Positions 1 through 64,000 of a DNA stretch of 64,000 nucleotides are shown piece by piece. The translations under genes were made by a program, and so were the position numbers. The DNA comes from Candidatus Eisenbacteria bacterium (GTDB lineage Bacteria > Desulfobacterota > Binatia > DP-6). How positions within the stretch are numbered: position 1 is the stretch's first letter; the number at the start of each line of letters is the position of its first letter. The stretch is taken from NCBI GenBank assembly GCA_035577985.1, contig DATJZY010000042.1:1-64000 (forward strand), written 5' to 3'. The notes under the pieces were generated by a model. That model was not told the origin of the DNA, ran no database searches, and saw only the letters and a list, made by a program, of their open reading frames with translations.

Positions 1-616
1 CCGGGTGGCCGCGCAGCTCCTGGAGCCGGAAGTCCAGGATATCGCGCAGGCGTCGCGCCCGCTCGCCCAACGTCGGGGCCTCCAACATGGCCTGCTTCTC
101 GAGAGCGGGGACGTCGAGGTGCTGTGCGAAGAAGTTGACGAAGGTCTCGTGGTCGACGGCGGGGTCCGGCACGGGCTCGGCGTCGCGGGTCTTGCCGAGC
201 CGCTCGAGGTACCGCCCCACCAGCGTGACGATCTCCCCGCGCAGCCCTCCGGGCAGCTCCTCGGCGACGGGCTCGCGCCACCGCACCACCGCCTCGCGAT
301 ACGACGCCCGGACCAGCTCGCGCTCGATCGCGTACTCGCGAACCCCCAGCAGCACGATGTTGAAGCGGCCGTCGGGCAGCTCCTCGCAGCGCACCATCTG
401 GCCGACGGTGCCGGCCGCGAACACCGGCGGGCGCCCCTCGTAGTCGCGCTCCCAATCGCCGCGCAGCAGCGCCATGCCGATCAGCCGCGGGCCGCTCACG
501 GCCGCCCGCACCATGTCGCGGTAGCGCGGCTCGAAGATGTGGAGCGGCAACGGCATGTACGGAAACAGGACGATGTTCGGGAGGGGAAAGAGCGGGATGA
601 CCTCCGCGAGCGCCAC
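1..616 (-). CDS. LON substrate-binding domain protein, 3' end cut by window edge
   Basis: The minus strand from 616 down to the edge is open for 205 codons. It starts at a GTG just 3 nt after the DUF3501 stop, and an in-frame TGA directly upstream makes that GTG the only reasonable start. The first residues (IPLFPLPNIVLFPYMPLPLH) and the following HIFEPRYRDM are the hallmark of the N-terminal substrate-binding domain of Lon peptidases (PF02190). Stand-alone proteins of this type are about 200-220 aa and lack the ATPase and protease parts. Full-length Lon is about 800 aa, and with the 3' end missing I cannot fully exclude it. The spacing suggests co-transcription with DUF3501. Substrate unknown. 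Confidence 0.8.
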   Translation of the reverse strand, partial: MALAEVIPLFPLPNIVLFPYMPLPLHIFEPRYRDMVRAAVSGPRLIGMALLRGDWERDYEGRPPVFAAGTVGQMVRCEELPDGRFNIVLLGVREYAIERELVRASYREAVVRWREPVAEELPGGLRGEIVTLVGRYLERLGKTRDAEPVPDPAVDHETFVNFFAQHLDVPALEKQAMLEAPTLGERARRLRDILDFRLQELRGHP

Positions 617-619
617 GGT

Positions 620-1240
620 TCAGCTCCCGTCGCGGACGCGCCGCAGCGCCGCATCGGCGAGCGCGGGATCGAAGAACGGCTCGACGATGCTCGCCCGCAC
701 CGGCTCGGGGAGCGCCGTGCGCGCGCGGTAGTTCGGGTGATCGACCACGATCGCGACCTCCGACCCCCGGCGCAGGGCCTCGCCCGCGGCCACGTCGAGC
801 GGAAAGCGGACGTACTGGACGGCGGAGATCTTGTCGTCGGTCTGCCGCCCGCCCTCGAAGGAGCCGGTGATCCGCCGTCCCCCGACCTCGAGGTGCACGT
901 GGCGATCGAGCCCGAGCAGGCGCTGGAACTGCTCGCGCATCCGCTCCTGGTCGGCGATCTCGATCAGCAGCGTCGCCGCCAGCTCGTCGCGACTCGGCAG
1001 CAGCTGGTTGTAGACCTGCAGCTCCTCGCGGATCGCGTCCAGGTCCGTGATGTGCTCGACCCAGAGCATCTCCTGCGTCTGGTACCATACCGTGGCGCGA
1101 TCCTCGAAGACGAGGGTCACGTGGTCCCCGACGGCGACGCGCCGCGTCCGCTTGTGGTCGATCACTCGGCGGCGGACCGTGTCGCGTGTCTGCCCGTAAC
1201 GCTCCCGCCCGAGAATGTCCTCGAGGCCGATGGCACGCAT
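620..1240 (-). CDS. DUF3501 family protein
   Basis: A 206-aa protein starting at MRAIGLEDILGRERYGQ. The central block (RRVAVGDHVTLVFEDRATVW, then QTQEML and ITDLDAIREELQVYNQLLP) matches the DUF3501 family. Function is unestablished. In other genomes the family often sits beside rubrerythrin and iron-sulfur oxidoreductase genes, and here it lies directly downstream of a rubrerythrin gene, so a role with peroxide or redox stress proteins is a contextual guess. An upstream extension in frame is possible, but family alignment by eye and the overlap with the rubrerythrin gene favour this start. Confidence 0.8.
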   Translation of the reverse strand: MRAIGLEDILGRERYGQTRDTVRRRVIDHKRTRRVAVGDHVTLVFEDRATVWYQTQEMLWVEHITDLDAIREELQVYNQLLPSRDELAATLLIEIADQERMREQFQRLLGLDRHVHLEVGGRRITGSFEGGRQTDDKISAVQYVRFPLDVAAGEALRRGSEVAIVVDHPNYRARTALPEPVRASIVEPFFDPALADAALRRVRDGS

Positions 1241-1292
1241 GACGAGGGGGCACGAGGGCGGGCGCCGGCCCGCCCTCGCCTCGATCGATTCC

Positions 1293-1718
1293 TCAGCTTC
1301 CGAGCGATTGCAGGCCCTTGGTGAACCGGCCCGCATGCGACTTCTCGGCCTTGGCAAGCGTCTCGAACCACTCGGCGATCTCTTCGAAGCCTTCCTCGCG
1401 CGCGGTCTTGGCGAACCCCGGATACATCTCGGTGAACTCGTAGGTCTCGCCGGCGATGGCGGCCTTGAGGTTCTTGTCCGTCCCGCCGATCGGCTCGCCG
1501 GTCGCCGGATCGCCGACCTCCTTCAGGAAGTCGAGATGCCCGAACGCGTGGCCGGTCTCGGCCTCCGACGTGTCGCGGAACAGCCCACCGACGTCCGGGT
1601 AGCCCTCGATGTCGGCGCGGCGTGCGAAATACAGATAGCGGCGGTTCGCCTGCGACTCGCCGGCGAACGCCTCCTTCAAGTTGTGGTGAGTCTTGGATCC
1701 CTTCAACGACTTGGCCAT
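1293..1718 (-). CDS. Rubrerythrin (ferritin-like diiron protein, no rubredoxin domain)
   Basis: A 141-aa ferritin-like four-helix protein. Carboxylate and histidine ligands expected for the diiron site are visible: E21 in [10 protein letters not shown], the E54-x2-H57 pair in [20 protein letters not shown] near residue 90, and [11 protein letters not shown] near the end. The protein ends right after this last helix, so the CxxC rubredoxin tail of classical rubrerythrin is missing and electrons must come from a separate donor. Likely role is peroxide reduction in the cytoplasm. A good Shine-Dalgarno (AGGAGG) precedes the ATG, and a promoter candidate lies at 1768-1797. DUF3501 follows on the same strand. 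Confidence 0.9.
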
Positions 1719-1767
1719 GGCTCCTCCTGCGCGAGCACACCCGTGCTGGCGCTCGATGGGGTGACTC

Positions 1768-1797
1768 CGAGTAGCGCTCCTGTCCGCGTCATGTCAA
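1768..1797 (-). promoter_or_regulatory. Candidate promoter of the rubrerythrin gene
   Basis: Reading the minus strand there is a perfect -35 TTGACA (1797-1792), an 18-nt spacer and TACTCG (1773-1768) as a weak -10. The predicted start would leave an untranslated leader of about 40 nt containing the AGGAGG site. Based on sequence match only. Confidence 0.4.
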
Positions 1798-1817
1798 CGC
1801 GGACTTCGCGGCGTCGA

Positions 1818-2426
1818 TCAGAGACCGAGGCCGCGCACGCTCGGACGGGTCCGGATGCGATCGACCCACGCCTGCACGGGCGCCAGCGCAGGTTCGAACT
1901 CGAAGCCGAGGCGCCCCAATACGAGCATCCGGGGCGCCCACGCCGCGTCGGCCAGCGTGAACTCGTTGCCGATCAGGTACTCGTTCGAGTCCAGACGGTC
2001 GCGAAGCAGATAGAGGCCGCGACGCAGCCGCTCGCGGATCTGCTCGACCTGCTGTGCATCGCGCTCGGCCTCGGGCTTGCGGAGCTGGACGAGGAGCTGG
2101 GTCGTGTAGGGCACGAATTCGTTGTCGCAGTAGTCCTCGAGCCAGCGGGCCTGGGCGCGCGCCTGCGAGTCCTCGGGCATCATCCGCGGGAGCGGATACT
2201 CGTCCTCGAGGTACTCGTTGATGATGGTGGAGTCGCAGATGATCTCGTCGTCGTCGACGAGGACGGGCACCTTGCCGAGCGGGTTCAACCGGAGGAACTC
2301 GGGAGTGCGCTGCTCCTGCTTGCGCAGATCGACCAGCGCCGTCTCGTACTCGAGCTCTTTCTCCGCCAAGACGACCCGCACCTTTTGCGCGTACGGGCAG
2401 TCGGGATAGTCGTAAAGCTTAAGCAT
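1818..2426 (-). CDS. Glutathione S-transferase
   Basis: A 202-aa protein with the canonical two-domain GST layout. The N-terminal thioredoxin-like half (about 1-80) begins MLKLYDYPDCPYAQKVRVVL, with a CPYA motif (C10) at the catalytic position, the cis-proline signature LGKVPVLVDD and the glutathione-contacting DSTIINEYL. The helical C-terminal half contains FTLADAAWAP, the usual N-capping box region. The CPY motif resembles omega/beta-like or stringent-starvation-type members that use cysteine. Substrate cannot be read from sequence. SD GGAGGAGG lies 8 nt before the ATG. The flanking genes on the same strand (rubrerythrin, lipA) are separated by gaps of about 100 nt, so it may be its own unit. 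Confidence 0.88.
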   Translation of the reverse strand: MLKLYDYPDCPYAQKVRVVLAEKELEYETALVDLRKQEQRTPEFLRLNPLGKVPVLVDDDEIICDSTIINEYLEDEYPLPRMMPEDSQARAQARWLEDYCDNEFVPYTTQLLVQLRKPEAERDAQQVEQIRERLRRGLYLLRDRLDSNEYLIGNEFTLADAAWAPRMLVLGRLGFEFEPALAPVQAWVDRIRTRPSVRGLGL

Positions 2427-2520
2427 GGGTCATGCCTCCTCCAGCCGCTGGCACGGTATGTGAAAACAGGCGCCCATGCAATATTTTGAGCCCCGTAAAC
2501 GCGCATTTTTTTGAAGTTTT
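2427..2520. other. AT-rich intergenic island upstream of the GST gene
   Basis: About 94 bp between lipA and the GST gene, strikingly AT-rich against the surroundings, with runs of seven and six T on the plus strand near 2506-2521. On the minus strand TTGCAT followed 17 nt later by TACCGT is a possible GST promoter. No stable hairpin precedes the T-runs, so I do not call a terminator. Confidence 0.3.
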
Positions 2521-3384
2521 TTACTCAGCGTGCGCCCATGCGTGGTAGGAGCTGCGCACGAGCGGGCCCGATTCCACATGCCGGAAGCCGATTTGACGTC
2601 CCTCGGCGCCGAGCTCGTCGAATTCAGCCGGCGTGAGATAGCGCTCGACCGGTAGCTGACCGGCCGAAGGCCGCAGGTACTGACCAAGGGTCAGGATGTC
2701 GCAGCCGACCCTCCAGAGATCGGCGAGGACTTCCAGGATCTCCTGGCGGGTCTCGCCCAGCCCGAGCATGAGGCCGGCCTTGGTCCGCCGCGCTCCGGTG
2801 GGATCGTGGGCGGCCCCCAGCACCGCCAGCGATCGTTCGTAGCGGGCCCCGGGTCGGACCCGCTTGTAGAGGCGCGGGACGGTCTCGACGTTGTGGTTGA
2901 AGATCGAGACCGGCGAGGCCACCACGGCGGCCACGGATTCGAGCCTCCCCTGGAAATCTGGAACCAGGACCTCGATCCGGCATTCCGGGGCGGCCCGCCG
3001 GATGGCCCACGCCGTCGCCGCGAAGTGGGCAGCTCCACCATCGGCGAGATCGTCGCGATCGACCGACGTCACGACCACGTGCCGGAGACCGAGGCGTGCC
3101 ACCGCCTCGCCGACGCGCTCCGGCTCGTGAGGGTCGACCGTCACGGGCTTCCCGTGGGACACCGCGCAGAAGCTGCAGTTCCGCGTGCACGTGTCGCCGA
3201 GGAGCATGAAGGTCGCCGTCTTGTGGCCCCAGCACTCGCCGATGTTCGGGCAGCGGGCCTCCTCGCAGACGGTGTGGAGCCCGAGGTCCTTGACGATCCC
3301 CTTCGTCAGCGTGAACTCGGGGCCACCCGGAGCGCGGACCTTCAGCCACGGCGGATGGCGGCGCACGACGTTCGTTCCGGTCAT
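2521..3384 (-). CDS. lipA: Lipoyl synthase
   Basis: A 287-aa radical SAM enzyme that inserts two sulfurs into octanoyl groups on lipoyl domains. Both iron-sulfur motifs are present: the auxiliary cluster C40-x4-C45-x5-C51 (CEEARCPNIGEC) and the radical SAM cluster C66-x3-C70-x2-C73 (CTRNCSFC). The C-terminal RSSYHA motif, whose serine ligates the auxiliary cluster, is intact. Its ATG overlaps the lipB stop by 4 nt (ATGA), so translation is coupled. It is the last gene of the pdh-lipB-lipA run, so the cofactor enzyme is made with its E2 target. Confidence 0.97.
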   Translation of the reverse strand: MTGTNVVRRHPPWLKVRAPGGPEFTLTKGIVKDLGLHTVCEEARCPNIGECWGHKTATFMLLGDTCTRNCSFCAVSHGKPVTVDPHEPERVGEAVARLGLRHVVVTSVDRDDLADGGAAHFAATAWAIRRAAPECRIEVLVPDFQGRLESVAAVVASPVSIFNHNVETVPRLYKRVRPGARYERSLAVLGAAHDPTGARRTKAGLMLGLGETRQEILEVLADLWRVGCDILTLGQYLRPSAGQLPVERYLTPAEFDELGAEGRQIGFRHVESGPLVRSSYHAWAHAE

Positions 3385-4061
3385 GCCGACGCCTCCGCGG
3401 GCGCGACGTCTTCGCCGAGCGGATGGGTGCGCCCATAGCCGAACCGCCGGACGAACGCCGCCAGGACGACCTCTCTGGTCGTCGCGATGTCGGCGCTCCC
3501 GCCCTCGCGCGCGACCGACGTCATCTCGACGCCGTCGATCCCGCACGGCGTGATCGCCAGGAACGCTCCCAGATCGCCGCAGACGTTGAGGGCGAACCCG
3601 TGCCAGGTGACCCAGCGCCGGATGCCGACGCCGATCGACGCGATCTTCCGCCGCCCCTCGACCCACACGCCCGTCAGCCGGTCGACCCGACCGGCGGCGA
3701 TGCCGATCTCGGCGAGCGCGTCGATCAGGACCTGCTCGAGCTCGCGCACGTACCAGTGGACATCCTGGCGATGGCCGCGGAGGTCGAGGATCGGATAGCC
3801 CACGAGCTGGCCGGGCCCGTGATACGTAACCTGGCCACCGCGTGCGGCGCGAACGACCGGGATCGGTCCGGTCGCCGCGAGGCCGAGAAAGCGGGGATCC
3901 CCGCCGCGCCCCAGGGTGTAGACCGGCGGATGCTCGAGCAGGAGCAGCGCATCGCCGCCGCCCGCGAGCCGGCGCTCGACCAGCGCGTTCTGCCAGGCGG
4001 TCGCGCGCTCGTACTCGACCACGCCGGCGCGCGCGACCCCGAGCCTCCGCTCCATGCTCAT
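3381..4061 (-). CDS. lipB: Octanoyl-ACP:protein N-octanoyltransferase
   Basis: A 226-aa enzyme that moves octanoate from acyl carrier protein to the lipoyl domain lysine. Family signatures are clear: LLLLEHPPVYTLGRGG near the N-terminus, RGGQVTYHGPGQLVGYPILD, the catalytic lysine in RRKIASIGVGI, and the acyl-accepting cysteine in ITPCGIDG. The start at MSMERR overlaps the lpd stop by 4 nt (ATGA); a second ATG two codons later is equally possible biochemically. It lies between lpd and lipA in the operon. Confidence 0.96.
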   Translation of the reverse strand: MSMERRLGVARAGVVEYERATAWQNALVERRLAGGGDALLLLEHPPVYTLGRGGDPRFLGLAATGPIPVVRAARGGQVTYHGPGQLVGYPILDLRGHRQDVHWYVRELEQVLIDALAEIGIAAGRVDRLTGVWVEGRRKIASIGVGIRRWVTWHGFALNVCGDLGAFLAITPCGIDGVEMTSVAREGGSADIATTREVVLAAFVRRFGYGRTHPLGEDVAPAEASA

Positions 4062-5446
4062 ATGTTGACCGCGCGCCCGACCGCCGCAAGCGTCGCCTCG
4101 CGCAGCGCCTCCGAGAGCGTCGGATGGGCGTGCGAGGTCGCGATGACGTCGTCCGCGGTCGCTTCGAGCGTCCGTGCAAGACCGGCGGCGGCAATGAGCT
4201 CGGTTACGCCGTGCCCGATCATGTGCACGCCGAGGACCGCCTCGTACCGAGCGTCGAGCACCACCTTCACGAAGCCCTCGAGGTGCCCCACGGCCATGGC
4301 CTTGCCGAGCGCACGGAACGGGAACGTCCCGATCTTGACCTCGAGGCCGCGCCGCTTGGCCTCGGCCTCGCTGAGCCCCACCGCCGCGACCTCGGGCTCG
4401 CAGTACACGCACATCGGAACGCCGTCGGGATCGAACGGGCGCGGATGGGCGCCGGCGATGGCCTCGGCGGCGATCACGCCCTGCTCGGATGCGGCGTGCG
4501 CGAGCAGCAGGGGCCCGACGAGATCACCGATGGCGTAGACGCCGGGGGCCGAGGTCCGCATGGTGCCGTCGACCTCGACGCGCCCGCGCACGCTCCGTAT
4601 GCCGGCCGCGTCCAGCCCGAGGCCGCTCGGGTCGGCCCCGCGACCCACCGCGACGAGAACCATGTGCGCCTCGAGCGTCCGTCCGGCGTCGCCGCCGCGC
4701 ACGGTCACCTGGGCGCCGTCGCCTGAACGCACGACGCTCTCGACCCGATGCCCGACCAGGACCTCGATGCCCTGCCGTCCGAACTGGCGCGCCAGCTCCT
4801 TGCCGAGATCGGCGTCCATGCCGGGGAGGATCTGCTCGGCCATCTCGACCACGGTCACTGCCGCGCCGAAGCTCCGGTAGGCGTACGCGAACTCCACTCC
4901 GACCGCGCCGCCGCCGATCACGACGACCGACGCCGGCAGCGTCCGGCGCTCGAGCGCTTCGCGGCTCGTGCAGATGACGTCGCCGTCGATCGTGAGCCCG
5001 GGCAAGACGCGCTCCGCGCTCCCGGTCGCGAGGATGACGTTGCGCGCCTCCAGGCGCTCCTCGCCGCCCGCGGCCTTCGCCACCATGACCCCGTGCGGGA
5101 CCAGGCGCCCACGACCGTGGTGGAAGTCGATCTTGTTCTTCTTGAAGAGCGCCTCGACGCCCTTGGCCTGGCGATCGGCGACTCCGCGCGAGCGATCGAT
5201 CACCCGTCCGAAATCGACGGCCGGCGCCTCCGCGATGAGCTGCTGCTTCGCCGCCGCACGCAGGTCGGCCGCCAGGGCCGCGTCGTGGAGAATGGCCTTC
5301 GACGGAATGCACCCCCAGTTGCCGCACACGCCGCCCGCGCGATCGGCTTCCACCACCGCCGTGTGCAGGCCGAGCTGCGCGACGCGGATGGCGGCGACGT
5401 AGCCGCCCGGCCCCGCGCCGATCACCACCACGTCGTACGACGCCAT
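4058..5446 (-). CDS. lpdA: Dihydrolipoyl dehydrogenase (E3)
   Basis: A 462-aa FAD flavoprotein that reoxidises dihydrolipoyl groups with NAD+. The FAD Rossmann motif GAGPGGYVAA is at residues 10-19, the redox disulfide is C41-x4-C46 (VCGNWGCIPSK), the NAD motif is VIGGGAVGVEFA, and the C-terminal active-site base lies in HAHPTLSE. It follows pdhC with a 3-nt gap and overlaps lipB. Because it is inside the pdh cluster it is presumably the E3 of this complex, though E3 is often shared with other 2-oxoacid dehydrogenases and glycine cleavage. Confidence 0.97.
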   Translation of the reverse strand: MASYDVVVIGAGPGGYVAAIRVAQLGLHTAVVEADRAGGVCGNWGCIPSKAILHDAALAADLRAAAKQQLIAEAPAVDFGRVIDRSRGVADRQAKGVEALFKKNKIDFHHGRGRLVPHGVMVAKAAGGEERLEARNVILATGSAERVLPGLTIDGDVICTSREALERRTLPASVVVIGGGAVGVEFAYAYRSFGAAVTVVEMAEQILPGMDADLGKELARQFGRQGIEVLVGHRVESVVRSGDGAQVTVRGGDAGRTLEAHMVLVAVGRGADPSGLGLDAAGIRSVRGRVEVDGTMRTSAPGVYAIGDLVGPLLLAHAASEQGVIAAEAIAGAHPRPFDPDGVPMCVYCEPEVAAVGLSEAEAKRRGLEVKIGTFPFRALGKAMAVGHLEGFVKVVLDARYEAVLGVHMIGHGVTELIAAAGLARTLEATADDVIATSHAHPTLSEALREATLAAVGRAVNI

Positions 5447-5449
5447 GGC

Positions 5450-6730
5450 TCAGACGACGAGAGCCAGCGGCTGCTCGAGAAGCGCCTTCAGCTCGCGCAG
5501 GAAACGCCCGGCGAGCGCGCCGTCCACGACCCGGTGGTCGCACGAGAGCGTCACCGTCATGAGACGCCCCGGCACGACCGCGCCCGCTCGCACGACCGGC
5601 ACCTCGCGGATCGTCCCGACCGCGAGGATCGCGGCCTGCGGCGGGTTGATCACCGCAGCGAAGTGCGAAACCGGGAACATGCCGAGGTTCGACACCGTGA
5701 ACGTGGCCCCGGAGAGATCCTCGCCCGCGGGCTTCCCGGCGCGCGCCCGCTCGACCACGGCGCGTGCTTCCTGGGCCACGGCGGCGAGCGGCGCGGCGTC
5801 GCACCCGTGGACGACGGGGACCAGGAGTCCCTCGTCGGTCGCCGTTGCGATGCCGACGTTCGCCTGCGCGTGGCGGACGACGCCGTCGCCGTCGAGGCTC
5901 GCGTTCATCTCCGGCACGCGGGCGAGCGCGACGCCGCACGCCTTCACCAGGATGTGCGTCACGGTGAGGCCCTCGAACTCCGCGCCGAGCGCGACGAGCC
6001 CCTCGCGCAGGCGGACGGCCTCGTCCATGTCGATGTCCGCCGACGCGTAGAAGTGTGGCACGTCCCGCTTCGACTCGGCCATGCGCTTCGCCGTCGTCTT
6101 GCGGGTGCGCGACAGCTCGACGCGTGTGCCCGCCTGCGCCGCCGTTGCGGGGCGCGCGGTCGGCGCCGCCGCGGCGGGCGCCGCCGCCGTCTGACCGCCG
6201 CCGGCCGCCTCGATGTCCTCGCGAAGGATGCGACCGCCCGGCCCGCTTCCGGCGACCCGCGCGAGATCGACGCCGCGTTCGGCGGCCACCTTCTTCGCGA
6301 GCGGCGAGGCCTTCACGCGATCCGCCACGGCCGCGGGTCGCGTCGCGGCGGCCTTCGGCGGCGCCGGGGCCGGCGTGGGGGCCGGCTTCGACGGAGCCGG
6401 CGCCGCCTTCGGCGCAGCGGCCACCGGTCTCGGAGCCGACGGTGCAACTCGCGCGACTTCGAGCTTCGGGGCCTGCGGCTTCGCCGCCTCGCCCGCGGCT
6501 CCCAGCACGGCGATCACCGCGCCCACGGGGGCACTCTCCCCTTCGCCCACGCGCAGCTCGGCCACCACGCCCTCGTCGAAGGACTCGATGTCCATGTTCG
6601 CCTTGTCGGTTTCGACCTCGGCGAGGATGTCACCCTGCTTCACGACGTCGCCGGGATGCTTGTGCCACTTGAGGATCTTGCCCTCTTCCATCGTGTCCGA
6701 GAGCTTCGGCATGAGGACGTCGGTCGCCAT
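5450..6730 (-). CDS. pdhC: Dihydrolipoyllysine acetyltransferase (pyruvate dehydrogenase E2)
   Basis: A 426-aa E2 with one lipoyl domain (1-80; lipoylated K43 in EVETDKANMDI), a long Ala/Pro-rich linker, a peripheral-subunit-binding domain around 145-180 (VKASPLAKKVAAERG, GSGPGGRILREDIEA), a second Ala-rich linker and the catalytic core. The core ends with CDHRVVDGALAGRFL, holding the active-site His and Asp. Plant-plastid and alphaproteobacterial E2s have the same single-lipoyl layout. The neighbours pdhA and pdhB make pyruvate the likely substrate rather than a branched-chain acid. Confidence 0.93.
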   Translation of the reverse strand: MATDVLMPKLSDTMEEGKILKWHKHPGDVVKQGDILAEVETDKANMDIESFDEGVVAELRVGEGESAPVGAVIAVLGAAGEAAKPQAPKLEVARVAPSAPRPVAAAPKAAPAPSKPAPTPAPAPPKAAATRPAAVADRVKASPLAKKVAAERGVDLARVAGSGPGGRILREDIEAAGGGQTAAAPAAAAPTARPATAAQAGTRVELSRTRKTTAKRMAESKRDVPHFYASADIDMDEAVRLREGLVALGAEFEGLTVTHILVKACGVALARVPEMNASLDGDGVVRHAQANVGIATATDEGLLVPVVHGCDAAPLAAVAQEARAVVERARAGKPAGEDLSGATFTVSNLGMFPVSHFAAVINPPQAAILAVGTIREVPVVRAGAVVPGRLMTVTLSCDHRVVDGALAGRFLRELKALLEQPLALVV

Positions 6731-6739
6731 GCGCGCTCC

Positions 6740-7759
6740 TCAGCCGGCCTTGGCCGCGGGTGGCGCCACGAGACCCAGCATCGTGCGCACCGCGGCGACG
6801 ACGCGCTCGGCCGACGGCACGACGAGGTGCTCCAGGTTCGTGGCGTACGGCATCGGCACGTCGAGGTTCGTCACGCGCACGGGCGGCGCGTCGAGCTCGT
6901 CGAACGCCTCCGCGGTCACGACGGCGATCACCTCGGCGGCCACCCCGGCGAAGGGCCAGCCCTCCTGGACGATCAGGAGGCGGTGCGTGCGGCGCACGGA
7001 AGCGAGGATCGCGTCGGTGTCGAGCGGTCGGATCGTGCGGAGGTCGAGCACCTCGACCTCGACGCCGTCTCCGGCGAGCGTTCCGGCCGCGGTGAGCGAG
7101 GCGTGGACCATCTTCCCCCAGGTGACGAGCGTGGCGTCGCGCCCGGCGCGCTTCACGTCGGCCACGCCGAGCGGGATCACGTGCTCGCCGTCGGGCACCT
7201 CGCCCTTCAAGGCATACATCGTCTCGCTCTCCATGAAGCACACCGGGTTGTCGTCGCGGATCGCCGACTTGAGGAGCCCCTTGCCGTCGGCCGGAGTGGA
7301 CGGCACGACGACCTTCAAGCCGGGGACGTGCGCGTAGAGCGACTCGACCGCCTGCGAATGCTGGGCGCCGAGGGCGTGGGCGCTGCCGCCGGGCCCGCGA
7401 AAGACGATGGGCAGCTTGAACTGTCCGTTCGTCATGTAGCGCAGCTTCGCCGCGTTGTTCACGAGCTGGTCGTAGGCGACCAGCGAGAAATTCCAGGTCA
7501 TGAACTCGACGATCGGACGGAGCCCGACCATGGCCGCGCCGATCCCGACGCCCGCGAATCCCGCCTCGGCGATCGGTGTGTCGAGCACGCGCGTCTCGCC
7601 GAAGCGGGCGAGCATGCCCTCGGACACCTTGTAGGCGCCGTTGTACTCGCCCACCTCCTCGCCCATGAGGACGATCGACGGGTCGCGCTCCATCTCCTCG
7701 CCCATCGCCTCGCGGAGCGCCTCGCGAAACGTGAGGACGCGCGACTCAGGCTTCGACAT
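6740..7759 (-). CDS. pdhB: Pyruvate dehydrogenase E1 component, beta subunit
   Basis: A 339-aa transketolase-like subunit starting MSKPESRVLTFREAL. The segment LMGEEVGEYNGAYKVSEGML contains the glutamate that activates thiamine diphosphate, and TPIAEAGFAGVGIGAAMVGL and RGPGGSAHALGAQHSQ are typical of PDH-type beta subunits. It overlaps the end of pdhA by 14 nt, indicating translational coupling of the two halves of the alpha2beta2 E1. Confidence 0.94.
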   Translation of the reverse strand: MSKPESRVLTFREALREAMGEEMERDPSIVLMGEEVGEYNGAYKVSEGMLARFGETRVLDTPIAEAGFAGVGIGAAMVGLRPIVEFMTWNFSLVAYDQLVNNAAKLRYMTNGQFKLPIVFRGPGGSAHALGAQHSQAVESLYAHVPGLKVVVPSTPADGKGLLKSAIRDDNPVCFMESETMYALKGEVPDGEHVIPLGVADVKRAGRDATLVTWGKMVHASLTAAGTLAGDGVEVEVLDLRTIRPLDTDAILASVRRTHRLLIVQEGWPFAGVAAEVIAVVTAEAFDELDAPPVRVTNLDVPMPYATNLEHLVVPSAERVVAAVRTMLGLVAPPAAKAG

Positions 7760-8699
7760 GGTCCAGCACCGTTTCGGGAGCGGGCACGGGCGAGCTCTCC
7801 GCGAATTCGACCGCGTCCTGCACGACCGCCTTCATGTCGGTGTCGATCTGCGCGAGCTGCTCGGGGGTCGCGATGCCGAGGGTCTCGATCCGGTGCGCCA
7901 GGATCGAGAGCGGATCGCGCTGCATCCACTCCTCGACCTCCTCGCGCGTGCGGTACTTCGCCGGATCGGACATCGAGTGGCCGCGGAAGCGGTAGGTCTT
8001 GGCCTCGAGGAAGAACGGCTCGTGCGTCTTGCGCACGCGGTCGAGCGCGTGGCGGACCGCTTCGCGCATCTCGAGCACGTCGTCGCCGTTCACAATCTCG
8101 GCCTCCATGGGATAGCCCTTGGCGCGCACCGAGACGTCCTGCACCGAGAGCGTGCGGTAGAGCGGCGTGCCCATCGCGTACATGTTGTTCTCGCAGATGA
8201 AGACCACGGGAAGGCGCCACAGGCTCGCCAGCGCGAGCCCCTCGTGGAACGCGCCCTGGTTCGCGGTGCCGTCGCCGAAGAAGCACAGCGTGACGTCGGG
8301 CTCGCCGCGATACTTGGACGCGAAGGCGACCCCGGCTGCGATGGGCACGTGGCCGCCGACGATCGCCCACCCCCCGAGGAAGCGCTGCGAAGCGTCGAAG
8401 AGGTGCATCGAGCCACCCCGCCCGCCGACGCACCCGGCGGCCTTGCCGAAGAGCTCGGCCATGGCGGCCCGGGCGTCGCCCGTCCGCGCCAGGTAGTGGG
8501 CGTGCTCGCGATAGGTCGAGACGATGTAGTCGGTCGGCGCCGCGGCCGAGATGGCGCCCACCGCGACCGCCTCCTGCCCGATGTAGAGGTGCAGGAAGCC
8601 CCGGATCTTGCCCTGCTGGTAGGCGCGCGCGGCGGCCTCTTCGAAGCGCCGGCACAGAGCCATCTGCCGGTAGAGATCGAGTACGAGTGCAGCGTCCAT
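7746..8699 (-). CDS. pdhA: Pyruvate dehydrogenase E1 component, alpha subunit
   Basis: A 317-aa subunit. The thiamine diphosphate motif GDGTANQGAFHEGLALA ... ENN is complete, GFLHLYIGQEAVAVG and CVGGRGGSMHLFD are E1-alpha signatures, and YRFRGHSMSDPAKYR matches the loop that in mitochondrial PDH is regulated by phosphorylation. That loop together with the YREHAHYL region favours pyruvate over branched-chain 2-oxoacids. It begins 15 nt after the rnhB stop. Confidence 0.94.
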   Translation of the reverse strand: MDAALVLDLYRQMALCRRFEEAAARAYQQGKIRGFLHLYIGQEAVAVGAISAAAPTDYIVSTYREHAHYLARTGDARAAMAELFGKAAGCVGGRGGSMHLFDASQRFLGGWAIVGGHVPIAAGVAFASKYRGEPDVTLCFFGDGTANQGAFHEGLALASLWRLPVVFICENNMYAMGTPLYRTLSVQDVSVRAKGYPMEAEIVNGDDVLEMREAVRHALDRVRKTHEPFFLEAKTYRFRGHSMSDPAKYRTREEVEEWMQRDPLSILAHRIETLGIATPEQLAQIDTDMKAVVQDAVEFAESSPVPAPETVLDHVEA

Positions 8700-8714
8700 G
8701 CCCGCACGGCCAGG

Positions 8715-9386
8715 CTAACGGGAAAGCACCCCCAACGAAAGCTGGGCCTCGTTCGCGAGCGGTGCGAACGAGCGGCGATGGATCGGTGACGGCCCGAGCT
8801 CGCGCAGCGCCCGCAGGTGTGCCGCCGTCGCGTAACCCATGTGGCGCCCGAAGCCGTAGCCCGGATGCGCCTCGTCGAGGTCGCGCATGAGGGCGTCCCG
8901 ATGCACCTTGGCGACGATCGAGGCGGCGGCGATCGAGAGGACGAAGCCGTCACCCTTGGGATACGCGCTCTGGGGGAAGGCGAGGCCGGGGATCTCGCGG
9001 CCGTCGACGAGCACGAACCCCGGGCGCAGGCCGAGCGCCGCGAGGGCGTCGCGCTTCGCCTGCATGGCGGCCTGGTAGATGTTCACGCGATCGATTTCCG
9101 AGGACTCCACCACGCCGATGCCGATCGCGATCGCCTGGACGCGGATCTCGCCGTCGAGGCGCTCCCGCTCGGCGGCCCGCAGGAGCTTCGAGTCCGCGAC
9201 CCCGTCGAGGACGGCCTCGCGCGGCAACACGACGGCGGCGGCGACGACCGGTCCGGCGAGCGGGCCCATGCCCACCTCGTCGACGCCGGCCACGTGCTCG
9301 ATGCCCACCCGCCAGAGCAGGCGCTCCAGGTGCGGCCCCGCGCTCGGCGCCCCGGGCCGCTTCCGTGCGTCCCGTCGCTCGCCCAC
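8715..9386 (-). CDS. rnhB: Ribonuclease HII
   Basis: A 223-aa nuclease that nicks RNA or single ribonucleotides in DNA. The DE pair of the active site is in AGVDEVGMGPLAGPVVAAAV (usual form DEAGRGPLAG), the third acidic residue is in LVDGREIPG, and the SIAAASIVAKVHRD block with the later DEAHPGYGFGRHMGY completes the family pattern. I chose the GTG at 9386-9384, which overlaps the TAG of the upstream reductase (TAGTG) and gives the usual length. It sits in the middle of a metabolic operon, which may reflect only tight packing. Confidence 0.93.
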   Translation of the reverse strand: MGERRDARKRPGAPSAGPHLERLLWRVGIEHVAGVDEVGMGPLAGPVVAAAVVLPREAVLDGVADSKLLRAAERERLDGEIRVQAIAIGIGVVESSEIDRVNIYQAAMQAKRDALAALGLRPGFVLVDGREIPGLAFPQSAYPKGDGFVLSIAAASIVAKVHRDALMRDLDEAHPGYGFGRHMGYATAAHLRALRELGPSPIHRRSFAPLANEAQLSLGVLSR

Positions 9387-10564
9387 TAGGCGACTCCCAC
9401 CGGCTGCCGCGTGACCAGCGTCCACAGCGCCCGCCACGCGCTCCGCTCGTCCCACCCGTCGACGCCGTTGTACCAGCGCACGCCGATCGCCTGCGCCCGC
9501 GCGCTCGCCGCCGCCAGCCGGAACACCGCGTTCGACGCCCGCCCGTAGAAGAGGCGCGCGCCGAGCCCGAGCCGGTGAAGCTTCTTCCCGATCGGGCCGG
9601 CGTGCACGGCGCGCGCGTAGCCGCCGAACGACCAGTCGCCCGTCGCATGCGCCCGCACGAGCGCCTCCGCGGCCAGCTCGCCGTACTCGAGCGCGAACGA
9701 GATCCCCTCGCCCATGAGCGGGTCGACGCCTGCAGCGTCGCCGACGAGGAGCGCGCGCGGCGCCGCCACCACCGACCGCGGCGTGAGCGCCCGGATGGGA
9801 AAGGCCTTCCACCCTCTCGCCTGGCTGCCGATCTCCACGACGATTTCGCGCAGCTCTCGCTGCATTCGCTCGCCGTCCACCGGGGGCAACGCATAAACGC
9901 CCACGTTCGCGTGCGGGACGCCGTCGATGACGCAGGGAAACACCCACCGATAGCCGCGCAGGCCCGTGCGGCAGGATCGAAAGTCGAAGTCGTAGCGGCG
10001 GCGCTCGTAGCCGTCCCACCCGGTGCTGCGCACGGGGACGTCGGTCATGATCGCGCGGGCGACGAGGCCACCGTCGCCGGGAACGAGCGCGCGGCGGACG
10101 TGGCTTCCGCCGCCGTCGGCGCCCACGACCGCACGCGCCCAGTAGGTCTCGCCGTCGGTCGTGACGCGCACGCCGTCGCCGTCGCGCCTGAGGCCGAGCA
10201 CCCGCTCGCCCTCGCGCAGCTCGACGCCGCGATCGCGCGCCGCCCAGGCGAGCATGGCGTCGAGCTCGCGACGCCGCACGACCCGGCAGAGGTCGTGCTC
10301 GTCGACCTCGACGTGCGAGCGCGGCGTCTCGACGCCGGCGCGATCGACGCGCGCCTGCGGGACGTCGAGTCCCACGCCCAGACGCTCGAGGATCGTGATC
10401 GCCTTCGGGATGACGCCGCCCGCACACGTCTTGTCGCGCGGATGCGTCGCCTTCTCGAGGATCGTCGTGGAGGTGGCGAGCTTCGGATCGCGCGCGGCGA
10501 TGCCGAGCGCCGTCGCCGCCCCGGCCGGCCCCGATCCCACGATGATGACCTCGCGCCGAATCAT
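9386..10564 (-). CDS. Geranylgeranyl-reductase-family FAD oxidoreductase
   Basis: A 392-aa flavoprotein. It opens with the dinucleotide-binding motif IIVGSGPAGAATALGIAAR, followed by CAGGVIPKAI (the conserved CxGG loop of this family) and GADGGGSHVRRALV. The second flavin motif ALLVGDAAGVDPLMGEGISFALEYGE is strong. Family members reduce isoprenoid double bonds of quinone, chlorophyll or archaeal-type lipid chains, or act as halogenase/hydroxylase-like enzymes. The exact substrate is unclear. The ATG at 10564 overlaps the stop of the DUF35-thiolase gene by 4 nt; a longer in-frame N-terminus exists but is unlikely. Confidence 0.85.
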   Translation of the reverse strand: MIRREVIIVGSGPAGAATALGIAARDPKLATSTTILEKATHPRDKTCAGGVIPKAITILERLGVGLDVPQARVDRAGVETPRSHVEVDEHDLCRVVRRRELDAMLAWAARDRGVELREGERVLGLRRDGDGVRVTTDGETYWARAVVGADGGGSHVRRALVPGDGGLVARAIMTDVPVRSTGWDGYERRRYDFDFRSCRTGLRGYRWVFPCVIDGVPHANVGVYALPPVDGERMQRELREIVVEIGSQARGWKAFPIRALTPRSVVAAPRALLVGDAAGVDPLMGEGISFALEYGELAAEALVRAHATGDWSFGGYARAVHAGPIGKKLHRLGLGARLFYGRASNAVFRLAAASARAQAIGVRWYNGVDGWDERSAWRALWTLVTRQPVGVA

Positions 10565-12234
10565 CGCGTGAGCAGCATACAACCCGCGACCGGTCCTCCG
10601 CCATTCGCGACCACGGCCACCTCGCAGTCCCGCACCTGTCGCTCGCCGCACTCGCCGCGGAGCTGGCGGATGGCCTCGGCGAGGAAGCCGAAGCCGTGCA
10701 GGCGCCCGCCCGAGAGCTGCCCGCCCCAGGTGTTGAGGGGCAGTGCCCCACCGAGCTCCAGGCGGCCGTCCGAAACGAACGGACCGCCCTCGCCGTGCTT
10801 GCAGAACCCGAGCGCCTCGATCCAGGCCAGCGTGAGGAAGCTGAAGCCGTCATAGATCTGCGCTACGTCGACGTCCCTCGGCGTGAGATCGGTGCGCGAC
10901 CAGAGCTGGCGGGCGGCGTCGCGCGACGCCATGGTGGTGAGATCCTCCCACTGATCCCAGCTCGGGCGTGACCGCATCGCGGTGCCGACCGCATTGATGC
11001 GCACGGCCGGACGCGGCAGGTCGCGCGCCACGTCGGCGGTCGAGACGATCACCGCCGTCGACCCGTCGCAGGGCGCGTCGCAGTCGAACAGGCCGAAGGG
11101 CCACGTCACCATGCGCGCCGCGAGGTAGTCGTCCATGGTCATCGGGTCGCGATAGATGGCGGCGGGATTGAGAGCGGCGTGCTTGCGGGCGGCGAGCGCG
11201 ATCGCGCCCAGGTGCTCGCGCCGGGTCCCGAACTCGTGCATGTGCCGCACCGCCATGCAGGCGATCCAGTTCGCCGCCGACATGGCGCCGTACGGGATGA
11301 GGAAGGCCCCGAACCCGGTCATGTGGCGCGAGCCCGCGCCGATCCCGAGGCGCCCGGTGTCCGCCGCCGCCGTCGCTTCGCTCACGGTACGGTACACGAG
11401 GACATGGCGCGCGAGCCCCGCCGCGACGGCCAGCGAGGCGTGGATCACGGGCGAGATCTGCGCCGGTCCCTCCACCCCCGCGAGGTGCCAGTTGACCGAG
11501 AGGCCGAGGGCATCCTGCACCTCGACGATGCCAGGGCCAGCGAAGCCCGCCGGGGCACCACCCATCGCGCCGGGATACGCGGCGATGCCGTCGATGTCGT
11601 CCGGAGCGAGCCCCGCATCGGCGATCGCCTTCAACGCCGCCTCGGCGGTGAGGTCCATGTCGGTGCGGAAGAGCCGCCGGCCGATCTGCGACTGGCCCAC
11701 GCCCGAGAGGATCGCCCGGCGTTCCAGCCACTCGGTCGCGTCGACCCGCCGCGGCGGATGCGCCAGCACCACGTCGGTGTCGGTCACGCGCGGGCGCTCC
11801 GGCGTCCGCTCGACGGCCGGCGGCGGCGACGCGTCGGGCGCGAAGACCGGGAGCGCGATCTCGTCGCTCATCTCCCGGAACCGCACGCGCACGGGCATGC
11901 CGATCTTGACGTCCTCGGGCGCGACCTCGACGAGGTTCGTGGTGAGCCGCAGGCCGCGCTGCTCGGCGAGCCCGACGACGCCGATCACGTACGGGACCTC
12001 GAGGCCGGGCATCCACCGCTGGTGGTTCACCGTGTAGGTCACGACCGTGGCGCGACCCGAGAGGTCCTCGAGCTTCACGTCGCGGCTCCGGCACCGCGAG
12101 CACACCGGCCGCGGGGGATGGATGATCCAGCGACACGCCTGGCAACGCATCATCGCCAGGCGCCCCGCGCGGCACGCCTCCCAGTAGGCCTTGGTGTCCG
12201 GCTCGAGCGCCGGCAGCGGCATGAACGGGTGCAC
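10561..12234 (-). CDS. DUF35 OB-fold / thiolase-like fusion (SCP-x/Ltp2-type)
   Basis: A 557-aa protein joining two modules normally encoded separately. Residues 1-150 form a DUF35 acyl-CoA-associated domain: a zinc ribbon C31-x2-C34 ... C45-x2-C48 (RCQACRW, VCSRCRS), then an OB fold (ATVVTYTVNHQRW, PYVIGVVGLAEQ). Residues 170-557 are a thiolase-superfamily domain of the SCP-x/Ltp2 kind (AALKAIADAGLAPDDIDGI, AQIYDGFSFLTLAWIEALGF, GGQLSGGRLHGFGFLAEA). The cysteines of ordinary degradative thiolases are not seen at the expected places. In actinobacterial steroid side-chain catabolism, Ltp2 plus a DUF35 partner act as a retro-aldolase. A retro-aldol or thiolytic step on a CoA ester is a plausible inference here. 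Confidence 0.85.
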   Translation of the reverse strand: MHPFMPLPALEPDTKAYWEACRAGRLAMMRCQACRWIIHPPRPVCSRCRSRDVKLEDLSGRATVVTYTVNHQRWMPGLEVPYVIGVVGLAEQRGLRLTTNLVEVAPEDVKIGMPVRVRFREMSDEIALPVFAPDASPPPAVERTPERPRVTDTDVVLAHPPRRVDATEWLERRAILSGVGQSQIGRRLFRTDMDLTAEAALKAIADAGLAPDDIDGIAAYPGAMGGAPAGFAGPGIVEVQDALGLSVNWHLAGVEGPAQISPVIHASLAVAAGLARHVLVYRTVSEATAAADTGRLGIGAGSRHMTGFGAFLIPYGAMSAANWIACMAVRHMHEFGTRREHLGAIALAARKHAALNPAAIYRDPMTMDDYLAARMVTWPFGLFDCDAPCDGSTAVIVSTADVARDLPRPAVRINAVGTAMRSRPSWDQWEDLTTMASRDAARQLWSRTDLTPRDVDVAQIYDGFSFLTLAWIEALGFCKHGEGGPFVSDGRLELGGALPLNTWGGQLSGGRLHGFGFLAEAIRQLRGECGERQVRDCEVAVVANGGGPVAGCMLLTR

Positions 12235-12237
12235 GGC

Positions 12238-13182
12238 TCAGCTCTGCCCCGCCGCCATCTCCTTCATGAGGTCTTCCATCGTCTGCTTGGGCGGCGGGTT
12301 CTTGAAGAAGGTCGCGTCCATCGCGGCGCCGAGCTCGGCGGGATCCCACACCGCGTGCTTGCGATCGCCGACCTTCGCGACGGTGTGCCAGCCGCGGAAG
12401 AGGTGCACCTGGCCGTTGCCGGCACGGAAGACCTCGCCGTTCACGTTGCCGGCCTTCTCGCTCGCGAGCCAGGCGACGAGCGGCGCAACGTGCGCGGGTC
12501 CCGAGGCATCGATCACCTTCTGCGGCACGTCCTCGACATGCCCGCGACCGAGCGCGTCGACGGTCATGCGCGTGACGGCGCTGGGGGCGACGGCGTTCAC
12601 CGTGACGCCGTACTTCGCCATCTCCTTGGCCGCGATGACGGTGAGCGCCGCGATCCCGGCCTTGGCGGCGCCGTAGTTCGTCTGCCCCGCGTTGCCGAGC
12701 AGGCCCGAATCGGACGAGGTGTTGACGACGCGGCCGTGCAGGTTCTTGCCGCCCTTGTGCTGCTCGCGCCAGTACACGCAGGCGTGGCGCGTCAGCGCGA
12801 AGGTGCCCTTCAGATGGACGCCCAGCACCGAGTCGACGTCGCTCTCGTCCATGTTGAAGATCATCCGATCGCGCAGGATACCGGCGTTGTTGACGACGAC
12901 GTGCAGCGCGCCGAAGGTGTCGATCGCCTGCTTCACCATGCGGGCGGCGGCCTTCCAGTCCGAGACGCTCTCCGTGTTCGCGACCGCCTGCCCGCCCGCG
13001 GCCTTGATCTCGGCGACGACCTGCGCGGCCGGTCCCGCATCCGCGCCGGCGCCGTCGTGGCCGCCGCCGAGGTCGTTCACGACGACCTTTGCACCATGTC
13101 GGGCGAGCAGGAGCGCTTCCTCCCGCCCGATGCCCCGGCCGGCTCCGGTCACGATCGCCACGCGTCCATCGAGAAGTGCCAT
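12238..13182 (-). CDS. Short-chain dehydrogenase (peroxisomal MFE-2-like 3-hydroxyacyl-CoA dehydrogenase type)
   Basis: A 314-aa SDR. The cofactor motif is TGAGRGIG, followed by the long VVVNDLGGGHDG loop typical of 17-beta-HSD4/MFE-2 type 3-hydroxyacyl-CoA dehydrogenases. The active site comprises NNAG, the serine in VNTSSDSG and YGAAK. The start chosen (MALLDGRVAIVTG) has an excellent SD (GGAGG, 7 nt upstream); an extra 17 codons upstream are rejected. First gene of the ten-gene run, followed after 3 nt by the DUF35-thiolase gene, so hydroxyacyl-CoA oxidation and C-C cleavage could be consecutive steps. Confidence 0.85.
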   Translation of the reverse strand: MALLDGRVAIVTGAGRGIGREEALLLARHGAKVVVNDLGGGHDGAGADAGPAAQVVAEIKAAGGQAVANTESVSDWKAAARMVKQAIDTFGALHVVVNNAGILRDRMIFNMDESDVDSVLGVHLKGTFALTRHACVYWREQHKGGKNLHGRVVNTSSDSGLLGNAGQTNYGAAKAGIAALTVIAAKEMAKYGVTVNAVAPSAVTRMTVDALGRGHVEDVPQKVIDASGPAHVAPLVAWLASEKAGNVNGEVFRAGNGQVHLFRGWHTVAKVGDRKHAVWDPAELGAAMDATFFKNPPPKQTMEDLMKEMAAGQS

Positions 13183-13203
13183 CGTCGTTTCCTCCGAGCG
13201 GGC

Positions 13204-13233
13204 GTTATCCCGCGACGGACGCGTGCCTGGCAA
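13204..13233 (-). promoter_or_regulatory. Candidate promoter for the SDR-thiolase-pdh-lip run
   Basis: On the minus strand TTGCCA (13233-13228), an 18-nt spacer and GATAAC (13209-13204) give a good sigma-70-like match. The predicted start leaves a leader of about 15 nt that still includes the GGAGG site. No other comparable promoter was noticed within the ten-gene run, but internal promoters cannot be excluded. Confidence 0.4.
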
Positions 13234-13262
13234 CAGGACTCGGAGATCGGCATACGACGGCG

Positions 13263-14057
13263 ATGCCCGACGCCCTCTTCCACCCCGACGGCGATCGCTT
13301 CGTTCCGCACGAGCTCGCGCGCGGCCCCTGGTCGCCGAACGCGCTCCACGGCGGGCCGGTCGCCGCGCTCCTCGCGCGAACGGCCGAGCGCATGCCGGCG
13401 CCGGGCCCGATGCACCCGGCGCGCCTCAACGTCGAGCTGATGCGCCCCGTGCCGCTCTCGCCGCTCACGGCGACGGCCCGGGTGATCCGTCCCGGGAAGA
13501 AGGTGCAATGGGTCGAGGCGTCGCTGCTCGCCGACGGCAACGAGGTGGCGCGCGCCACCCTGCTCCGCATCCGGACGGCCGAAGTGCCGTGGCCCGACGA
13601 GGTTGCGGGCGGCGACGTGACGTTGCCCATGCGCGGGCCCGACGCGGCCGAGCCGATCAAGCCCGCCGTCGAGACGGGCGAGCTGCCCGGGTACCACAAC
13701 ACGGCAACCGAGCATCGCTTCGTGCGGGGCAAGTGGGACGTGCTGGGGCCGGTGAGCGACTGGATCCGCCTCCGTCATCCGGTCGTCCCCGACGAGGCGC
13801 CGTCCCCCCTGCAGCGGGTCGCCGCCGTCGCCGACTTCGGCAACGGCGTCAGCTCCGCCCTCCCGTACGCGCGTTACCGCTTCATCAACCCGGACCTCAC
13901 GATCACGCTCCATCGCCTGCCCGCGGGCGAGTGGGTCTGCCTCGACGCCGTGACCTTCCCCGAGCCGCATGGCGTCGGCATCGCGGAGAGCGTCCTCTAC
14001 GACGAGCGCGGACGCATCGGTCACGCCGCCCAGACGCTGCTGATCGAGACCTGGTAG
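13263..14057 (+). CDS. Acyl-CoA thioesterase family protein (double hotdog, TesB-like)
   Basis: A 264-aa protein. The N-terminal half has the GPWSPNALHGGPVAALLART segment typical of the thioesterase-like superfamily, including the HGGP turn. The second half (SSALPYARYRFINPDLTITL, WVCLDAVTFPEPHGVGIAES, GRIGHAAQTLLIE) repeats the hotdog pattern. Likely hydrolyses an acyl-CoA, chain length unknown. Divergently transcribed from the SDR gene with 80 bp between them, so the two may share a control region. Confidence 0.78.
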   Translation: MPDALFHPDGDRFVPHELARGPWSPNALHGGPVAALLARTAERMPAPGPMHPARLNVELMRPVPLSPLTATARVIRPGKKVQWVEASLLADGNEVARATLLRIRTAEVPWPDEVAGGDVTLPMRGPDAAEPIKPAVETGELPGYHNTATEHRFVRGKWDVLGPVSDWIRLRHPVVPDEAPSPLQRVAAVADFGNGVSSALPYARYRFINPDLTITLHRLPAGEWVCLDAVTFPEPHGVGIAESVLYDERGRIGHAAQTLLIETW

Positions 14058-14105
14058 CCGCCCGCGGCCGTTGTGGGGCCGGGCCCTCGTGTGCGAAGGA
14101 CGCGC

Positions 14106-14930
14106 ATGGCGCTCGACGTGGCACCGATCGCCGCGCGGCTCGCCGCCGTCGACGGCGTCGTCGCCGTCGCGCTCGGCGGCTCGCGGGCGCGAGGCGCCGC
14201 AGGGCCCGAGTCGGATCACGACCTCGGACTCTACTACGATCCCGCGCGACCGCCGTCGCGCGACGCGCTGAATGCCCTGGCGCGCGAGCTCGACGATCGG
14301 CACCCGACCGACGCCGTGACGCGCTTCGGCGAATGGGGCCCGTGGATCAACGGCGGCGCCTGGCTCACGATCGGCGGTGCGCGCGTCGATTGGCTCTTCA
14401 AAGACCTCGCGCGCATCGGGCGCGTCGTCGCCGAATGCCGCGCCGGCCGTCCGGAGATCGCCTATCAGCTCGGCCATCCGCACGCCTTCGTCTCGGCGAT
14501 CTACCTCGCCGAGATCGACTGCTGCGTCGCCCTCGAAGATCCGAGCGGCGTCCTCGGCGAGCTGAAGCGTCTGGTCCGCCCCTATCCGCGGCTGCTGAAG
14601 GAAGCGCTCGTGCAGAAGTTTCTCTTCGAGGCCGACTTCTCGTTGCGCGGCGCCGAGAAGGCCGCCGGGCGCGGCGACGTCGTCTACGTCGCCGGCTGCC
14701 TCTATCGCGCCGTCGCGTGCCTCGTACAGGTGCTCTTCGCCGTGAACGAGCGCTACTGCACGAACGAGAAGGGCGCGCTGCGCGACGTCGAGGCGTTCGC
14801 GCGCAAGCCCGACGACTTCGTGCGGGAGGCGACCCGCGTGCTCGGGGCGCCGGGCGCGACGGCCGCCGCGCTCGCGGGCTGCATCGCGACCGGCGATCGC
14901 CTCGTCGCCGCCGTGCGCGCGCTCGCCTGA
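14106..14930 (+). CDS. Nucleotidyltransferase-domain protein
   Basis: A 274-aa protein starting MALDVAPIAARL. It has the minimal nucleotidyltransferase pattern, ALGGSRARGAAGPESDHDLGL, where GSxARG and the DHD pair form the metal site, and a third acidic residue is likely in VDWLFKD. The remainder is helical and resembles the C-terminal part of aminoglycoside-adenylyl/kanamycin-type or DUF4037 proteins. Target unknown. Its TGA abuts the stop of the convergent VOC gene (TGATCA). Confidence 0.72.
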   Translation: MALDVAPIAARLAAVDGVVAVALGGSRARGAAGPESDHDLGLYYDPARPPSRDALNALARELDDRHPTDAVTRFGEWGPWINGGAWLTIGGARVDWLFKDLARIGRVVAECRAGRPEIAYQLGHPHAFVSAIYLAEIDCCVALEDPSGVLGELKRLVRPYPRLLKEALVQKFLFEADFSLRGAEKAAGRGDVVYVAGCLYRAVACLVQVLFAVNERYCTNEKGALRDVEAFARKPDDFVREATRVLGAPGATAAALAGCIATGDRLVAAVRALA

Positions 14931-15350
14931 TCAGGGCTGGGCGAGGAGCCCCTTCCCCGGCACGTGGTTCGCTTCGAGGCGGATGCCGTCCGGGTCCTCG
15001 AACAGCACCGAGTAGTAACCGGGCGCCCACTGGCCCTCCTCGGGCGGGTGCACGATCTTGGCGCCCAGCTCGACCAGCTTCGCGTGCAGCGCGTCCACGT
15101 CGGACCGCTCGCGCACGCGGAAGCAGACGTGGTGCAGGCCGACGCGGCTCTGGACGAAGCGCTCCTTCCTGTACTTCTCGTCGGCCGGCTGGATGCCGAA
15201 CGCGGTGCGCCCGCCGACGCAGTAGAGGAAGCCGTCGGCGTCGAACACCGGCCGGAGGCCGAGGTACGGCAAGAGCTCGATGTAGAAGGTCTTCGAGACC
15301 GCGAAGTCGCTGACGGTCAGCATGACGTGTGCGATGCCGTTGATCTCCAT
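14931..15350 (-). CDS. VOC superfamily (glyoxalase/dioxygenase-like) protein
   Basis: A 139-aa protein with two beta-alpha-beta-beta-beta modules. Metal-ligand candidates at the usual places are H8 (GIAHVMLTVSDF), the histidines in VGLHHVCFRV and the glutamate in GIRLEANH. The PDGIRLE ending is the standard VOC C-terminal signature. Could be a lactoylglutathione lyase, a methylmalonyl-CoA epimerase-like enzyme or a dioxygenase. The length fits epimerase (the window has a methylmalonyl-CoA mutase 11 kb away), but nothing specific supports that assignment. Confidence 0.75.
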   Translation of the reverse strand: MEINGIAHVMLTVSDFAVSKTFYIELLPYLGLRPVFDADGFLYCVGGRTAFGIQPADEKYRKERFVQSRVGLHHVCFRVRERSDVDALHAKLVELGAKIVHPPEEGQWAPGYYSVLFEDPDGIRLEANHVPGKGLLAQP

Positions 15351-15389
15351 GGTTGCCTCCTCGCAGGGTCGGACATACAGTGGCAGTCG

Positions 15390-15758
15390 GTGTCACGGAA
15401 ACGGCTCACGGCGTGGGTTCTGGCGCTGGTCCTCGGAGTGACCGCCCGCACGACGGTCGCGGCGCCCCAGACCCTGGTGACCCAGCTCCGCGCCGTCACC
15501 TGCTGCGCCGACCACTGTCCGAAGAAGCCGGCGCGCCCCCTGACCCCGAACCGCTGCTGCTTCGTGGGATCGCCCGCGGCAGACCCCGCGTCGAGCGGCG
15601 GCACGACCATGCTCGAGCGACCGGCCAGCGCGCCGATCGCGACCGTGTCGCCGTCGCTGCCCGCCGTCGCGGGCGCCGTCACGGACTTCCGAGGCGAGCT
15701 GGCCGCCGTACGCGCGGGCCCACCGCCCTACCTGCGCACCCACTCGCTCCGACTCTGA
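15390..15758 (+). CDS. Small secreted Cys-rich protein preceding the metal efflux genes
   Basis: An ORF of 122 aa from a GTG, not a recognised family. It opens with a convincing signal peptide: basic VSRKRLTAW, the hydrophobic stretch VLALVLGV, and a probable cleavage after AA near residue 27. Just after it comes a cysteine cluster, VTCCADHCP ... NRCCFVG, giving CC-x3-HC and CC pairs suited to soft-metal binding. The rest is Ala/Pro-rich. It lies about 90 bp upstream of the outer-membrane component of the efflux system on the same strand. The start codon is uncertain and there is no strong SD. A periplasmic copper/silver binding role is inferred from context only. Confidence 0.5.
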   Translation: MSRKRLTAWVLALVLGVTARTTVAAPQTLVTQLRAVTCCADHCPKKPARPLTPNRCCFVGSPAADPASSGGTTMLERPASAPIATVSPSLPAVAGAVTDFRGELAAVRAGPPPYLRTHSLRL

Positions 15759-15844
15759 TCCGCGTCTCCTCGTAGCGACCGCACGCGTCCTCATTCGGAC
15801 GCGTGCCCAGCCCCCGCTCCGGCGGGGCCACGAAGGAGACGACC

Positions 15845-17143
15845 ATGGGGCGCCCGCTCGCCCTCCTCGCTTGCACACTCACGTCCTTGCTCGTCGCGAC
15901 GCCTGGGGCGTTCGCGAACGACACGCGTCCGCTCGTGCTCGCCGACGTCGTCGCCGCCGCGCGCGAGCACAACCCGCGCATCGCGACGGCGCGCGCCCGC
16001 ACGCGCGCCGCCGACGCCGTGCCCGCGCAGGCGTCGGCGTACGACGATCCGGTCGTCTCGTGGGAGGCGTGGAACATCCCCGAGTCGGTCGACGTGGCCC
16101 GTGCCGACAACAACATCTTCCGGCTCTCCCAGAAGATCCCGTTTCCCGGCAAGCGCACGCTCGCGGGCGAGGTCGCGCGCCACGAGGCCGACGCGGTCGG
16201 CGCCGACGCCGACGCGACCGAGCTCGACGTGGTCGCGGACGTGAAGCGCGCATACTGGAGCCTCTGGCTCCGCCACCAGCGCCTCCTCGTGTTCGAGCGG
16301 GAGAAAGCGCTCCTCGAGCGCTACGCCCGTCTCTCCGAGCAGAAATACGCCCTCAGCGAGGTCCCACAGCCCGACGTCCTGCGCGCGCAGGTCGAGCTCA
16401 CCCACGCCATCAACCGCGTGACGACCGAGGGCCTCGCGCTCGACGGCGCGCGCGCCGAGCTGAACGCGCTCCTGTCACGCTCGCCCGACGAGCCGCTCGG
16501 CACGCCGCAGGATCCGACGTTCCCCGGCGTGCGGGCACCGCTCGCCGCGCTGGTCGACGTCGCGGTCACGCACCGCCCGGAGATGGCCGCGCAGGCGGCC
16601 GCCATCGCGCGCGAGCAGACCGGCGTTCGTCTCGCCGAGAAGGGCTACCTGCCGGACTTCGAGGTGAGCGTCGGCCGCTTCATCAACAACGGGACCCAGA
16701 GCGGGTTCGGCGCCATGGCGTCGATGACGATCCCGCTCGCCTACAAGTCCAAGGTGGACGCCGGCGTGTCGGCCGCCAACGCCCGCCTCGCGACCGCCGA
16801 GGCGGAGCGCCGCCGCGTGCTCGACGCGGTCCGTCGCGACGTCCAGCAGGCGCTCGTGCGCGTGCGCGCCGCGCGCCTGCAGCGCGACATCTTCACGACC
16901 ACGCACATCCCGCAGACCGAGCAGGCGCTGCGCGTGACCGAGAGCGCGTACCAGACGGGCGGCGTCGATTTCCTGGCGCTGATCGACACCGTGCGCATGA
17001 TCGAATCGGTCCACCTGGAGCACATCGACGCCGAGAGCGACCTCGGCAAGGCATGGGCCGACCTCGAGCGGGCGCTCGGCACCGACGTGCCGGCCGACGC
17101 CCTGGAGACGCGCCCGCATCGGGAGGGCCTCCACCATGAGTAA
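15845..17143 (+). CDS. TolC-family outer membrane factor (CusC/CzcC-like)
   Basis: A 432-aa protein. Residues 1-24 are a Sec signal peptide (GRPLALLACTLTSLLVATPG). The body shows the duplicated TolC helical-hairpin pattern, with conserved LSQKIPFPGKRTLAGE in the first half and AEKGYLPDFEVSVGRF, SMTIPLAYKSKVDAGV in the second. Forms the exit duct of a tripartite efflux pump. SD AAGGAG is well placed before the ATG, which decides the start over a longer in-frame reading. It overlaps the adaptor gene by 8 nt. Confidence 0.9.
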   Translation: MGRPLALLACTLTSLLVATPGAFANDTRPLVLADVVAAAREHNPRIATARARTRAADAVPAQASAYDDPVVSWEAWNIPESVDVARADNNIFRLSQKIPFPGKRTLAGEVARHEADAVGADADATELDVVADVKRAYWSLWLRHQRLLVFEREKALLERYARLSEQKYALSEVPQPDVLRAQVELTHAINRVTTEGLALDGARAELNALLSRSPDEPLGTPQDPTFPGVRAPLAALVDVAVTHRPEMAAQAAAIAREQTGVRLAEKGYLPDFEVSVGRFINNGTQSGFGAMASMTIPLAYKSKVDAGVSAANARLATAEAERRRVLDAVRRDVQQALVRVRAARLQRDIFTTTHIPQTEQALRVTESAYQTGGVDFLALIDTVRMIESVHLEHIDAESDLGKAWADLERALGTDVPADALETRPHREGLHHE

Positions 17144-18299
17144 GCGCGCGGTCGCCGTCGCCCTGCTCGCGGTCGCGGGCGTCGCCGGCGGGCTCTACTT
17201 CCGCTCGTTCGAGCGCCGTCCCACCGCCACGACGCAGGCCGAGAAGCACAAGTACCAGTGCTCGATGCATCCGCAGATCGTCTCCGACGCGCCGGGCGTC
17301 TGTCCCATCTGCGGGATGAAGCTCGAGCGCGTCGACGAGGGCCGCCGCATCGTGGGCTACCGCCATCCGATGCGCTCGGACGTGATCTCGCCGACGCCGG
17401 CGGTCGACGAGATGGGGATGGCCTACATCCCCGTGTACGAGGACGAGGCGGCGCCCGCCGCGGGCGGCGTTCCCGGACACGCGCCGTTCACGCTCACGCG
17501 CGAGCGCCAGCAGATGATCGGCGTCACGCGCGGCCGCGTCGAGCGCCGGCCGCTCGCGGTCGCGATCCGCGCCTCGGGCCGGGTGGCGCGCGATCCGATG
17601 CTCTACCAGGCCATCATCGAGTACCGCGAGGCCGTCAAGGCGAAGGCCGGCATCAAGGACAGCCCGTGGTTCGAAGCCCACGAGGGTGCCGACGCGGTCG
17701 TCCGCTCGGCGGCGCTGAAGCTCCGACAGCAGGGCATCACGCCGGAGCAGCTGGCGGCGCTCGGCGGCGCCGCGGGCGATCCCACGAATCTGCTCCTCCC
17801 GAACGCCCACGTGTGGGTGTACGCGCAGGTCTATGAGCACGAGCTGGGGCTCGTGCGCGTGGGGCAACCGGTGGTCGTGACCGTACCCTCCATGCCGGGG
17901 CGCAGGTACGAGGCGCGCGTCGTCGCGATCGATCCCATGATCGATCCTGTGACGCGCTCGGCGCGCGTGCGGGCGCTGGTGGCGACGCCGGAGGCGGAGC
18001 TGCGCCCCGAGACGTTCGTCCAGATGACGATCGACGTGCCGCTCGGCGATCGGCTCTCCGTTCCCGAGGACGCCGTCCTCGACACGGGGACCCGCCAGAT
18101 CGTCTTCGTCGTCTCGGGCGAGGGTACCTTCGAGCCACGCGCCGTCCAGCTCGGGCTCGACGCGCAGGGCTACTACGAGGTCCTGGGCGGCGTCACCGAG
18201 GGCGAGGAGGTCGTGACGTCCGCCAACTTCCTCATCGACTCCGAGTCGCGCTTCCGCTCGGCGCTCACCGCCGCGCGACGTGTTCCCACCGCGCCATGA
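17136..18299 (+). CDS. cusB: RND efflux periplasmic adaptor with heavy-metal-binding domain (CusB-like)
   Basis: A 387-aa membrane-fusion protein with an N-terminal membrane anchor/signal (VAVALLAVAGVAGGLYF). After it comes a heavy-metal-binding module, YQCSMHP ... CPICGMKLE, then the degenerate companion YRHPMRSD ... DEMGMAYIPVYED that is usual in CusB-type adaptors. Barrel-sandwich and beta-barrel parts follow (VWVYAQVYEHELGLVRVGQP, YEARVVAIDPMIDPVTRSAR). Links the inner-membrane pump to the outer-membrane duct and delivers metal. Both ends overlap neighbours, the downstream one as ATGA. Confidence 0.93.
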   Translation: MSKRAVAVALLAVAGVAGGLYFRSFERRPTATTQAEKHKYQCSMHPQIVSDAPGVCPICGMKLERVDEGRRIVGYRHPMRSDVISPTPAVDEMGMAYIPVYEDEAAPAAGGVPGHAPFTLTRERQQMIGVTRGRVERRPLAVAIRASGRVARDPMLYQAIIEYREAVKAKAGIKDSPWFEAHEGADAVVRSAALKLRQQGITPEQLAALGGAAGDPTNLLLPNAHVWVYAQVYEHELGLVRVGQPVVVTVPSMPGRRYEARVVAIDPMIDPVTRSARVRALVATPEAELRPETFVQMTIDVPLGDRLSVPEDAVLDTGTRQIVFVVSGEGTFEPRAVQLGLDAQGYYEVLGGVTEGEEVVTSANFLIDSESRFRSALTAARRVPTAP

Positions 18300-21200
18300 T
18301 CGAGCGGGTGATCGAGTTCTCGGCGAGGAACCGCTTCCTCGTCCTGCTCGCGACCGCGTTCGCGCTCGTGGGCGCGTGGTGGTCGATCCGCGCCATCCCG
18401 CTCGACGCGATCCCCGACCTCTCCGACACGCAGGTCATCATCTACTCGCGCTGGGACCGGAGCCCCGACATCCTCGAGGACCAGGTCACGTACCCGATCG
18501 TGACCGCGCTCCTCGGCGCGCCAAAGGTGAAGGCGATCCGCGGGTTTTCGGACTTCGGCTACTCGTACGTCTACGTCATCTTCCAGGACGGGACCGACCT
18601 CTACTGGGCGCGGTCCCGCGTGCTGGAGTACCTCTCGAAGATCCTGCCGCGCCTCCCGCAGGGCGTGCAGACCGAGGTCGGCCCCGACGCGACCAGCGTC
18701 GGGTGGGTGTACCAGTACGCTCTGGTCGACCGCTCGGGGCACCACGACCTGGCGGAGCTCCGGAGCCTTCAGGACTGGTACCTCCGCTACCACCTGCAGT
18801 CGGTGCCGGGCGTCGCCGAGGTCGCCGCCGTCGGTGGGTTCGTGAAGCAGTACCAGGTGAACGTCGACCCGACGAAGCTCGTCGCCTACAACGTGCCGCT
18901 CACGCAGGTGATCGACGCCGTCCGCAAGGGCAACGCCGAGGTCGGGGGCCGTCTGCTCGAGTTCGCGGGTACCGAGTACATGGTGCGTGGCCGCGGCTAC
19001 GTGCGCTCGATCGACGACATCGAGCGGATCGTCGTCGCGACCGACGCCAAGACCGGGACGCCGGTCCTGGTGAAGCACGTGGCCGACGTCGCCCTCGGGC
19101 CCGACATCCGACGCGGCGTCGCCGACCTCGACGGCGAGGGCGACACCGTCGGCGGCATCGTCGTCATGCGCCAGGGCGAGAACGCGCTCGCCGTCATCGA
19201 CCGCGTGAAGGAACGCCTGGCCGAGCTCGCACCCACCCTGCCCGCCGGCGTCGAGATCGTCACCACCTACGACCGCTCCGACCTGATCCATCGCGCCATC
19301 GCCACGCTGCTCCGTTCGCTGCGCGAGGAGATGGTGATCGTGAGCCTCGTGATCCTGGTCTTCCTCTGGCACATCCCCTCGGCGCTGATCCCGATCGTCA
19401 CGATCCCGATCGCCGTCGTGCTCGCCTTCATCCCGCTCTACTGGATGGGTGTCACCTCGAACATCATGTCGCTCGCCGGGATCGCGATCTCGATCGGCGT
19501 CCTGGTGGACGGCGCCATCGTCGAGGTCGAGAACGCGTACAAGCGGCTCGAGGAGTGGATCGTAGGCGGGCGCCGGGGCGACTTCCATGAGGTGCGCCTG
19601 CGCGCGCTGAAGGAGGTGGGGCCGTCGGTCTTCTTCGCGCTGCTCGTGATCGCCGTGGCGTTCCTGCCGGTCTTCACGCTGGTCGATCAGGAGGGCCGCC
19701 TCTTCAAGCCGCTCGCCTACTCGAAGAACCTCGCCATGGCGCTGGCGGCCGTGCTGGCCGTGACGCTCGATCCCGCCATGCGCATGCTCTTCACCCGCAT
19801 GGACGAGTTCCAGTTCCGCCCGCGCTGGCTGGCGCGGATCGCGAACACGGTCGCGGTCGGCCGCTACTATCCCGAGGAGCGCCACCCGATCAGCCGCGTT
19901 CTCTTCGCCGTCTACGAGCCTGCCTGCCGCTGGGTCCTGCGCCACCGGCGCACGACGCTCGCCGGCGCGCTCCTGCTGATGGCGTCGACCATCCCCGTCT
20001 TCCTGCGCCTCGGCTCCGAGTTCATGCCGCCGCTCGCCGAGGGCGCCTTCCTCTACATGCCGACCGCGCTGCCGGGGATGTCGGTCACCGAAGCGCAGCG
20101 GATCCTGCAGATCCAGGACCGGGTGCTGCGCTCGTTCCCCGAGGTCGAGCGCGTCTTCGGCAAGGCCGGACGCGCGAACACGCCCACCGACCCGGCGCCG
20201 TTGAGCATGGTCGAGACGACGGTGCTGTTGAAGCCCGAGTCCGCCTGGCGCCCCGGCGTGACGTTCGAGAGCCTCCAGAGCAAGATGAACGAGAAGCTCC
20301 GCTTCCCGGGCATTCCCAACATCTGGACGATGCCGATCCGCAACCGCATCGACATGCTGTCGACGGGCGTGCGGACGCCGATCGGCGTGAAGATCCTGGG
20401 GCCCGACCTCGCCGTCATCCAGCAGCTCGGCGAGCGGCTCGAGAGCGTGCTGCGCGACGTGCCCGGTACCCGCAACGTCCTCGCCGAGCGGACCGCCGGC
20501 GGCTACTACCTCGACTTCGACCTCCAGCGCGACGCGCTCGCGCGCTACGGCCTCTCGGTCGAGGACGCACAGGCGATCGTGATGTCGGCGATCGGCGGCG
20601 AGGCGGTCACGACCACCATCGAGGGCCGCGAGCGCTACACGGTCAACGTTCGCTACGCGCGCGACTTCCGCGACGACCTGCAGCAGCTCCGCCGCGTCCT
20701 GGTCCCCACGCCGTCGGGCGCCCAGGTGCCGATGGCCGCCATCGCCGACATCCGGCTCTCCGAGGGCCCGTCGATGATCCGCAACGAGAACGGCCAGCTC
20801 GCCGGCTACGTGTACGTCGACATGAGCGGGCGCGACGTCGGCGGCTACGTCGAGCAGGCGAAGCGCGTGGTGCGCGACCGCGTCGAGCTGCCGGTCGGCT
20901 ACACGCTCCAGTGGAGCGGGCAGTACGAGAACCTGGTCCGGGTGCGCGAACGTCTGAAGGTCGTGCTGCCGGTGACGCTGGTGCTGATCGCGCTCCTGCT
21001 CTACCTCAACACCGGCTCGGGCGTGAAGACGGCGATCGTCCTGCTGGCGGTCCCGTTCTCGCTGGTCGGCGCGGTGTGGCTCCTGTGGTGGCTCGGCTAC
21101 AACACCTCGATCGCCGTCTGGGTCGGCATGATCGCGCTCATGGGCCTCGACGCCGAGACGGGTGTGTTCATGCTCCTCTTCCTGGATCTCGCCTACGACG

Positions 21201-21514
21201 ATCGCGTCCGTGCCGGCGCCATGCGGACCGAACACGATCTCGAGGAGGCCATCGTGCACGGGGCCGTGAAGCGCGTGCGCCCGAAGATGATGACGGTGAC
21301 GGCGGCGTTCATGGGGCTCCTGCCGATCATGTGGTCGGTGGGCGCCGGCGCGGACGTCATGAAGCGGATCGCGGCGCCGATGGTGGGCGGGCTCGTCACC
21401 TCCTTCGCGCTCGAGCTGCTCGTCTATCCGGTGCTCTACGCCCTGTGGCGGAGTCGCACGCTCGCCGGCGCCGCGTCGCCTCACCCGACGGCGCATGCTA
21501 CGCCGCCGGCATGA
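18296..21514 (+). CDS. cusA: Heavy-metal RND efflux permease (CusA type, Cu/Ag)
   Basis: A 1072-aa inner-membrane proton antiporter with the RND plan of twelve membrane helices and two large periplasmic loops. The HME signature is DAIPDLSDTQVIIYSRW, and the proton-relay aspartate lies in SIGVLVDGAIVEVENAYKRL. Cu/Ag rather than Co/Zn/Cd specificity is suggested by methionine-bearing periplasmic segments, AFLYMPTALPGMS and IWTMPIRNRIDMLSTGVRTP, which match CusA. The start overlaps cusB (ATGA) and the stop overlaps the methyltransferase start (ATGA), so at least four genes are translationally linked. Confidence 0.93.
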   Translation: MIERVIEFSARNRFLVLLATAFALVGAWWSIRAIPLDAIPDLSDTQVIIYSRWDRSPDILEDQVTYPIVTALLGAPKVKAIRGFSDFGYSYVYVIFQDGTDLYWARSRVLEYLSKILPRLPQGVQTEVGPDATSVGWVYQYALVDRSGHHDLAELRSLQDWYLRYHLQSVPGVAEVAAVGGFVKQYQVNVDPTKLVAYNVPLTQVIDAVRKGNAEVGGRLLEFAGTEYMVRGRGYVRSIDDIERIVVATDAKTGTPVLVKHVADVALGPDIRRGVADLDGEGDTVGGIVVMRQGENALAVIDRVKERLAELAPTLPAGVEIVTTYDRSDLIHRAIATLLRSLREEMVIVSLVILVFLWHIPSALIPIVTIPIAVVLAFIPLYWMGVTSNIMSLAGIAISIGVLVDGAIVEVENAYKRLEEWIVGGRRGDFHEVRLRALKEVGPSVFFALLVIAVAFLPVFTLVDQEGRLFKPLAYSKNLAMALAAVLAVTLDPAMRMLFTRMDEFQFRPRWLARIANTVAVGRYYPEERHPISRVLFAVYEPACRWVLRHRRTTLAGALLLMASTIPVFLRLGSEFMPPLAEGAFLYMPTALPGMSVTEAQRILQIQDRVLRSFPEVERVFGKAGRANTPTDPAPLSMVETTVLLKPESAWRPGVTFESLQSKMNEKLRFPGIPNIWTMPIRNRIDMLSTGVRTPIGVKILGPDLAVIQQLGERLESVLRDVPGTRNVLAERTAGGYYLDFDLQRDALARYGLSVEDAQAIVMSAIGGEAVTTTIEGRERYTVNVRYARDFRDDLQQLRRVLVPTPSGAQVPMAAIADIRLSEGPSMIRNENGQLAGYVYVDMSGRDVGGYVEQAKRVVRDRVELPVGYTLQWSGQYENLVRVRERLKVVLPVTLVLIALLLYLNTGSGVKTAIVLLAVPFSLVGAVWLLWWLGYNTSIAVWVGMIALMGLDAETGVFMLLFLDLAYDDRVRAGAMRTEHDLEEAIVHGAVKRVRPKMMTVTAAFMGLLPIMWSVGAGADVMKRIAAPMVGGLVTSFALELLVYPVLYALWRSRTLAGAASPHPTAHATPPA

Positions 21515-22128
21515 AGCTGAACCCGTTCGAGAAGTTCTTCATCAACAACCCGGTCCGCGCCTGGTCGCTGCGCTCGACCGTCGGCTGGCTGCACGACGCC
21601 GCCTGCGCGCCGCCGGTCGAGCGGGTCCTCGAGATCGGCTGCGGTCAGGGCGACGGGGTGCCGGAGATCGCGAGCTGGTTCCGCCCGAAGGCGATGCACG
21701 CCTTCGACCTCGACGAGAAGCAGGTCGCCCTCGCCCGCGAGCGCCTGGCCGACTTCGAGGCCGGCGGCGTCGACCTCCGCCTGTGGACCGGCGACGCCGA
21801 GCACATCGAGGCGGCGGACGCGACGTACGACGCCGTCTTCGAGTTCACCATCTTCCATCACGTCCCCGACTGGCGCCGCGCCATCGCCGAGGTGCACCGC
21901 GTGCTGAAGCCGGGCGGCCACTTCCTGTTCGAGGAGCTGTCGTCGGAGTTCTTCACGGACGTCCCGGTGCTCTCCGCGCTGCTCCGCCGGTTCACCGCCC
22001 ATCCGTGGGACACCATGTTCGACTTCCCGTCCTTCCGCGCGGCGCTGGGTGCGTCGGGCCTCCGTCTGACCGCCCTCCACTCGCAGCGTCTTCCCGGCTG
22101 GCATCTCGGCGTCGCCGTCCGTTCATGA
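21511..22128 (+). CDS. Class I SAM-dependent methyltransferase
   Basis: A 205-aa protein. SAM motif I is RVLEIGCGQGDGVPEI, the acidic loop AFDLDEKQ follows, and motif IV/post-IV reads VFEFTIFHHVPDWRRAIAEVHRVLKPGGHFLFEE, as in UbiE/methyltransf_11 enzymes. Substrate unknown. It is coupled by 4-nt overlaps to cusA upstream and the endonuclease III gene downstream, which is an odd partnership and gives no clear functional clue. Confidence 0.85.
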   Translation: MKLNPFEKFFINNPVRAWSLRSTVGWLHDAACAPPVERVLEIGCGQGDGVPEIASWFRPKAMHAFDLDEKQVALARERLADFEAGGVDLRLWTGDAEHIEAADATYDAVFEFTIFHHVPDWRRAIAEVHRVLKPGGHFLFEELSSEFFTDVPVLSALLRRFTAHPWDTMFDFPSFRAALGASGLRLTALHSQRLPGWHLGVAVRS

Positions 22129-22799
22129 GCCGCGCCCTCATGGACCCGGCCGCCTTCGGCCGCGTCGTCGCCCGCCTGCAGCGCGAGGCGCCCGCGTGGA
22201 ACACCACGGCCCTCATGGCGATCTCGCAGGCGACCGGGCGGGATCCGTTCCGGATCCTGATCGGCTGCCTGCTCTCGCTGCGCACGAAGGACGAGACGAC
22301 CGGCCCGGCGACCGCGCGCCTCTTTGCGCTCGCCGACACGCCGGCCGGGATCCTCGCGCGTACGACCGCCGAGATCGAGCGGGCGATCTATCCCGTCGGT
22401 TTCTACCGGACGAAGGCGCGCGTGCTGCACCGGGTGTGTCGCGACCTGCTCGAGCGCTTCGACGGCCGCGTGCCGTCCGATCTCGACGCGCTCCTCTCGC
22501 TCCACGGCGTCGGGCGCAAGACGGCGAACCTGGTCGTGACCTTCGGCTTCGGCCTGCCCGGCATCTGTGTCGACACCCACGTGCACCGGATCTCGAACCG
22601 TCTCGGCTTCGTGCGAACGAAGACACCCGAGGACACCGAGATGGCGCTGCGCCGCCGCCTGCCGCCGCGCCACTGGATCGGCCTCAACGACCTGCTCGTG
22701 TCCTTCGGACAGAACCTCTGTCACCCGACGTCGCCGCGCTGCTCGTCGTGCCCCGTGCGGCGCGCGTGCCCGCGGATCGGCGTCCGCCGCTCGCGTTGA
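22125..22799 (+). CDS. nth: Endonuclease III (DNA glycosylase/AP lyase)
   Basis: A 224-aa base-excision repair enzyme for oxidised pyrimidines. The helix-hairpin-helix with the catalytic lysine is LHGVGRKTANLVV, the catalytic aspartate is in CVDTHVHRISNRLG, and the [4Fe-4S] motif C-x6-C-x2-C-x5-C near the end is intact (CHPTSPRC, SSC, PVRRAC). The ATG at 22125 overlaps the methyltransferase stop; an alternative ATG five codons later would also preserve the fold. Confidence 0.94.
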   Translation: MSRALMDPAAFGRVVARLQREAPAWNTTALMAISQATGRDPFRILIGCLLSLRTKDETTGPATARLFALADTPAGILARTTAEIERAIYPVGFYRTKARVLHRVCRDLLERFDGRVPSDLDALLSLHGVGRKTANLVVTFGFGLPGICVDTHVHRISNRLGFVRTKTPEDTEMALRRRLPPRHWIGLNDLLVSFGQNLCHPTSPRCSSCPVRRACPRIGVRRSR

Positions 22800-22881
22800 C
22801 CCAGGGGATCCCGGAGCAGATGCAGCTCGGCGTCGATGCGGGCACGACGGACCTCGCGGACCTTCTTCGCAACGAATCAGC

Positions 22882-22911
22882 TTGACGCTGCGGACGCGGC
22901 CACGGTACGCC
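22882..22911 (+). promoter_or_regulatory. Candidate promoter of the secreted esterase gene
   Basis: TTGACG (22882-22887), an 18-nt spacer and TACGCC (22906-22911), which ends exactly 6 nt before the ATG at 22918. A transcript from it would begin at the start codon. See the finding on leaderless promoters. Confidence 0.4.
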
Positions 22912-22917
22912 CGTCGC

Positions 22918-24729
22918 ATGCGCTCGCTCCTGCTTGCGATCATCGTCCTCGCTGCGGCCTCGGCTCACGCCGGCCTCACGGGCCCGGCGCAGAAGTGCGA
23001 ACGTGCCGCGGCCTCGGCACTGCAACGCTGCCTGGTGCGCTTCGGTGCGCGGGAAGGCACCTGCTACCTCGCGACCGGCGCCACCTGCGCGCCCAACGAC
23101 GCCGGCCGGATCGCCGCCACGACCAAGCTCGAGCGCAAGATCCGCTCGACCTGCCGCGACGACGCGACGGTGCAGGCCGTCGGATGGGGCCCGGCGCTCA
23201 CGCAGCAGGCGCTCGTCGATCGCATGCGTGAGGCGTGCCTCGGCGCGCACGCCTCGCTCGCGGCGCGCACCTTCGGCGGCCCGCACGCCGCCGTCCTCGC
23301 GGCGGCCGACGACGCGACCCGGAGCTGCCTCGCCGTCGCCCACGCCGCGGCGACCGACCTCATCGCCGCCACCGTCAAGCAGCAGAGCGGCTGCATCGAG
23401 CGGACGCACCGTGGCAAGCGGTGCAACCTCGGACGACTCGACGACAAGCTGACCGCTGCGGAGGCCGATGCGGAGAGCGCCGTCGCGGCCGCGTGCCCCG
23501 ACCTCGCGACGCCCATCGGTCTCGACGCCGCAGCGTTCCTGTCGGCCGCGTCGGCGCAGGCGCGATGCCTCACCGCTACCGCGCACACGGACTCCGGCCT
23601 GCTCTCGCTCGACTGCGGTCCGCGCGCGTCTGTTCCCGTTCCGCCCCGCGGCCAGTGGATCCAGATCGTGCTCGACGAGGCGACGTGGGGCACGCGCTGC
23701 GGCGACGGCTCGCCGTACGCTTTCTGGCTCCGCCTCGCGCCCACCGGATCGCCCCTCGAGCACGTCGCGATCGATCTCCAGGGCGGCGGCGTCTGCGTCT
23801 TCCCGGCGGATTGCCAGAGCGTCCCCGCGGACCTCTTCAGCGCGCTCGACGACGGCGAGCCGAGCGAGGGCTACCTCGACACGAATCCCGCCATCAATCC
23901 GTTCTCCGATTGGACGATGGCCTTCCTGCCGTACTGCACGCAGGACGTGCACCTCGGCAACGGCACCACGAGCGCCTTCCCCGGCGTCACGGTCTACCGC
24001 TTCGGCGGGCGCAACGTGCGTGGCACGCTCCGCTACCTGCGCGACGTGCTGTGGACGGCGATCGACGGCGATTCCGCCGAGGGCTTCCGGCCCGACCGCC
24101 TGACCGTCCTCTTCGCGGGCGAATCGGCCGGCGCGTTCGGCGTCGACTTCAACTACCACTACCTGCTCGACGATCTCGGCTGGTCGCACACGACGGCGGC
24201 ACCCGACTCCGGTCTCGGCCTCGACAACGGCCAGGTCCTCGGCGTGAGCGGCCTCGGCGTCGTCGCACAGAGTCCCGCTCCGCCCTTCGGCTGGGACACG
24301 CGCCCGCTCCAGCCGCCCTACTGTCTCGCGTCCGGCTGCGCCGTGGGCCCAGTGCTCGACGCGGCGACGGCGCCGCGCCTGAAGGCGGTTCCCGAGCAGC
24401 AGATCCTCAACATCTCGAACCAGGTCGACGACGCCCAGGTGTCGACGACGTTCTTCCCCGACGTGCCCTCGTGGACGAACGCGCTTCGTGCCGCGTACTG
24501 CACCACGCGCGGGCTCAACGGCATCCACTTCTTCTATCCGGCGTCGTCGACGCCCACCCACACGATGCTGCGCACGAACTCCCGCTACACCGGCCTCCTC
24601 GCCGGCGGTGTCAGCCCCGCGCAGTACCTGGCGGATGCGTTCGCCGACCCCGATGGTGTCGTCGACCGCGTCGACGAGGGGACGCTGCAATCCGACTATC
24701 CTGGGGTGTTGCCGTTCCCGTGCCCGTGA
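22918..24729 (+). CDS. Secreted pectin-acetylesterase/Notum-family hydrolase with Cys-rich N-terminal region
   Basis: A 603-aa exported protein. Signal peptide RSLLLAIIVLAAASAHA is followed by about 220 residues rich in evenly spaced cysteines (KCERAAASALQRCLVRFG, CYLATGATC, SGCIERTHRGKRCNLGRLDDK), a pattern I cannot tie to a named domain. The C-terminal 370 residues match the pectin acetylesterase/Notum alpha-beta hydrolase family: oxyanion glycine run LQGGGVCVFP (residues 284-293), nucleophile S403 in AGESAGAFG, and an expected Asp and His in NQVDDAQ and PTHTML. Likely removes acetyl or other acyl groups from a polymer or lipid outside the cell. Flanked downstream by a structured repeat. 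Confidence 0.8.
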   Translation: MRSLLLAIIVLAAASAHAGLTGPAQKCERAAASALQRCLVRFGAREGTCYLATGATCAPNDAGRIAATTKLERKIRSTCRDDATVQAVGWGPALTQQALVDRMREACLGAHASLAARTFGGPHAAVLAAADDATRSCLAVAHAAATDLIAATVKQQSGCIERTHRGKRCNLGRLDDKLTAAEADAESAVAAACPDLATPIGLDAAAFLSAASAQARCLTATAHTDSGLLSLDCGPRASVPVPPRGQWIQIVLDEATWGTRCGDGSPYAFWLRLAPTGSPLEHVAIDLQGGGVCVFPADCQSVPADLFSALDDGEPSEGYLDTNPAINPFSDWTMAFLPYCTQDVHLGNGTTSAFPGVTVYRFGGRNVRGTLRYLRDVLWTAIDGDSAEGFRPDRLTVLFAGESAGAFGVDFNYHYLLDDLGWSHTTAAPDSGLGLDNGQVLGVSGLGVVAQSPAPPFGWDTRPLQPPYCLASGCAVGPVLDAATAPRLKAVPEQQILNISNQVDDAQVSTTFFPDVPSWTNALRAAYCTTRGLNGIHFFYPASSTPTHTMLRTNSRYTGLLAGGVSPAQYLADAFADPDGVVDRVDEGTLQSDYPGVLPFPCP

Positions 24730-24760
24730 GCGGGGCGCGGCGGGGTCGATAGGCAAGTCC

Positions 24761-24880
24761 GCGAGGGCGGAGGCGAGGTTTCGGCTTCGGCTTCGCCGCG
24801 CGACAACTCACGCGCACCGTCACGGCTCTACATTTCGTCGCGCCGCTACGCAGGCGCCTCCACCTCGCCTCCGCCCTCGC
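24761..24880 (-). repeat. Structured repeat family 1, copy 1
   Basis: A 120-bp element with perfect 18-bp terminal arms, GCGAGGGCGGAGGCGAGG (24761-24778) and its reverse complement (24863-24880). Between them is a core shared with copies at 25016 and 47375, here inverted relative to those. The core contains GGAGGCGCCTGCG, AGCGGCGCGACG and GTCGCGCGGCGAAGCCG. It starts about 30 bp after the stop of the esterase gene. With copy 2 and the spacer it fills the 425-bp non-coding stretch 24730-25154. Confidence 0.85.
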
Positions 24881-25015
24881 GACTCACCATCGCGCCGCGC
24901 CCCTCGCCGCAACGGTCGTGCAAAATCCCCCAGGCTGGCCGAGTGAGGCGCAGCTCGTCTCGCGGTCGCCGGTTTGCTGGGTGAGGGGCGCGAAGCGTGC
25001 GTCGGGCGTTGCGTC
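24881..25015. other. Spacer between repeat copies; nothing recognised
   Basis: Remainder of the non-coding stretch between the convergent esterase and acyl-CoA dehydrogenase genes. It has a few short GC-rich palindromes but no gene, RNA or convincing terminator T-run that I can identify. Confidence 0.4.
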
Positions 25016-25137
25016 GCGAGGTCGGGGGGCAGCGCGGAGGCGCCTGCGTAGCGGCGCGACGAAATGTCGGGCCGTGATGCAGTGTGTGTATTGTCGCGCG
25101 GCGAAGCCGAAGCCGAAGCGCTGCCCCCCGACCTCGC
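25016..25137 (+). repeat. Structured repeat family 1, copy 2
   Basis: A 122-bp element. The arms GCGAGGTCGGGGGGCAGCG (25016-25034) and their exact reverse complement (25119-25137) differ from the arms of copy 1 but pair perfectly. The core matches copy 1, including GGAGGCGCCTGCGTAGC and the CGAAGCCGAAGCCG end. Inside the core GCGCGAC and GTCGCGC can form a second stem. It ends 17 bp from the stop of the acyl-CoA dehydrogenase gene at 25155. Confidence 0.85.
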
Positions 25138-25154
25138 GGACTCAAGGGACAGGC

Positions 25155-26312
25155 TCAGAGACTCGGCCCCGCCCCCCGCAGCAGCGCCCGCGCGATCACG
25201 ATGCGCTGCACCTCGCTCGTCCCTTCTCCGATCTCGCCCAGCTTCGCGTCGCGCATGTAGCGCTCGACGGGGAAGTCGCGCATGTAGCCGTAGCCGCCGT
25301 GGATCTGCACGGCCTTGGTGGTCGCCCACATGGCGGCTTCGGAGGCGGCGAGCTTCGCCATCGACGCCTCGGTGCCGAATGGCCGGCCGGCGTCCTTCAA
25401 ATGACACGCGCGGTACAGAAGGCAGCGTGCGGCGTCGATACGGGTCGCCATGTCCGCCAGCAGGAACTGCACGCCCTGGTGCTCCGCGATGGGCTTCCCG
25501 AACGTCTTTCGCTCCTTCGCGTAGGCGATCGATTCCTCGAGCGCGCCGCGCGCGATGCCGCAGCACCAGGCGCCCATCGTGATGCGGCCGCCGTCGAGGA
25601 TACGGAGGGCCTGCTTGAAGCCCTGGTCCAGCTCGCCGATCAGGTTGCCTGCGGGGATGCGGACGTTCTCGAGCACGACCTCGGCGGTGTCGCTCGAGTG
25701 CAGGCCGAGCTTCTCGATCTTGCGGCCGTTGCCGAGACCCGGCGTCCCGCGCTCGACCACGAACGCCGACACGCCCTGCGTACCCTTCTCCGGATCGGTC
25801 GACGCCAGCACGACGTAGACGTCGCCGACCGTGCCCTGGGTGATGAACATCTTCGAGCCGTCGAGGATCCAGTGGTCGCCGTCCCGGACCGCGCGCGTGC
25901 GGAGCCCCCCGGCGTCGCTACCGGAGCCGGGCTCGGTCAGACACCAGGCGCCGAGCCACTCGCCGGTCGCGAGCTTGGGCAGATAGCGCTTGCGGAGGTG
26001 GTCGCTCGCGAAGAGGTTGATGTGTCCCGACGCGAGGCCGCCGTGACTGGCGACCGTGAGACCGAGCGAGGCGTCGTAGCGCGCCACGCCCTCAACGACG
26101 AGGGCGTTCGTGAGCGCGTCGGCACCGCCGCCGCCGACGTCGGTGGGCAGAGCGACGCCGAGGAACCCGAGGCGACCCAGCGCCTTCACGGTGTCCATCG
26201 GGAACTTCTCGTCGCGATCCCAAGCGGAGGCGGCCGGCTTCACCTCGCGCTCGCAGAAGTCGCGGATCGTCTCGGCGACCAGCCGGTGTTGCTCCGAGAG
26301 CGTGAAGTCCAT
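25155..26312 (-). CDS. Acyl-CoA dehydrogenase
   Basis: A 385-aa FAD enzyme starting [19 protein letters not shown]. Flavin/substrate motifs [17 protein letters not shown] and FITQG are present, and the catalytic glutamate is in [41 protein letters not shown] is the usual C-terminal FAD-binding block. Performs the alpha,beta-desaturation of an acyl-CoA with electrons passing to ETF. Last gene of the mutase operon, 2 nt after the B12-domain gene, so a short or branched chain such as isobutyryl- or 2-methylbutyryl-CoA is plausible. Confidence 0.94.
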
Positions 26313-26314
26313 GC

Positions 26315-26728
26315 CTATGCCACCCGTGGCCGGATCGTCGTCCGGATCCAGTCGACGATCTCCTGCGTGCTCGCACCCGGCGTGAACATCGCCGCGACGC
26401 CGGCCCGCTCGAGCTCGGGCCGATCCTCGTCGGGAATGATGCCGCCGCCGAAGACGGGGATGTCGCCGCCGCCGCGCTGCCGGAGCTCGGCGAGCACCGC
26501 CGGAAAGAGCGTCAGGTGCGCGCCCGACAAGAGCGAGAGGCCAATGGCGTCCACGTCCTCCTGGATCGCGGCTTCGGCGACCATCTCCGGCGTCTGGTGC
26601 AGACCCGTGTAGATGACCTCCATCCCCGCGTCGCGCAGCGCGCGGGCGATGACCTTGGCGCCGCGGTCGTGTCCGTCGAGGCCGGGCTTCGCGATCAGGA
26701 TGCGCAGCGGGCGGGGGTTCAGAGCCAT
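26315..26728 (-). CDS. mcmA2: Methylmalonyl-CoA mutase, B12-binding subunit
   Basis: A 137-aa stand-alone cobalamin-binding domain. The DxHxxG motif is complete in [14 protein letters not shown], with H20 as the lower cobalt ligand, followed by GLSLLSGAH and [11 protein letters not shown], which line the nucleotide loop. The separate small subunit is the archaeal/actinobacterial-like split form of the mutase. It overlaps the large-subunit gene by 10 nt. Confidence 0.95.
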
Positions 26729-28344
26729 GCGGGGTCGCGATACTCGCCGAAGACCTGGCGATAGACGTCGGAGATCTCGCCCACGGTGCAGAGCGCCTTC
26801 ACGGCCGCGACGAGCGGCGGCATCAGGTTCTCGCCCGACTCGGCGGCCTCGCGTACGCGCCGGAGCGCGTCGCGCGCGGCGGTACCGTTCCGCTCGCGCT
26901 TCACCTTGCGGACGCGCTCGGCCTGCCGGGTCTCGACCTCGAGCGGGATCCGCAGCAGGTCGGGTTGGCGTTCCTCCGGCATCTGGTAGCGGTTCACGCC
27001 GACGACCGTCTTCTCCTGCTTGTCGACCTGCTGCTGGTACACGTAGGCCGCGTCGGCGATCTCCTTCTGCGGGTAGCCGAGCTCGATCGCCTTCACCATG
27101 CCGCCGAGCTCGTCGATGTGCTCGATGTAGGCGCGCGCCTCGCGCTCGAGGCGATCGGTCAGCGCCTCGACGGCGTAGCTGCCCCCGAGTGGGTCGACGA
27201 TGTTCGTGACGCCGCTCTCCTCGGCGAGGATCTGCTGCGTCCGCACGGCGACCATGACCGCCTGCTCCGACGGCAGGGCGAGCGTCTCGTCGAGGGAGTT
27301 CGTGTGCAGCGACTGCACGCCGCCGAGCACGCCCGCCAGCGCCTGGATCGCGACGCGGACGACGTTGTTCACGGGCTGCTGCGCCGTGAGGGAGCAGCCC
27401 GCCGTCTGCGCGTGCGTGCGCAGCATCATGGCGCGCGGATCGGTCGCGCCGAAGCGCTCGCGCATGAGCGTCGCCCACAGGCGGCGCGCCGCGCGCAGCT
27501 TCGCGATCTCCTCGAAGAAGTCGTTGTGGAGGTTGAAGAAGAACGAGAGCCGCGGGCCGAACTGGTCGACGTGCAGGCCACGCTTCACGGCCGCATCGAC
27601 GTACGCGAGGCCGTCGGCAAGCGTGAAGGCGAGCTCCTGCACGGCCGTCGAGCCCGCTTCGCGGATGTGGTAGCCGCTGACCGACACGGCGTGCCAGCGT
27701 GGCAGCTGCTTCGCGCAGAACTCGATCATGTCCACCACGATCCGGACCGACGGCTCGGGCGGACAGATCCATTCCTTCTGCGCGATGAACTCCTTCAGCA
27801 TGTCGTTCTGGATCGTGCCGCCGAGCTCGGTCCACGGGACGCCCTGCTCGTCGGCGACGGCGACGTACATCGCGAGCAGCACGCTCGCCGTGCAGTTGAC
27901 CGTCATCGACGTGGTGACGTCGGACAGGCGGATGCCGTCGAAGAGGGCGCGCACGTCGACCAGGCTCGAGACCGCGACGCCCTCGCGACCGACCTCGCCG
28001 CGCGCGCGCGGGTGGTCGGCGTCGTAGCCCATGAGCGTCGGCATGTCGAAGGCGGTGGAGAGGCCCTTCTGGCCCTGCCCCATCAGGAACTTGAAGCGCG
28101 CGTTCGTGTCCTCGGCCGTCCCGAAGCCGGCGAACTGCCGCATGGTCCAGAGCCGGCCGCGGTACATGCTCGGATAGACGCCGCGCGTGTACGGGAACTC
28201 GCCGGGCCACTCGTCCCGCGCGGGAGCGGAAACGTCGGCGGCGGAGTAGATCGGGTCCACCTCCATGTCGGAGACGGTCGAGAACCGCACGGGTCGCTCG
28301 GGCGTTTCCCGGTAGCGCCGCTCGAGCCAGTCGCGCTTCGTCAT
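26719..28344 (-). CDS. mcmA1: Methylmalonyl-CoA mutase, large (catalytic) subunit
   Basis: A 541-aa TIM-barrel subunit starting [15 protein letters not shown]. CoA- and substrate-binding blocks are typical of methylmalonyl-CoA mutase: [61 protein letters not shown] and [13 protein letters not shown]. Together with the 137-aa partner it would interconvert methylmalonyl- and succinyl-CoA, the last step of propionate and odd-chain acid use. Ethylmalonyl- or isobutyryl-CoA mutase cannot be excluded without structure-guided alignment. Start overlaps the DUF2007 stop (ATGA). Confidence 0.92.
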
Positions 28345-28601
28345 ACGCGCACCTTCGTCTTGCGGGGCAGGCGTAGCACACCCCGCGACGGACGTCGCCG
28401 GCGGCGGAGGAACTGCACCGCGACGCGCGCCCAGTCGGCGGGGACGAGCACCTCGGTTCCGAACGTCGGGATCGGGTAGACCGTGGGACCGAGCGCCCGC
28501 AGCACGCACGGGACGCCGCGCTCCTCGAGGAACCCCTTCACCATGTGGGCCTCGGACTCGCTCGGCGCCTCATAGCAGCGCACCCAAGGGAGGGCGCTCA
28601 C
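28341..28601 (-). CDS. Small DUF2007-like protein
   Basis: An 86-aa protein from a GTG that overlaps the stop of the upstream dehydrogenase (GTGA) and whose own stop overlaps the mutase start (ATGA). [30 protein letters not shown] and [16 protein letters not shown] match the DUF2007 fold (putative signal-transducing protein), in which a short ferredoxin-like domain is read as xA-E/A-LV...LLE..GI. The tail is very basic ([21 protein letters not shown]). Function unknown; its location between two acyl-CoA genes with double overlap suggests co-expression. Confidence 0.75.
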
Positions 28602-29746
28602 GCGCCCTCCCGCAGGACTTGCCCCGCGATGACGAGGCGCTGGATCTCGGAGCTGCCCTCGTAGATCTCGGTCGCCTTGGCGTCGCGGAAATAGCGCTCG
28701 ACGGCGAACTCGCGGGTGTAGCCGTAGCCACCGTGGATCTGCACCGCCTGGGTCGCGACGTTCATCGCGGCCTCGGACGCGTAGAGCTTCGCCATCGCGG
28801 CTTCCTTCGTGCACGGGATGCCCTGGTCCTTCAAGGTGGCGGCGCGCAGCGTGAGCAGGCGGGCCGCCTCGACGGCGAGGGCCATGTCGGAGAGCTTCCA
28901 TTGCGTGCCCTGGAACTCGGCCAACGCCTGGCCGAAGGCGCGACGCTCCTGGGCGTAGGCGAGCGCGTCCTCGAACGCCGCGCGCGCGATCCCGACGGCC
29001 TGCGCGGCGATTCCGATGCGGCCGCCGTCGAGCGTCTTCATCGCGACCTTGAACCCCTCGTCCTCGCCGCCCAGCAGGTTCTCGCGGGGCACGTAGAGAT
29101 CCGTGAACGCGAGCTGCGCCGTGTGGGCGCCGTGAAGACCCATCTTCTCCTCGACGCGCAGGACCTCCCAGCCCCGACTCGTGGTCTCGACGAGGAAGGC
29201 GCCGATGCCCTTGGTGCCGCGGCTCGCATCGAGCGACGCGAAGACGATGGCGAGCCCGGCGTACGGCGCGTTGGTGATGAAGTTCTTGGCACCGTTCAGC
29301 ACGTAGCCGTCGCCCCTGCGGCGCGCCGTCGTGGCGAGACCCGCCGCGTCCGATCCGACGCCGGGCTCGGAGAGCGCGAAGCTCCCGAGCCACTCGCCGC
29401 GCGCCAGCTTCGGCAGGTAGCGGCGCCGCTGGTCCTCGGTGCCGAGCGCCAGGATCGGCCAGCACACGAGCGAGGTGTGGGCCGAGAAGCACGCGCCGGT
29501 CGCGCCGCACGCGGCGGAGACCTCCTCGACGGCGAGCGCGTAGGCGACGTGGTCGAACCCGGCGCCGCCATACGTCTCCGGCACGAAGACCCCGAGCGCG
29601 CCGAGCTCGCCCAGCCCCGTCAGGTTCTCGCGCGGGTAGCGTCCGGTGCGGTCGATCTCGGCGGCGAGCGGCTTGATGCGATCCTGCGCGAACGCCCGTA
29701 CCGTGTCGCGCAGCTCGCGCTGCGTGTCGGTGAGCTCGACGTGCAC
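28598..29746 (-). CDS. Acyl-CoA dehydrogenase
   Basis: A 382-aa enzyme starting MHVELTDTQRELRDTVRAFAQ. It has the family blocks SFALSEPGVGSDAAGLATTA, NFITNAPYAG, the C-terminal [20 protein letters not shown] and the catalytic glutamate in ATEIYEGSSEIQRLVIAGQVL. Resembles short/branched-chain (SBCAD/butyryl-type) enzymes with the glutamate in the YEG position. Sits 3 nt after the enoyl-CoA hydratase gene and overlaps the DUF2007 gene, so desaturation and hydration are encoded together. Confidence 0.94.
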   Translation of the reverse strand: MHVELTDTQRELRDTVRAFAQDRIKPLAAEIDRTGRYPRENLTGLGELGALGVFVPETYGGAGFDHVAYALAVEEVSAACGATGACFSAHTSLVCWPILALGTEDQRRRYLPKLARGEWLGSFALSEPGVGSDAAGLATTARRRGDGYVLNGAKNFITNAPYAGLAIVFASLDASRGTKGIGAFLVETTSRGWEVLRVEEKMGLHGAHTAQLAFTDLYVPRENLLGGEDEGFKVAMKTLDGGRIGIAAQAVGIARAAFEDALAYAQERRAFGQALAEFQGTQWKLSDMALAVEAARLLTLRAATLKDQGIPCTKEAAMAKLYASEAAMNVATQAVQIHGGYGYTREFAVERYFRDAKATEIYEGSSEIQRLVIAGQVLREGA

Positions 29747-29749
29747 CGC

Positions 29750-30532
29750 CTAGCGCCCCTTCCACACGGGGGCGCGCTTCTCGACGAAGGCCGTCATGCC
29801 CTCGACGCGGTCCTCGGTCGCAAACGCGACCGCGAACGCGTCGGTCTCGTAGCGCAGCCCTTCGGCGAGCGCCGCCGCCGCGGCCGCCGTCGCGCGCTTG
29901 GCCTGCCGGAGCGCGACCGGCGGCTTCGCCACGAGCTGCCGGGCGAGCCCGAGCGCCTCCTCGGCGAGCTTCGCGGCCGGGACGACGCGCGACACGAGAC
30001 CGATGCGGAGCGCCTCGTCCGCGTCGATCATGGTGCCGAGGTAGATGAGCTCGCGCGCCCGTGCGAGGCCCACGCGCAGCGCCAGACGCTGCGTTCCGCC
30101 GAACCCCGGGATGAGACCGACGGTGATCTCCGGCAGCCCGAACTTCGCCGTGTCGGCGGCCAGGATGACGTCGCACGCGAGCGCCAGCTCGAGCCCGCCC
30201 CCCAGCGCGGCACCGTTGACCGCGGCGACGACCGGGATCGGGAGCTGCTCGAAGCGTCCCAGTACCTCGTGCCCGAGCCGCGAGTACGGGTGCCCCTCGG
30301 TCGGCGGCATGGTCGCCATCACCTTGATGTCGGCGCCCGCCGAGAAGGCCTTCTCGCCGGTGCCGGTCACGACCAGCGCGCGCACGCCGCCGTCCCGGCG
30401 CACGTCGCGCAGCACGCGCGCGATCTCGCGCAGCGTCGCGGGGTCGAGGGCGTTCAGGACCTTCGGACGCGAGACCCGCAGGGTGAGGACGGCCTCGCTC
30501 CGCTCGACGACGATGTTCTCGAAGTCCGCCAT
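29750..30532 (-). CDS. Enoyl-CoA hydratase
   Basis: A 260-aa crotonase. The oxyanion-hole segment is KAFSAGADIKVM, and both acid/base glutamates are in place: AALGGGLELALACD and LPEITVGLIPGFGGTQRL. This is the standard hydratase pattern, unlike the second crotonase at 43.5 kb. The start MADFENIVV is preferred over an upstream ATG six codons earlier. First gene of the five-gene acyl-CoA/mutase run. Confidence 0.92.
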   Translation of the reverse strand: MADFENIVVERSEAVLTLRVSRPKVLNALDPATLREIARVLRDVRRDGGVRALVVTGTGEKAFSAGADIKVMATMPPTEGHPYSRLGHEVLGRFEQLPIPVVAAVNGAALGGGLELALACDVILAADTAKFGLPEITVGLIPGFGGTQRLALRVGLARARELIYLGTMIDADEALRIGLVSRVVPAAKLAEEALGLARQLVAKPPVALRQAKRATAAAAAALAEGLRYETDAFAVAFATEDRVEGMTAFVEKRAPVWKGR

Positions 30533-30602
30533 GGCCCGACCGCGGTGCATAACCCCTTCGGTACGGCATTTCCACCACGCCGGCGCCCCGGCGGGTGCGC
30601 TG

Positions 30603-30848
30603 TCAGGTGCCCGACGGGCCCACCTTCGACTGGACCAGCTCCCAGAGGTCGCCGAGCGTGCGCACCCGCGCGAGCGCGCTGTCGGGGAGGCGGATCCCGA
30701 GGCGCTGCTCGAGCGCGATCACGAGCTCGCTCAGCTTGAGCGAGTCGCCCGCGTCCTCGATGCGCATGGCGAAGTCGACCTCGCCCTCGGCGAGATCGAA
30801 GTGCTTCGCGATGAGGCTCCTCACGATCGTCTGGAGGTCCGCCGCCAC
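30603..30848 (-). CDS. Acyl carrier protein
   Basis: An 81-aa carrier protein from a GTG start. The phosphopantetheine site S36 is in EDAGDSLKLSELVIALEQRLG, the usual DSL motif at the start of helix II. The chain is acidic in that helix as expected. It is divergent from the MBOAT gene and close to a KAS III gene, so it may be a dedicated carrier for that small cluster rather than the fatty-acid housekeeping ACP. TTGAAA and TTAGGT (30885-30858) form a possible promoter ending 9 nt before the GTG. Confidence 0.85.
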   Translation of the reverse strand: MAADLQTIVRSLIAKHFDLAEGEVDFAMRIEDAGDSLKLSELVIALEQRLGIRLPDSALARVRTLGDLWELVQSKVGPSGT

Positions 30849-30963
30849 GCGCGCGACACCTAACGTTCGATGGTGCGCCTTTCAACCGCCGGCGCGCCCT
30901 TGACTTCGGGCGGGCGGTCCGGAGAGTCCGCGCCATGCCAGGGGGCGGGGGGCGCTAGGCGGC

Positions 30964-32247
30964 ATGGACGTCTTCCACCTGACGCAGGCCATGACCCTCC
31001 TCGCCGAGGGCGGCGCCGGCCTCTTCGTCCGCTACCTCGCGACCAGCGGGCTCTTCGTGCTGGTCGCGATCGCGCTGCGCACCGCGCCCGCGCACGTGCG
31101 CCGCTGGGGCCAGCTCGCAGCGAGCGTCGTGCTCATGAGCGTCCTCGCGACGCCGCTCGTCGTCGCCCTGCTCGTCGCCTACATGGCCCTGCTGTTCGTC
31201 GCCGTCGAGCGGCTCCCGCGCGGAGCGATCGGCACGGCGCTCGTGACGGCGCTGGTCGCGCTCCAGATCGTCGCGCCCATCTGGTGGCTCCCGCACCTTC
31301 CCCAGTACGAGGGGCGCGTCCGCGAGTACGTCGCGTTCGCGACCAACCTCACCCTGCTGCGCTCGTGGGCCTTCGCCTGGGATCGGCGCACCGGCGCGGA
31401 CCGCGATCCGTCCGACCTGGGCGAGTTCCTGCACTTCATGTTCTTCCTGCCCGCCTTCATGGCGGGACCGCTCGTCTCGCTCGACGACTTCCGCCGCGGC
31501 CGCCTCGCCAGCTACTGGGACGACGCCGCGCCGCGCGGCCCGCTCGGCTTCCTGCGCGCCGAGTGGTGGGGGCTCGTCCGCGTCGGCGTCGGCATCGTCG
31601 CGATGGCGCTCGCGTTCGGCGTCGTGTGCACGCCGGGATCGACGGGCTACGAGCACGCCGCGGCGGGAACGCCGCTCGACGCGTGGACGCACGTCTTTCG
31701 CGTGTGGGTGTGCATCTACCTCGGCCTCACGACCTGGACCGAGGGCGGGATCGGCTTCGGCCGCCTCGCCGGCTTCGCGTTGCCCGAGAACCTCGCGCGC
31801 CCCTTCCTCTCCTACGGCGTCGCCGACTTCTGGCGGCGCTGGAACATGACGCTGAACCTCTGGACGCGCCGCTACCTCTATCTCCCGCTCGGCGGCGCGG
31901 CCCCGCGCCGGCGCTCGGGTGAGCGGCGGCCCGAGTGGCGGAACACCATCGCGGTCTTCGTCTTCATGGCGGTCTACCACTTGGCCGGCGGCGTGAAGCT
32001 GCTCGGCTTCGGCTACTTCCCGCCCGGCTCGTACGCCCCGTGGCTCCTGTGGGGCATCATCAACGCGGCCGGCGTCCTCGCCACGCGCCGCCTGGGCCCG
32101 CTGCCGCGCGACCTGCGTCGCGCGATCCCCGGCGTGGTGCTGACGGGCGCCTACTGCGCGCTCGGGATCATGACCGCCTTCTTCCCGCCGCGCATGGACC
32201 TGGGCGCGCTCGCCGCGATCTATCGCCGCCTCCTCTTCCTCGACTAG
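30964..32247 (+). CDS. MBOAT-family O-acyltransferase
   Basis: A 427-aa polytopic membrane protein with about ten hydrophobic segments. MBOAT signatures are clear: SYGVADFWRRWNMTLNLWTRRYLYLPLGG, and the active-site histidine H339 in FVFMAVYHLAGGVKLLGFGY. The family transfers acyl groups onto sugars, glycopolymers or lipids, as in AlgI, DltB and PatA. No SGNH partner is next to it. A carrier protein is divergent upstream and a KAS III follows, so the donor could be an acyl-ACP. Acceptor unknown. Confidence 0.86.
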   Translation: MDVFHLTQAMTLLAEGGAGLFVRYLATSGLFVLVAIALRTAPAHVRRWGQLAASVVLMSVLATPLVVALLVAYMALLFVAVERLPRGAIGTALVTALVALQIVAPIWWLPHLPQYEGRVREYVAFATNLTLLRSWAFAWDRRTGADRDPSDLGEFLHFMFFLPAFMAGPLVSLDDFRRGRLASYWDDAAPRGPLGFLRAEWWGLVRVGVGIVAMALAFGVVCTPGSTGYEHAAAGTPLDAWTHVFRVWVCIYLGLTTWTEGGIGFGRLAGFALPENLARPFLSYGVADFWRRWNMTLNLWTRRYLYLPLGGAAPRRRSGERRPEWRNTIAVFVFMAVYHLAGGVKLLGFGYFPPGSYAPWLLWGIINAAGVLATRRLGPLPRDLRRAIPGVVLTGAYCALGIMTAFFPPRMDLGALAAIYRRLLFLD

Positions 32248-32350
32248 GACGCCGAGCCAAGACTACGTCTTCGCTCGGGTGAGGACGCGAGAATGGCACG
32301 TCGATGACACGCGCGACCGGCATGCCGCGGCCGGCGAAGCTGGCGCGGCA
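32246..32350 (+). repeat. Structured repeat family 2, copy A
   Basis: Begins with the stop codon of the MBOAT gene (TAGGACGCCGAGCC). It contains two hairpins: GAGCCAAGAC paired with GTCTTCGCTC (one mismatch), and TGCCGCGGCCGGC paired with GCTGGCGCGGCA. Same orientation relative to the upstream gene as copies B and C. In the second hairpin TGCCGC/GCGGCA replaces TGTCGC/GCGACA of copy B with pairing kept. Confidence 0.82.
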
Positions 32351-32396
32351 CGGGAGGTCCGCGCGACACATCGCCGCGACTGCGACGGATCCGAGG

Positions 32397-32425
32397 TTGA
32401 AACGCTGCGGGGCCCGCTGTAAGCC
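32397..32425 (+). promoter_or_regulatory. Candidate promoter of the KAS III gene
   Basis: TTGAAA (32397-32402), 17-nt spacer, TAAGCC (32420-32425), then 6 nt to the GTG start codon. Predicts a leaderless transcript, and no SD is visible upstream of the GTG. Confidence 0.4.
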
Positions 32426-32431
32426 GCGCCA

Positions 32432-33418
32432 GTGACCGACGCGGCTCTTCGAACGCGCCTGCTCGGCAGCGGCGCCGCAGCCGCGAGCGTGCGCGTCGGC
32501 AGCGACGAGATCGAGCAGCGCCTCGGCCTGGCGCCGGGTTGGATCCGCTCCCGCACCGGCGTCGAGGCACGCCAGGTGCTGCGCGGATCCGAGACGCTGC
32601 TCGACCTCGCCGAGCGCGCCTCGCGGTCGGCCCTCGACGCCGCCGGGTTGCGCGCCCGGGACCTCGACGGCATCGTGGTCGCGACCGCGTCGTCCGAGTT
32701 CGCGTTCCCGTCGTTCGCCTGCCTGCTCCAGGCGCGGCTCGGAACGGGCTCGATCTTCGCGTTCGACGTCGCCGCGGCCTGCGCGGGGTTCGTCTACGGA
32801 CTCGGCATCGCCGATGCGATGGTGCGCGGCGGCTCCGCGCGCACGCTGCTCCTCGTCGGGGCCGACGCCTTGGCCGCCATGACGGGACGCGACGATCCCG
32901 TGTGTTCGCCGCTCTTCGGCGATGCCGCGGGCGCCGTCGTCCTGCGCGGCGAAGCGGGAGACTCCGGCGTCCTCCGGGTGATCCTGCGAGCCAGCGGCGC
33001 GCAGGCGGACCTGCTGGAGCTGCCCGCCGGCGGCCCGTTCGACACCGGCGGCGCGCCGCGCCCGGCCGCGCTCTGCATGCGCATGAAGGGCCCGGAGCTC
33101 TTTCGCGCCGCCGTGACCGAGCTGCTGACGGTGACGCGCGACCTCCTGCGCGAGACCGGCCTCGGCATCGAGGACGTGGCGCTCTTGATCCCACACCAGG
33201 CGAACGCCCGCATCATCGCGTCGATGGTGGAGCACCTCGGCATCGCCCCCGAGCGCGTGTGCGCGAACCTCGATCGCTACGGCAACACGTCGGCGGCCTC
33301 GGTTCCGGTCGCCCTCGACGAAGCGTGGCGCGCCGGACGCGTGAAGCGCGGCGACGTCGTCGTGCTCAACGCCGTCGGCGGCGGCCTCGCCTGGGGCGCC
33401 GCCGCCATCCGTCTCTAG
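32432..33418 (+). CDS. 3-oxoacyl-ACP synthase III family protein (KAS III-like)
   Basis: A 328-aa condensing enzyme from a GTG. The catalytic triad is complete: C117 in FDVAAACAGFVYGLG, the histidine in LLIPHQANARII, and the asparagine in DRYGNTSAASVPVAL. The ending VVVLNAVGGGLAWGAAAIRL is the family signature. May start fatty-acid synthesis or make a specialised 3-oxoacyl product for the neighbouring carrier and MBOAT proteins. No malonyl transferase or other fab genes are nearby, which argues against a housekeeping fab cluster. Flanked on both sides by family 2 repeats. Confidence 0.9.
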   Translation: MTDAALRTRLLGSGAAAASVRVGSDEIEQRLGLAPGWIRSRTGVEARQVLRGSETLLDLAERASRSALDAAGLRARDLDGIVVATASSEFAFPSFACLLQARLGTGSIFAFDVAAACAGFVYGLGIADAMVRGGSARTLLLVGADALAAMTGRDDPVCSPLFGDAAGAVVLRGEAGDSGVLRVILRASGAQADLLELPAGGPFDTGGAPRPAALCMRMKGPELFRAAVTELLTVTRDLLRETGLGIEDVALLIPHQANARIIASMVEHLGIAPERVCANLDRYGNTSAASVPVALDEAWRAGRVKRGDVVVLNAVGGGLAWGAAAIRL

Positions 33419-33523
33419 GACGCCGAGCCAAGACTACGTCTTGGCTCGGGGGAGGAAGCGAGAGTGTCGCGTCCGTGGCCGCGCGACCGGCATGTCGCGG
33501 CCAGCAAAGCTGGCGCGACACAC
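33417..33523 (+). repeat. Structured repeat family 2, copy B
   Basis: Starts on the stop codon of the KAS III gene. Hairpin 1 is a perfect 10-bp stem, GAGCCAAGAC and GTCTTGGCTC, around TAC (33425-33447). Hairpin 2 pairs TGTCGCGGCCAGC with GCTGGCGCGACA around AAA (33493-33520). Together with copy C and the spacer it fills the 339-bp non-coding stretch 33419-33757. Confidence 0.87.
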
Positions 33524-33651
33524 TAGGTACGCCCGCTACGCAGGCGCGTGACCCCGGCTCGGGCGACCTCAGGGTCTCGCTGCGCTCGCGGCGGGCCACC
33601 CGGCCCCCACGCGCGCACCCAACCTCGGCCGCGTGCCCTGGCGCGTACCCA
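33524..33651. other. Spacer between inverted repeat copies B and C
   Basis: About 130 bp between the oppositely oriented copies. Its edges continue the pairing (CACTAGGTACGCC at 33521 with GGCGCGTACCCAGTG ending 33654), so B, spacer and C form one large palindromic region. No gene seen. Confidence 0.45.
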
Positions 33652-33755
33652 GTGTGTCGCGCCAGCTTTGCTGGCCGCGACATGCCGGTCGCGCGTGCCA
33701 CCACGGCAACATGCTCGCGTCCTCCCCCGACCCAAGACGCAGTCTTGGGTCGGCG
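33652..33755 (-). repeat. Structured repeat family 2, copy C
   Basis: Inverted relative to A and B, and therefore in the sense direction of the glpX gene, whose stop codon lies 2 bp away. Hairpin 1 reads GACCCAAGAC with GTCTTGGGTC around a 3-nt loop (33729-33751), a compensatory change from copy B (GAGCC/GGCTC). Hairpin 2 is identical to that of copy B. Confidence 0.85.
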
Positions 33756-33757
33756 AA

Positions 33758-34711
33758 CTAATACTCGGGTCGGCGATCGAAGCGGTGGTGCGCCTGCATG
33801 AGGCGCACGGTCTTCGTCTGCGAGCGCATGATGACCGAGTTCGTCATCGCGCCGCCCTTCACGTAACGGACGCCGGCGAGATAGTCGCCGGGCGTGACGC
33901 CGGTCGCGGCGAAGAAGACGTTCCCGCTCGCGAGCTCGTCCAGACGATACTTGCGGCTGAAGTCGTAGATGCCGGCGGCGCGGAGCTGGCCGGCCTCCGT
34001 CTCGTTGCGGGGCTTCAGGCGCGCCTGCATCTCGCCGTCGAGGCACTTGAGCGCCGCCGCCGCGAGGATGCCCTGCGGCGCGCGGCCGACGCCCATCATG
34101 ATGTCGATGCCGGTCTGGGGCTGCGTGGTCGCAAGCGCCGCCGACACGTCGCCGTCGCTGATGAGCTTGATGCGGGCGCCGGTCTTGCGGATCTCCTCGA
34201 TCAGCTTCAAGTGGCGCGGTCGATCGAGCACGACCACGGTCAGGTCCTCGACGTAGACGCCCTTCGCGTCGGCAAGCGCGCGCAGGTTGTCGGTCGGCGA
34301 GCGGTCGAGGTCGACGACGCCGCGACCCTCGGGACCGCAGGCGATCTTGTCCATGTAGGTGTCGGGGACACCGAGCAGGGAGCCGGCGTCGGCGACGGCG
34401 ATCACCGCGAGCGCGTTGTAGCCGCCGGTCGCGCACGTCGCCGGGCCCTCGATCGCGTCGAGCGCGACGTCGGTCCGCGGGCCCTGACCCGTCCCGACCT
34501 TCTCGCCGGTGTAGAGCATGGGGATCGCGTCCTCGGGGCCCTCGCCGATGACGATCGTGCCGTCGATCGCGATCGTGTCGAACGCCTTCCGCATGGCCTC
34601 GATCGCGGCCTTGTCCGCCGCCACGTCGTCGCCGCGACCCATGTGGCGCGCCGATCCCAACGCCGCCGCCTCGGTGACGCGCACCAGGTCCATGCCGAGG
34701 TTGCGATCCAT
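33758..34711 (-). CDS. glpX: Fructose-1,6-bisphosphatase class II
   Basis: A 317-aa enzyme of the GlpX family (gluconeogenesis, or dual FBPase/SBPase in autotrophs). Signatures are DKAAIEAMRKAFDTIAIDG, VIGEGPEDAIPMLYTGEKVG (metal and substrate acidic residues), TDVALDAIEGPATCATGGYN and GVGRAPQGILAAAALKCL. Length is normal. It follows the apgM-like gene by 6 nt as the last gene of the threonine cluster, an arrangement I cannot explain by pathway. Confidence 0.95.
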   Translation of the reverse strand: MDRNLGMDLVRVTEAAALGSARHMGRGDDVAADKAAIEAMRKAFDTIAIDGTIVIGEGPEDAIPMLYTGEKVGTGQGPRTDVALDAIEGPATCATGGYNALAVIAVADAGSLLGVPDTYMDKIACGPEGRGVVDLDRSPTDNLRALADAKGVYVEDLTVVVLDRPRHLKLIEEIRKTGARIKLISDGDVSAALATTQPQTGIDIMMGVGRAPQGILAAAALKCLDGEMQARLKPRNETEAGQLRAAGIYDFSRKYRLDELASGNVFFAATGVTPGDYLAGVRYVKGGAMTNSVIMRSQTKTVRLMQAHHRFDRRPEY

Positions 34712-34717
34712 CGCTCC

Positions 34718-35929
34718 TCAGTGACGCAGCAGGCGTTCGAGCAACGAGTGGGCTTCCTGGATGAAGATGCCCTGCTCGCGTGCGTCCTTCTCGCTGCAGC
34801 CGCGCTTCTGCCCGCGCGGCTTCCCTTCGTCCCGGCTCGTGTAGACGACGAACGGCGCCGGCTCGGCCGTGTGCATGCGCGTCGCGCAGGCCGTGGCGTG
34901 GTCGACGGCCATGAGGATGCGCCAATCCGACTCGCGCCGGCGCAGGCCCTCGAGGAGCGGGCCCATCACCTGCTCGTCGAGACGCTCGATCGCGCCGATC
35001 TTGCGCTGCGCGTCGCCGGCGTGGCCCGCGACGTCCGCCGCGCCCACGTGGAGCACCACGAGGTCGCGCTCGCCGAGCGAGCGCAGTACGGCCTCGACCT
35101 TGCCGGTGAGGTTCGTGTCGAGATCGGCCGTCGCCCCCTGCACGTGGATCGGTTCCAGGCCGGCCGCGATGCCGATGCCGTGGCCGAGCGGCGCCCCGGC
35201 GACGATCGACCCGTCGACGCCGAACGTGTCGCGCAGCGGCGGCAGCGTCCCGACGCGCGCCGGCTCCCACGGCCAGAGCGCCGTCGGCACGCGTTCCGCC
35301 CGCGACCGCCGGGCCGCACAGATCGGATGCGAGGCGAGCGCGGCCTGCGATCGCTCCATCACCGCCAGGAGGGCCTGGCTCCGCGGCCCCGTCGGGCGCG
35401 CGGTGGCGACCGGCTTGTCGACCAGCTCGTAGGGCGACACCGTCTGCACGCTGCGCTCGCCGCCGTGCCAGACGAGGACGTGCCGGTGTCCGACGCCGGG
35501 CACGAGCTCGATCTCGCCGCCGCCGAGCGAGTTCGCGAGATGGCGCGCCACCTCGGCCGCCTCGGCCGCCGGCAGGCGCCCACCGAGCGCATCGTGCAGG
35601 ATCTCGGTCCCGTCCTCGGTCACCTCGATCGTGACCAGGTTCGCGCGCAGCGCGATGTCGTCTGGCGCGAGCGCCAGGCCGAGCCCGAGCGCTTCGAGCG
35701 CCGCCGCGCCGACGCCGTACTGGGTCGGATCGTAGCCGAGCACCGACAGCCCGCCGACGTTGCATCCCGGCGGAATCCGGCGGGGGATCGTGCGCGTGAG
35801 ACCAAGGATGCCGCGCGCCGCCATGGCGTCGAGGTTCGGCGTGCGCGCCGCCTCGAGCGGCGTGCGGCCCCCGAGGTCGGCGATCGGCTCGTCCGCGAGC
35901 CCGCACGCCAGCACCACGACACACTTCAT
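34718..35929 (-). CDS. ApgM-like alkaline-phosphatase-superfamily protein (proposed homoserine kinase type), altered active site
   Basis: A 403-aa relative of the cofactor-independent phosphoglycerate mutase of archaea (ApgM). The whole family frame is present: GGRTPLEAARTPNLDAMAARG, LSVLGYDPTQYGVGAAALEA, GHGIGIAAGLEPI, HVGAADVAGHAGD and MAVDHATACATRMH. Members beside threonine genes in species lacking ThrB have been proposed as homoserine kinases (TIGR02535), and this gene follows thrC directly. Two key positions differ from the canonical ApgM pattern: C9 replaces the first metal aspartate (LACGLAD instead of LGDGMAD), and C56-N57 replaces the nucleophile serine-aspartate (PPGCNV instead of PGSDV). 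Activity is therefore uncertain. Confidence 0.8.
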   Translation of the reverse strand: MKCVVVLACGLADEPIADLGGRTPLEAARTPNLDAMAARGILGLTRTIPRRIPPGCNVGGLSVLGYDPTQYGVGAAALEALGLGLALAPDDIALRANLVTIEVTEDGTEILHDALGGRLPAAEAAEVARHLANSLGGGEIELVPGVGHRHVLVWHGGERSVQTVSPYELVDKPVATARPTGPRSQALLAVMERSQAALASHPICAARRSRAERVPTALWPWEPARVGTLPPLRDTFGVDGSIVAGAPLGHGIGIAAGLEPIHVQGATADLDTNLTGKVEAVLRSLGERDLVVLHVGAADVAGHAGDAQRKIGAIERLDEQVMGPLLEGLRRRESDWRILMAVDHATACATRMHTAEPAPFVVYTSRDEGKPRGQKRGCSEKDAREQGIFIQEAHSLLERLLRH

Positions 35930-35941
35930 CGCGCCGCTTGC

Positions 35942-37018
35942 CTACTCCAGCTCGAGCACCGCCGCGAGCCGGGCCCGGTCGGCGGGAATCGTGAGCGGCG
36001 GGTCCGCGTTCGCGATCGCGTTGTCGGGATCCTTGAGCCCGTGTCCGGTGAGCGTGCAGACGACGAGGTCGCCCTTGCGCAGGCGCCCGCTCGAGCCGAG
36101 GCGCAGCGCGCCCGCGATGCTGATCGCGGAGGCCGGCTCGGCGAAGACGCCTTCGGTGCGCGCCAGCAGCCGATAGGCCGCGAGGATGCCGTCGTCGTCG
36201 ATCGCCTCGATGGCGCCGCCGGACTCGTCGCGGGCGCCCGTCGCACCCTGCCAGCTCGCCGGGTTGCCGATGCGAATCGCGGTCGCGATGGTCTTCGGCT
36301 CCGGAACCGGCGCCCCGTGCACGATCGGCGCCGCGCCGGCGGCCTGGAACCCCATCATGCGGGGCGTGGCCGGGACGACGCCGTGCTCGCGGTACTCCAC
36401 GTAGCCCTTCCAGTACGCCGTGATGTTGCCGGCGTTGCCGACCGGCAGGCAGTGGTAGTCCGGCGCGCGGCCGAGCGCGTCGCAGATCTCGAACGCGCCC
36501 GTCTTCTGGCCCTCGATGCGATCGGGGTTGATCGAGTTCACGAGCGCGAGGCGCGTCGGATGGCGCTCCTTCGCGTCGCGCACCAGCTCGAGCGCGCGGT
36601 CGAAGTTGCCCTGGATCTGGATCACCTTCGCGCCGTGCACGACCGCCTGCGAGAGCTTGCCGAGCGCGATCTTGCCCTCGGGCACGACCACGTAGGCACG
36701 GATGCCGGCGCGCGCCGCGTAGGCCGCCGCCGACGCCGAGGTGTTGCCGGTCGAGGCGCAGATGATCGCCTCGGCGCCTTCGGACACTGCCCGCGTGACG
36801 GCGACCGTCATGCCGCGGTCCTTGAACGACCCGGTCGGGTTCTGTCCCTCGCACTTGAGATACAGCTCGATGCCGGGACAGATCTTCTGCGCGAGCCGGT
36901 CGGCGCGCACGAGCGGCGTGTTGCCCTCGCAGAGCGTCACGACCCGATCGCCGTCGCGAATCGGGAGCCGCGACCGGTAGTGGGCGATGAGACCACCCCA
37001 GGCGCGCGAGGTCGTCAC
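35942..37018 (-). CDS. thrC: Threonine synthase
   Basis: A 358-aa PLP enzyme of the shorter (archaeal/plant-like, about 350 aa) threonine synthase group, converting phosphohomoserine to threonine. The PLP lysine K66 is in [15 protein letters not shown], the phosphate loop is [15 protein letters not shown], and [14 protein letters not shown] is the C-terminal signature. It starts at a GTG that overlaps the hom stop (GTGA). Confidence 0.95.
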
Positions 37019-38316
37019 CCGAGCTGCTCCTCGATGGGGATCGCCACCGGCTTGCCCCGCACGGTCGCGAGCGCATCGATGGCCCGCAGCGCCTTCGCCA
37101 GGTTCCGGCCGAGCGCCCGATGCGTCCGGATCACGATCGGCACCGTCGTCCCCGCCCGCCGCTCCTTCTGGATCACCGAGGCGATACTAATATCGAACCG
37201 TCCCAAGACTCCAGCAATGCGCGCCAGGACGCCCGGGCGGTCGATCGCCATGAAGCGCAAGTAGTGCTCACTCTCAAGCTGGGCGAGCGGCCGCACCGGA
37301 AGCGACCGCAGCGTCGCCTGCGGAACGCCCCACGGGGGCACGCGCACCGCCGAGCCGACGCGCCGGTCCCGGGTGGCGGCGACCAGATCCGCAATGACGG
37401 CCGTCGCGGTCGGGAGCGAGCCCGCCCCCTGCCCGTAGTACATGGTCGCGCCCAGGGCTGCGCCGCGCACGAAGATGGCGTTGAAGTTCCCCGACACGTC
37501 GGCCAGGAGGTGGCCGTTTGGGATCATGGTCGGATGGACGCGGGCCTCGAAGGCGTCGCGGGCGTCCTTGGCGATCGCGAGCAGCTTGATCGTGTAGCCG
37601 AGCTCGCGCGCGAAGGCGATGTCGATCGCCTCCACCCGGCGGATGCCCTCGGTCGGGATGTCGGCGAAGCGCGGGCGGACGCCGAAGGCGAGCGTCGCCA
37701 GGAGCGCCAGCTTGTGGGCCGAGTCGGTGCCGTCGATGTCGGTGGCGGGATTCGCCTCGGCCAGACCCAGCCGTTGCGCGTCGGCCAGCACGTCCTCGAA
37801 GCTGCGCCCCTCGCGCGTCATGGTGGTGAGGATGTGATTGCAGGTCCCGTTGACGATGCCGTAGACCGCCGCGGTGCGATCGCCGACGAGCCCCTCCTTG
37901 AGGGTGCGCAGGATCGGGATGCCGCCGCCGACGCTCGCCTCGAAGCCGACCCGGACGCCCTTCTTCTCGGCGGCGGCGACGATCTCCTCGCCGTGGACGG
38001 CGAGGAGGGCCTTGTTCGCGGTGACGACGTCCTTGCCGTGGGCGATCGCCGCCAGCACGAAGCGGCGCGCCGGCTCGTAGCCGCCGATCAGCTCGATCAC
38101 CATCTCGATCGAGGGGTCGGTCAGCACCGCCATCGCGTCGGGCGTGAGCCGGGCGGGCGCCACGGGGATGCCGCGGTCGGTCTTCGTGTCGAGATCCGCG
38201 ATCGCGACCACGTCGATCGGGCGGCCGGCGCGCTGCGTGATCTCCGCCCGATGCGCGCGCAGGAGCTTCACGACGCCGGTGCCGATCGTGCCGAAGCCGA
38301 GGAGCCCCACGCGCAC
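37015..38316 (-). CDS. hom: Homoserine dehydrogenase
   Basis: A 433-aa enzyme reducing aspartate semialdehyde. NAD(P)-binding motif [16 protein letters not shown] at the N-terminus, catalytic region [27 protein letters not shown], and a C-terminal ACT domain ([20 protein letters not shown]) that usually confers threonine feedback. Start codon choice is between two GTG codons two residues apart; the upstream one (38316) is listed. Separated from the aminotransferase by 80 bp. Confidence 0.94.
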
Positions 38317-38396
38317 GGGCGCGCCGCCGGTCGCGCGCCCGACACGTCCCCCCCGCGCTCGTGCGCCTGTGGGCGCGGATCGACGCACCACGACGC

Positions 38397-39596
38397 TCAG
38401 CCGACCTGGCGGACCTTGGGCACGCGTGCGTCGGCGAACGCCTTGCGGATGCCGCGCACGGCCTGCCGGGTACGGTGCTCGTTCTCGATCAGCGCGAAGC
38501 GCACGTAGTGATCGCCGTATTCGCCGAAGCCGATGCCGGGCGACACCGCCACCTTGCCCTCGCGGAGCAGGAACTTCGCGAACTCGAGCGACCCCAGGTG
38601 CTTCCACTCGTCCGGGATCTCGGCCCACACGAACATCGTCGCCTTGGGCTTCGCGACGTGCCAGCCGATGCGGTCGAAGCCGTCGCACAGGACGTCGCGC
38701 CGGCTGCGATACGTCTCGCGGATCTCGTCGACGTAATGCTGCGGGCCGGTGAGCGCGTGCCAGGCCGCGATCTGGAGCGGCTGGAACGTGCCGTAGTCGA
38801 GGTAGCTCTTGATGCGGGCGAGCGCCGCGATCATCTCGGGGTTGCCGACGGCGAACCCGATCCGCCACCCGGGCATGTTGTAGCTCTTGGAGAGGGTGAA
38901 GAACTCGACGCCGACGTCCTTCGCGCCCGCCACCTGCATGAACGAGGGGGCCCGGTAGCCGTCGAAGCAGAGGTCGGCGTACGCGAGGTCGTGGACCACC
39001 AGGCATTCGTGCTCGCGCGCGAAGGCGACGATCTTCTCGAAGAAAGCGAGATCGACGACCTCGGTCGTGGGATTGGCCGGGAAGTTGAGGATCATGAGCT
39101 TCGGCTTCGGCCAGGTGGTGCGCATCGCCTCTTCGAGCGCACCCAGGAAGTCGCCGCCGGGCACGAGCGGAATCGAGCGGAGGTCGCCGCCGGCGATGAT
39201 GACCGAGTACTGATGGATCGGATACGTCGGGCTGGGACAGAAGACCACGTCGCCGGGGCCGAGCATCGCGAGCGCGAGGTGGCCGATGCCCTCCTTCGAC
39301 CCGATGGTGACGATCGCCTCGCGATCGGGATCGAGCGCGACGTCGTAACGCTGCCGGTACCAGTCGCAGATGGCGAGCCGCAGCTTGTAGATGCCGCGCG
39401 ACACCGAGTAGCGGTGGTTCTGCGGCTTCTGCGCCGACTCGACCAGGCTCTGTACCACGTGCGGGGGCGTCGGGCCGTCGGGATTTCCCATGGACAGGTC
39501 GATGATGTCCTCACCGGCGCGCCGGGCGGCGTGCTTCAGCTCGCCGACGACGTTGAAGACGTACGGCGGCAGGCGCTTGATGCGGGGAAATTCCAC
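38397..39596 (-). CDS. Class I/II aminotransferase (AlaC/AspC-like)
   Basis: A 399-aa fold-type I PLP aminotransferase from a GTG. It contains [47 protein letters not shown] and the PLP lysine in [19 protein letters not shown]. Closest by eye to glutamate-pyruvate aminotransferases such as AlaC. As the first gene ahead of hom-thrC it may supply aspartate or link alanine to the pathway. A good promoter ends 6 nt before the GTG. Confidence 0.9.
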
Positions 39597-39602
39597 CCGC
39601 CT

Positions 39603-39631
39603 CTTGTAGGGCAGGCCATTTCGAGCGTCAA
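39603..39631 (-). promoter_or_regulatory. Candidate promoter of the aminotransferase-hom-thrC run
   Basis: Minus strand TTGACG (39631-39626), exact 17-nt spacer, TACAAG (39608-39603), then AGGCGG and the GTG start. Best -35/-10 pair of the leaderless set. AGGCGG could alternatively serve as a weak ribosome site if transcription starts further upstream. Confidence 0.5.
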
Positions 39632-39677
39632 ACTTCCGGCGACCTATCGCGCCCGCGACCGCTTGTGGTACCTCGCG

Positions 39678-41018
39678 ATGTCCGCGCCCTCCGCGCAGCG
39701 CTGCACTGCAGCTGACTCCGCGCTTGTCAGCGCGGGCATCGCTGACCTACACGGGCGGGAGGTGGACGCCATCGACCCCGCGCGCGAAGCGTCGGCGCGC
39801 GCCCTGGCCGCCGAGCGGCTGCGCAGCAGCCGCCTCGTCGCCCGCATCCGCTTCATCGGAATCTCGGTCGCCTTCCTCTTCAACTGGGCGATGCCGGTCT
39901 TCGCACCGGAGGCGCAGCCGTATCAGGGCAGCGTTCCGCTCTTCGCGGCGTACCTCGCGGTGTCGGCGGTCGTCTTCTGGTGGAGCCGGCGATCGGACCA
40001 GGCGGCGCGCCTGGTCGGGCTCGACGTCTGCCTGATCGACATGCCGGCGGCGTTCCTCATCCAGCTGAGCCAGCTGAGCCGGCACTTCGACCGCACCTCG
40101 GCCGTCTTCGGCGTCACGTATTTCGGGCTCCTGACGCTCGCCGCCGCGTTCTCGCTCGTGCGGCGGCGGATCCTCCTCGCGCTCCTCACCGGGGCGATCC
40201 TCGAGACCGTCCTGCTCGTCATGGCGCGCGTCCAGCCGGCCCTCGTCGTGAGCGTTCTCTTGGTGCTGTTCGGCGTCGCGGTGTCGGCAGTCTACATGGT
40301 CGATCGCACCATCGAGCTCGTCCACGGCGTCGCCGGCGAGCAGTACCGGCGCGAGCGCCTCCGACGCTACTTCTCGCCGGAGGTCGCACGACATCTGGAG
40401 GCCCGCGGCGATCGTGAGCTGACCAGCGAAGTCCGCGACGTGACCGTGCTCTTCGCCGACCTGCGCGACTTCACCGCGATGAGCAGCACCCTGCCCGCAC
40501 CGGACGTGGTGACGCTGCTGAACGCGTTCCACGCGCGGATGGTCGACGTCCTGTTCGCGCACGGCGGCACGCTGGACAAGTATCTCGGCGACGGGCTGAT
40601 GGCGTACTTCGGCGCGCCGGTGGCGCACGAAGCGCACGCGCGCGACGCGCTCGCTTGTGCGATCGCCATGCAGGCGGCGCTCGCGACGCTCAATCGCGAG
40701 CGCGCCGAGCGCGGCGAAGCCATGCTGCGGATGGGGATCGGCCTCCACACCGGGCCGGCCGTCCTCGGCGACGTGGGCGCGCCCAGCCGTCGCGAGTACA
40801 CTGCCATCGGTGACACCGTGAACGTCGCCGCCCGGCTGGAGCAGCTGACCAAGGTCCACGACGCGCCGATCCTGGTGTCGGCCGATACGCGCGACGCGGT
40901 GGGCGACGGATACGCGTTCCGGCCGCTCGGCCCGATCGCCGTGAAGGGGAAGGCGACGCCGCTCGAAATCTACGCGCCCCTCGTCACCGGACCCGCAGAC
41001 GCGCCGCGAAGAACTTGA
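39678..41018 (+). CDS. Membrane-bound class III adenylate cyclase
   Basis: A protein of about 446 aa. The N-terminal half carries six hydrophobic segments (for example [57 protein letters not shown]), then a short linker and a catalytic homology domain. Metal aspartates are in [14 protein letters not shown] and [12 protein letters not shown], and the adenine-selecting Lys and IGDTVN element are in LDKYLGDG and [17 protein letters not shown], so ATP rather than GTP is the likely substrate. Start is uncertain: ATG 39678, or GTG 39762 with a GGGAG-like upstream. Its end overlaps the convergent hydrolase gene by 35 bp. Confidence 0.87.
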
Positions 41019-41712
41019 GCGCGCGACCCCAGGCGTCCTTCGCCGCTTCTGGTCGATACGCATCCTGCCGCGTGTCGTTGAAGAAGGCGTGGCCCGCGCC
41101 GGGATAGGTCACGATCTCGAAGCGCTTCCCCTCGCGGCCGAGGATCGCGCGCAGCTCCTCGACGTCGGCGAGCGGGATGATCGCGTCCTCCTCGCCGAAG
41201 AGCCCCAGGTACGGGCAGCCGAGCTCCGGCGCCAGGTCGAGGGGGCTCGCGGGCTTCACCGCGTCCTTCTCGGCGTAGCGCAGCATGCCGTACCACGACA
41301 CGCAGGCCGCGATGCCCGGCACCACGCACGCCGCCATGAGCGCGTACTGGCCGCCCATGCACCAGCCGGTGATCCCGACGGCGGCCGCGTCCACCTCCGG
41401 ACGGCCGGCGAGATAGCCGACCGCGGACCCGAGGTCGGACAGGACGCGCGTGTCCGGGAGCTGGCGCATCCAGCGGAACACCGCGGGCATGTCCGCGAAC
41501 TCCGGCGTGCCCTCGCGGCTGTAGAGGTCGACGGCGAGCGTCACGTAGCCTTCGCCGGCGAAGCGGCGCGCGACGTCGCGATAGTGCTCCGAGAGCCCCC
41601 GCACGTCCGGTATGAGGACGAGGCCGGGCCGCTTGCCCGCGCCGGCGGGCCACGCTGCGTACGCCTTCAGCGTGTCGCCGGCGCGCGTGAAGGTGACGTC
41701 ACTCGTCTTCAT
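40984..41712 (-). CDS. Dienelactone hydrolase family protein
   Basis: A 242-aa alpha/beta hydrolase. The nucleophile is cysteine in [12 protein letters not shown] (GxCxGG, as in true dienelactone hydrolases), the acid is in [10 protein letters not shown], and the base is in [10 protein letters not shown]. May act on dienelactone or another small ester. No ring-cleavage genes are nearby, so the substrate is open. Its ATG overlaps the upstream hypothetical gene stop (ATGA). Confidence 0.9.
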
Positions 41713-42692
41713 GCTCGCACCTCCTTCGCGACCGTATCGTCCCACGCGACGTAGCGCACCCCCGGCAGCGGCTCGGGATGGTGGAGCTCGACGGCGCCGC
41801 GCCCGGTGAAGCGCCGCGGCGCTCCCCAGGAGCTCCATGGATACGACCGAGTCCGCAACGTCAGGTCGATCCGCGCGACGTCGCTCTGCGCCACGTGCAC
41901 GTCCCACCCCGCGGGATCGCGATAGACGTAGCCCGCGAGCGTGCGAGGATCGCAGCGGGCGACGCCGTGGACGTGGGCCCACGTCGACGCCGCCGAGAGC
42001 CGGAGCGCTCCGGGTCCCTCGGGCTCCACTCGATTGCGGAACACTGCGGGAACACCCCACCACGCATGCTCGCTCGCCCCATCGTGGAGCCATACCGGCG
42101 CGAGCGCTGGTCCGCTCCCACGCTTCACGCGCACGCTCGAGGCCTCGAAGGCGCCCCCTCCATCGAGCGCCGGCGCGTAGATCCAGAAGAGCTCCTCCAC
42201 GCGCCGGGTTCCCCAGATGTGCTTCTGCGCACCGCGCGCCCGCGCGACCACGTGCTCGCGATCGCCAACCCGAACGGTGCCGGCGAACACGACCTCCTGA
42301 TGCACGTGCGCCACGTGGGTCGGCGCCGGCAGGCGACCGAGCCAGGCGGGCCCCCGCGCCGCGACGCGGGTCGCCGGCTCGAAGCGGAGGTCCCACGCGA
42401 TCGGCGTCGCATCGAGCGCGACCTCGCCCCGACACGAGCCATCGCCGAGCGCTGCAACCGCGACCTCGATCTCCGCACGCGGGACGAACGCCTTGCCGAA
42501 GATGGCCTCCCGTCCTTCTTCGAACGCCGCCGCCCAGATCGTTCCGCGCGGCGCTCCCACACGCGGCGCGAAGGTCGTCCACCGAAACCACCACGCGCGT
42601 GGCGCGGCCGGATCGAAGACGACCAGGAACCAGATCTCGAAGAAGCCGGCGCCGCCACGCCAGCGCGGGCGGTTCGCCTCCGCCGGGGTCAT
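41709..42692 (-). CDS. Hypothetical protein, possibly lipocalin-like (CrtC/AttH-type)
   Basis: A 327-aa protein I cannot assign firmly. It is rich in aromatic residues and alternating beta-type patterns: GFFEIWFLVVFDPAAPRAWW, YDRFEP-like strands, HVHQEVVFAGTV, QKHIWGTRRVEELFWIYAP, and ELHHPEPLPGVRYVAW at the end. Two consecutive half-barrels with HIWG and HVHG motifs recall the AttH/CrtC hydratase lipocalin-like fold. No signal peptide. It is translationally coupled with the HAD gene upstream and the hydrolase downstream (4-nt overlaps at both ends). Confidence 0.6.
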   Translation of the reverse strand: MTPAEANRPRWRGGAGFFEIWFLVVFDPAAPRAWWFRWTTFAPRVGAPRGTIWAAAFEEGREAIFGKAFVPRAEIEVAVAALGDGSCRGEVALDATPIAWDLRFEPATRVAARGPAWLGRLPAPTHVAHVHQEVVFAGTVRVGDREHVVARARGAQKHIWGTRRVEELFWIYAPALDGGGAFEASSVRVKRGSGPALAPVWLHDGASEHAWWGVPAVFRNRVEPEGPGALRLSAASTWAHVHGVARCDPRTLAGYVYRDPAGWDVHVAQSDVARIDLTLRTRSYPWSSWGAPRRFTGRGAVELHHPEPLPGVRYVAWDDTVAKEVRA

Positions 42693-43408
42693 CGCCGTGC
42701 GTGCGCGACGTGCGCGGCGAGCGCCGTGAGATCCGCGAAGCGATCGCAGTCGGCCGTCGGCCAGTCGCCGTACGGGTCGAGCAACGCCGCGTGCAGGCCG
42801 GCGGCCCGCGCGCCGATGACGTCGACCGCGTGCAGGTCCCCCACGTGCAGCGCGCGCTCCGGCGCACACGCGGCCAGGGCCAGGGCCGGATCGAAGATGC
42901 GCGGGTCGGGCTTCTCGACCCCGACGACGTGCGAATCGACGACGCCGTCGACGAGGTTGCGCAATCCCGCCGCCGCCACGCCGGCCTCCGCGGTCCCGTC
43001 CGAGTTGCTGACGACGACGAGGCGCAGCCCCGCGGCACGAAGCCGCGCGAGCGCCGCCGGCACGCCCGGCAGCACCTGCGACCACAGGCGCTGGGTCGGG
43101 ATCGTCGCGCGCACCCGCAGGACGAGACGCCCCGCACGCTCGGCGTCCGGATCCTCGATGCCGAGGCCGTCGAGCAGCGTCTGCACGTAGACGACGAACG
43201 TGCGGCCGGCCTCGCTCGGCGGCGCGCTCGCGATCCAGCACGAGAGCGTGGGACGCGCCGCCGCCTCGGCGCGATCGACCGCCTCGGGCGAGACGACGAT
43301 GCCGTCGTCGGCGAGCACGCGGCACAGGAGCGCGCGATCCATCGTCACCAGGGTGTTGCCCAGGTCGAGGAAGACGGCGTCGAGATCGCGATAGGGAACG
43401 GCCGGCAC
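42689..43408 (-). CDS. HAD-superfamily hydrolase
   Basis: A 239-aa phosphatase-like protein, starting at a GTG. HAD motif I is AVFLDLGNTLV with the nucleophile Asp followed by LGNT, motif II is LVVVSNSDG, motif III the lysine in VGVEKPDPRIF, and motif IV HVGDLHAVDVIGARAAG. The order and the large helical cap between I and II fit subfamily I (phosphoglycolate phosphatase/2-haloacid-dehalogenase-like). Substrate unknown. First gene of a three-gene coupled run. Confidence 0.86.
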   Translation of the reverse strand: MPAVPYRDLDAVFLDLGNTLVTMDRALLCRVLADDGIVVSPEAVDRAEAAARPTLSCWIASAPPSEAGRTFVVYVQTLLDGLGIEDPDAERAGRLVLRVRATIPTQRLWSQVLPGVPAALARLRAAGLRLVVVSNSDGTAEAGVAAAGLRNLVDGVVDSHVVGVEKPDPRIFDPALALAACAPERALHVGDLHAVDVIGARAAGLHAALLDPYGDWPTADCDRFADLTALAAHVAHARR

Positions 43409-43492
43409 GCCCAGTTCCCGTAACCGGTACGGCGGCCGGCAGCAACGCGCGCGCGGTTGCTTCCCTCCCCGCGGGCGTGCGAGTGACCAGGC

Positions 43493-44287
43493 ATGCCGGA
43501 CCTCCTGGTCGAGAAACGGGAGCACACGACGCTCGTCACCTTGAACCGCCCCGAGCGCCTGAACGCGATCACCTTCGCCATGCTCGAGGGGCTGACGCAG
43601 GCGCTGAAGGACGCCGAGGCCGATCCCGACGTCCGCGTGATCATCGTCACGGGCGCCGGGCGCGGGTTCTGCAGCGGGCTCGACCTCAAGGAGGCCGCCG
43701 AAGGGCGCGGCATCGGGGGCGCGCTCGCTGGCGGAGGCGGCGTCGGCCACATGGGCACGCGCGATCTCCCGACCGTCGTGCTGCAGCAGCTCGACACGCC
43801 GGTCATCTGCGCCATCAATGGCGCCGCCGCGGGCTACGGCCTCGACCTGGCGCTCGGCTGCGACATCCGTCTCATGGCCGCCGGCGCGAAGCTGGCGCCG
43901 AGCTTCGCCAAGCGCGGCATCGTGCCGGAGAGCGGCGGCACGTGGTACCTGCCGCGCCTGGTCGGCTGGGCGAAGGCGTGCGAGATCGGCTTCCTGGGCG
44001 AGGACCTGCCGTCGGATCGCGCGCTCGAGCTGGGCCTCGTGAACCGCGTCCTCCCCGACGACGCCGTGCTGCCCGAGGCGCTCCGCTGGGCCGAGAAGAT
44101 CGCGGCCAACGCGCCGCTCGCCGTGAAGGCGATGAAGCGCCTCTATCGCCACGGCCTCGGCACCGACTTCGAGGGCCACAGCCACCACGTCTTGATGCAG
44201 CTGATGCTGCTCTTCCGCTCGCAGGACTTTCAGGAGGGCATGGCCTCGTTCATCGAGCGCCGGCCGCCGCGCTTCGCGGGTCGCTGA
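43493..44287 (+). CDS. Enoyl-CoA hydratase/isomerase family protein
   Basis: A 264-aa crotonase superfamily member. Oxyanion-hole region RGFCSGLDLKEA and INGAAAGYGLDLALGCDIRL are clear. The first catalytic glutamate of classical hydratases (GGxxELAxxCD) is aspartate here (GYGLDLALGCD), while the second is kept in GIVPESGGTWYLPRL. Such changes are common in isomerase-like or unassigned crotonases, so simple hydration should not be assumed. Followed by an SDR gene on the same strand after 57 nt. Confidence 0.88.
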   Translation: MPDLLVEKREHTTLVTLNRPERLNAITFAMLEGLTQALKDAEADPDVRVIIVTGAGRGFCSGLDLKEAAEGRGIGGALAGGGGVGHMGTRDLPTVVLQQLDTPVICAINGAAAGYGLDLALGCDIRLMAAGAKLAPSFAKRGIVPESGGTWYLPRLVGWAKACEIGFLGEDLPSDRALELGLVNRVLPDDAVLPEALRWAEKIAANAPLAVKAMKRLYRHGLGTDFEGHSHHVLMQLMLLFRSQDFQEGMASFIERRPPRFAGR

Positions 44288-44344
44288 GCGATGCGCCGGT
44301 CATCGGCCACGCCTGGGAAGAGGCGACGGCGACAGGGGGACCAC

Positions 44345-45187
44345 GTGGCTGACACACGCAGGGTGGCGTTCATCACCGGCGCGTCGCGCGGCATCGGCCG
44401 CGGCTGCGCCTTGGAGCTCGCGAAGCGCGGCTTCGATCTCGTGCTGACGGCGCGGACCGTCACCGGCGCCGAGCGCTACGAGCACTCGCCCACGGTGAAG
44501 AAGTCGACCGACGCCCCCCTGCCCGGCAGCCTCGAGCAGACGGCGGCCGAGGTGCGCGCGCTCGGGGTCCAGGCCCACGTCGTGAAGCTCGACCTGGCGC
44601 AGCGCGAGGACTGGGCGCCGGCCGTCGAGTCCGCGATGCAGCGCTTCGGGCGGCTCGACGTGCTCGTGAACAACGGGCGCTACATCGGGCCCGGCCACAT
44701 GGACCCCTTCGAGGACACGCCGCTCGAGCTGATCGAGCAGATGTTCCTGTGCAACGTGTTCGCGCCGCTCGCGCTGATCAAGCTCTGCCTCCCGATCTGG
44801 AAGCGGCAGGGTGCCGGCATCGTCATCAACATCACGTCCAGCGCCGGACAGACCGAGACGCCGCAACCGATCGGCAAGGGCGGCTGGGGACTCGGCTACT
44901 CGATCACGAAGGCGGCGTTCAGCCGCATGATCGCCGGTCTCGCGAAGGAGCTCCGGCAATACAACGTCGCCGTCATCGGCCTCATGCCGGGGTTCGTCGG
45001 CACCGAGCGCATGGCGGTCGAGCTGGGCGAGTTCGGCTTCGATGCGTCGAAGGCGCTGCCGGTCGAGAACCCGGGCCGCGTGTGCGCGATGCTCGCGACG
45101 GCGAAGGATCCAATGCACTTCTCGGGGCGGGATCTGCGCGGTCCGGAGATGTACCTCGCCCATTCGCTGCTGCGATTCGACGACTGA
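44345..45187 (+). CDS. Short-chain dehydrogenase/reductase
   Basis: A 280-aa SDR from a GTG (VADTRRVAFITGASRGIGRG). The Ser-Tyr-Lys site is NITSSAGQTE ... YSITKAAFSRM. The usual NNAG is NNGRY, a minor change. Residues 30-50 after the Rossmann arginine (TARTVTGAERYEHSPTVKKS) carry a longer insertion than normal. Probably reduces or oxidises a hydroxyacyl- or terpenoid-type substrate; gene order after a crotonase suggests acyl-CoA. Confidence 0.86.
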   Translation: MADTRRVAFITGASRGIGRGCALELAKRGFDLVLTARTVTGAERYEHSPTVKKSTDAPLPGSLEQTAAEVRALGVQAHVVKLDLAQREDWAPAVESAMQRFGRLDVLVNNGRYIGPGHMDPFEDTPLELIEQMFLCNVFAPLALIKLCLPIWKRQGAGIVINITSSAGQTETPQPIGKGGWGLGYSITKAAFSRMIAGLAKELRQYNVAVIGLMPGFVGTERMAVELGEFGFDASKALPVENPGRVCAMLATAKDPMHFSGRDLRGPEMYLAHSLLRFDD

Positions 45188-45198
45188 CGCCGAGCCGG

Positions 45199-45227
45199 TT
45201 GCGTCCGCGCGGGCGAGCGCCTAAACG
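45199..45227 (+). promoter_or_regulatory. Candidate promoter of the UbiA-type prenyltransferase gene
   Basis: TTGCGT (45199-45204), 17-nt spacer, TAAACG (45222-45227), then AGGGTC and ATG. Same geometry as the other leaderless candidates. Confidence 0.35.
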
Positions 45228-45233
45228 AGGGTC

Positions 45234-46277
45234 ATGGCGGAACGCGTCGAGACCGCTCCGCAGGCGGTCGGAACCCCCTCCTTCGGCGAGCTGGTCGACA
45301 ACTGGCGCCACGCCCTCATGCAGGGAAACCTGCCGAAGGGCCGCGCGATCGACGGCGTCTCGAAGTGGCTGCTCATCGTCCGCGCGTGCGTCTTCTCGAT
45401 GACGCTCACGTCGGGATTGATCGGCGGCCTCCTCGCCGGCGCCACGGCCGCGCATCCGCGCTGGGGCCTGTGCGCCCTCGCCTGCCTGGGGCTCGTCCTC
45501 GCGCACGCGGCGAACAACATGATCAACGACTACTTCGACACCGCGGGCGGGGTCGACACGGCCGAGTACACGCGCGCGCTCTACGCGCCGCACCCGATCC
45601 TGTCGGGGCTCATCTCGAAGAAGGGTCTCATCGCGGCGATCGCCGCCGTGAACCTCGCCGACCTCGTCATCATGTGCGTGCTGACCGCGGCACGTGGCTG
45701 GCCGGTCGTCGCGTTCGCGCTCGCGGGCCTCTTCATCAGCGTCTTCTACGTGGCACCGCCCCTCAAGCTGAAGCATCACGGCCTGGGCGAGCCCGGTGTG
45801 GCGATCGTGTGGGGACCGCTCATGATCGGCGGCACGTACTTCGTGACCGCAGGCGAGATCCCGTCGTGGGTCTGGCTCGCGACGCTGCCCTACGCGATCA
45901 CCGTCACGACCGTCCTCATCGGCAAGCACATCGACAAGTACGACCAGGACAGCGCGAAGGGCATCCACACGCTGCCGGTGATCCTCGGCAAGCAGACCTC
46001 GCTGCGTCTGAACGAGATCCTCATGATCGCCTTCTACCCGATCGTCGCGCTGCTCGTGCTGCGCGGCGACCTCGGCTGGGGCGTCCTGCTGGTCGCCTTC
46101 GCGATCCCGCGCCTCATCGAGGTGTTGAAGCGCTACCGCGAGCCCAAGCCCGCGAGCGCGCCGCCCGGCTATTTCCTGTGGCCGCTCTGGTACGTGTCGA
46201 TCGCCTTCTACCACAATCGCCTCGCCGGCGGCCTGTTCGTACTCGGGCTGATCGTGAACCTGGCCTTCGGACACTAG
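45234..46277 (+). CDS. UbiA-family prenyltransferase (MenA-like)
   Basis: A 347-aa integral membrane protein with eight or nine hydrophobic helices. First aspartate-rich motif NNMINDYFDTAGGVD and second GKHIDKYDQDSAKG bind prenyl diphosphate through Mg2+. Transfers an isoprenoid chain to an aromatic or quinone precursor; MenA-like in the IHTLPVILGKQ stretch. The stop TAG coincides with the left end of the MITE-like palindrome. Confidence 0.88.
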   Translation: MAERVETAPQAVGTPSFGELVDNWRHALMQGNLPKGRAIDGVSKWLLIVRACVFSMTLTSGLIGGLLAGATAAHPRWGLCALACLGLVLAHAANNMINDYFDTAGGVDTAEYTRALYAPHPILSGLISKKGLIAAIAAVNLADLVIMCVLTAARGWPVVAFALAGLFISVFYVAPPLKLKHHGLGEPGVAIVWGPLMIGGTYFVTAGEIPSWVWLATLPYAITVTTVLIGKHIDKYDQDSAKGIHTLPVILGKQTSLRLNEILMIAFYPIVALLVLRGDLGWGVLLVAFAIPRLIEVLKRYREPKPASAPPGYFLWPLWYVSIAFYHNRLAGGLFVLGLIVNLAFGH

Positions 46278-46440
46278 TGTCCTGAGCCCGAAATCCGTTG
46301 CCAAAGATCGGGCGGGGTCTCGGTCCCTGGCAAGGCGCGACGACGAGGAATAGCTGGAGCTATTCCGAGGAGAAGCAACGCAGCCAGGGGCCGAGAGACC
46401 GCCCGAGATTTGGTGACGGACTTCGGACTCCGGACACTAG
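46274..46440. mobile_element. MITE-like palindromic element
   Basis: A 167-bp imperfect palindrome. Terminal arms are CTAGTGTCC (46274-46282) and GGACACTAG (46432-46440). The pairing continues with interruptions through CCGAA, TCCGT, CCAAA, TCGGGCGG and TCTCGG/CCCTGG, and at the centre is a perfect 9-bp hairpin, GGAATAGCT-GG-AGCTATTCC (46347-46366). A TA occurs at both ends, as expected for IS630/Tc1-type target duplication. It contains no transposase and no ORF of its own. Confidence 0.7.
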
Positions 46441-46477
46441 GGTGTAACCGCCGGCCCGACCGCGGCATCGAAGGGCG

Positions 46478-47359
46478 ATGCGGACCCCGCTCGACATCCG
46501 CGTCGCGACGGCCGCGGATCGCGACGCCGTGCTGGCACTCCTCGTCGCGCAGCTCCGCGACCACCAGATTCCGACGCCCGAGGCGGAGGTCGCCCGCACG
46601 GTCGACGCCCTGCTCGCCCGGCCGCGCCGCGCCCGCCTGCTCCTGGCGCTCGACGGGAATCGCCCGGTCGGCGTCGCCGCGCTCGCCTTCTCGCAGCCGA
46701 TCGAGCACGGAGGAAAGGCCGCGTGGCTCGAAGAGCTGTACGTCGTCCCGGACGCGCGCGAGCACGGGACCGGCACCCGACTCCTCGGGACCGCGCTCGA
46801 CGTCGCTCGCGCCGAGGGCGCGATCGCCGTCGATCTCGAGATCGAGCGCGGCCACGAGCGGGTGGCGTCGCTCTACGCTCGCCACGGGTTCCGCCCCATG
46901 GAGCGCCAGCACTGGGTGAAGCGCTTCGACGCGCCTCCGACGACGATGCCGGAGCGCCCCGACACCGTCGCCGGCGGCTGCTTCTGCGGCGCGGTCCGCT
47001 ACGAGGTCCACGCCCGCCCGCGCGAGGTGTCCCACTGCCACTGCAGCATGTGCCGTCGCGCTGCCGGCGCCCCGGTGGTCACCTGGGCGACCTACGCGCG
47101 GGACGCGGTCCGCTTCGTTCGCGGAACGCCCGCCGAGCTCCATTCGACGCCACCCGTCACGCGCACCTTCTGCAACGCCTGCGGCACCCCGCTCACCTTC
47201 TTCACGACCGACGATCCCGCCTGGATCGACGTCACCGTCGCCAGCATGGACGACCCGGAGGCGATGCCGCCCGACGACCACATCTGGACGTCGAGTGCCC
47301 TCTCCTGGCTACATCTCGACGACGAGCTGCCGCACCTGCCACGCGACCACCACAGCTAG
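46478..47359 (+). CDS. GNAT acetyltransferase fused to a GFA/CENP-V domain
   Basis: A 293-aa two-domain protein. Residues 1-155 are a GNAT fold with the acetyl-CoA loop ARGHGTGTR-like EHGTGTRLLGTALDVAR and LEIERGHERVASLYARHGFRPM. Residues 163-293 are a glutathione-dependent formaldehyde-activating-like (GFA) domain with a zinc set C168-x-C170, C187-x-C189, C192, and C232-x2-C235 (GGCFCGAV, SHCHCSMCRR, TFCNACGTPL). A linker with PPTTMPERPDTV joins them. Substrate unknown; the fusion is unusual. Confidence 0.82.
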   Translation: MRTPLDIRVATAADRDAVLALLVAQLRDHQIPTPEAEVARTVDALLARPRRARLLLALDGNRPVGVAALAFSQPIEHGGKAAWLEELYVVPDAREHGTGTRLLGTALDVARAEGAIAVDLEIERGHERVASLYARHGFRPMERQHWVKRFDAPPTTMPERPDTVAGGCFCGAVRYEVHARPREVSHCHCSMCRRAAGAPVVTWATYARDAVRFVRGTPAELHSTPPVTRTFCNACGTPLTFFTTDDPAWIDVTVASMDDPEAMPPDDHIWTSSALSWLHLDDELPHLPRDHHS

Positions 47360-47374
47360 CCGCGAACGAGCGGG

Positions 47375-47538
47375 CCGCCGGCGTCGCGCGCAGGTCGCGC
47401 GGTCGGGGGCGAGGCGGAGGCGCCTGCGCAGCGGCGCGACGCCGCGTCGGGCCGTGACGCGACGTATGTGTCGTCGCGCGGCGAAGCCGAAGCCGTAGGC
47501 TCGCCCCCGACCGCGCGGCCCCGACGCGACGCCGGCGG
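47375..47538 (+). repeat. Structured repeat family 1, copy 3
   Basis: Core as in the 24.8/25.0 kb copies (GGAGGCGCCTGCGCAGC, GGCGCGACG, CGAAGCCGAAGCCG) enclosed by arms CGCGCGGTCGGGGGCGAG (47396-47413) and the exact reverse complement (47500-47517). A second outer pair, CCGCCGGCGTCGCG (47375-47388) and its complement (47525-47538), lengthens the stem. It lies 2 bp from the stop of an acyl-CoA dehydrogenase gene. Confidence 0.85.
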
Positions 47539-47540
47539 TC

Positions 47541-48680
47541 CTAGTTCCTCGGCAGCCCGAGGATCCGCTGCGCGACGATGTTGCGCTGCACCTCGGTCGT
47601 CCCGCCCGCGATCGTCATCGAGCGGTCGTAGAGGTACTGGCGCGACCATCGGCCGTCGAACGGCGCGTGCTTGTCGTTCATGAGCTGCGCGTGCGGGCCG
47701 AGGATGTCCATGGCCGTCTCGGAGTACTGCTGCGAGAGCGTCGTCGCCATGAGCTTCATCGCGGCCGAGAGATGCGGGTTCATCCGGTTCTTGAGGGAAT
47801 CGCTGAGACCCCGCAGGCCCGCGCAACGCATGACCATGCCCTTGATCGCCAGCCCGGCGAGCTGCTGGCGCACGACGGGATCCTTCGCCTTGCCCTGGTC
47901 GCGCGCCGTCGCGCGGAGCCAGTCGAGCGTCTGATCACAGCGGACGCCGGCGGCGATCCCCGAGCGCTCGTTCACGAGCGCCGTCGACACGATCTCCCAG
48001 CCCTGCCCTTCCTTGCCGAGGAGGTTCGCGACGGGAACCTTCACGTCGGTCATGAAGACCTCGTTGAACTCGGAGCCGCCGTCGATCTGGCGGATGGGAC
48101 GGATGTCGATGCCGGGGCTCTTCATGTCGATCAGGAGGAGCGAGAGGCCCGCCCACTTCGGTCCCTCGGGGTTCGTGCGCACGAGCACCCAGTACCAGTC
48201 CGAGATGTGCGCGAGCGTCGTCCAGATCTTCTGACCGTTCACGACGTAGTGGTCGCCCTGTCGCTCGGCGCGCGTCTTGGCCGCCGCCATGTCCGAGCCG
48301 GACGACGGCTCCGAGTAGCCCGTCGCCCAGATCTCCTCGGCGGTGAGGATCTTGGGCACGAAGCGCTTCTTCTGCTCGTCGGTGCCATAGCGCATGATGC
48401 CGGGGCCGACCCAGCTGATCGCCATCACGTTGATCACGCCGGGCGCGCGCACCCGCGCCATCTCCTCGTTCAAGATCGCCTGCTCCATGATGGAGAGGCC
48501 GGCGCCGCCGTACTCCTTCGGCCACGCGACGGCGAGGAACCCGGCCGCGTGCAGGCGCCGCTGCCACGCCTTCATCTGCTCCAGGTCGTAGCCCTTCGAC
48601 GTGTCCGGCACGTTTTCCTCGAGCCATTTCCGAACCCGGGCGCGAAACGCTTCTTCTTCCGGCGTGTAGGAGAGATCCAT
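47541..48680 (-). CDS. Acyl-CoA dehydrogenase (FadE-like)
   Basis: A 379-aa enzyme starting MDLSYTPEEEAFRARVRKWLE. Typical stretches: YGGAGLSIMEQAILNEE, TGYSEPSSGSDMAAAKTRA, QKIWTTLAHISDWYW and the C-terminal YLYDRSMTIAGGTTEVQRNI. The catalytic-base position reads GGTTE rather than YEGTSE, as in ACAD10/11- or FadE-type dehydrogenases of sterol and long-chain catabolism where the glutamate lies elsewhere or in a partner. Single gene with its own upstream region. Confidence 0.92.
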   Translation of the reverse strand: MDLSYTPEEEAFRARVRKWLEENVPDTSKGYDLEQMKAWQRRLHAAGFLAVAWPKEYGGAGLSIMEQAILNEEMARVRAPGVINVMAISWVGPGIMRYGTDEQKKRFVPKILTAEEIWATGYSEPSSGSDMAAAKTRAERQGDHYVVNGQKIWTTLAHISDWYWVLVRTNPEGPKWAGLSLLLIDMKSPGIDIRPIRQIDGGSEFNEVFMTDVKVPVANLLGKEGQGWEIVSTALVNERSGIAAGVRCDQTLDWLRATARDQGKAKDPVVRQQLAGLAIKGMVMRCAGLRGLSDSLKNRMNPHLSAAMKLMATTLSQQYSETAMDILGPHAQLMNDKHAPFDGRWSRQYLYDRSMTIAGGTTEVQRNIVAQRILGLPRN

Positions 48681-48729
48681 CGGGACGGACTCTAGTCGGC
48701 CGCGTCGCGCCTGGCCAGGGGCGCGCGCG

Positions 48730-48758
48730 TTGACACCCCGGGCACGGATCGGCACCTT
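48730..48758 (+). promoter_or_regulatory. Candidate promoter of aguB-aguA
   Basis: Perfect -35 TTGACA (48730-48735), 17-nt spacer, weak -10 CACCTT (48753-48758), then 6 nt to the ATG. No SD visible. Confidence 0.35.
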
Positions 48759-48764
48759 CCGCGC

Positions 48765-49652
48765 ATGACGCCGCCGACCCGCTTCCGCCTCGGCCTGGTG
48801 CAGATGCGCTGCGGGACCGATCCCGCCGCCAACGTCGAGCGCGCCGTCGCCGGAGTGCGCGAGGCGGCCGGACGCGGCGCCGGGATCGTCTGCCTGCCGG
48901 AGCTCTTCCGCACGCAGTACTTCTGCCAGCGCGAGGACGCGGCGCTCTTCGACCTGGCCGAGCCCATCCCCGGGCCGACGACCGACCGGATGGCCGCGCT
49001 GGCGAAGGAGCTGGGCGTCGTCCTGGTCGTCTCGCTCTTCGAGCGGCGCGCGGCCGGCGTGTACCACAACACGGCCGTGATCCTGGACGCCGACGGGCGG
49101 ATCGCCGGTCGCTACCGCAAGATGCACATCCCGGACGACCCCCTCTACTACGAGAAGTTCTATTTCACGCCGGGGGACCTCGGCTTCGCCGCCTTCGACA
49201 CCAAGGTGGGGCCGGTGGGCGCGCTCGTGTGCTGGGACCAGTGGTATCCGGAGGGGGCGCGCCTCACGGCCCTCGCCGGCGCCGACGTCCTCTTCTACCC
49301 GACGGCCATCGGCTGGCACCCGAGCGAGAAGGTCGAGTACGGCGAGCGCCAGGTGGCCGCGTGGCAGACGATCCAGCGCTCGCACGCGATCGCGAACGGC
49401 GTGTACGTGGCGGCGGTGAACCGCGTCGGACACGAGGGCGCCGCCGACGCGGGCCTCGAGTTCTGGGGCGCGTCCTTCGTGTGCGATCCGTTCGGCGTGG
49501 TCGTCGCCGAGGCGCCGCGCGACGCCGAGGCGGTCCTCGTCGTCGAGTGCGATCGCCAGCACCAGGAGGACGTGCGCCGGAGCTGGCCCTTCCTGCGCGA
49601 TCGCCGCATCGACGCCTACGGCGCCATCACGCAGCGCCTGCTCGATCGATGA
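48765..49652 (+). CDS. aguB: N-carbamoylputrescine amidase
   Basis: A 295-aa nitrilase-superfamily enzyme with the Glu-Lys-Cys triad E46 (VCLPELFRT), K119 (YRKMHIPDDP) and C156 (LVCWDQWYPEGAR). Sequence around YEKFYFTPGD and FYPTAIGWHP is specific to AguB. It hydrolyses N-carbamoylputrescine to putrescine, CO2 and ammonia. Its stop overlaps the aguA start (ATGA), confirming the pathway pairing. Confidence 0.94.
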   Translation: MTPPTRFRLGLVQMRCGTDPAANVERAVAGVREAAGRGAGIVCLPELFRTQYFCQREDAALFDLAEPIPGPTTDRMAALAKELGVVLVVSLFERRAAGVYHNTAVILDADGRIAGRYRKMHIPDDPLYYEKFYFTPGDLGFAAFDTKVGPVGALVCWDQWYPEGARLTALAGADVLFYPTAIGWHPSEKVEYGERQVAAWQTIQRSHAIANGVYVAAVNRVGHEGAADAGLEFWGASFVCDPFGVVVAEAPRDAEAVLVVECDRQHQEDVRRSWPFLRDRRIDAYGAITQRLLDR

Positions 49653-50734
49653 GCGGTCCGGCCGCCGCCGGGACGCCCGCCGCGCTCGGCTACCGCATGC
49701 CCGCCGAGTGGGAGCCGCACCTGGCGACGTGGATCGCGTGGCCGCACGAGCGCTCCGACTGGCCGGGTCCCGGAAAACTCGAAGCGGTTCGCTGGGTGTA
49801 CGGCGAGGTGATCCGTCACCTCGCGCCCGGCGAGCTCGTGCGGGTCCTCGTCGAGAGCGAGGCGGCGCAGCGTCAGGTGTACGGCATGTGCGAGCGCATC
49901 GGCGTCGCGAAGGAGCGCGTCGAGTGCTTTCGCGTCCCGACCGATCGCTCGTGGACGCGCGACTCCTGTCCGATCTTCGTGCGCAACGACGCCGGCGAGG
50001 TGGCGGCGACCGGCTGGCGCTTCAACGGCTGGGCGAAGTATCCGAACCACAAGCGCGACCAGAAGGTTCCGCCGACGGTCGCCCGGTGGGCGCGGCGGCG
50101 CCTGTTCACGCCGGTGGCCGAGATCGGCGGGCGGACGCGGCGCCTCGTCCTCGAGGGCGGCGCCGTCGACTCGAACGGGCGGGGCACGATGCTCGTGACC
50201 GAGGAGTGTCTGCTGTCGTCGGTGCAGGCGCGCAATCCCGGCCTCGGGCGCGAGGCCACCGAGCGCGCGCTCCGCGACTGGCTCGGCGCCCGGCACGTCG
50301 TCTGGCTCGGCGAGGGCATCGCGGGCGACGACACGCACGGCCACGTCGACGACCTCGCGCGCTTCGTCGACCCGGCGACGGTGGCCCTCGTCATGACCGA
50401 CGACCCCAGCGACGAGAATCACGCGCGGCTGCACGAGAACCATGCCCGTCTCGCGCGCGCGACCGACCAGGACGGGCGGCCGCTCCGCGTCGTGACGCTG
50501 CCGATGCCGGCGGCGGTCCGGTTCGACGGCGAGCGTCTGCCCGCGAGCTACGCGAACTTCTACGTCGGCAACGAGGCGGTGCTGGTCCCGACCTTCAACG
50601 ATCCGGCCGACCGCCGCGCCCTCGCGACGCTCGCCGACCTCTTCCCGAGCCGCCGGGTGGTCGGCATCCACGCGGTCGACCTCGTCCTCGGGCTCGGGAC
50701 GATCCACTGCATGACCCAGCAGGAACCCCGGTAG
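49649..50734 (+). CDS. aguA: Agmatine deiminase
   Basis: A 361-aa guanidino-modifying enzyme making N-carbamoylputrescine from agmatine. The catalytic cysteine is C354 in GLGTIHCMTQQEP, with further active-site residues in PTDRSWTRDSCPIF, LEGGAVDSNGRGT and GDDTHGHVDDLARF. Together with aguB it completes the agmatine to putrescine route. No arginine decarboxylase lies in the window. Confidence 0.96.
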   Translation: MSGPAAAGTPAALGYRMPAEWEPHLATWIAWPHERSDWPGPGKLEAVRWVYGEVIRHLAPGELVRVLVESEAAQRQVYGMCERIGVAKERVECFRVPTDRSWTRDSCPIFVRNDAGEVAATGWRFNGWAKYPNHKRDQKVPPTVARWARRRLFTPVAEIGGRTRRLVLEGGAVDSNGRGTMLVTEECLLSSVQARNPGLGREATERALRDWLGARHVVWLGEGIAGDDTHGHVDDLARFVDPATVALVMTDDPSDENHARLHENHARLARATDQDGRPLRVVTLPMPAAVRFDGERLPASYANFYVGNEAVLVPTFNDPADRRALATLADLFPSRRVVGIHAVDLVLGLGTIHCMTQQEPR

Positions 50735-50761
50735 GGCTCGTCCACGGGGAGCGTCGCGTCC

Positions 50762-50791
50762 TTGCGGACGCGCCGTCGATTTGCGTAAGGT
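50762..50791 (+). promoter_or_regulatory. Candidate promoter of the copper-monooxygenase-like gene
   Basis: TTGCGG (50762-50767), 18-nt spacer, TAAGGT (50786-50791), then 6 nt to the ATG at 50798. Weak -35 match but the same start-codon geometry as several other genes. Confidence 0.3.
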
Positions 50792-50797
50792 CGTCGC

Positions 50798-52468
50798 ATG
50801 CGGGCCCTGGCGATGCTGGCGGCGATCCTCGTCCTGCTTCCCGGCGCTGCCGCGCGAGCCAAGGAGGCAAAGCTCGATCCCGCCACCTGGGCCCGCCTCA
50901 CCGGCAGCTTCGAGGAAGACGGCGCGAGCCTCACGGTCACCGTCATGAGCAACAACCTCATGCTCTCGGACGGCGCGAGCGAATGCAGCCCCACCCACGC
51001 GCTCCCGAAGAAGACGAAGAAGAGCATCGTGCTCTCCGCGAGCTGGTCCGCCTGCGCGGGCATGCATGGCAAGGTGCGGCTCAGCGTGCGATTCAGCGGC
51101 GGCGACTTCGACGACCTCCGCGGCCGGCTGCGCGCCCGCAAGGTGAACCGGCAGTTCCGTGCGAGCCGTCCCAAGGGCAACGCGGCCGACTGTGCCGCCA
51201 GCGACACCTTCGAGCTGATCCAGCGCCGCGTCCTCGGGCCGAGCGGCTGCCGCGTCACGACCTGCCACGGCGCGGGTGCCGAGGGCGGCCTCGACCTGCA
51301 GGCCGGGCGTGCCTACGACGACCTCGTCGGCGCCGCGGCCACGAACGAAGCGGCAGCCGCCGCCGGCAAACTGCGCGTGGTGCCCGGGGACGCCGGCTCG
51401 AGCTTCCTCGTACAGAAGCTCACCGGCGCGCTCGCCGCCGGCGAGGGCGAGCCGATGCCGTTCGGCCGCAAGACCATCTCCGCGATCGAGCTCGACCTCG
51501 TCCGCGCGTGGATCGACGCCGGCGCGCCGCGCACCGGAAAGGTCGCCGGCGCGCCGTGTCCGCCGCTGCGTCGCTACGAGCCGTCGACCGCCCTCGATCC
51601 ACCGCCCGGCGGCCTGCAGCTCGTCCTCGACGGGCCGACCCTCGCCCCCGGCGACGAAGTCGAGGGCTGCATGTGGGTGAAGGTTCCCGACGGACCGGAT
51701 CTCGCGGTCGGGAGCTGGGAGTACTCGCTCAACCCGGGGACGCACCACTTCGCCGTCTGGGAGCACATGGGGAACGCCGACCCGGTGACGGACCGGTTCG
51801 TCCCGGGCGACATCGCCTGCATCGCCTCCGGGGCGCGCTTCGGCATCTCGATCTCGGGCGCTCCCGAGGCACCGTATTTCGTCGACGCGTATCCGCGCGG
51901 CGTCGGAAAGATCGTGAAGGGCGGCGCATACCTCGGCCTCAACGCGCACTACTACAACGAGTTCGAGGAGCCGATTCAGATCAAGGTGTGGGTGAACCTG
52001 CGGCCGGTCGACGGTCCGGTCGAGCACGTGGCCGACACGCTCCTCTCGCTGACGGCGAACCTGAACGGCGTCACGCCCTTCAGCATCAACGTCCCGCCGC
52101 GCCAGCAGGCGACGCTGAAGACGCGCTTCACGAACACGACCGGCGCCCCGCTCTCGATCTTCCAGCTCTCGACGCACATGCACCATCGCGGGCTCCGCAC
52201 GAAGGTGTGGAAGTCGGACGGCTCCCTCTTCTTCCAGAACGACGACTGGGCGCACCCCGCGCTGTCGCTGCTCGATCCGCCGTTCGTGCTCGCACCGGGC
52301 GACTACCTCGACTACGAGTGCGTGCACGACAACGGCGTCACGCGCGTCGTCCGCCACTGCGGCGACGCCGCGCACGACACGACCTGCGTTCCCGGCGCCG
52401 AGATCCCCGTCACCTTCGGCAACAGCGCCGAGGACGAGATGTGCTTCCTGACGGGGCTCTTCTACTAG
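50798..52468 (+). CDS. Exported protein with C-x4-CH motif and PHM-like dual-copper monooxygenase domain
   Basis: A 556-aa secreted protein. Signal peptide RALAMLAAILVLLPGAAARA. An N-terminal beta domain (25-140) precedes a short cytochrome-like segment with C151-x4-C156-H157 (GCRVTTCHGAGAEGGLDL). The C-terminal 260 residues resemble copper type II ascorbate-dependent monooxygenases such as peptidylglycine hydroxylating monooxygenase. Candidate CuA ligands are H316-H317 (GTHHFAVWEH) and H384 (LNAHYYNE); CuB ligands are H460 and H462 (STHMHHRG) with M548 (EDEMCFL). This matches the HH, H, HxH, M order of PHM. Substrate unknown; hydroxylation of a hydrocarbon or peptide-like compound is an inference. 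Confidence 0.75.
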   Translation: MRALAMLAAILVLLPGAAARAKEAKLDPATWARLTGSFEEDGASLTVTVMSNNLMLSDGASECSPTHALPKKTKKSIVLSASWSACAGMHGKVRLSVRFSGGDFDDLRGRLRARKVNRQFRASRPKGNAADCAASDTFELIQRRVLGPSGCRVTTCHGAGAEGGLDLQAGRAYDDLVGAAATNEAAAAAGKLRVVPGDAGSSFLVQKLTGALAAGEGEPMPFGRKTISAIELDLVRAWIDAGAPRTGKVAGAPCPPLRRYEPSTALDPPPGGLQLVLDGPTLAPGDEVEGCMWVKVPDGPDLAVGSWEYSLNPGTHHFAVWEHMGNADPVTDRFVPGDIACIASGARFGISISGAPEAPYFVDAYPRGVGKIVKGGAYLGLNAHYYNEFEEPIQIKVWVNLRPVDGPVEHVADTLLSLTANLNGVTPFSINVPPRQQATLKTRFTNTTGAPLSIFQLSTHMHHRGLRTKVWKSDGSLFFQNDDWAHPALSLLDPPFVLAPGDYLDYECVHDNGVTRVVRHCGDAAHDTTCVPGAEIPVTFGNSAEDEMCFLTGLFY

Positions 52469-52492
52469 GAGGCCGCCGGCTCGGCCGAAGGC

Positions 52493-53041
52493 TCACCCCG
52501 CCGGCTTCGGGCCGATGACGATCACGAAGTCCTGATCGTCCTTCAGCGGAATGCCGGGCCAGTTGGGATTCTCCTTCCGCTTCTCTGCGTAGTAGGCGCG
52601 GTAGCCCGACGCCGATTTGGCGTCGAGGCCGCTCGCCTCGAGGGCCTTCACCACCGCCTCGACGTACGGCGGGTACTGCTCCTCGGCGATGAGGGTCATG
52701 ACGCCCGGCTTGAGCGAGATGCCGCTCGCGGTCTCGCCCGTGACCTCCCAGCCCGAGTCGCGGAAGACGTCCTGGATGCTGGTGACGAGCGCGGCCACCT
52801 CGGGATTGCCCGGCTGGCTGTAGAGCCAGGCGCGCTTCTTCGTCTGCTCCACCCCGAGGGCCTCCTTCATGGCGGCTTTCGCCGAGTCGCTGATGGTGCG
52901 GCCGCCCGCGACAGGCGCCGCCGCCGGGGACGTTGCGGCGCTCTTCGCCGGTGCCGCCGGCGGCGCCTCGGAGCCGCCGCAGGCGGCGGCCAGCACCACG
53001 GCGACGAGGAGCAGCGAATGACGAGGCATCGACATCGACAT
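52493..53041 (-). CDS. Hypothetical lipoprotein
   Basis: About 182 aa. The hydrophobic start PRHSLLLVAVVLAAACGG has a good lipobox (LAAAC), followed by an Ala/Pro-rich spacer (PPAAPAKSAATSPAAAPVAGG), so it is probably anchored to a membrane. The globular part (ISDSAKAAMKEALGVEQTKK, WLYSQPGNPEVAALVTSIQDVF) ends PGIPLKDDQDFVIVIGPKPAG. I do not recognise the family. Three in-frame ATGs (53041, 53035, 53029) precede the signal peptide; the last is the tightest start. Confidence 0.65.
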   Translation of the reverse strand: MSMSMPRHSLLLVAVVLAAACGGSEAPPAAPAKSAATSPAAAPVAGGRTISDSAKAAMKEALGVEQTKKRAWLYSQPGNPEVAALVTSIQDVFRDSGWEVTGETASGISLKPGVMTLIAEEQYPPYVEAVVKALEASGLDAKSASGYRAYYAEKRKENPNWPGIPLKDDQDFVIVIGPKPAG

Positions 53042-53094
53042 GGCGGGCCTCTCTAGCCTGCGGGCCCGTGGCTTGCCACCCCAGCGCCCACCCT

Positions 53095-55533
53095 TCACCC
53101 CACGCGCGCGAGCTCGAGTCGACCGTGCCACCGATGGCGGAGCACGGCCCGGACGACCGCCGACTCGGGACGACTGAGGTCCGGGTCGCCCTCGAGCCAC
53201 CGCGCGGCCTCGTCCCGCGCCGCAGTGAGGAGACTCGTGTCGCGGACGAGGTTCGCGACCCGCAACGGCGGGAGCCCGGCCTGCCGTGTGCCGAGGAAGT
53301 CGCCCGGGCCGCGCTGCACGAGATCCGCCTCGGCGATCGCGAAGCCGTCGGTCGTGCGCTCGAGCACGACCAGGCGCTGATACGTCTCCTCGGCCATCCA
53401 CCCTGGCACGGCGAGGAAGCAGTAGCCCGGGTGCGTGCCGCGTCCGACGCGACCGCGGAGCTGGTGGAGCTGCGCGAGTCCGAATCGCTCCGCGTGCTCG
53501 ATCACGATGACGGTCGCGTTCGGCACGTCGATGCCGACCTCGATGACCGTCGTCGACACGAGCACGTCGAACTCCTGCCGCTTGAAGCGCCGCATGACGG
53601 CGTCCTTCTCGTCCGGCTTCATGCGGCCGTGGACGACGTCGAGGCGGAGGCCGGCGAGCGGTCCCGCCGCGAGCTCGCGCACCATGGTGGTGGCCGCCTT
53701 GAGCGACGACGTCTCGGTCTCCTCGACGAGCGGATAGACGACGTACGCCTGCCGCCCGGCGCCAACCTCCTCGTGGATGCGCGCGTACATGCGGTCGCGC
53801 CCGCGCTCGCGGGCGAGCTCGGTGCGGATCGGCGTCCGGCCCGGCGGCAGCTCGTCCAGGGTCGAGACCGCGAGGTCGCCGTAGAGTGTCAGCGCCAGCG
53901 TGCGGGGAATGGGCGTCGCGCTCATCACGAGGACGTCGAGACCGCCGGCATCGCCCGCCTGGCGCTGCAGCGCCGCGCGCTGGAGCACGCCGAAGCGATG
54001 CTGCTCGTCGACCACGGCGAGACCGAGACGGTGGAAGTCGACCCCCTCCTGGATGAGGGCGTGCGTGCCGACGACGAGCGCCAGGCGGCCGTTCGCGAGC
54101 GCGCCCACCACCGCGCGCCGCTCGCGGCCCTTGACCGCGCCGGTCAGCATCCCGACCGGGACACCGAGCGGCTCGGCGAGAGCGCGCACGGTCTCGTAGT
54201 GCTGCTCGGCGAGGAGCTCGGTCGGCGCCATGATCGCCGCCTGCGCCCCGGCTTCGACGACCGTGAGCGCGGCCATGAGGGCGACGAGCGTCTTCCCGCT
54301 CCCGACGTCGCCTTGGAGGAGGCGACGCATCGGGTGTGGGGCGGCGAGGTCGGCGGCGATCTCGCGTGCCGCACGCTCCTGAGCGCCCGTGGGACGGAAC
54401 GGCAGCGCCGTGCGCAGCGCCGGAACGAGCCGCGTGGATGGCGGAAAGGCCGTGCCGGGCTCCGCGCTCGTCGCAGAGCGGCGGAGCGCGAGTCCGAGCT
54501 GCAGGAAGAACAGCTCGTCGAAGACCAGCGAGCGATGCGGGAGCGAGGCGCCATGCCCGAGCGTGACGGCGTCGGCGGTGGGCGGCGGCTGGTGTACGTA
54601 GCGCAGCGCGCGCGGCGGCTCGACGAGCCGTTGCCGCGCGGCGATCGCCGCCGGAACGGCGACCGGGACGCGGTCGGCGTAGTCGGCGACGGCCGCCAGC
54701 ACGATCCGCCGCATGGCCGACACCGGCCACGGCGTCGGCTTCTCGTAGACCGGGACGATCCCGCCCTGCGCCGCGGGATCGTCGTCGGGCCCGAGGAAGG
54801 TGACGTCGGGATGCGCGATGCGCAGCGGGCCGCCGCCGATCGCCGCGTCGACGCGCCCGAAGACCAGCACGCGCTGCCCCGCCCGGAAGCGGGTGCGGAA
54901 GTACGCCACCTGATTGAACCACACGAGCTGCAGGCTCGCCGCCCCGTCGCGCAGGATCACCTCGAGCACCGGGCGGCGCCCGCGACCGGCGCGAGCCTCG
55001 CGCACCGCCGTCACCTCGCCGACCGTGCCGGCCTCGGCGCCGATCTGGAGCGTGTGCATCGCGCTCACGTTGCGGCGGTCCTCGTAGCGGAACGGCAGGT
55101 GGAAGAGCACGTCCTCGACCGTCGTGAGCCCGAAGCGGGCCAGCTCGGCCCCGCGCTTCGGGCCGACGCCGCGGATCGCCTGCGACGGCTGGCCGAGCGC
55201 CGCGAGGTCGAGGTCGACGTCGCGTGCGCTGCGCGGTGGAGCGACCTCGGTGGCCGCGCTGCGAAGCGCGGGCAGGAGACGGTGCGCGCGACGCAGCAGC
55301 GCGGGCCCGTCGGGGCCGCCGGCGCGCAGTTGCCCGACGATGATCGAGAGCTCGGCCAGCGCCGCCGCCGCAGTGGCGCCCGCGCCGGCCTGCGCGCGCT
55401 CGATCCGCTCGGCGATCGCCTCGAGCGGGAGCCGCGTGTGCTCGAGCCCCCGGTAGTCACGCGCCGCGAGGTACGCGAGCGGTCGCTCGAGCGCCTGCAC
55501 CACCTCGGCGAGCGGTCCGCTGTCGCTGCTCAC
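53095..55533 (-). CDS. recG: ATP-dependent DNA helicase RecG
   Basis: An 812-aa branch-migration helicase. Wedge/OB domain (IRGVGPKRGAELARFGLTTVEDVLFHLPFRYED), then helicase motifs: GDVGSGKTLVALMAAL (I), MAPTELLAEQHYE (Ia), VVDEQHRFGVLQR (II), VMSATPIPRTLALTLYGDL (III) and VSTTVIEVGIDVPNATVIVIEH with QLRGRVGRG (V-VI). The first 100 residues are an extra N-terminal segment. GTG start lies 4 nt after the carB stop, so it is co-transcribed with the pyr operon although unrelated in function. Confidence 0.94.
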   Translation of the reverse strand: MSSDSGPLAEVVQALERPLAYLAARDYRGLEHTRLPLEAIAERIERAQAGAGATAAAALAELSIIVGQLRAGGPDGPALLRRAHRLLPALRSAATEVAPPRSARDVDLDLAALGQPSQAIRGVGPKRGAELARFGLTTVEDVLFHLPFRYEDRRNVSAMHTLQIGAEAGTVGEVTAVREARAGRGRRPVLEVILRDGAASLQLVWFNQVAYFRTRFRAGQRVLVFGRVDAAIGGGPLRIAHPDVTFLGPDDDPAAQGGIVPVYEKPTPWPVSAMRRIVLAAVADYADRVPVAVPAAIAARQRLVEPPRALRYVHQPPPTADAVTLGHGASLPHRSLVFDELFFLQLGLALRRSATSAEPGTAFPPSTRLVPALRTALPFRPTGAQERAAREIAADLAAPHPMRRLLQGDVGSGKTLVALMAALTVVEAGAQAAIMAPTELLAEQHYETVRALAEPLGVPVGMLTGAVKGRERRAVVGALANGRLALVVGTHALIQEGVDFHRLGLAVVDEQHRFGVLQRAALQRQAGDAGGLDVLVMSATPIPRTLALTLYGDLAVSTLDELPPGRTPIRTELARERGRDRMYARIHEEVGAGRQAYVVYPLVEETETSSLKAATTMVRELAAGPLAGLRLDVVHGRMKPDEKDAVMRRFKRQEFDVLVSTTVIEVGIDVPNATVIVIEHAERFGLAQLHQLRGRVGRGTHPGYCFLAVPGWMAEETYQRLVVLERTTDGFAIAEADLVQRGPGDFLGTRQAGLPPLRVANLVRDTSLLTAARDEAARWLEGDPDLSRPESAVVRAVLRHRWHGRLELARVG

Positions 55534-55537
55534 GACG

Positions 55538-58747
<3,210 letters not shown>

Positions 58748-58749
58748 CG

Positions 58750-59883
58750 CTAGCGCCGCTCCATCAAGTCGACGAAGCGCCGGAAGAGGTAGCGCGCGTC
58801 ATGCGGTCCGGGCGACGCCTCGGGATGGTACTGCACGGAGAAGGTCGGCTGCCCCTTCACGACGAGGCCTTCCACCGTACGATCGTTGAGATTCACGTGG
58901 CTCACCTCGGCGCGGTCGCGGAGCGAGTCCGCGTCGACCGCGAAGCCGTGGTTCTGGGCCGTGATCTCGACCTTGCCGGTCGTCAAGTCCTGCACGGGCT
59001 GGTTGCCGCCGTGGTGGCCGAACTTGAGCTTGTAGGTCTTGCCGCCGAGCGCGAGCCCGAGGATCTGGTGCCCGAGGCAGATGCCGAACACGGGCACCTT
59101 GCCGAGCAGCTCGGCGACGTTCTCGCGCGCGCCGACGACCGCGTCGGGATCGCCGGGACCGTTCGACAGGAACACGCCGTCGGCCGAGAGCGCGAGCACC
59201 TCGCGCGCCGGGGTCGAGGCCGGCACGACGCGCACGGCGCAGCCGGCGCCGACGAGGTTCCGCAGGATGTTGTACTTGATCCCGTAGTCGTAGGCGACGA
59301 CCTTGAGCGGTGGCCGGCCGCGGCGCGCCGCGACGTCCTCGGCCGAGACGTAGCCCTCGAGCGTCCACGGCCCCTGCGTCCAGCCGTACGGCTCGGTGCA
59401 GGTGACGACGTTGGCGAGGTCCTGCCCCACCATGCTCGGGGCGTCCTTCGCCCGGCGCACGAGACGCTCGGCGTCCAGCTCGTCGGTGGACAGCACGGCC
59501 TCCTGGGCCCCGTGGTCGCGCAGGTGGCGAACGAGCGCGCGGGTGTCGATGCCCTCGATCCCGGGGATGCCGTGCCGAGCGAGGTAGCTCCCGAGCGTCT
59601 CCTCGGCCCGCCACGACGACGGCACCTCGCGGTACTCGCGCACGACGAAGCCCCGCACGAACGGCCGGCGCGATTCCACGTCGTGCTTGTTCACGCCGAC
59701 GTTGCCGATCTGCGGGTACGTCATCGCGACGAGCTGTCCCTCGTAGGACGGATCGGTCAGGATCTCCTGGTAGCCGGTCATGCTGGTGTTGAAGACGATC
59801 TCGCCGACCGCCTGCGCGCGTGCGCCGAAAGCCCGTCCCCGGAAGACCGTTCCGTCCGCGAGCGCGAGGATCGCTTCGCTCAC
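58750..59883 (-). CDS. carA: Carbamoyl-phosphate synthase, small (glutaminase) subunit
   Basis: A 377-aa subunit that supplies ammonia from glutamine. N-terminal CarA-specific region ([40 protein letters not shown]), then a class I glutamine amidotransferase with the nucleophile cysteine in [18 protein letters not shown] and the His/Glu pair in [17 protein letters not shown] start overlaps the pyrC stop (GTGA). Confidence 0.96.
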
Positions 59884-61186
59884 GACGCCACCCGCAGCGG
59901 GGGCGCCGTCGTGCGGTCCTCGTAGACGAGCGCGCCGCCGACGAACGTCGCGATCGCCTTGCCCTGCAGGTCCCACCCGTCGAAAGGCGTGTTGCGGCTC
60001 TTCGACTTGAAGCTCCGCGCCGCGACCCTCCAGCGGCGCTCGGGGTCGATCACCGCCACGTCCGCCGCCGCGCCGACCGCCAGCGTGCCGGCGGGAATGC
60101 CGAGGAGCCGGGCCGGCCCCACGGTCATGCGCGCGATCAGCGTCGGAAGGTCCAGCACCCCTTCCGCCACCAAGCGCAGGCCGAGGCCGAGGGCGGTCTC
60201 GAGGCCGACGATGCCGTTCGCCGCCTGGTCGAACTCGCAGTCCTTCTCGTCCGGGTGGTGCGGCGCGTGGTCGGTGGCGATCGCCTCGATGGTGCCGTCG
60301 GCGAGCCCGGCGCGCAGCGCCTCGACGTCGGCCCGCGTACGGAGCGGCGGCGCCATCTTCGCGTTGCCGTCGTACTCCGCGACCGCCTCCTCGGTGAGGA
60401 AGAGATGATGCGGCGTCGCCTCCGCGCTGACGGCGAGGCCGCGCGCCCGGGCCTCGCGGATCATGGCAACCGATCGGGCCGTGCTCACGTGCGCCACGTG
60501 CAGGCGTCCGCCGGTCAGCTCGGCGAGCGCGACGTCGCGCGCCACCATCAACTCCTCGGACGCCGCCGGTGAGCCGCGGAGCCCGAGCCGGACCGACGTG
60601 AGGCCCTCGTTCATCACGCCGTCGCACCGCAGGCACGTGTCCTCCTCGTGCGCGATGACGAGCAGATCGAAGAGCTTCGCGTATTCGAGCGCCCGCCGCA
60701 TGAGGCCGGCGTCCATGATCGGCATGCCGTCGTCCGAGACGGCGACGATGCCCGCCCGCCGCATCTCGCCGAACTCGGCGAGCTGCTTGCCCGCGAGCCC
60801 GACCGACACGGCGCCGATCGGGTAGACGCGCGCCAACCTGGCCGCCGCCGCCTGCTCCAGGATGAAGCGGGTGACCGCGCTGCTGTCGTTCACGGGGTTC
60901 GTGTTCGCCATGCAGGCGACCGAGGTGACGCCGCCCGCGACGGCCGCGGCCGTGCCGGTCGCGATGGTCTCCTTGTACTCGTAGCCCGGCTCGCGCAGGT
61001 GCACGTGCATGTCGACGAGGCCGGGCACGACGAGGCACCCGCGCGCGTCGTACGGCTCGGCCTCGGCTTCGAGCTGATCGCCGGGCTCGACGGCGGCGAT
61101 CCGGCCGTCCTCGACCAGCACGTCGAGCCGGGTCGCCGTCTGCGCCACCGGGTCGACGACCGTCCCGTTCGCGATCCGCAGCCGCG

Positions 61187-61190
<4 letters not shown>
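59880..61190 (-). CDS. pyrC: Dihydroorotase (type I)
   Basis: A 436-aa amidohydrolase. The metal HxH is in [18 protein letters not shown]; further ligands or substrate-binding sites are [47 protein letters not shown] and [17 protein letters not shown] and length place it in the longer type I/PyrC-like group that often associates with PyrB. Overlaps carA by 4 nt and pyrB by 4 nt. Confidence 0.95.
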
Positions 61191-62841
<1,651 letters not shown>

Positions 62842-62878
62842 TCAAGTTAAAAGGTCCGTCGATCGTTCGAGCTGCGTC

Positions 62879-62907
62879 CACATACGCGGCGAGTCTCGTA
62901 CTGTCAA
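62879..62907 (-). promoter_or_regulatory. Candidate promoter of the pyr operon
   Basis: Perfect -35 TTGACA (62907-62902), 17-nt spacer, TATGTG (62884-62879). It would give a leader of about 55 nt before the leader-peptide ATG. A second -35-like TTGACC (62845-62840) exists nearer but would place the -10 on the leader SD/ATG. The region is shared with the divergent GST-like gene. Confidence 0.45.
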
Positions 62908-62920
62908 CAAGGAGGATCCG

Positions 62921-63850
62921 ATGACACCCGATCACACCGCCCTCATCCTGCATCAGTACGACACGTCGCCGTTCTCGGAGAAGATCCGCAAGGTGCTCGC
63001 GCACAAGCGCCTGGCGTGGTTCGCGGTCGAGCAGCCGAGCATCATGCCGAAGCCGGACCTCGTGCCGCTGACGGGCGGCTATCGCCGCATCCCGGTGCTG
63101 CAGATCGGCGCCGACGTGTACTGCGACTCGCAGCTGATCGCGCGCGTGCTGGAAGCGCGCCGGCCCGAGCCGACGATCTACCCCGGGCGCAGCGAAGCGA
63201 CCTGCCACGCCTGGAACCTGTGGGCGGACCGGCTCCTCTTCCTGCCGGTCGTGTCGGTCGTGTTCGCCGAGATCGGGGAGTTCGTCCCGAAGGCGTTCGT
63301 GGACGATCGGTCGCGCATGATGGCCGGACGCGACTTCGCCGAGATCTCGAAGCAGGCGCCCTACGCGCGCGACCAGCTCCGCGGCCTCGTGGCGACGCTC
63401 GACGCGCAGCTCGCCGACGGGCGGCCATTCGTCCTCGGCGATGCGTTCGGCCTGCCCGACGCCGCCTGCTACCACCCGCTGTGGTTCCTGCGCGTGGCCC
63501 CCGGCGCGCGTGACCTGCTGGCGCCCTTCGCCCACGTTGCTGCCTGGATGGGCCGCCTGGAGGCGATGGGCGACGGCGACAAGACCGTCGTCGCCCCCGC
63601 CGATGCGCTCGCGATCGCCCGCGCCGCGACGCCCGCCCCGGGAACCGTTGCGCCCGGGGAGCCGAACGGTCTCGCGGCCGGCGACGCCGTGAGCGTCACG
63701 CCGGACGACTACGGATTCGACCCGGTCGCCGGGACCCTGCACGCCGCCTCGGCGCACGAGGTGGCCGTACGGCGCATCGACCCCGCCCTGGGCGAGATCG
63801 TCGTCCACTTCCCGCGCGTCGGCTTCCGCCTGAGCGCGGTCAGTCGGTGA
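62921..63850 (+). CDS. Glutathione S-transferase-like protein with C-terminal extension
   Basis: A 309-aa protein. The thioredoxin-like half (1-85) has LHQYDTSPFSEKIRKVL (SPFSEK at the active-site turn), YRRIPVLQIGADVYCDSQLIARVL. The helical half includes FVLGDAFGLPDAACYHPLWFL. Beyond residue 240 an 70-residue beta-rich tail (AAGDAVSVTPDDYGFDPVAG) is not part of classical GSTs. Strong SD (AAGGAGG) precedes the ATG. Divergent from the pyr operon with a 104-bp control region between ATG codons of GST and leader peptide. Confidence 0.82.
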   Translation: MTPDHTALILHQYDTSPFSEKIRKVLAHKRLAWFAVEQPSIMPKPDLVPLTGGYRRIPVLQIGADVYCDSQLIARVLEARRPEPTIYPGRSEATCHAWNLWADRLLFLPVVSVVFAEIGEFVPKAFVDDRSRMMAGRDFAEISKQAPYARDQLRGLVATLDAQLADGRPFVLGDAFGLPDAACYHPLWFLRVAPGARDLLAPFAHVAAWMGRLEAMGDGDKTVVAPADALAIARAATPAPGTVAPGEPNGLAAGDAVSVTPDDYGFDPVAGTLHAASAHEVAVRRIDPALGEIVVHFPRVGFRLSAVSR

Positions 63851-64000
63851 CGACCTTCGAGGGGACGCAGAACTCCAGGCGGCGGGTGAGCGTGATCTCG
63901 AGCGGCCCGAACTGATTGTTCGTGAACGGGTGCATCGTGCCGAACGGATCGCGGTGGCGCGCCTTGTAGCAGACCAGGCTGTCCGGGTGGGACGGCGCCG
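63840..64000 (-). CDS. C-terminal end of a protein (cut by window edge), likely a secreted Cys-containing domain
   Basis: Open from the right edge to a TGA at 63842-63840, 52 residues visible. It reads SLVCYKARHRDPFGTMHP, TNNQFGPLEITLTRRLEFCV, PSKVV. The pattern, a CYKA motif followed by an NQFGP-(x)-L segment and an FCVPS end, is the C-terminal domain seen repeatedly in secreted or membrane-anchored proteins of Binatota-like and other Desulfobacterota-related MAGs (from memory; not checked). It overlaps the GST-like gene end by 11 nt. The N-terminal part lies outside the window. Confidence 0.6.
   Translation of the reverse strand, partial: APSHPDSLVCYKARHRDPFGTMHPFTNNQFGPLEITLTRRLEFCVPSKVVTD

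Follow-up and report, generated by a model that had tools for sequence, protein, structure and literature searches.

Palindromic repeats directly behind stop codons in a family of soil bacteria: REPIN- or MITE-like mobile DNA that probably inserts at TA within CTAG

Among described systems, the MITEs of the IS630/Tc1-mariner group, of which Correia/NEMIS, RUP and Nezha are examples, offer one point of comparison for the repeats reported here. The closest published description is that of the REP dimers, placed at most 20 bp from the 3' ends of convergent genes, with termini that often provide a TAG stop codon (PMC3733652). We analyzed a window of 64 kb (the whole stretch of DNA presented here, 64,000 nucleotides) in which three copies of a two-hairpin repeat, A, B and C, lie at the ends of genes. 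According to our results, these copies are very probably members of a family of mobile palindromic DNA elements, non-autonomous and REPIN- or MITE-like, that insert at TA, mostly within CTAG.

The unit between fabH and glpX and its hairpins

Using a covariance model built on 50 copies, we recovered the three copies where the original prediction had located them: A at 32251-32365 on the plus strand (112.7 bits), B at 33422-33535 on the plus strand (126.1 bits) and C at 33640-33754 on the minus strand (126.6 bits). All remaining matches in the window stayed at or below 28.1 bits, the next-best ones being the opposite strands of A, B and C themselves. Copies B and C form an inverted unit that sits between the stops of the convergent genes fabH and glpX, and the palindrome, previously estimated at about 340 bp, measures exactly 341 bp. 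Copy A is found behind the TAG stop (32245-32247) of an MBOAT-family gene (PF03062) and ahead of fabH, which lies in tandem. It had been noted that A and B begin at the TAG stop of their upstream gene; this was borne out, and C likewise abuts a TAG, the glpX stop at 33758-33760. The features of the locus are the following:

33418-33758, no strand: presumed complete palindromic mobile unit made of halves B and C, 341 bp, read from the sequence; built like the 295- and 327-nt units of sister species for which empty sites exist
33416-33417 and 33759-33760, one on either side: TA flanks of the unit, read from the sequence
33416-33418, plus strand: TAG stop of fabH, in which TA is the presumed target duplication and G is the first base of the element (sequence and gene call)
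32489-33418, plus strand: fabH (codon-usage gene finder; TIGR00747)
33758-33760, minus strand: TAG stop of glpX, formed like that of fabH on the other strand (sequence and gene call)
33758-34711, minus strand: glpX (codon-usage gene finder; TIGR00330)
33422-33535, plus strand: half-element B (covariance-model match, 126.1 bits)
33423-33449, plus strand: hairpin 1 of B, with a 12-bp stem and a 3-nt loop (folding and alignment)
33493-33520, plus strand: hairpin 2 of B, 6+6 bp with a bulged G and an AAA loop (folding and alignment)
33640-33754, minus strand: half-element C (covariance-model match, 126.6 bits)
33727-33753, minus strand: hairpin 1 of C
33655-33682, minus strand: hairpin 2 of C
32247-32365, plus strand: half-element A, an isolated half (112.7 bits)
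32252-32278, plus strand: hairpin 1 of A, with one mismatch (sequence)
32323-32350, plus strand: hairpin 2 of A (sequence)

The base changes reported between the copies are present as described, with hairpin 1 reading GAGCC..GGCTC in B and GACCC..GGGTC in C, and hairpin 2 reading TGTCGC..GCGACA in B and C and TGCCGC..GCGGCA in A. Hairpin 1 of A also has one C-C mismatch that had gone unmentioned. B and C fold far better than their shuffles (z of -4.8), and A weakly so (z of -1.5). In the alignment of the 50 copies, 99.2% of the cells in the 23 pairs are standard pairs. Shuffling lowers this share to 93.9%, and sliding the partners lowers it to 28-41%. We counted 65 cells with two-sided and four with one-sided changes, and none of 500 shuffles reached any of five measures of pairing and covariation, which confirms the compensatory change proposed for both hairpins. 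A genome-wide search likewise gave further copies (about 110 good ones) in which the pairing is conserved.

With one-sided changes limited to four cells, almost all change goes from one Watson-Crick pair to another. Such near-pure Watson-Crick covariation suits palindromic DNA as well as it suits RNA. Template switching, by which one arm of a palindrome corrects the other, is known from work on quasi-palindromes and could likewise produce two-sided Watson-Crick change that involves no function. Hairpin 1 is intact in low-scoring, eroded copies, sometimes with a quite different sequence and even where hairpin 2 is missing; selection for a terminator or gene-end function could be one explanation and such correction between arms another, and the search model itself favors copies of this kind.

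A separate family of GC-rich repeats is present in the window, its inverted and direct copies lying at 24759-24883, 25025-25128 and 47394-47518, with arms of 104-125 nt that are 81-82% alike. It is probably the first repeat family of the original prediction. The sequence GCCTGCGTAGCGGCGCGAC of this family also resembles a short stretch behind copy B (33530-33548).

Placement at stop codons and empty sites in related genomes

Searching the genome from which the window comes (GCA_035577985.1; 5.70 Mb in 191 contigs), we obtained 132 model matches with an E-value of 0.01 or lower, and about 108 of them exceed 56 bits. With distances measured from the model's first base and genes called by a codon-usage gene finder, 94 of these 108 copies start between -1 and 9 nt from a same-strand stop, most commonly 3 nt behind it. 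Of these 94 stops, 72 are TAG, whereas TAG ends 15 of the 57 genes of the window. Fifty of the 108 copies are arranged in inverted pairs and 58 are single halves. Half-copies in this genome have a median nearest-neighbor identity of 88%. In this assembly, at least 11 contigs have a copy no more than about 450 nt from one of their ends, which suggests that inverted pairs break the assembly.

Regarding other genomes, the element is present in six of the seven that we searched from one family of soil bacteria, with 132, 96, 57, 49, 2, 2 and 0 matches. The counts of 96, 57 and 49 come from three genomes of one sister genus and those of 2 from two further genomes, while a complete sister genome of the same family gave zero matches, as did 31 other genomes of the class. 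Among 84,980 species genomes, the hairpin-2 pattern was found only in soil metagenome bins of one sampling series, named Deltaproteobacteria DP_3, DP_26 and DP_23, and on one contig of an actinobacterial bin. This 4.6-kb contig (VAYC01000340.1) carries a half-element 97% identical to copies in G005, one of the sister genomes; it derives from the same sample of soil, and its binning may be wrong. A search of viral contigs, phages and plasmids detected no element.

In the sister genus nearly every unit is a convergent pair, with a fixed length of 327 nt in DP_3 and of 295 nt in DP_26, and the nearest-neighbor identity among the units of these species reaches 96-99.7%. This identity stops sharply at CTA|GGAG on the left and at CTCC|TAG on the right. 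Among 46 sister-genus units, 20 retain TAG at both ends, and 17 of these 20 read C-TA-G on both sides when inspected by eye. For the 41 units with both neighboring genes called, these genes are convergent in 26 cases, tandem in 14 and divergent in one.

We then joined the flanks of 20 DP_3 units end to end and searched four relatives for them. About 12 of the 20 sites are continuous, and hence empty, in at least one relative. Nine junctions were aligned base by base, and in two of them the alignment is clean, with a single TA in the empty site and a TA on either side of the unit in the filled one, an apparent duplication of the target: GACCGC[TA]ACGC when empty and GATCCC[TA]GGAG..CTGC[TA]GCGC when filled in the first case, and GTCGTG[TA]GCTG when empty and GTGGTT[TA]GGAG..CTCC[TA]GCTG when filled in the second. 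Others are consistent with this scheme after small changes. One site is occupied by a complete unit in G006 and, in the genome of the window, by a unit belonging to another subfamily; in G005 this site has a collapsed solo hairpin whose outer arms join directly. Half units are also found where a sister genome carries the whole unit. At one gene end, units are present in three genomes and the site is empty in a fourth, which indicates a preferred target. The unit formed by B and C has no empty counterpart because fabH and glpX are not adjacent in the relatives.

Besides, we found in G005 a second family of ends, TAGGAGnGCGACTCGAGA, which are mostly single and are related to the ends of the element. 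They occur on ten contigs, and one of them lies within an insert of 133 nt at a site orthologous to that of a DP_3 unit. At 63558-64131 of contig C90 in G005, two units directly adjoin each other, as a nested or tandem insertion.

The target motif is scarce: CTAG occurs 14 times in the window, where about 167 occurrences are expected from base composition (about 12-fold depletion), and nine of the 14 lie within stop codons. The mechanism that we propose from these observations concerns a mobile unit of 290-340 bp, built of two inverted halves of about 115 nt with two hairpins each, which would enter a TA, mostly in CTAG, and leave a TA at both of its ends. The first base of the element being G, entry into the TA of a TAG or a TAA would restore a TAG, and between overlapping convergent genes a TAG would be regenerated on both strands. 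With CTAG very rare and mostly found in stops, entry elsewhere would break a gene or a promoter and the insertion would be lost by selection. Single halves like A and solo hairpins would be deletion derivatives. In this scheme, copies abut stop codons because of the choice of CTAG as target and the leading G of the element (TA+G gives TAG), and the halves all lie in sense orientation because a palindrome, read inwards from either end, starts with the 5' side of a half. For B and C, whose insertion we infer from their architecture, the predicted ancestral site is ..GTCTC[TA]ATAC.., with fabH ending in TAA and glpX in TAG.

Several units have no TA on one side, and some old copies lie behind a TGA with no TA, at a spacing of 0-3 nt. 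Part of the placement then requires later deletions, and the old copies behind TGA remain a weakness of the account based on entry at TA. Where it applies, a CTAG target combined with a leading G would let the element land in stops and leave both of two overlapping genes unharmed; in a genome that is compact and GC-rich, this is a simple way to reach a high copy number.

Candidate mobilizing enzymes and gene-end function

As for the enzyme that moves the units, we weighed two candidates. If it were a RAYT-like tyrosine (Y1/HUH) transposase, which would act on folded single strands, the units would be true REPINs, a reading that we consider plausible but tentative. The three genomes whose copies are nearly identical have 6, 7 and 5 Y1 genes, and the genome of the window, where the copies have diverged, has none. 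The best NCBIfam match of the Y1 proteins is the REP-associated tyrosine transposase, but at 39 bits for a cut-off of 80. REPs likewise lie near the 3' ends of convergent genes, and the termini of GTAG REPs often give the TAG stop (PMC3733652); the tag of our element, however, is CTAG. Moreover, none of the Y1 genes has an element near it (within 1.5 kb), and such genes are also present in G001, a genome free of the element. As the other candidate, a TA-specific DDE transposase of the IS630/Tc1-mariner type would make the units MITEs, which we regard as possible but doubtful. The apparent TA duplication and the CTAG preference suit a mobilizer of this type, since the TA in CTAG is reported as the preferred target of IS630 (Tenzen and Ohtsubo 1991, as cited in PMC2170065), and CTAG opens the ends of the IS630-type elements found in three genomes of the family. 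Yet DDE_3 genes are absent both from G005, which has recent copies, and from the genome of the window, and the inverted repeats of the IS630-type elements are unlike the ends of the unit. In G005, we found no transposase gene or autonomous copy with matching ends, and the only ends present are paired or degenerate. With recent, older and almost no copies in different genomes, the sister species provide a ready set for tracing the mobilizing enzyme.

Two side observations concern these candidate genes. Three of the IS630-type elements whose ends start with CTAG probably also use CTAG targets. Six RAYT-like genes of the sister genus have in common a strong promoter-like stretch, CTTGACA..GCTATTAT, which is adjoined by GTAG- and CTA-like repeats and may be a putative binding site of their own protein.

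One could also argue that the repeat is a 3' untranslated RNA element, a bidirectional terminator or a stabilizer of mRNA 3' ends, kept by selection directly behind stops. The exact position behind the stop, the sense orientation and the pairs between convergent genes would agree with it, as would the strong covariation in the 50-copy alignment and the retention of hairpin 1 in eroded copies. Besides, in genes of the same genome that have no element, post-stop stems of at least 9 bp occur at 0 of 42 close and 3 of 21 wider convergent ends, so the element adds structure that is otherwise missing at the gene end. Against this, CTAG targeting and palindromy already account for position and orientation, relatives have empty sites, and an intrinsic-terminator scan found no T tract and no terminator-like match. 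The distribution is confined to one family, with the element missing from the complete sister genome and from the region downstream of glpX in the five relatives in which the end of this gene could be read; in these five, glpX is closely trailed by another gene on the same strand. A comparison with Rfam gave no match at gathering scores and, at a relaxed threshold, one weak match to a microRNA model, which fits the palindrome. We thus consider an RNA element very unlikely to be the explanation. What the original prediction read as a repeat family with conserved pairing stands as such; the structured RNA or terminator with a mappable 3' end that it implied finds no support in the distribution of the element, and mobile DNA with empty sites makes it unneeded.

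A terminator function on the side is possible. Co-option of the stop-targeting mobile palindrome as a portable bidirectional terminator or mRNA 3'-end element seems unlikely to us; if it were true, compensatory changes would have kept hairpin 1 perfect at old sites despite erosion elsewhere in the unit, in a genome whose other genes mostly have no 3' hairpins. Taking the copies as mobile DNA, they also carry a warning, as a position behind the stop, sense orientation and compensatory changes, which are the usual signs of a regulatory RNA, can stem from a palindromic mobile element.

Comparison with known systems

Structured 3'-UTR RNA motifs and intrinsic terminators have in common with the unit the hairpins at gene ends and the compensatory changes. 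The unit differs from them in that no T run follows its hairpins, in giving no Rfam match at the cut-off, and in being mobile and restricted to one family.

The likeness to MITEs of the IS630/Tc1-mariner group is closer in size and structure. Both are non-coding, of about 300 bp, and have terminal inverted repeats, an apparent TA duplication and the CTAG preference of IS630-like elements. With 341 bp in the window and 295 and 327 nt in the sister species, the unit is within the limit of about 600 bp for a non-coding MITE with terminal inverted repeats, and a target-site duplication is visible at the two aligned sites and in the TAG at both ends of 20 of 46 units. In contrast to MITEs, most of the unit consists of its inverted repeats, which are hairpins in their own right, and we found no autonomous partner with matching ends: no element or transposase of G005 has ends in common with the unit, the IS630-type ends differ, and no DDE_3 transposase accompanies the recent copies in G005.

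REPINs and REP dimers (BIMEs) of gamma- and other proteobacteria differ from the unit in that a REP has 20-40 nt and one hairpin, whereas each half of the unit has about 115 nt and two hairpins. The tag of the unit is CTAGGA, of which CTAG is possibly part of the target, and not the GTAG or CGTC of REPs. Unlike in REPIN systems, no RAYT gene is flanked by the repeat, and the apparent TA duplication also sets the unit apart from REP dimers. The similarities are nevertheless extensive, as both are non-coding, intergenic palindromes in inverted pairs, present in high copy number, placed mostly downstream of convergent or tandem genes a few bases from the stops, with a terminal TAG and with singletons as remnants. 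We claim membership of neither class for the unit; we read it as a genomic parasite, and not as a new regulatory RNA, and place it in the palindromic mobile-repeat kind, REPIN- or MITE-like.
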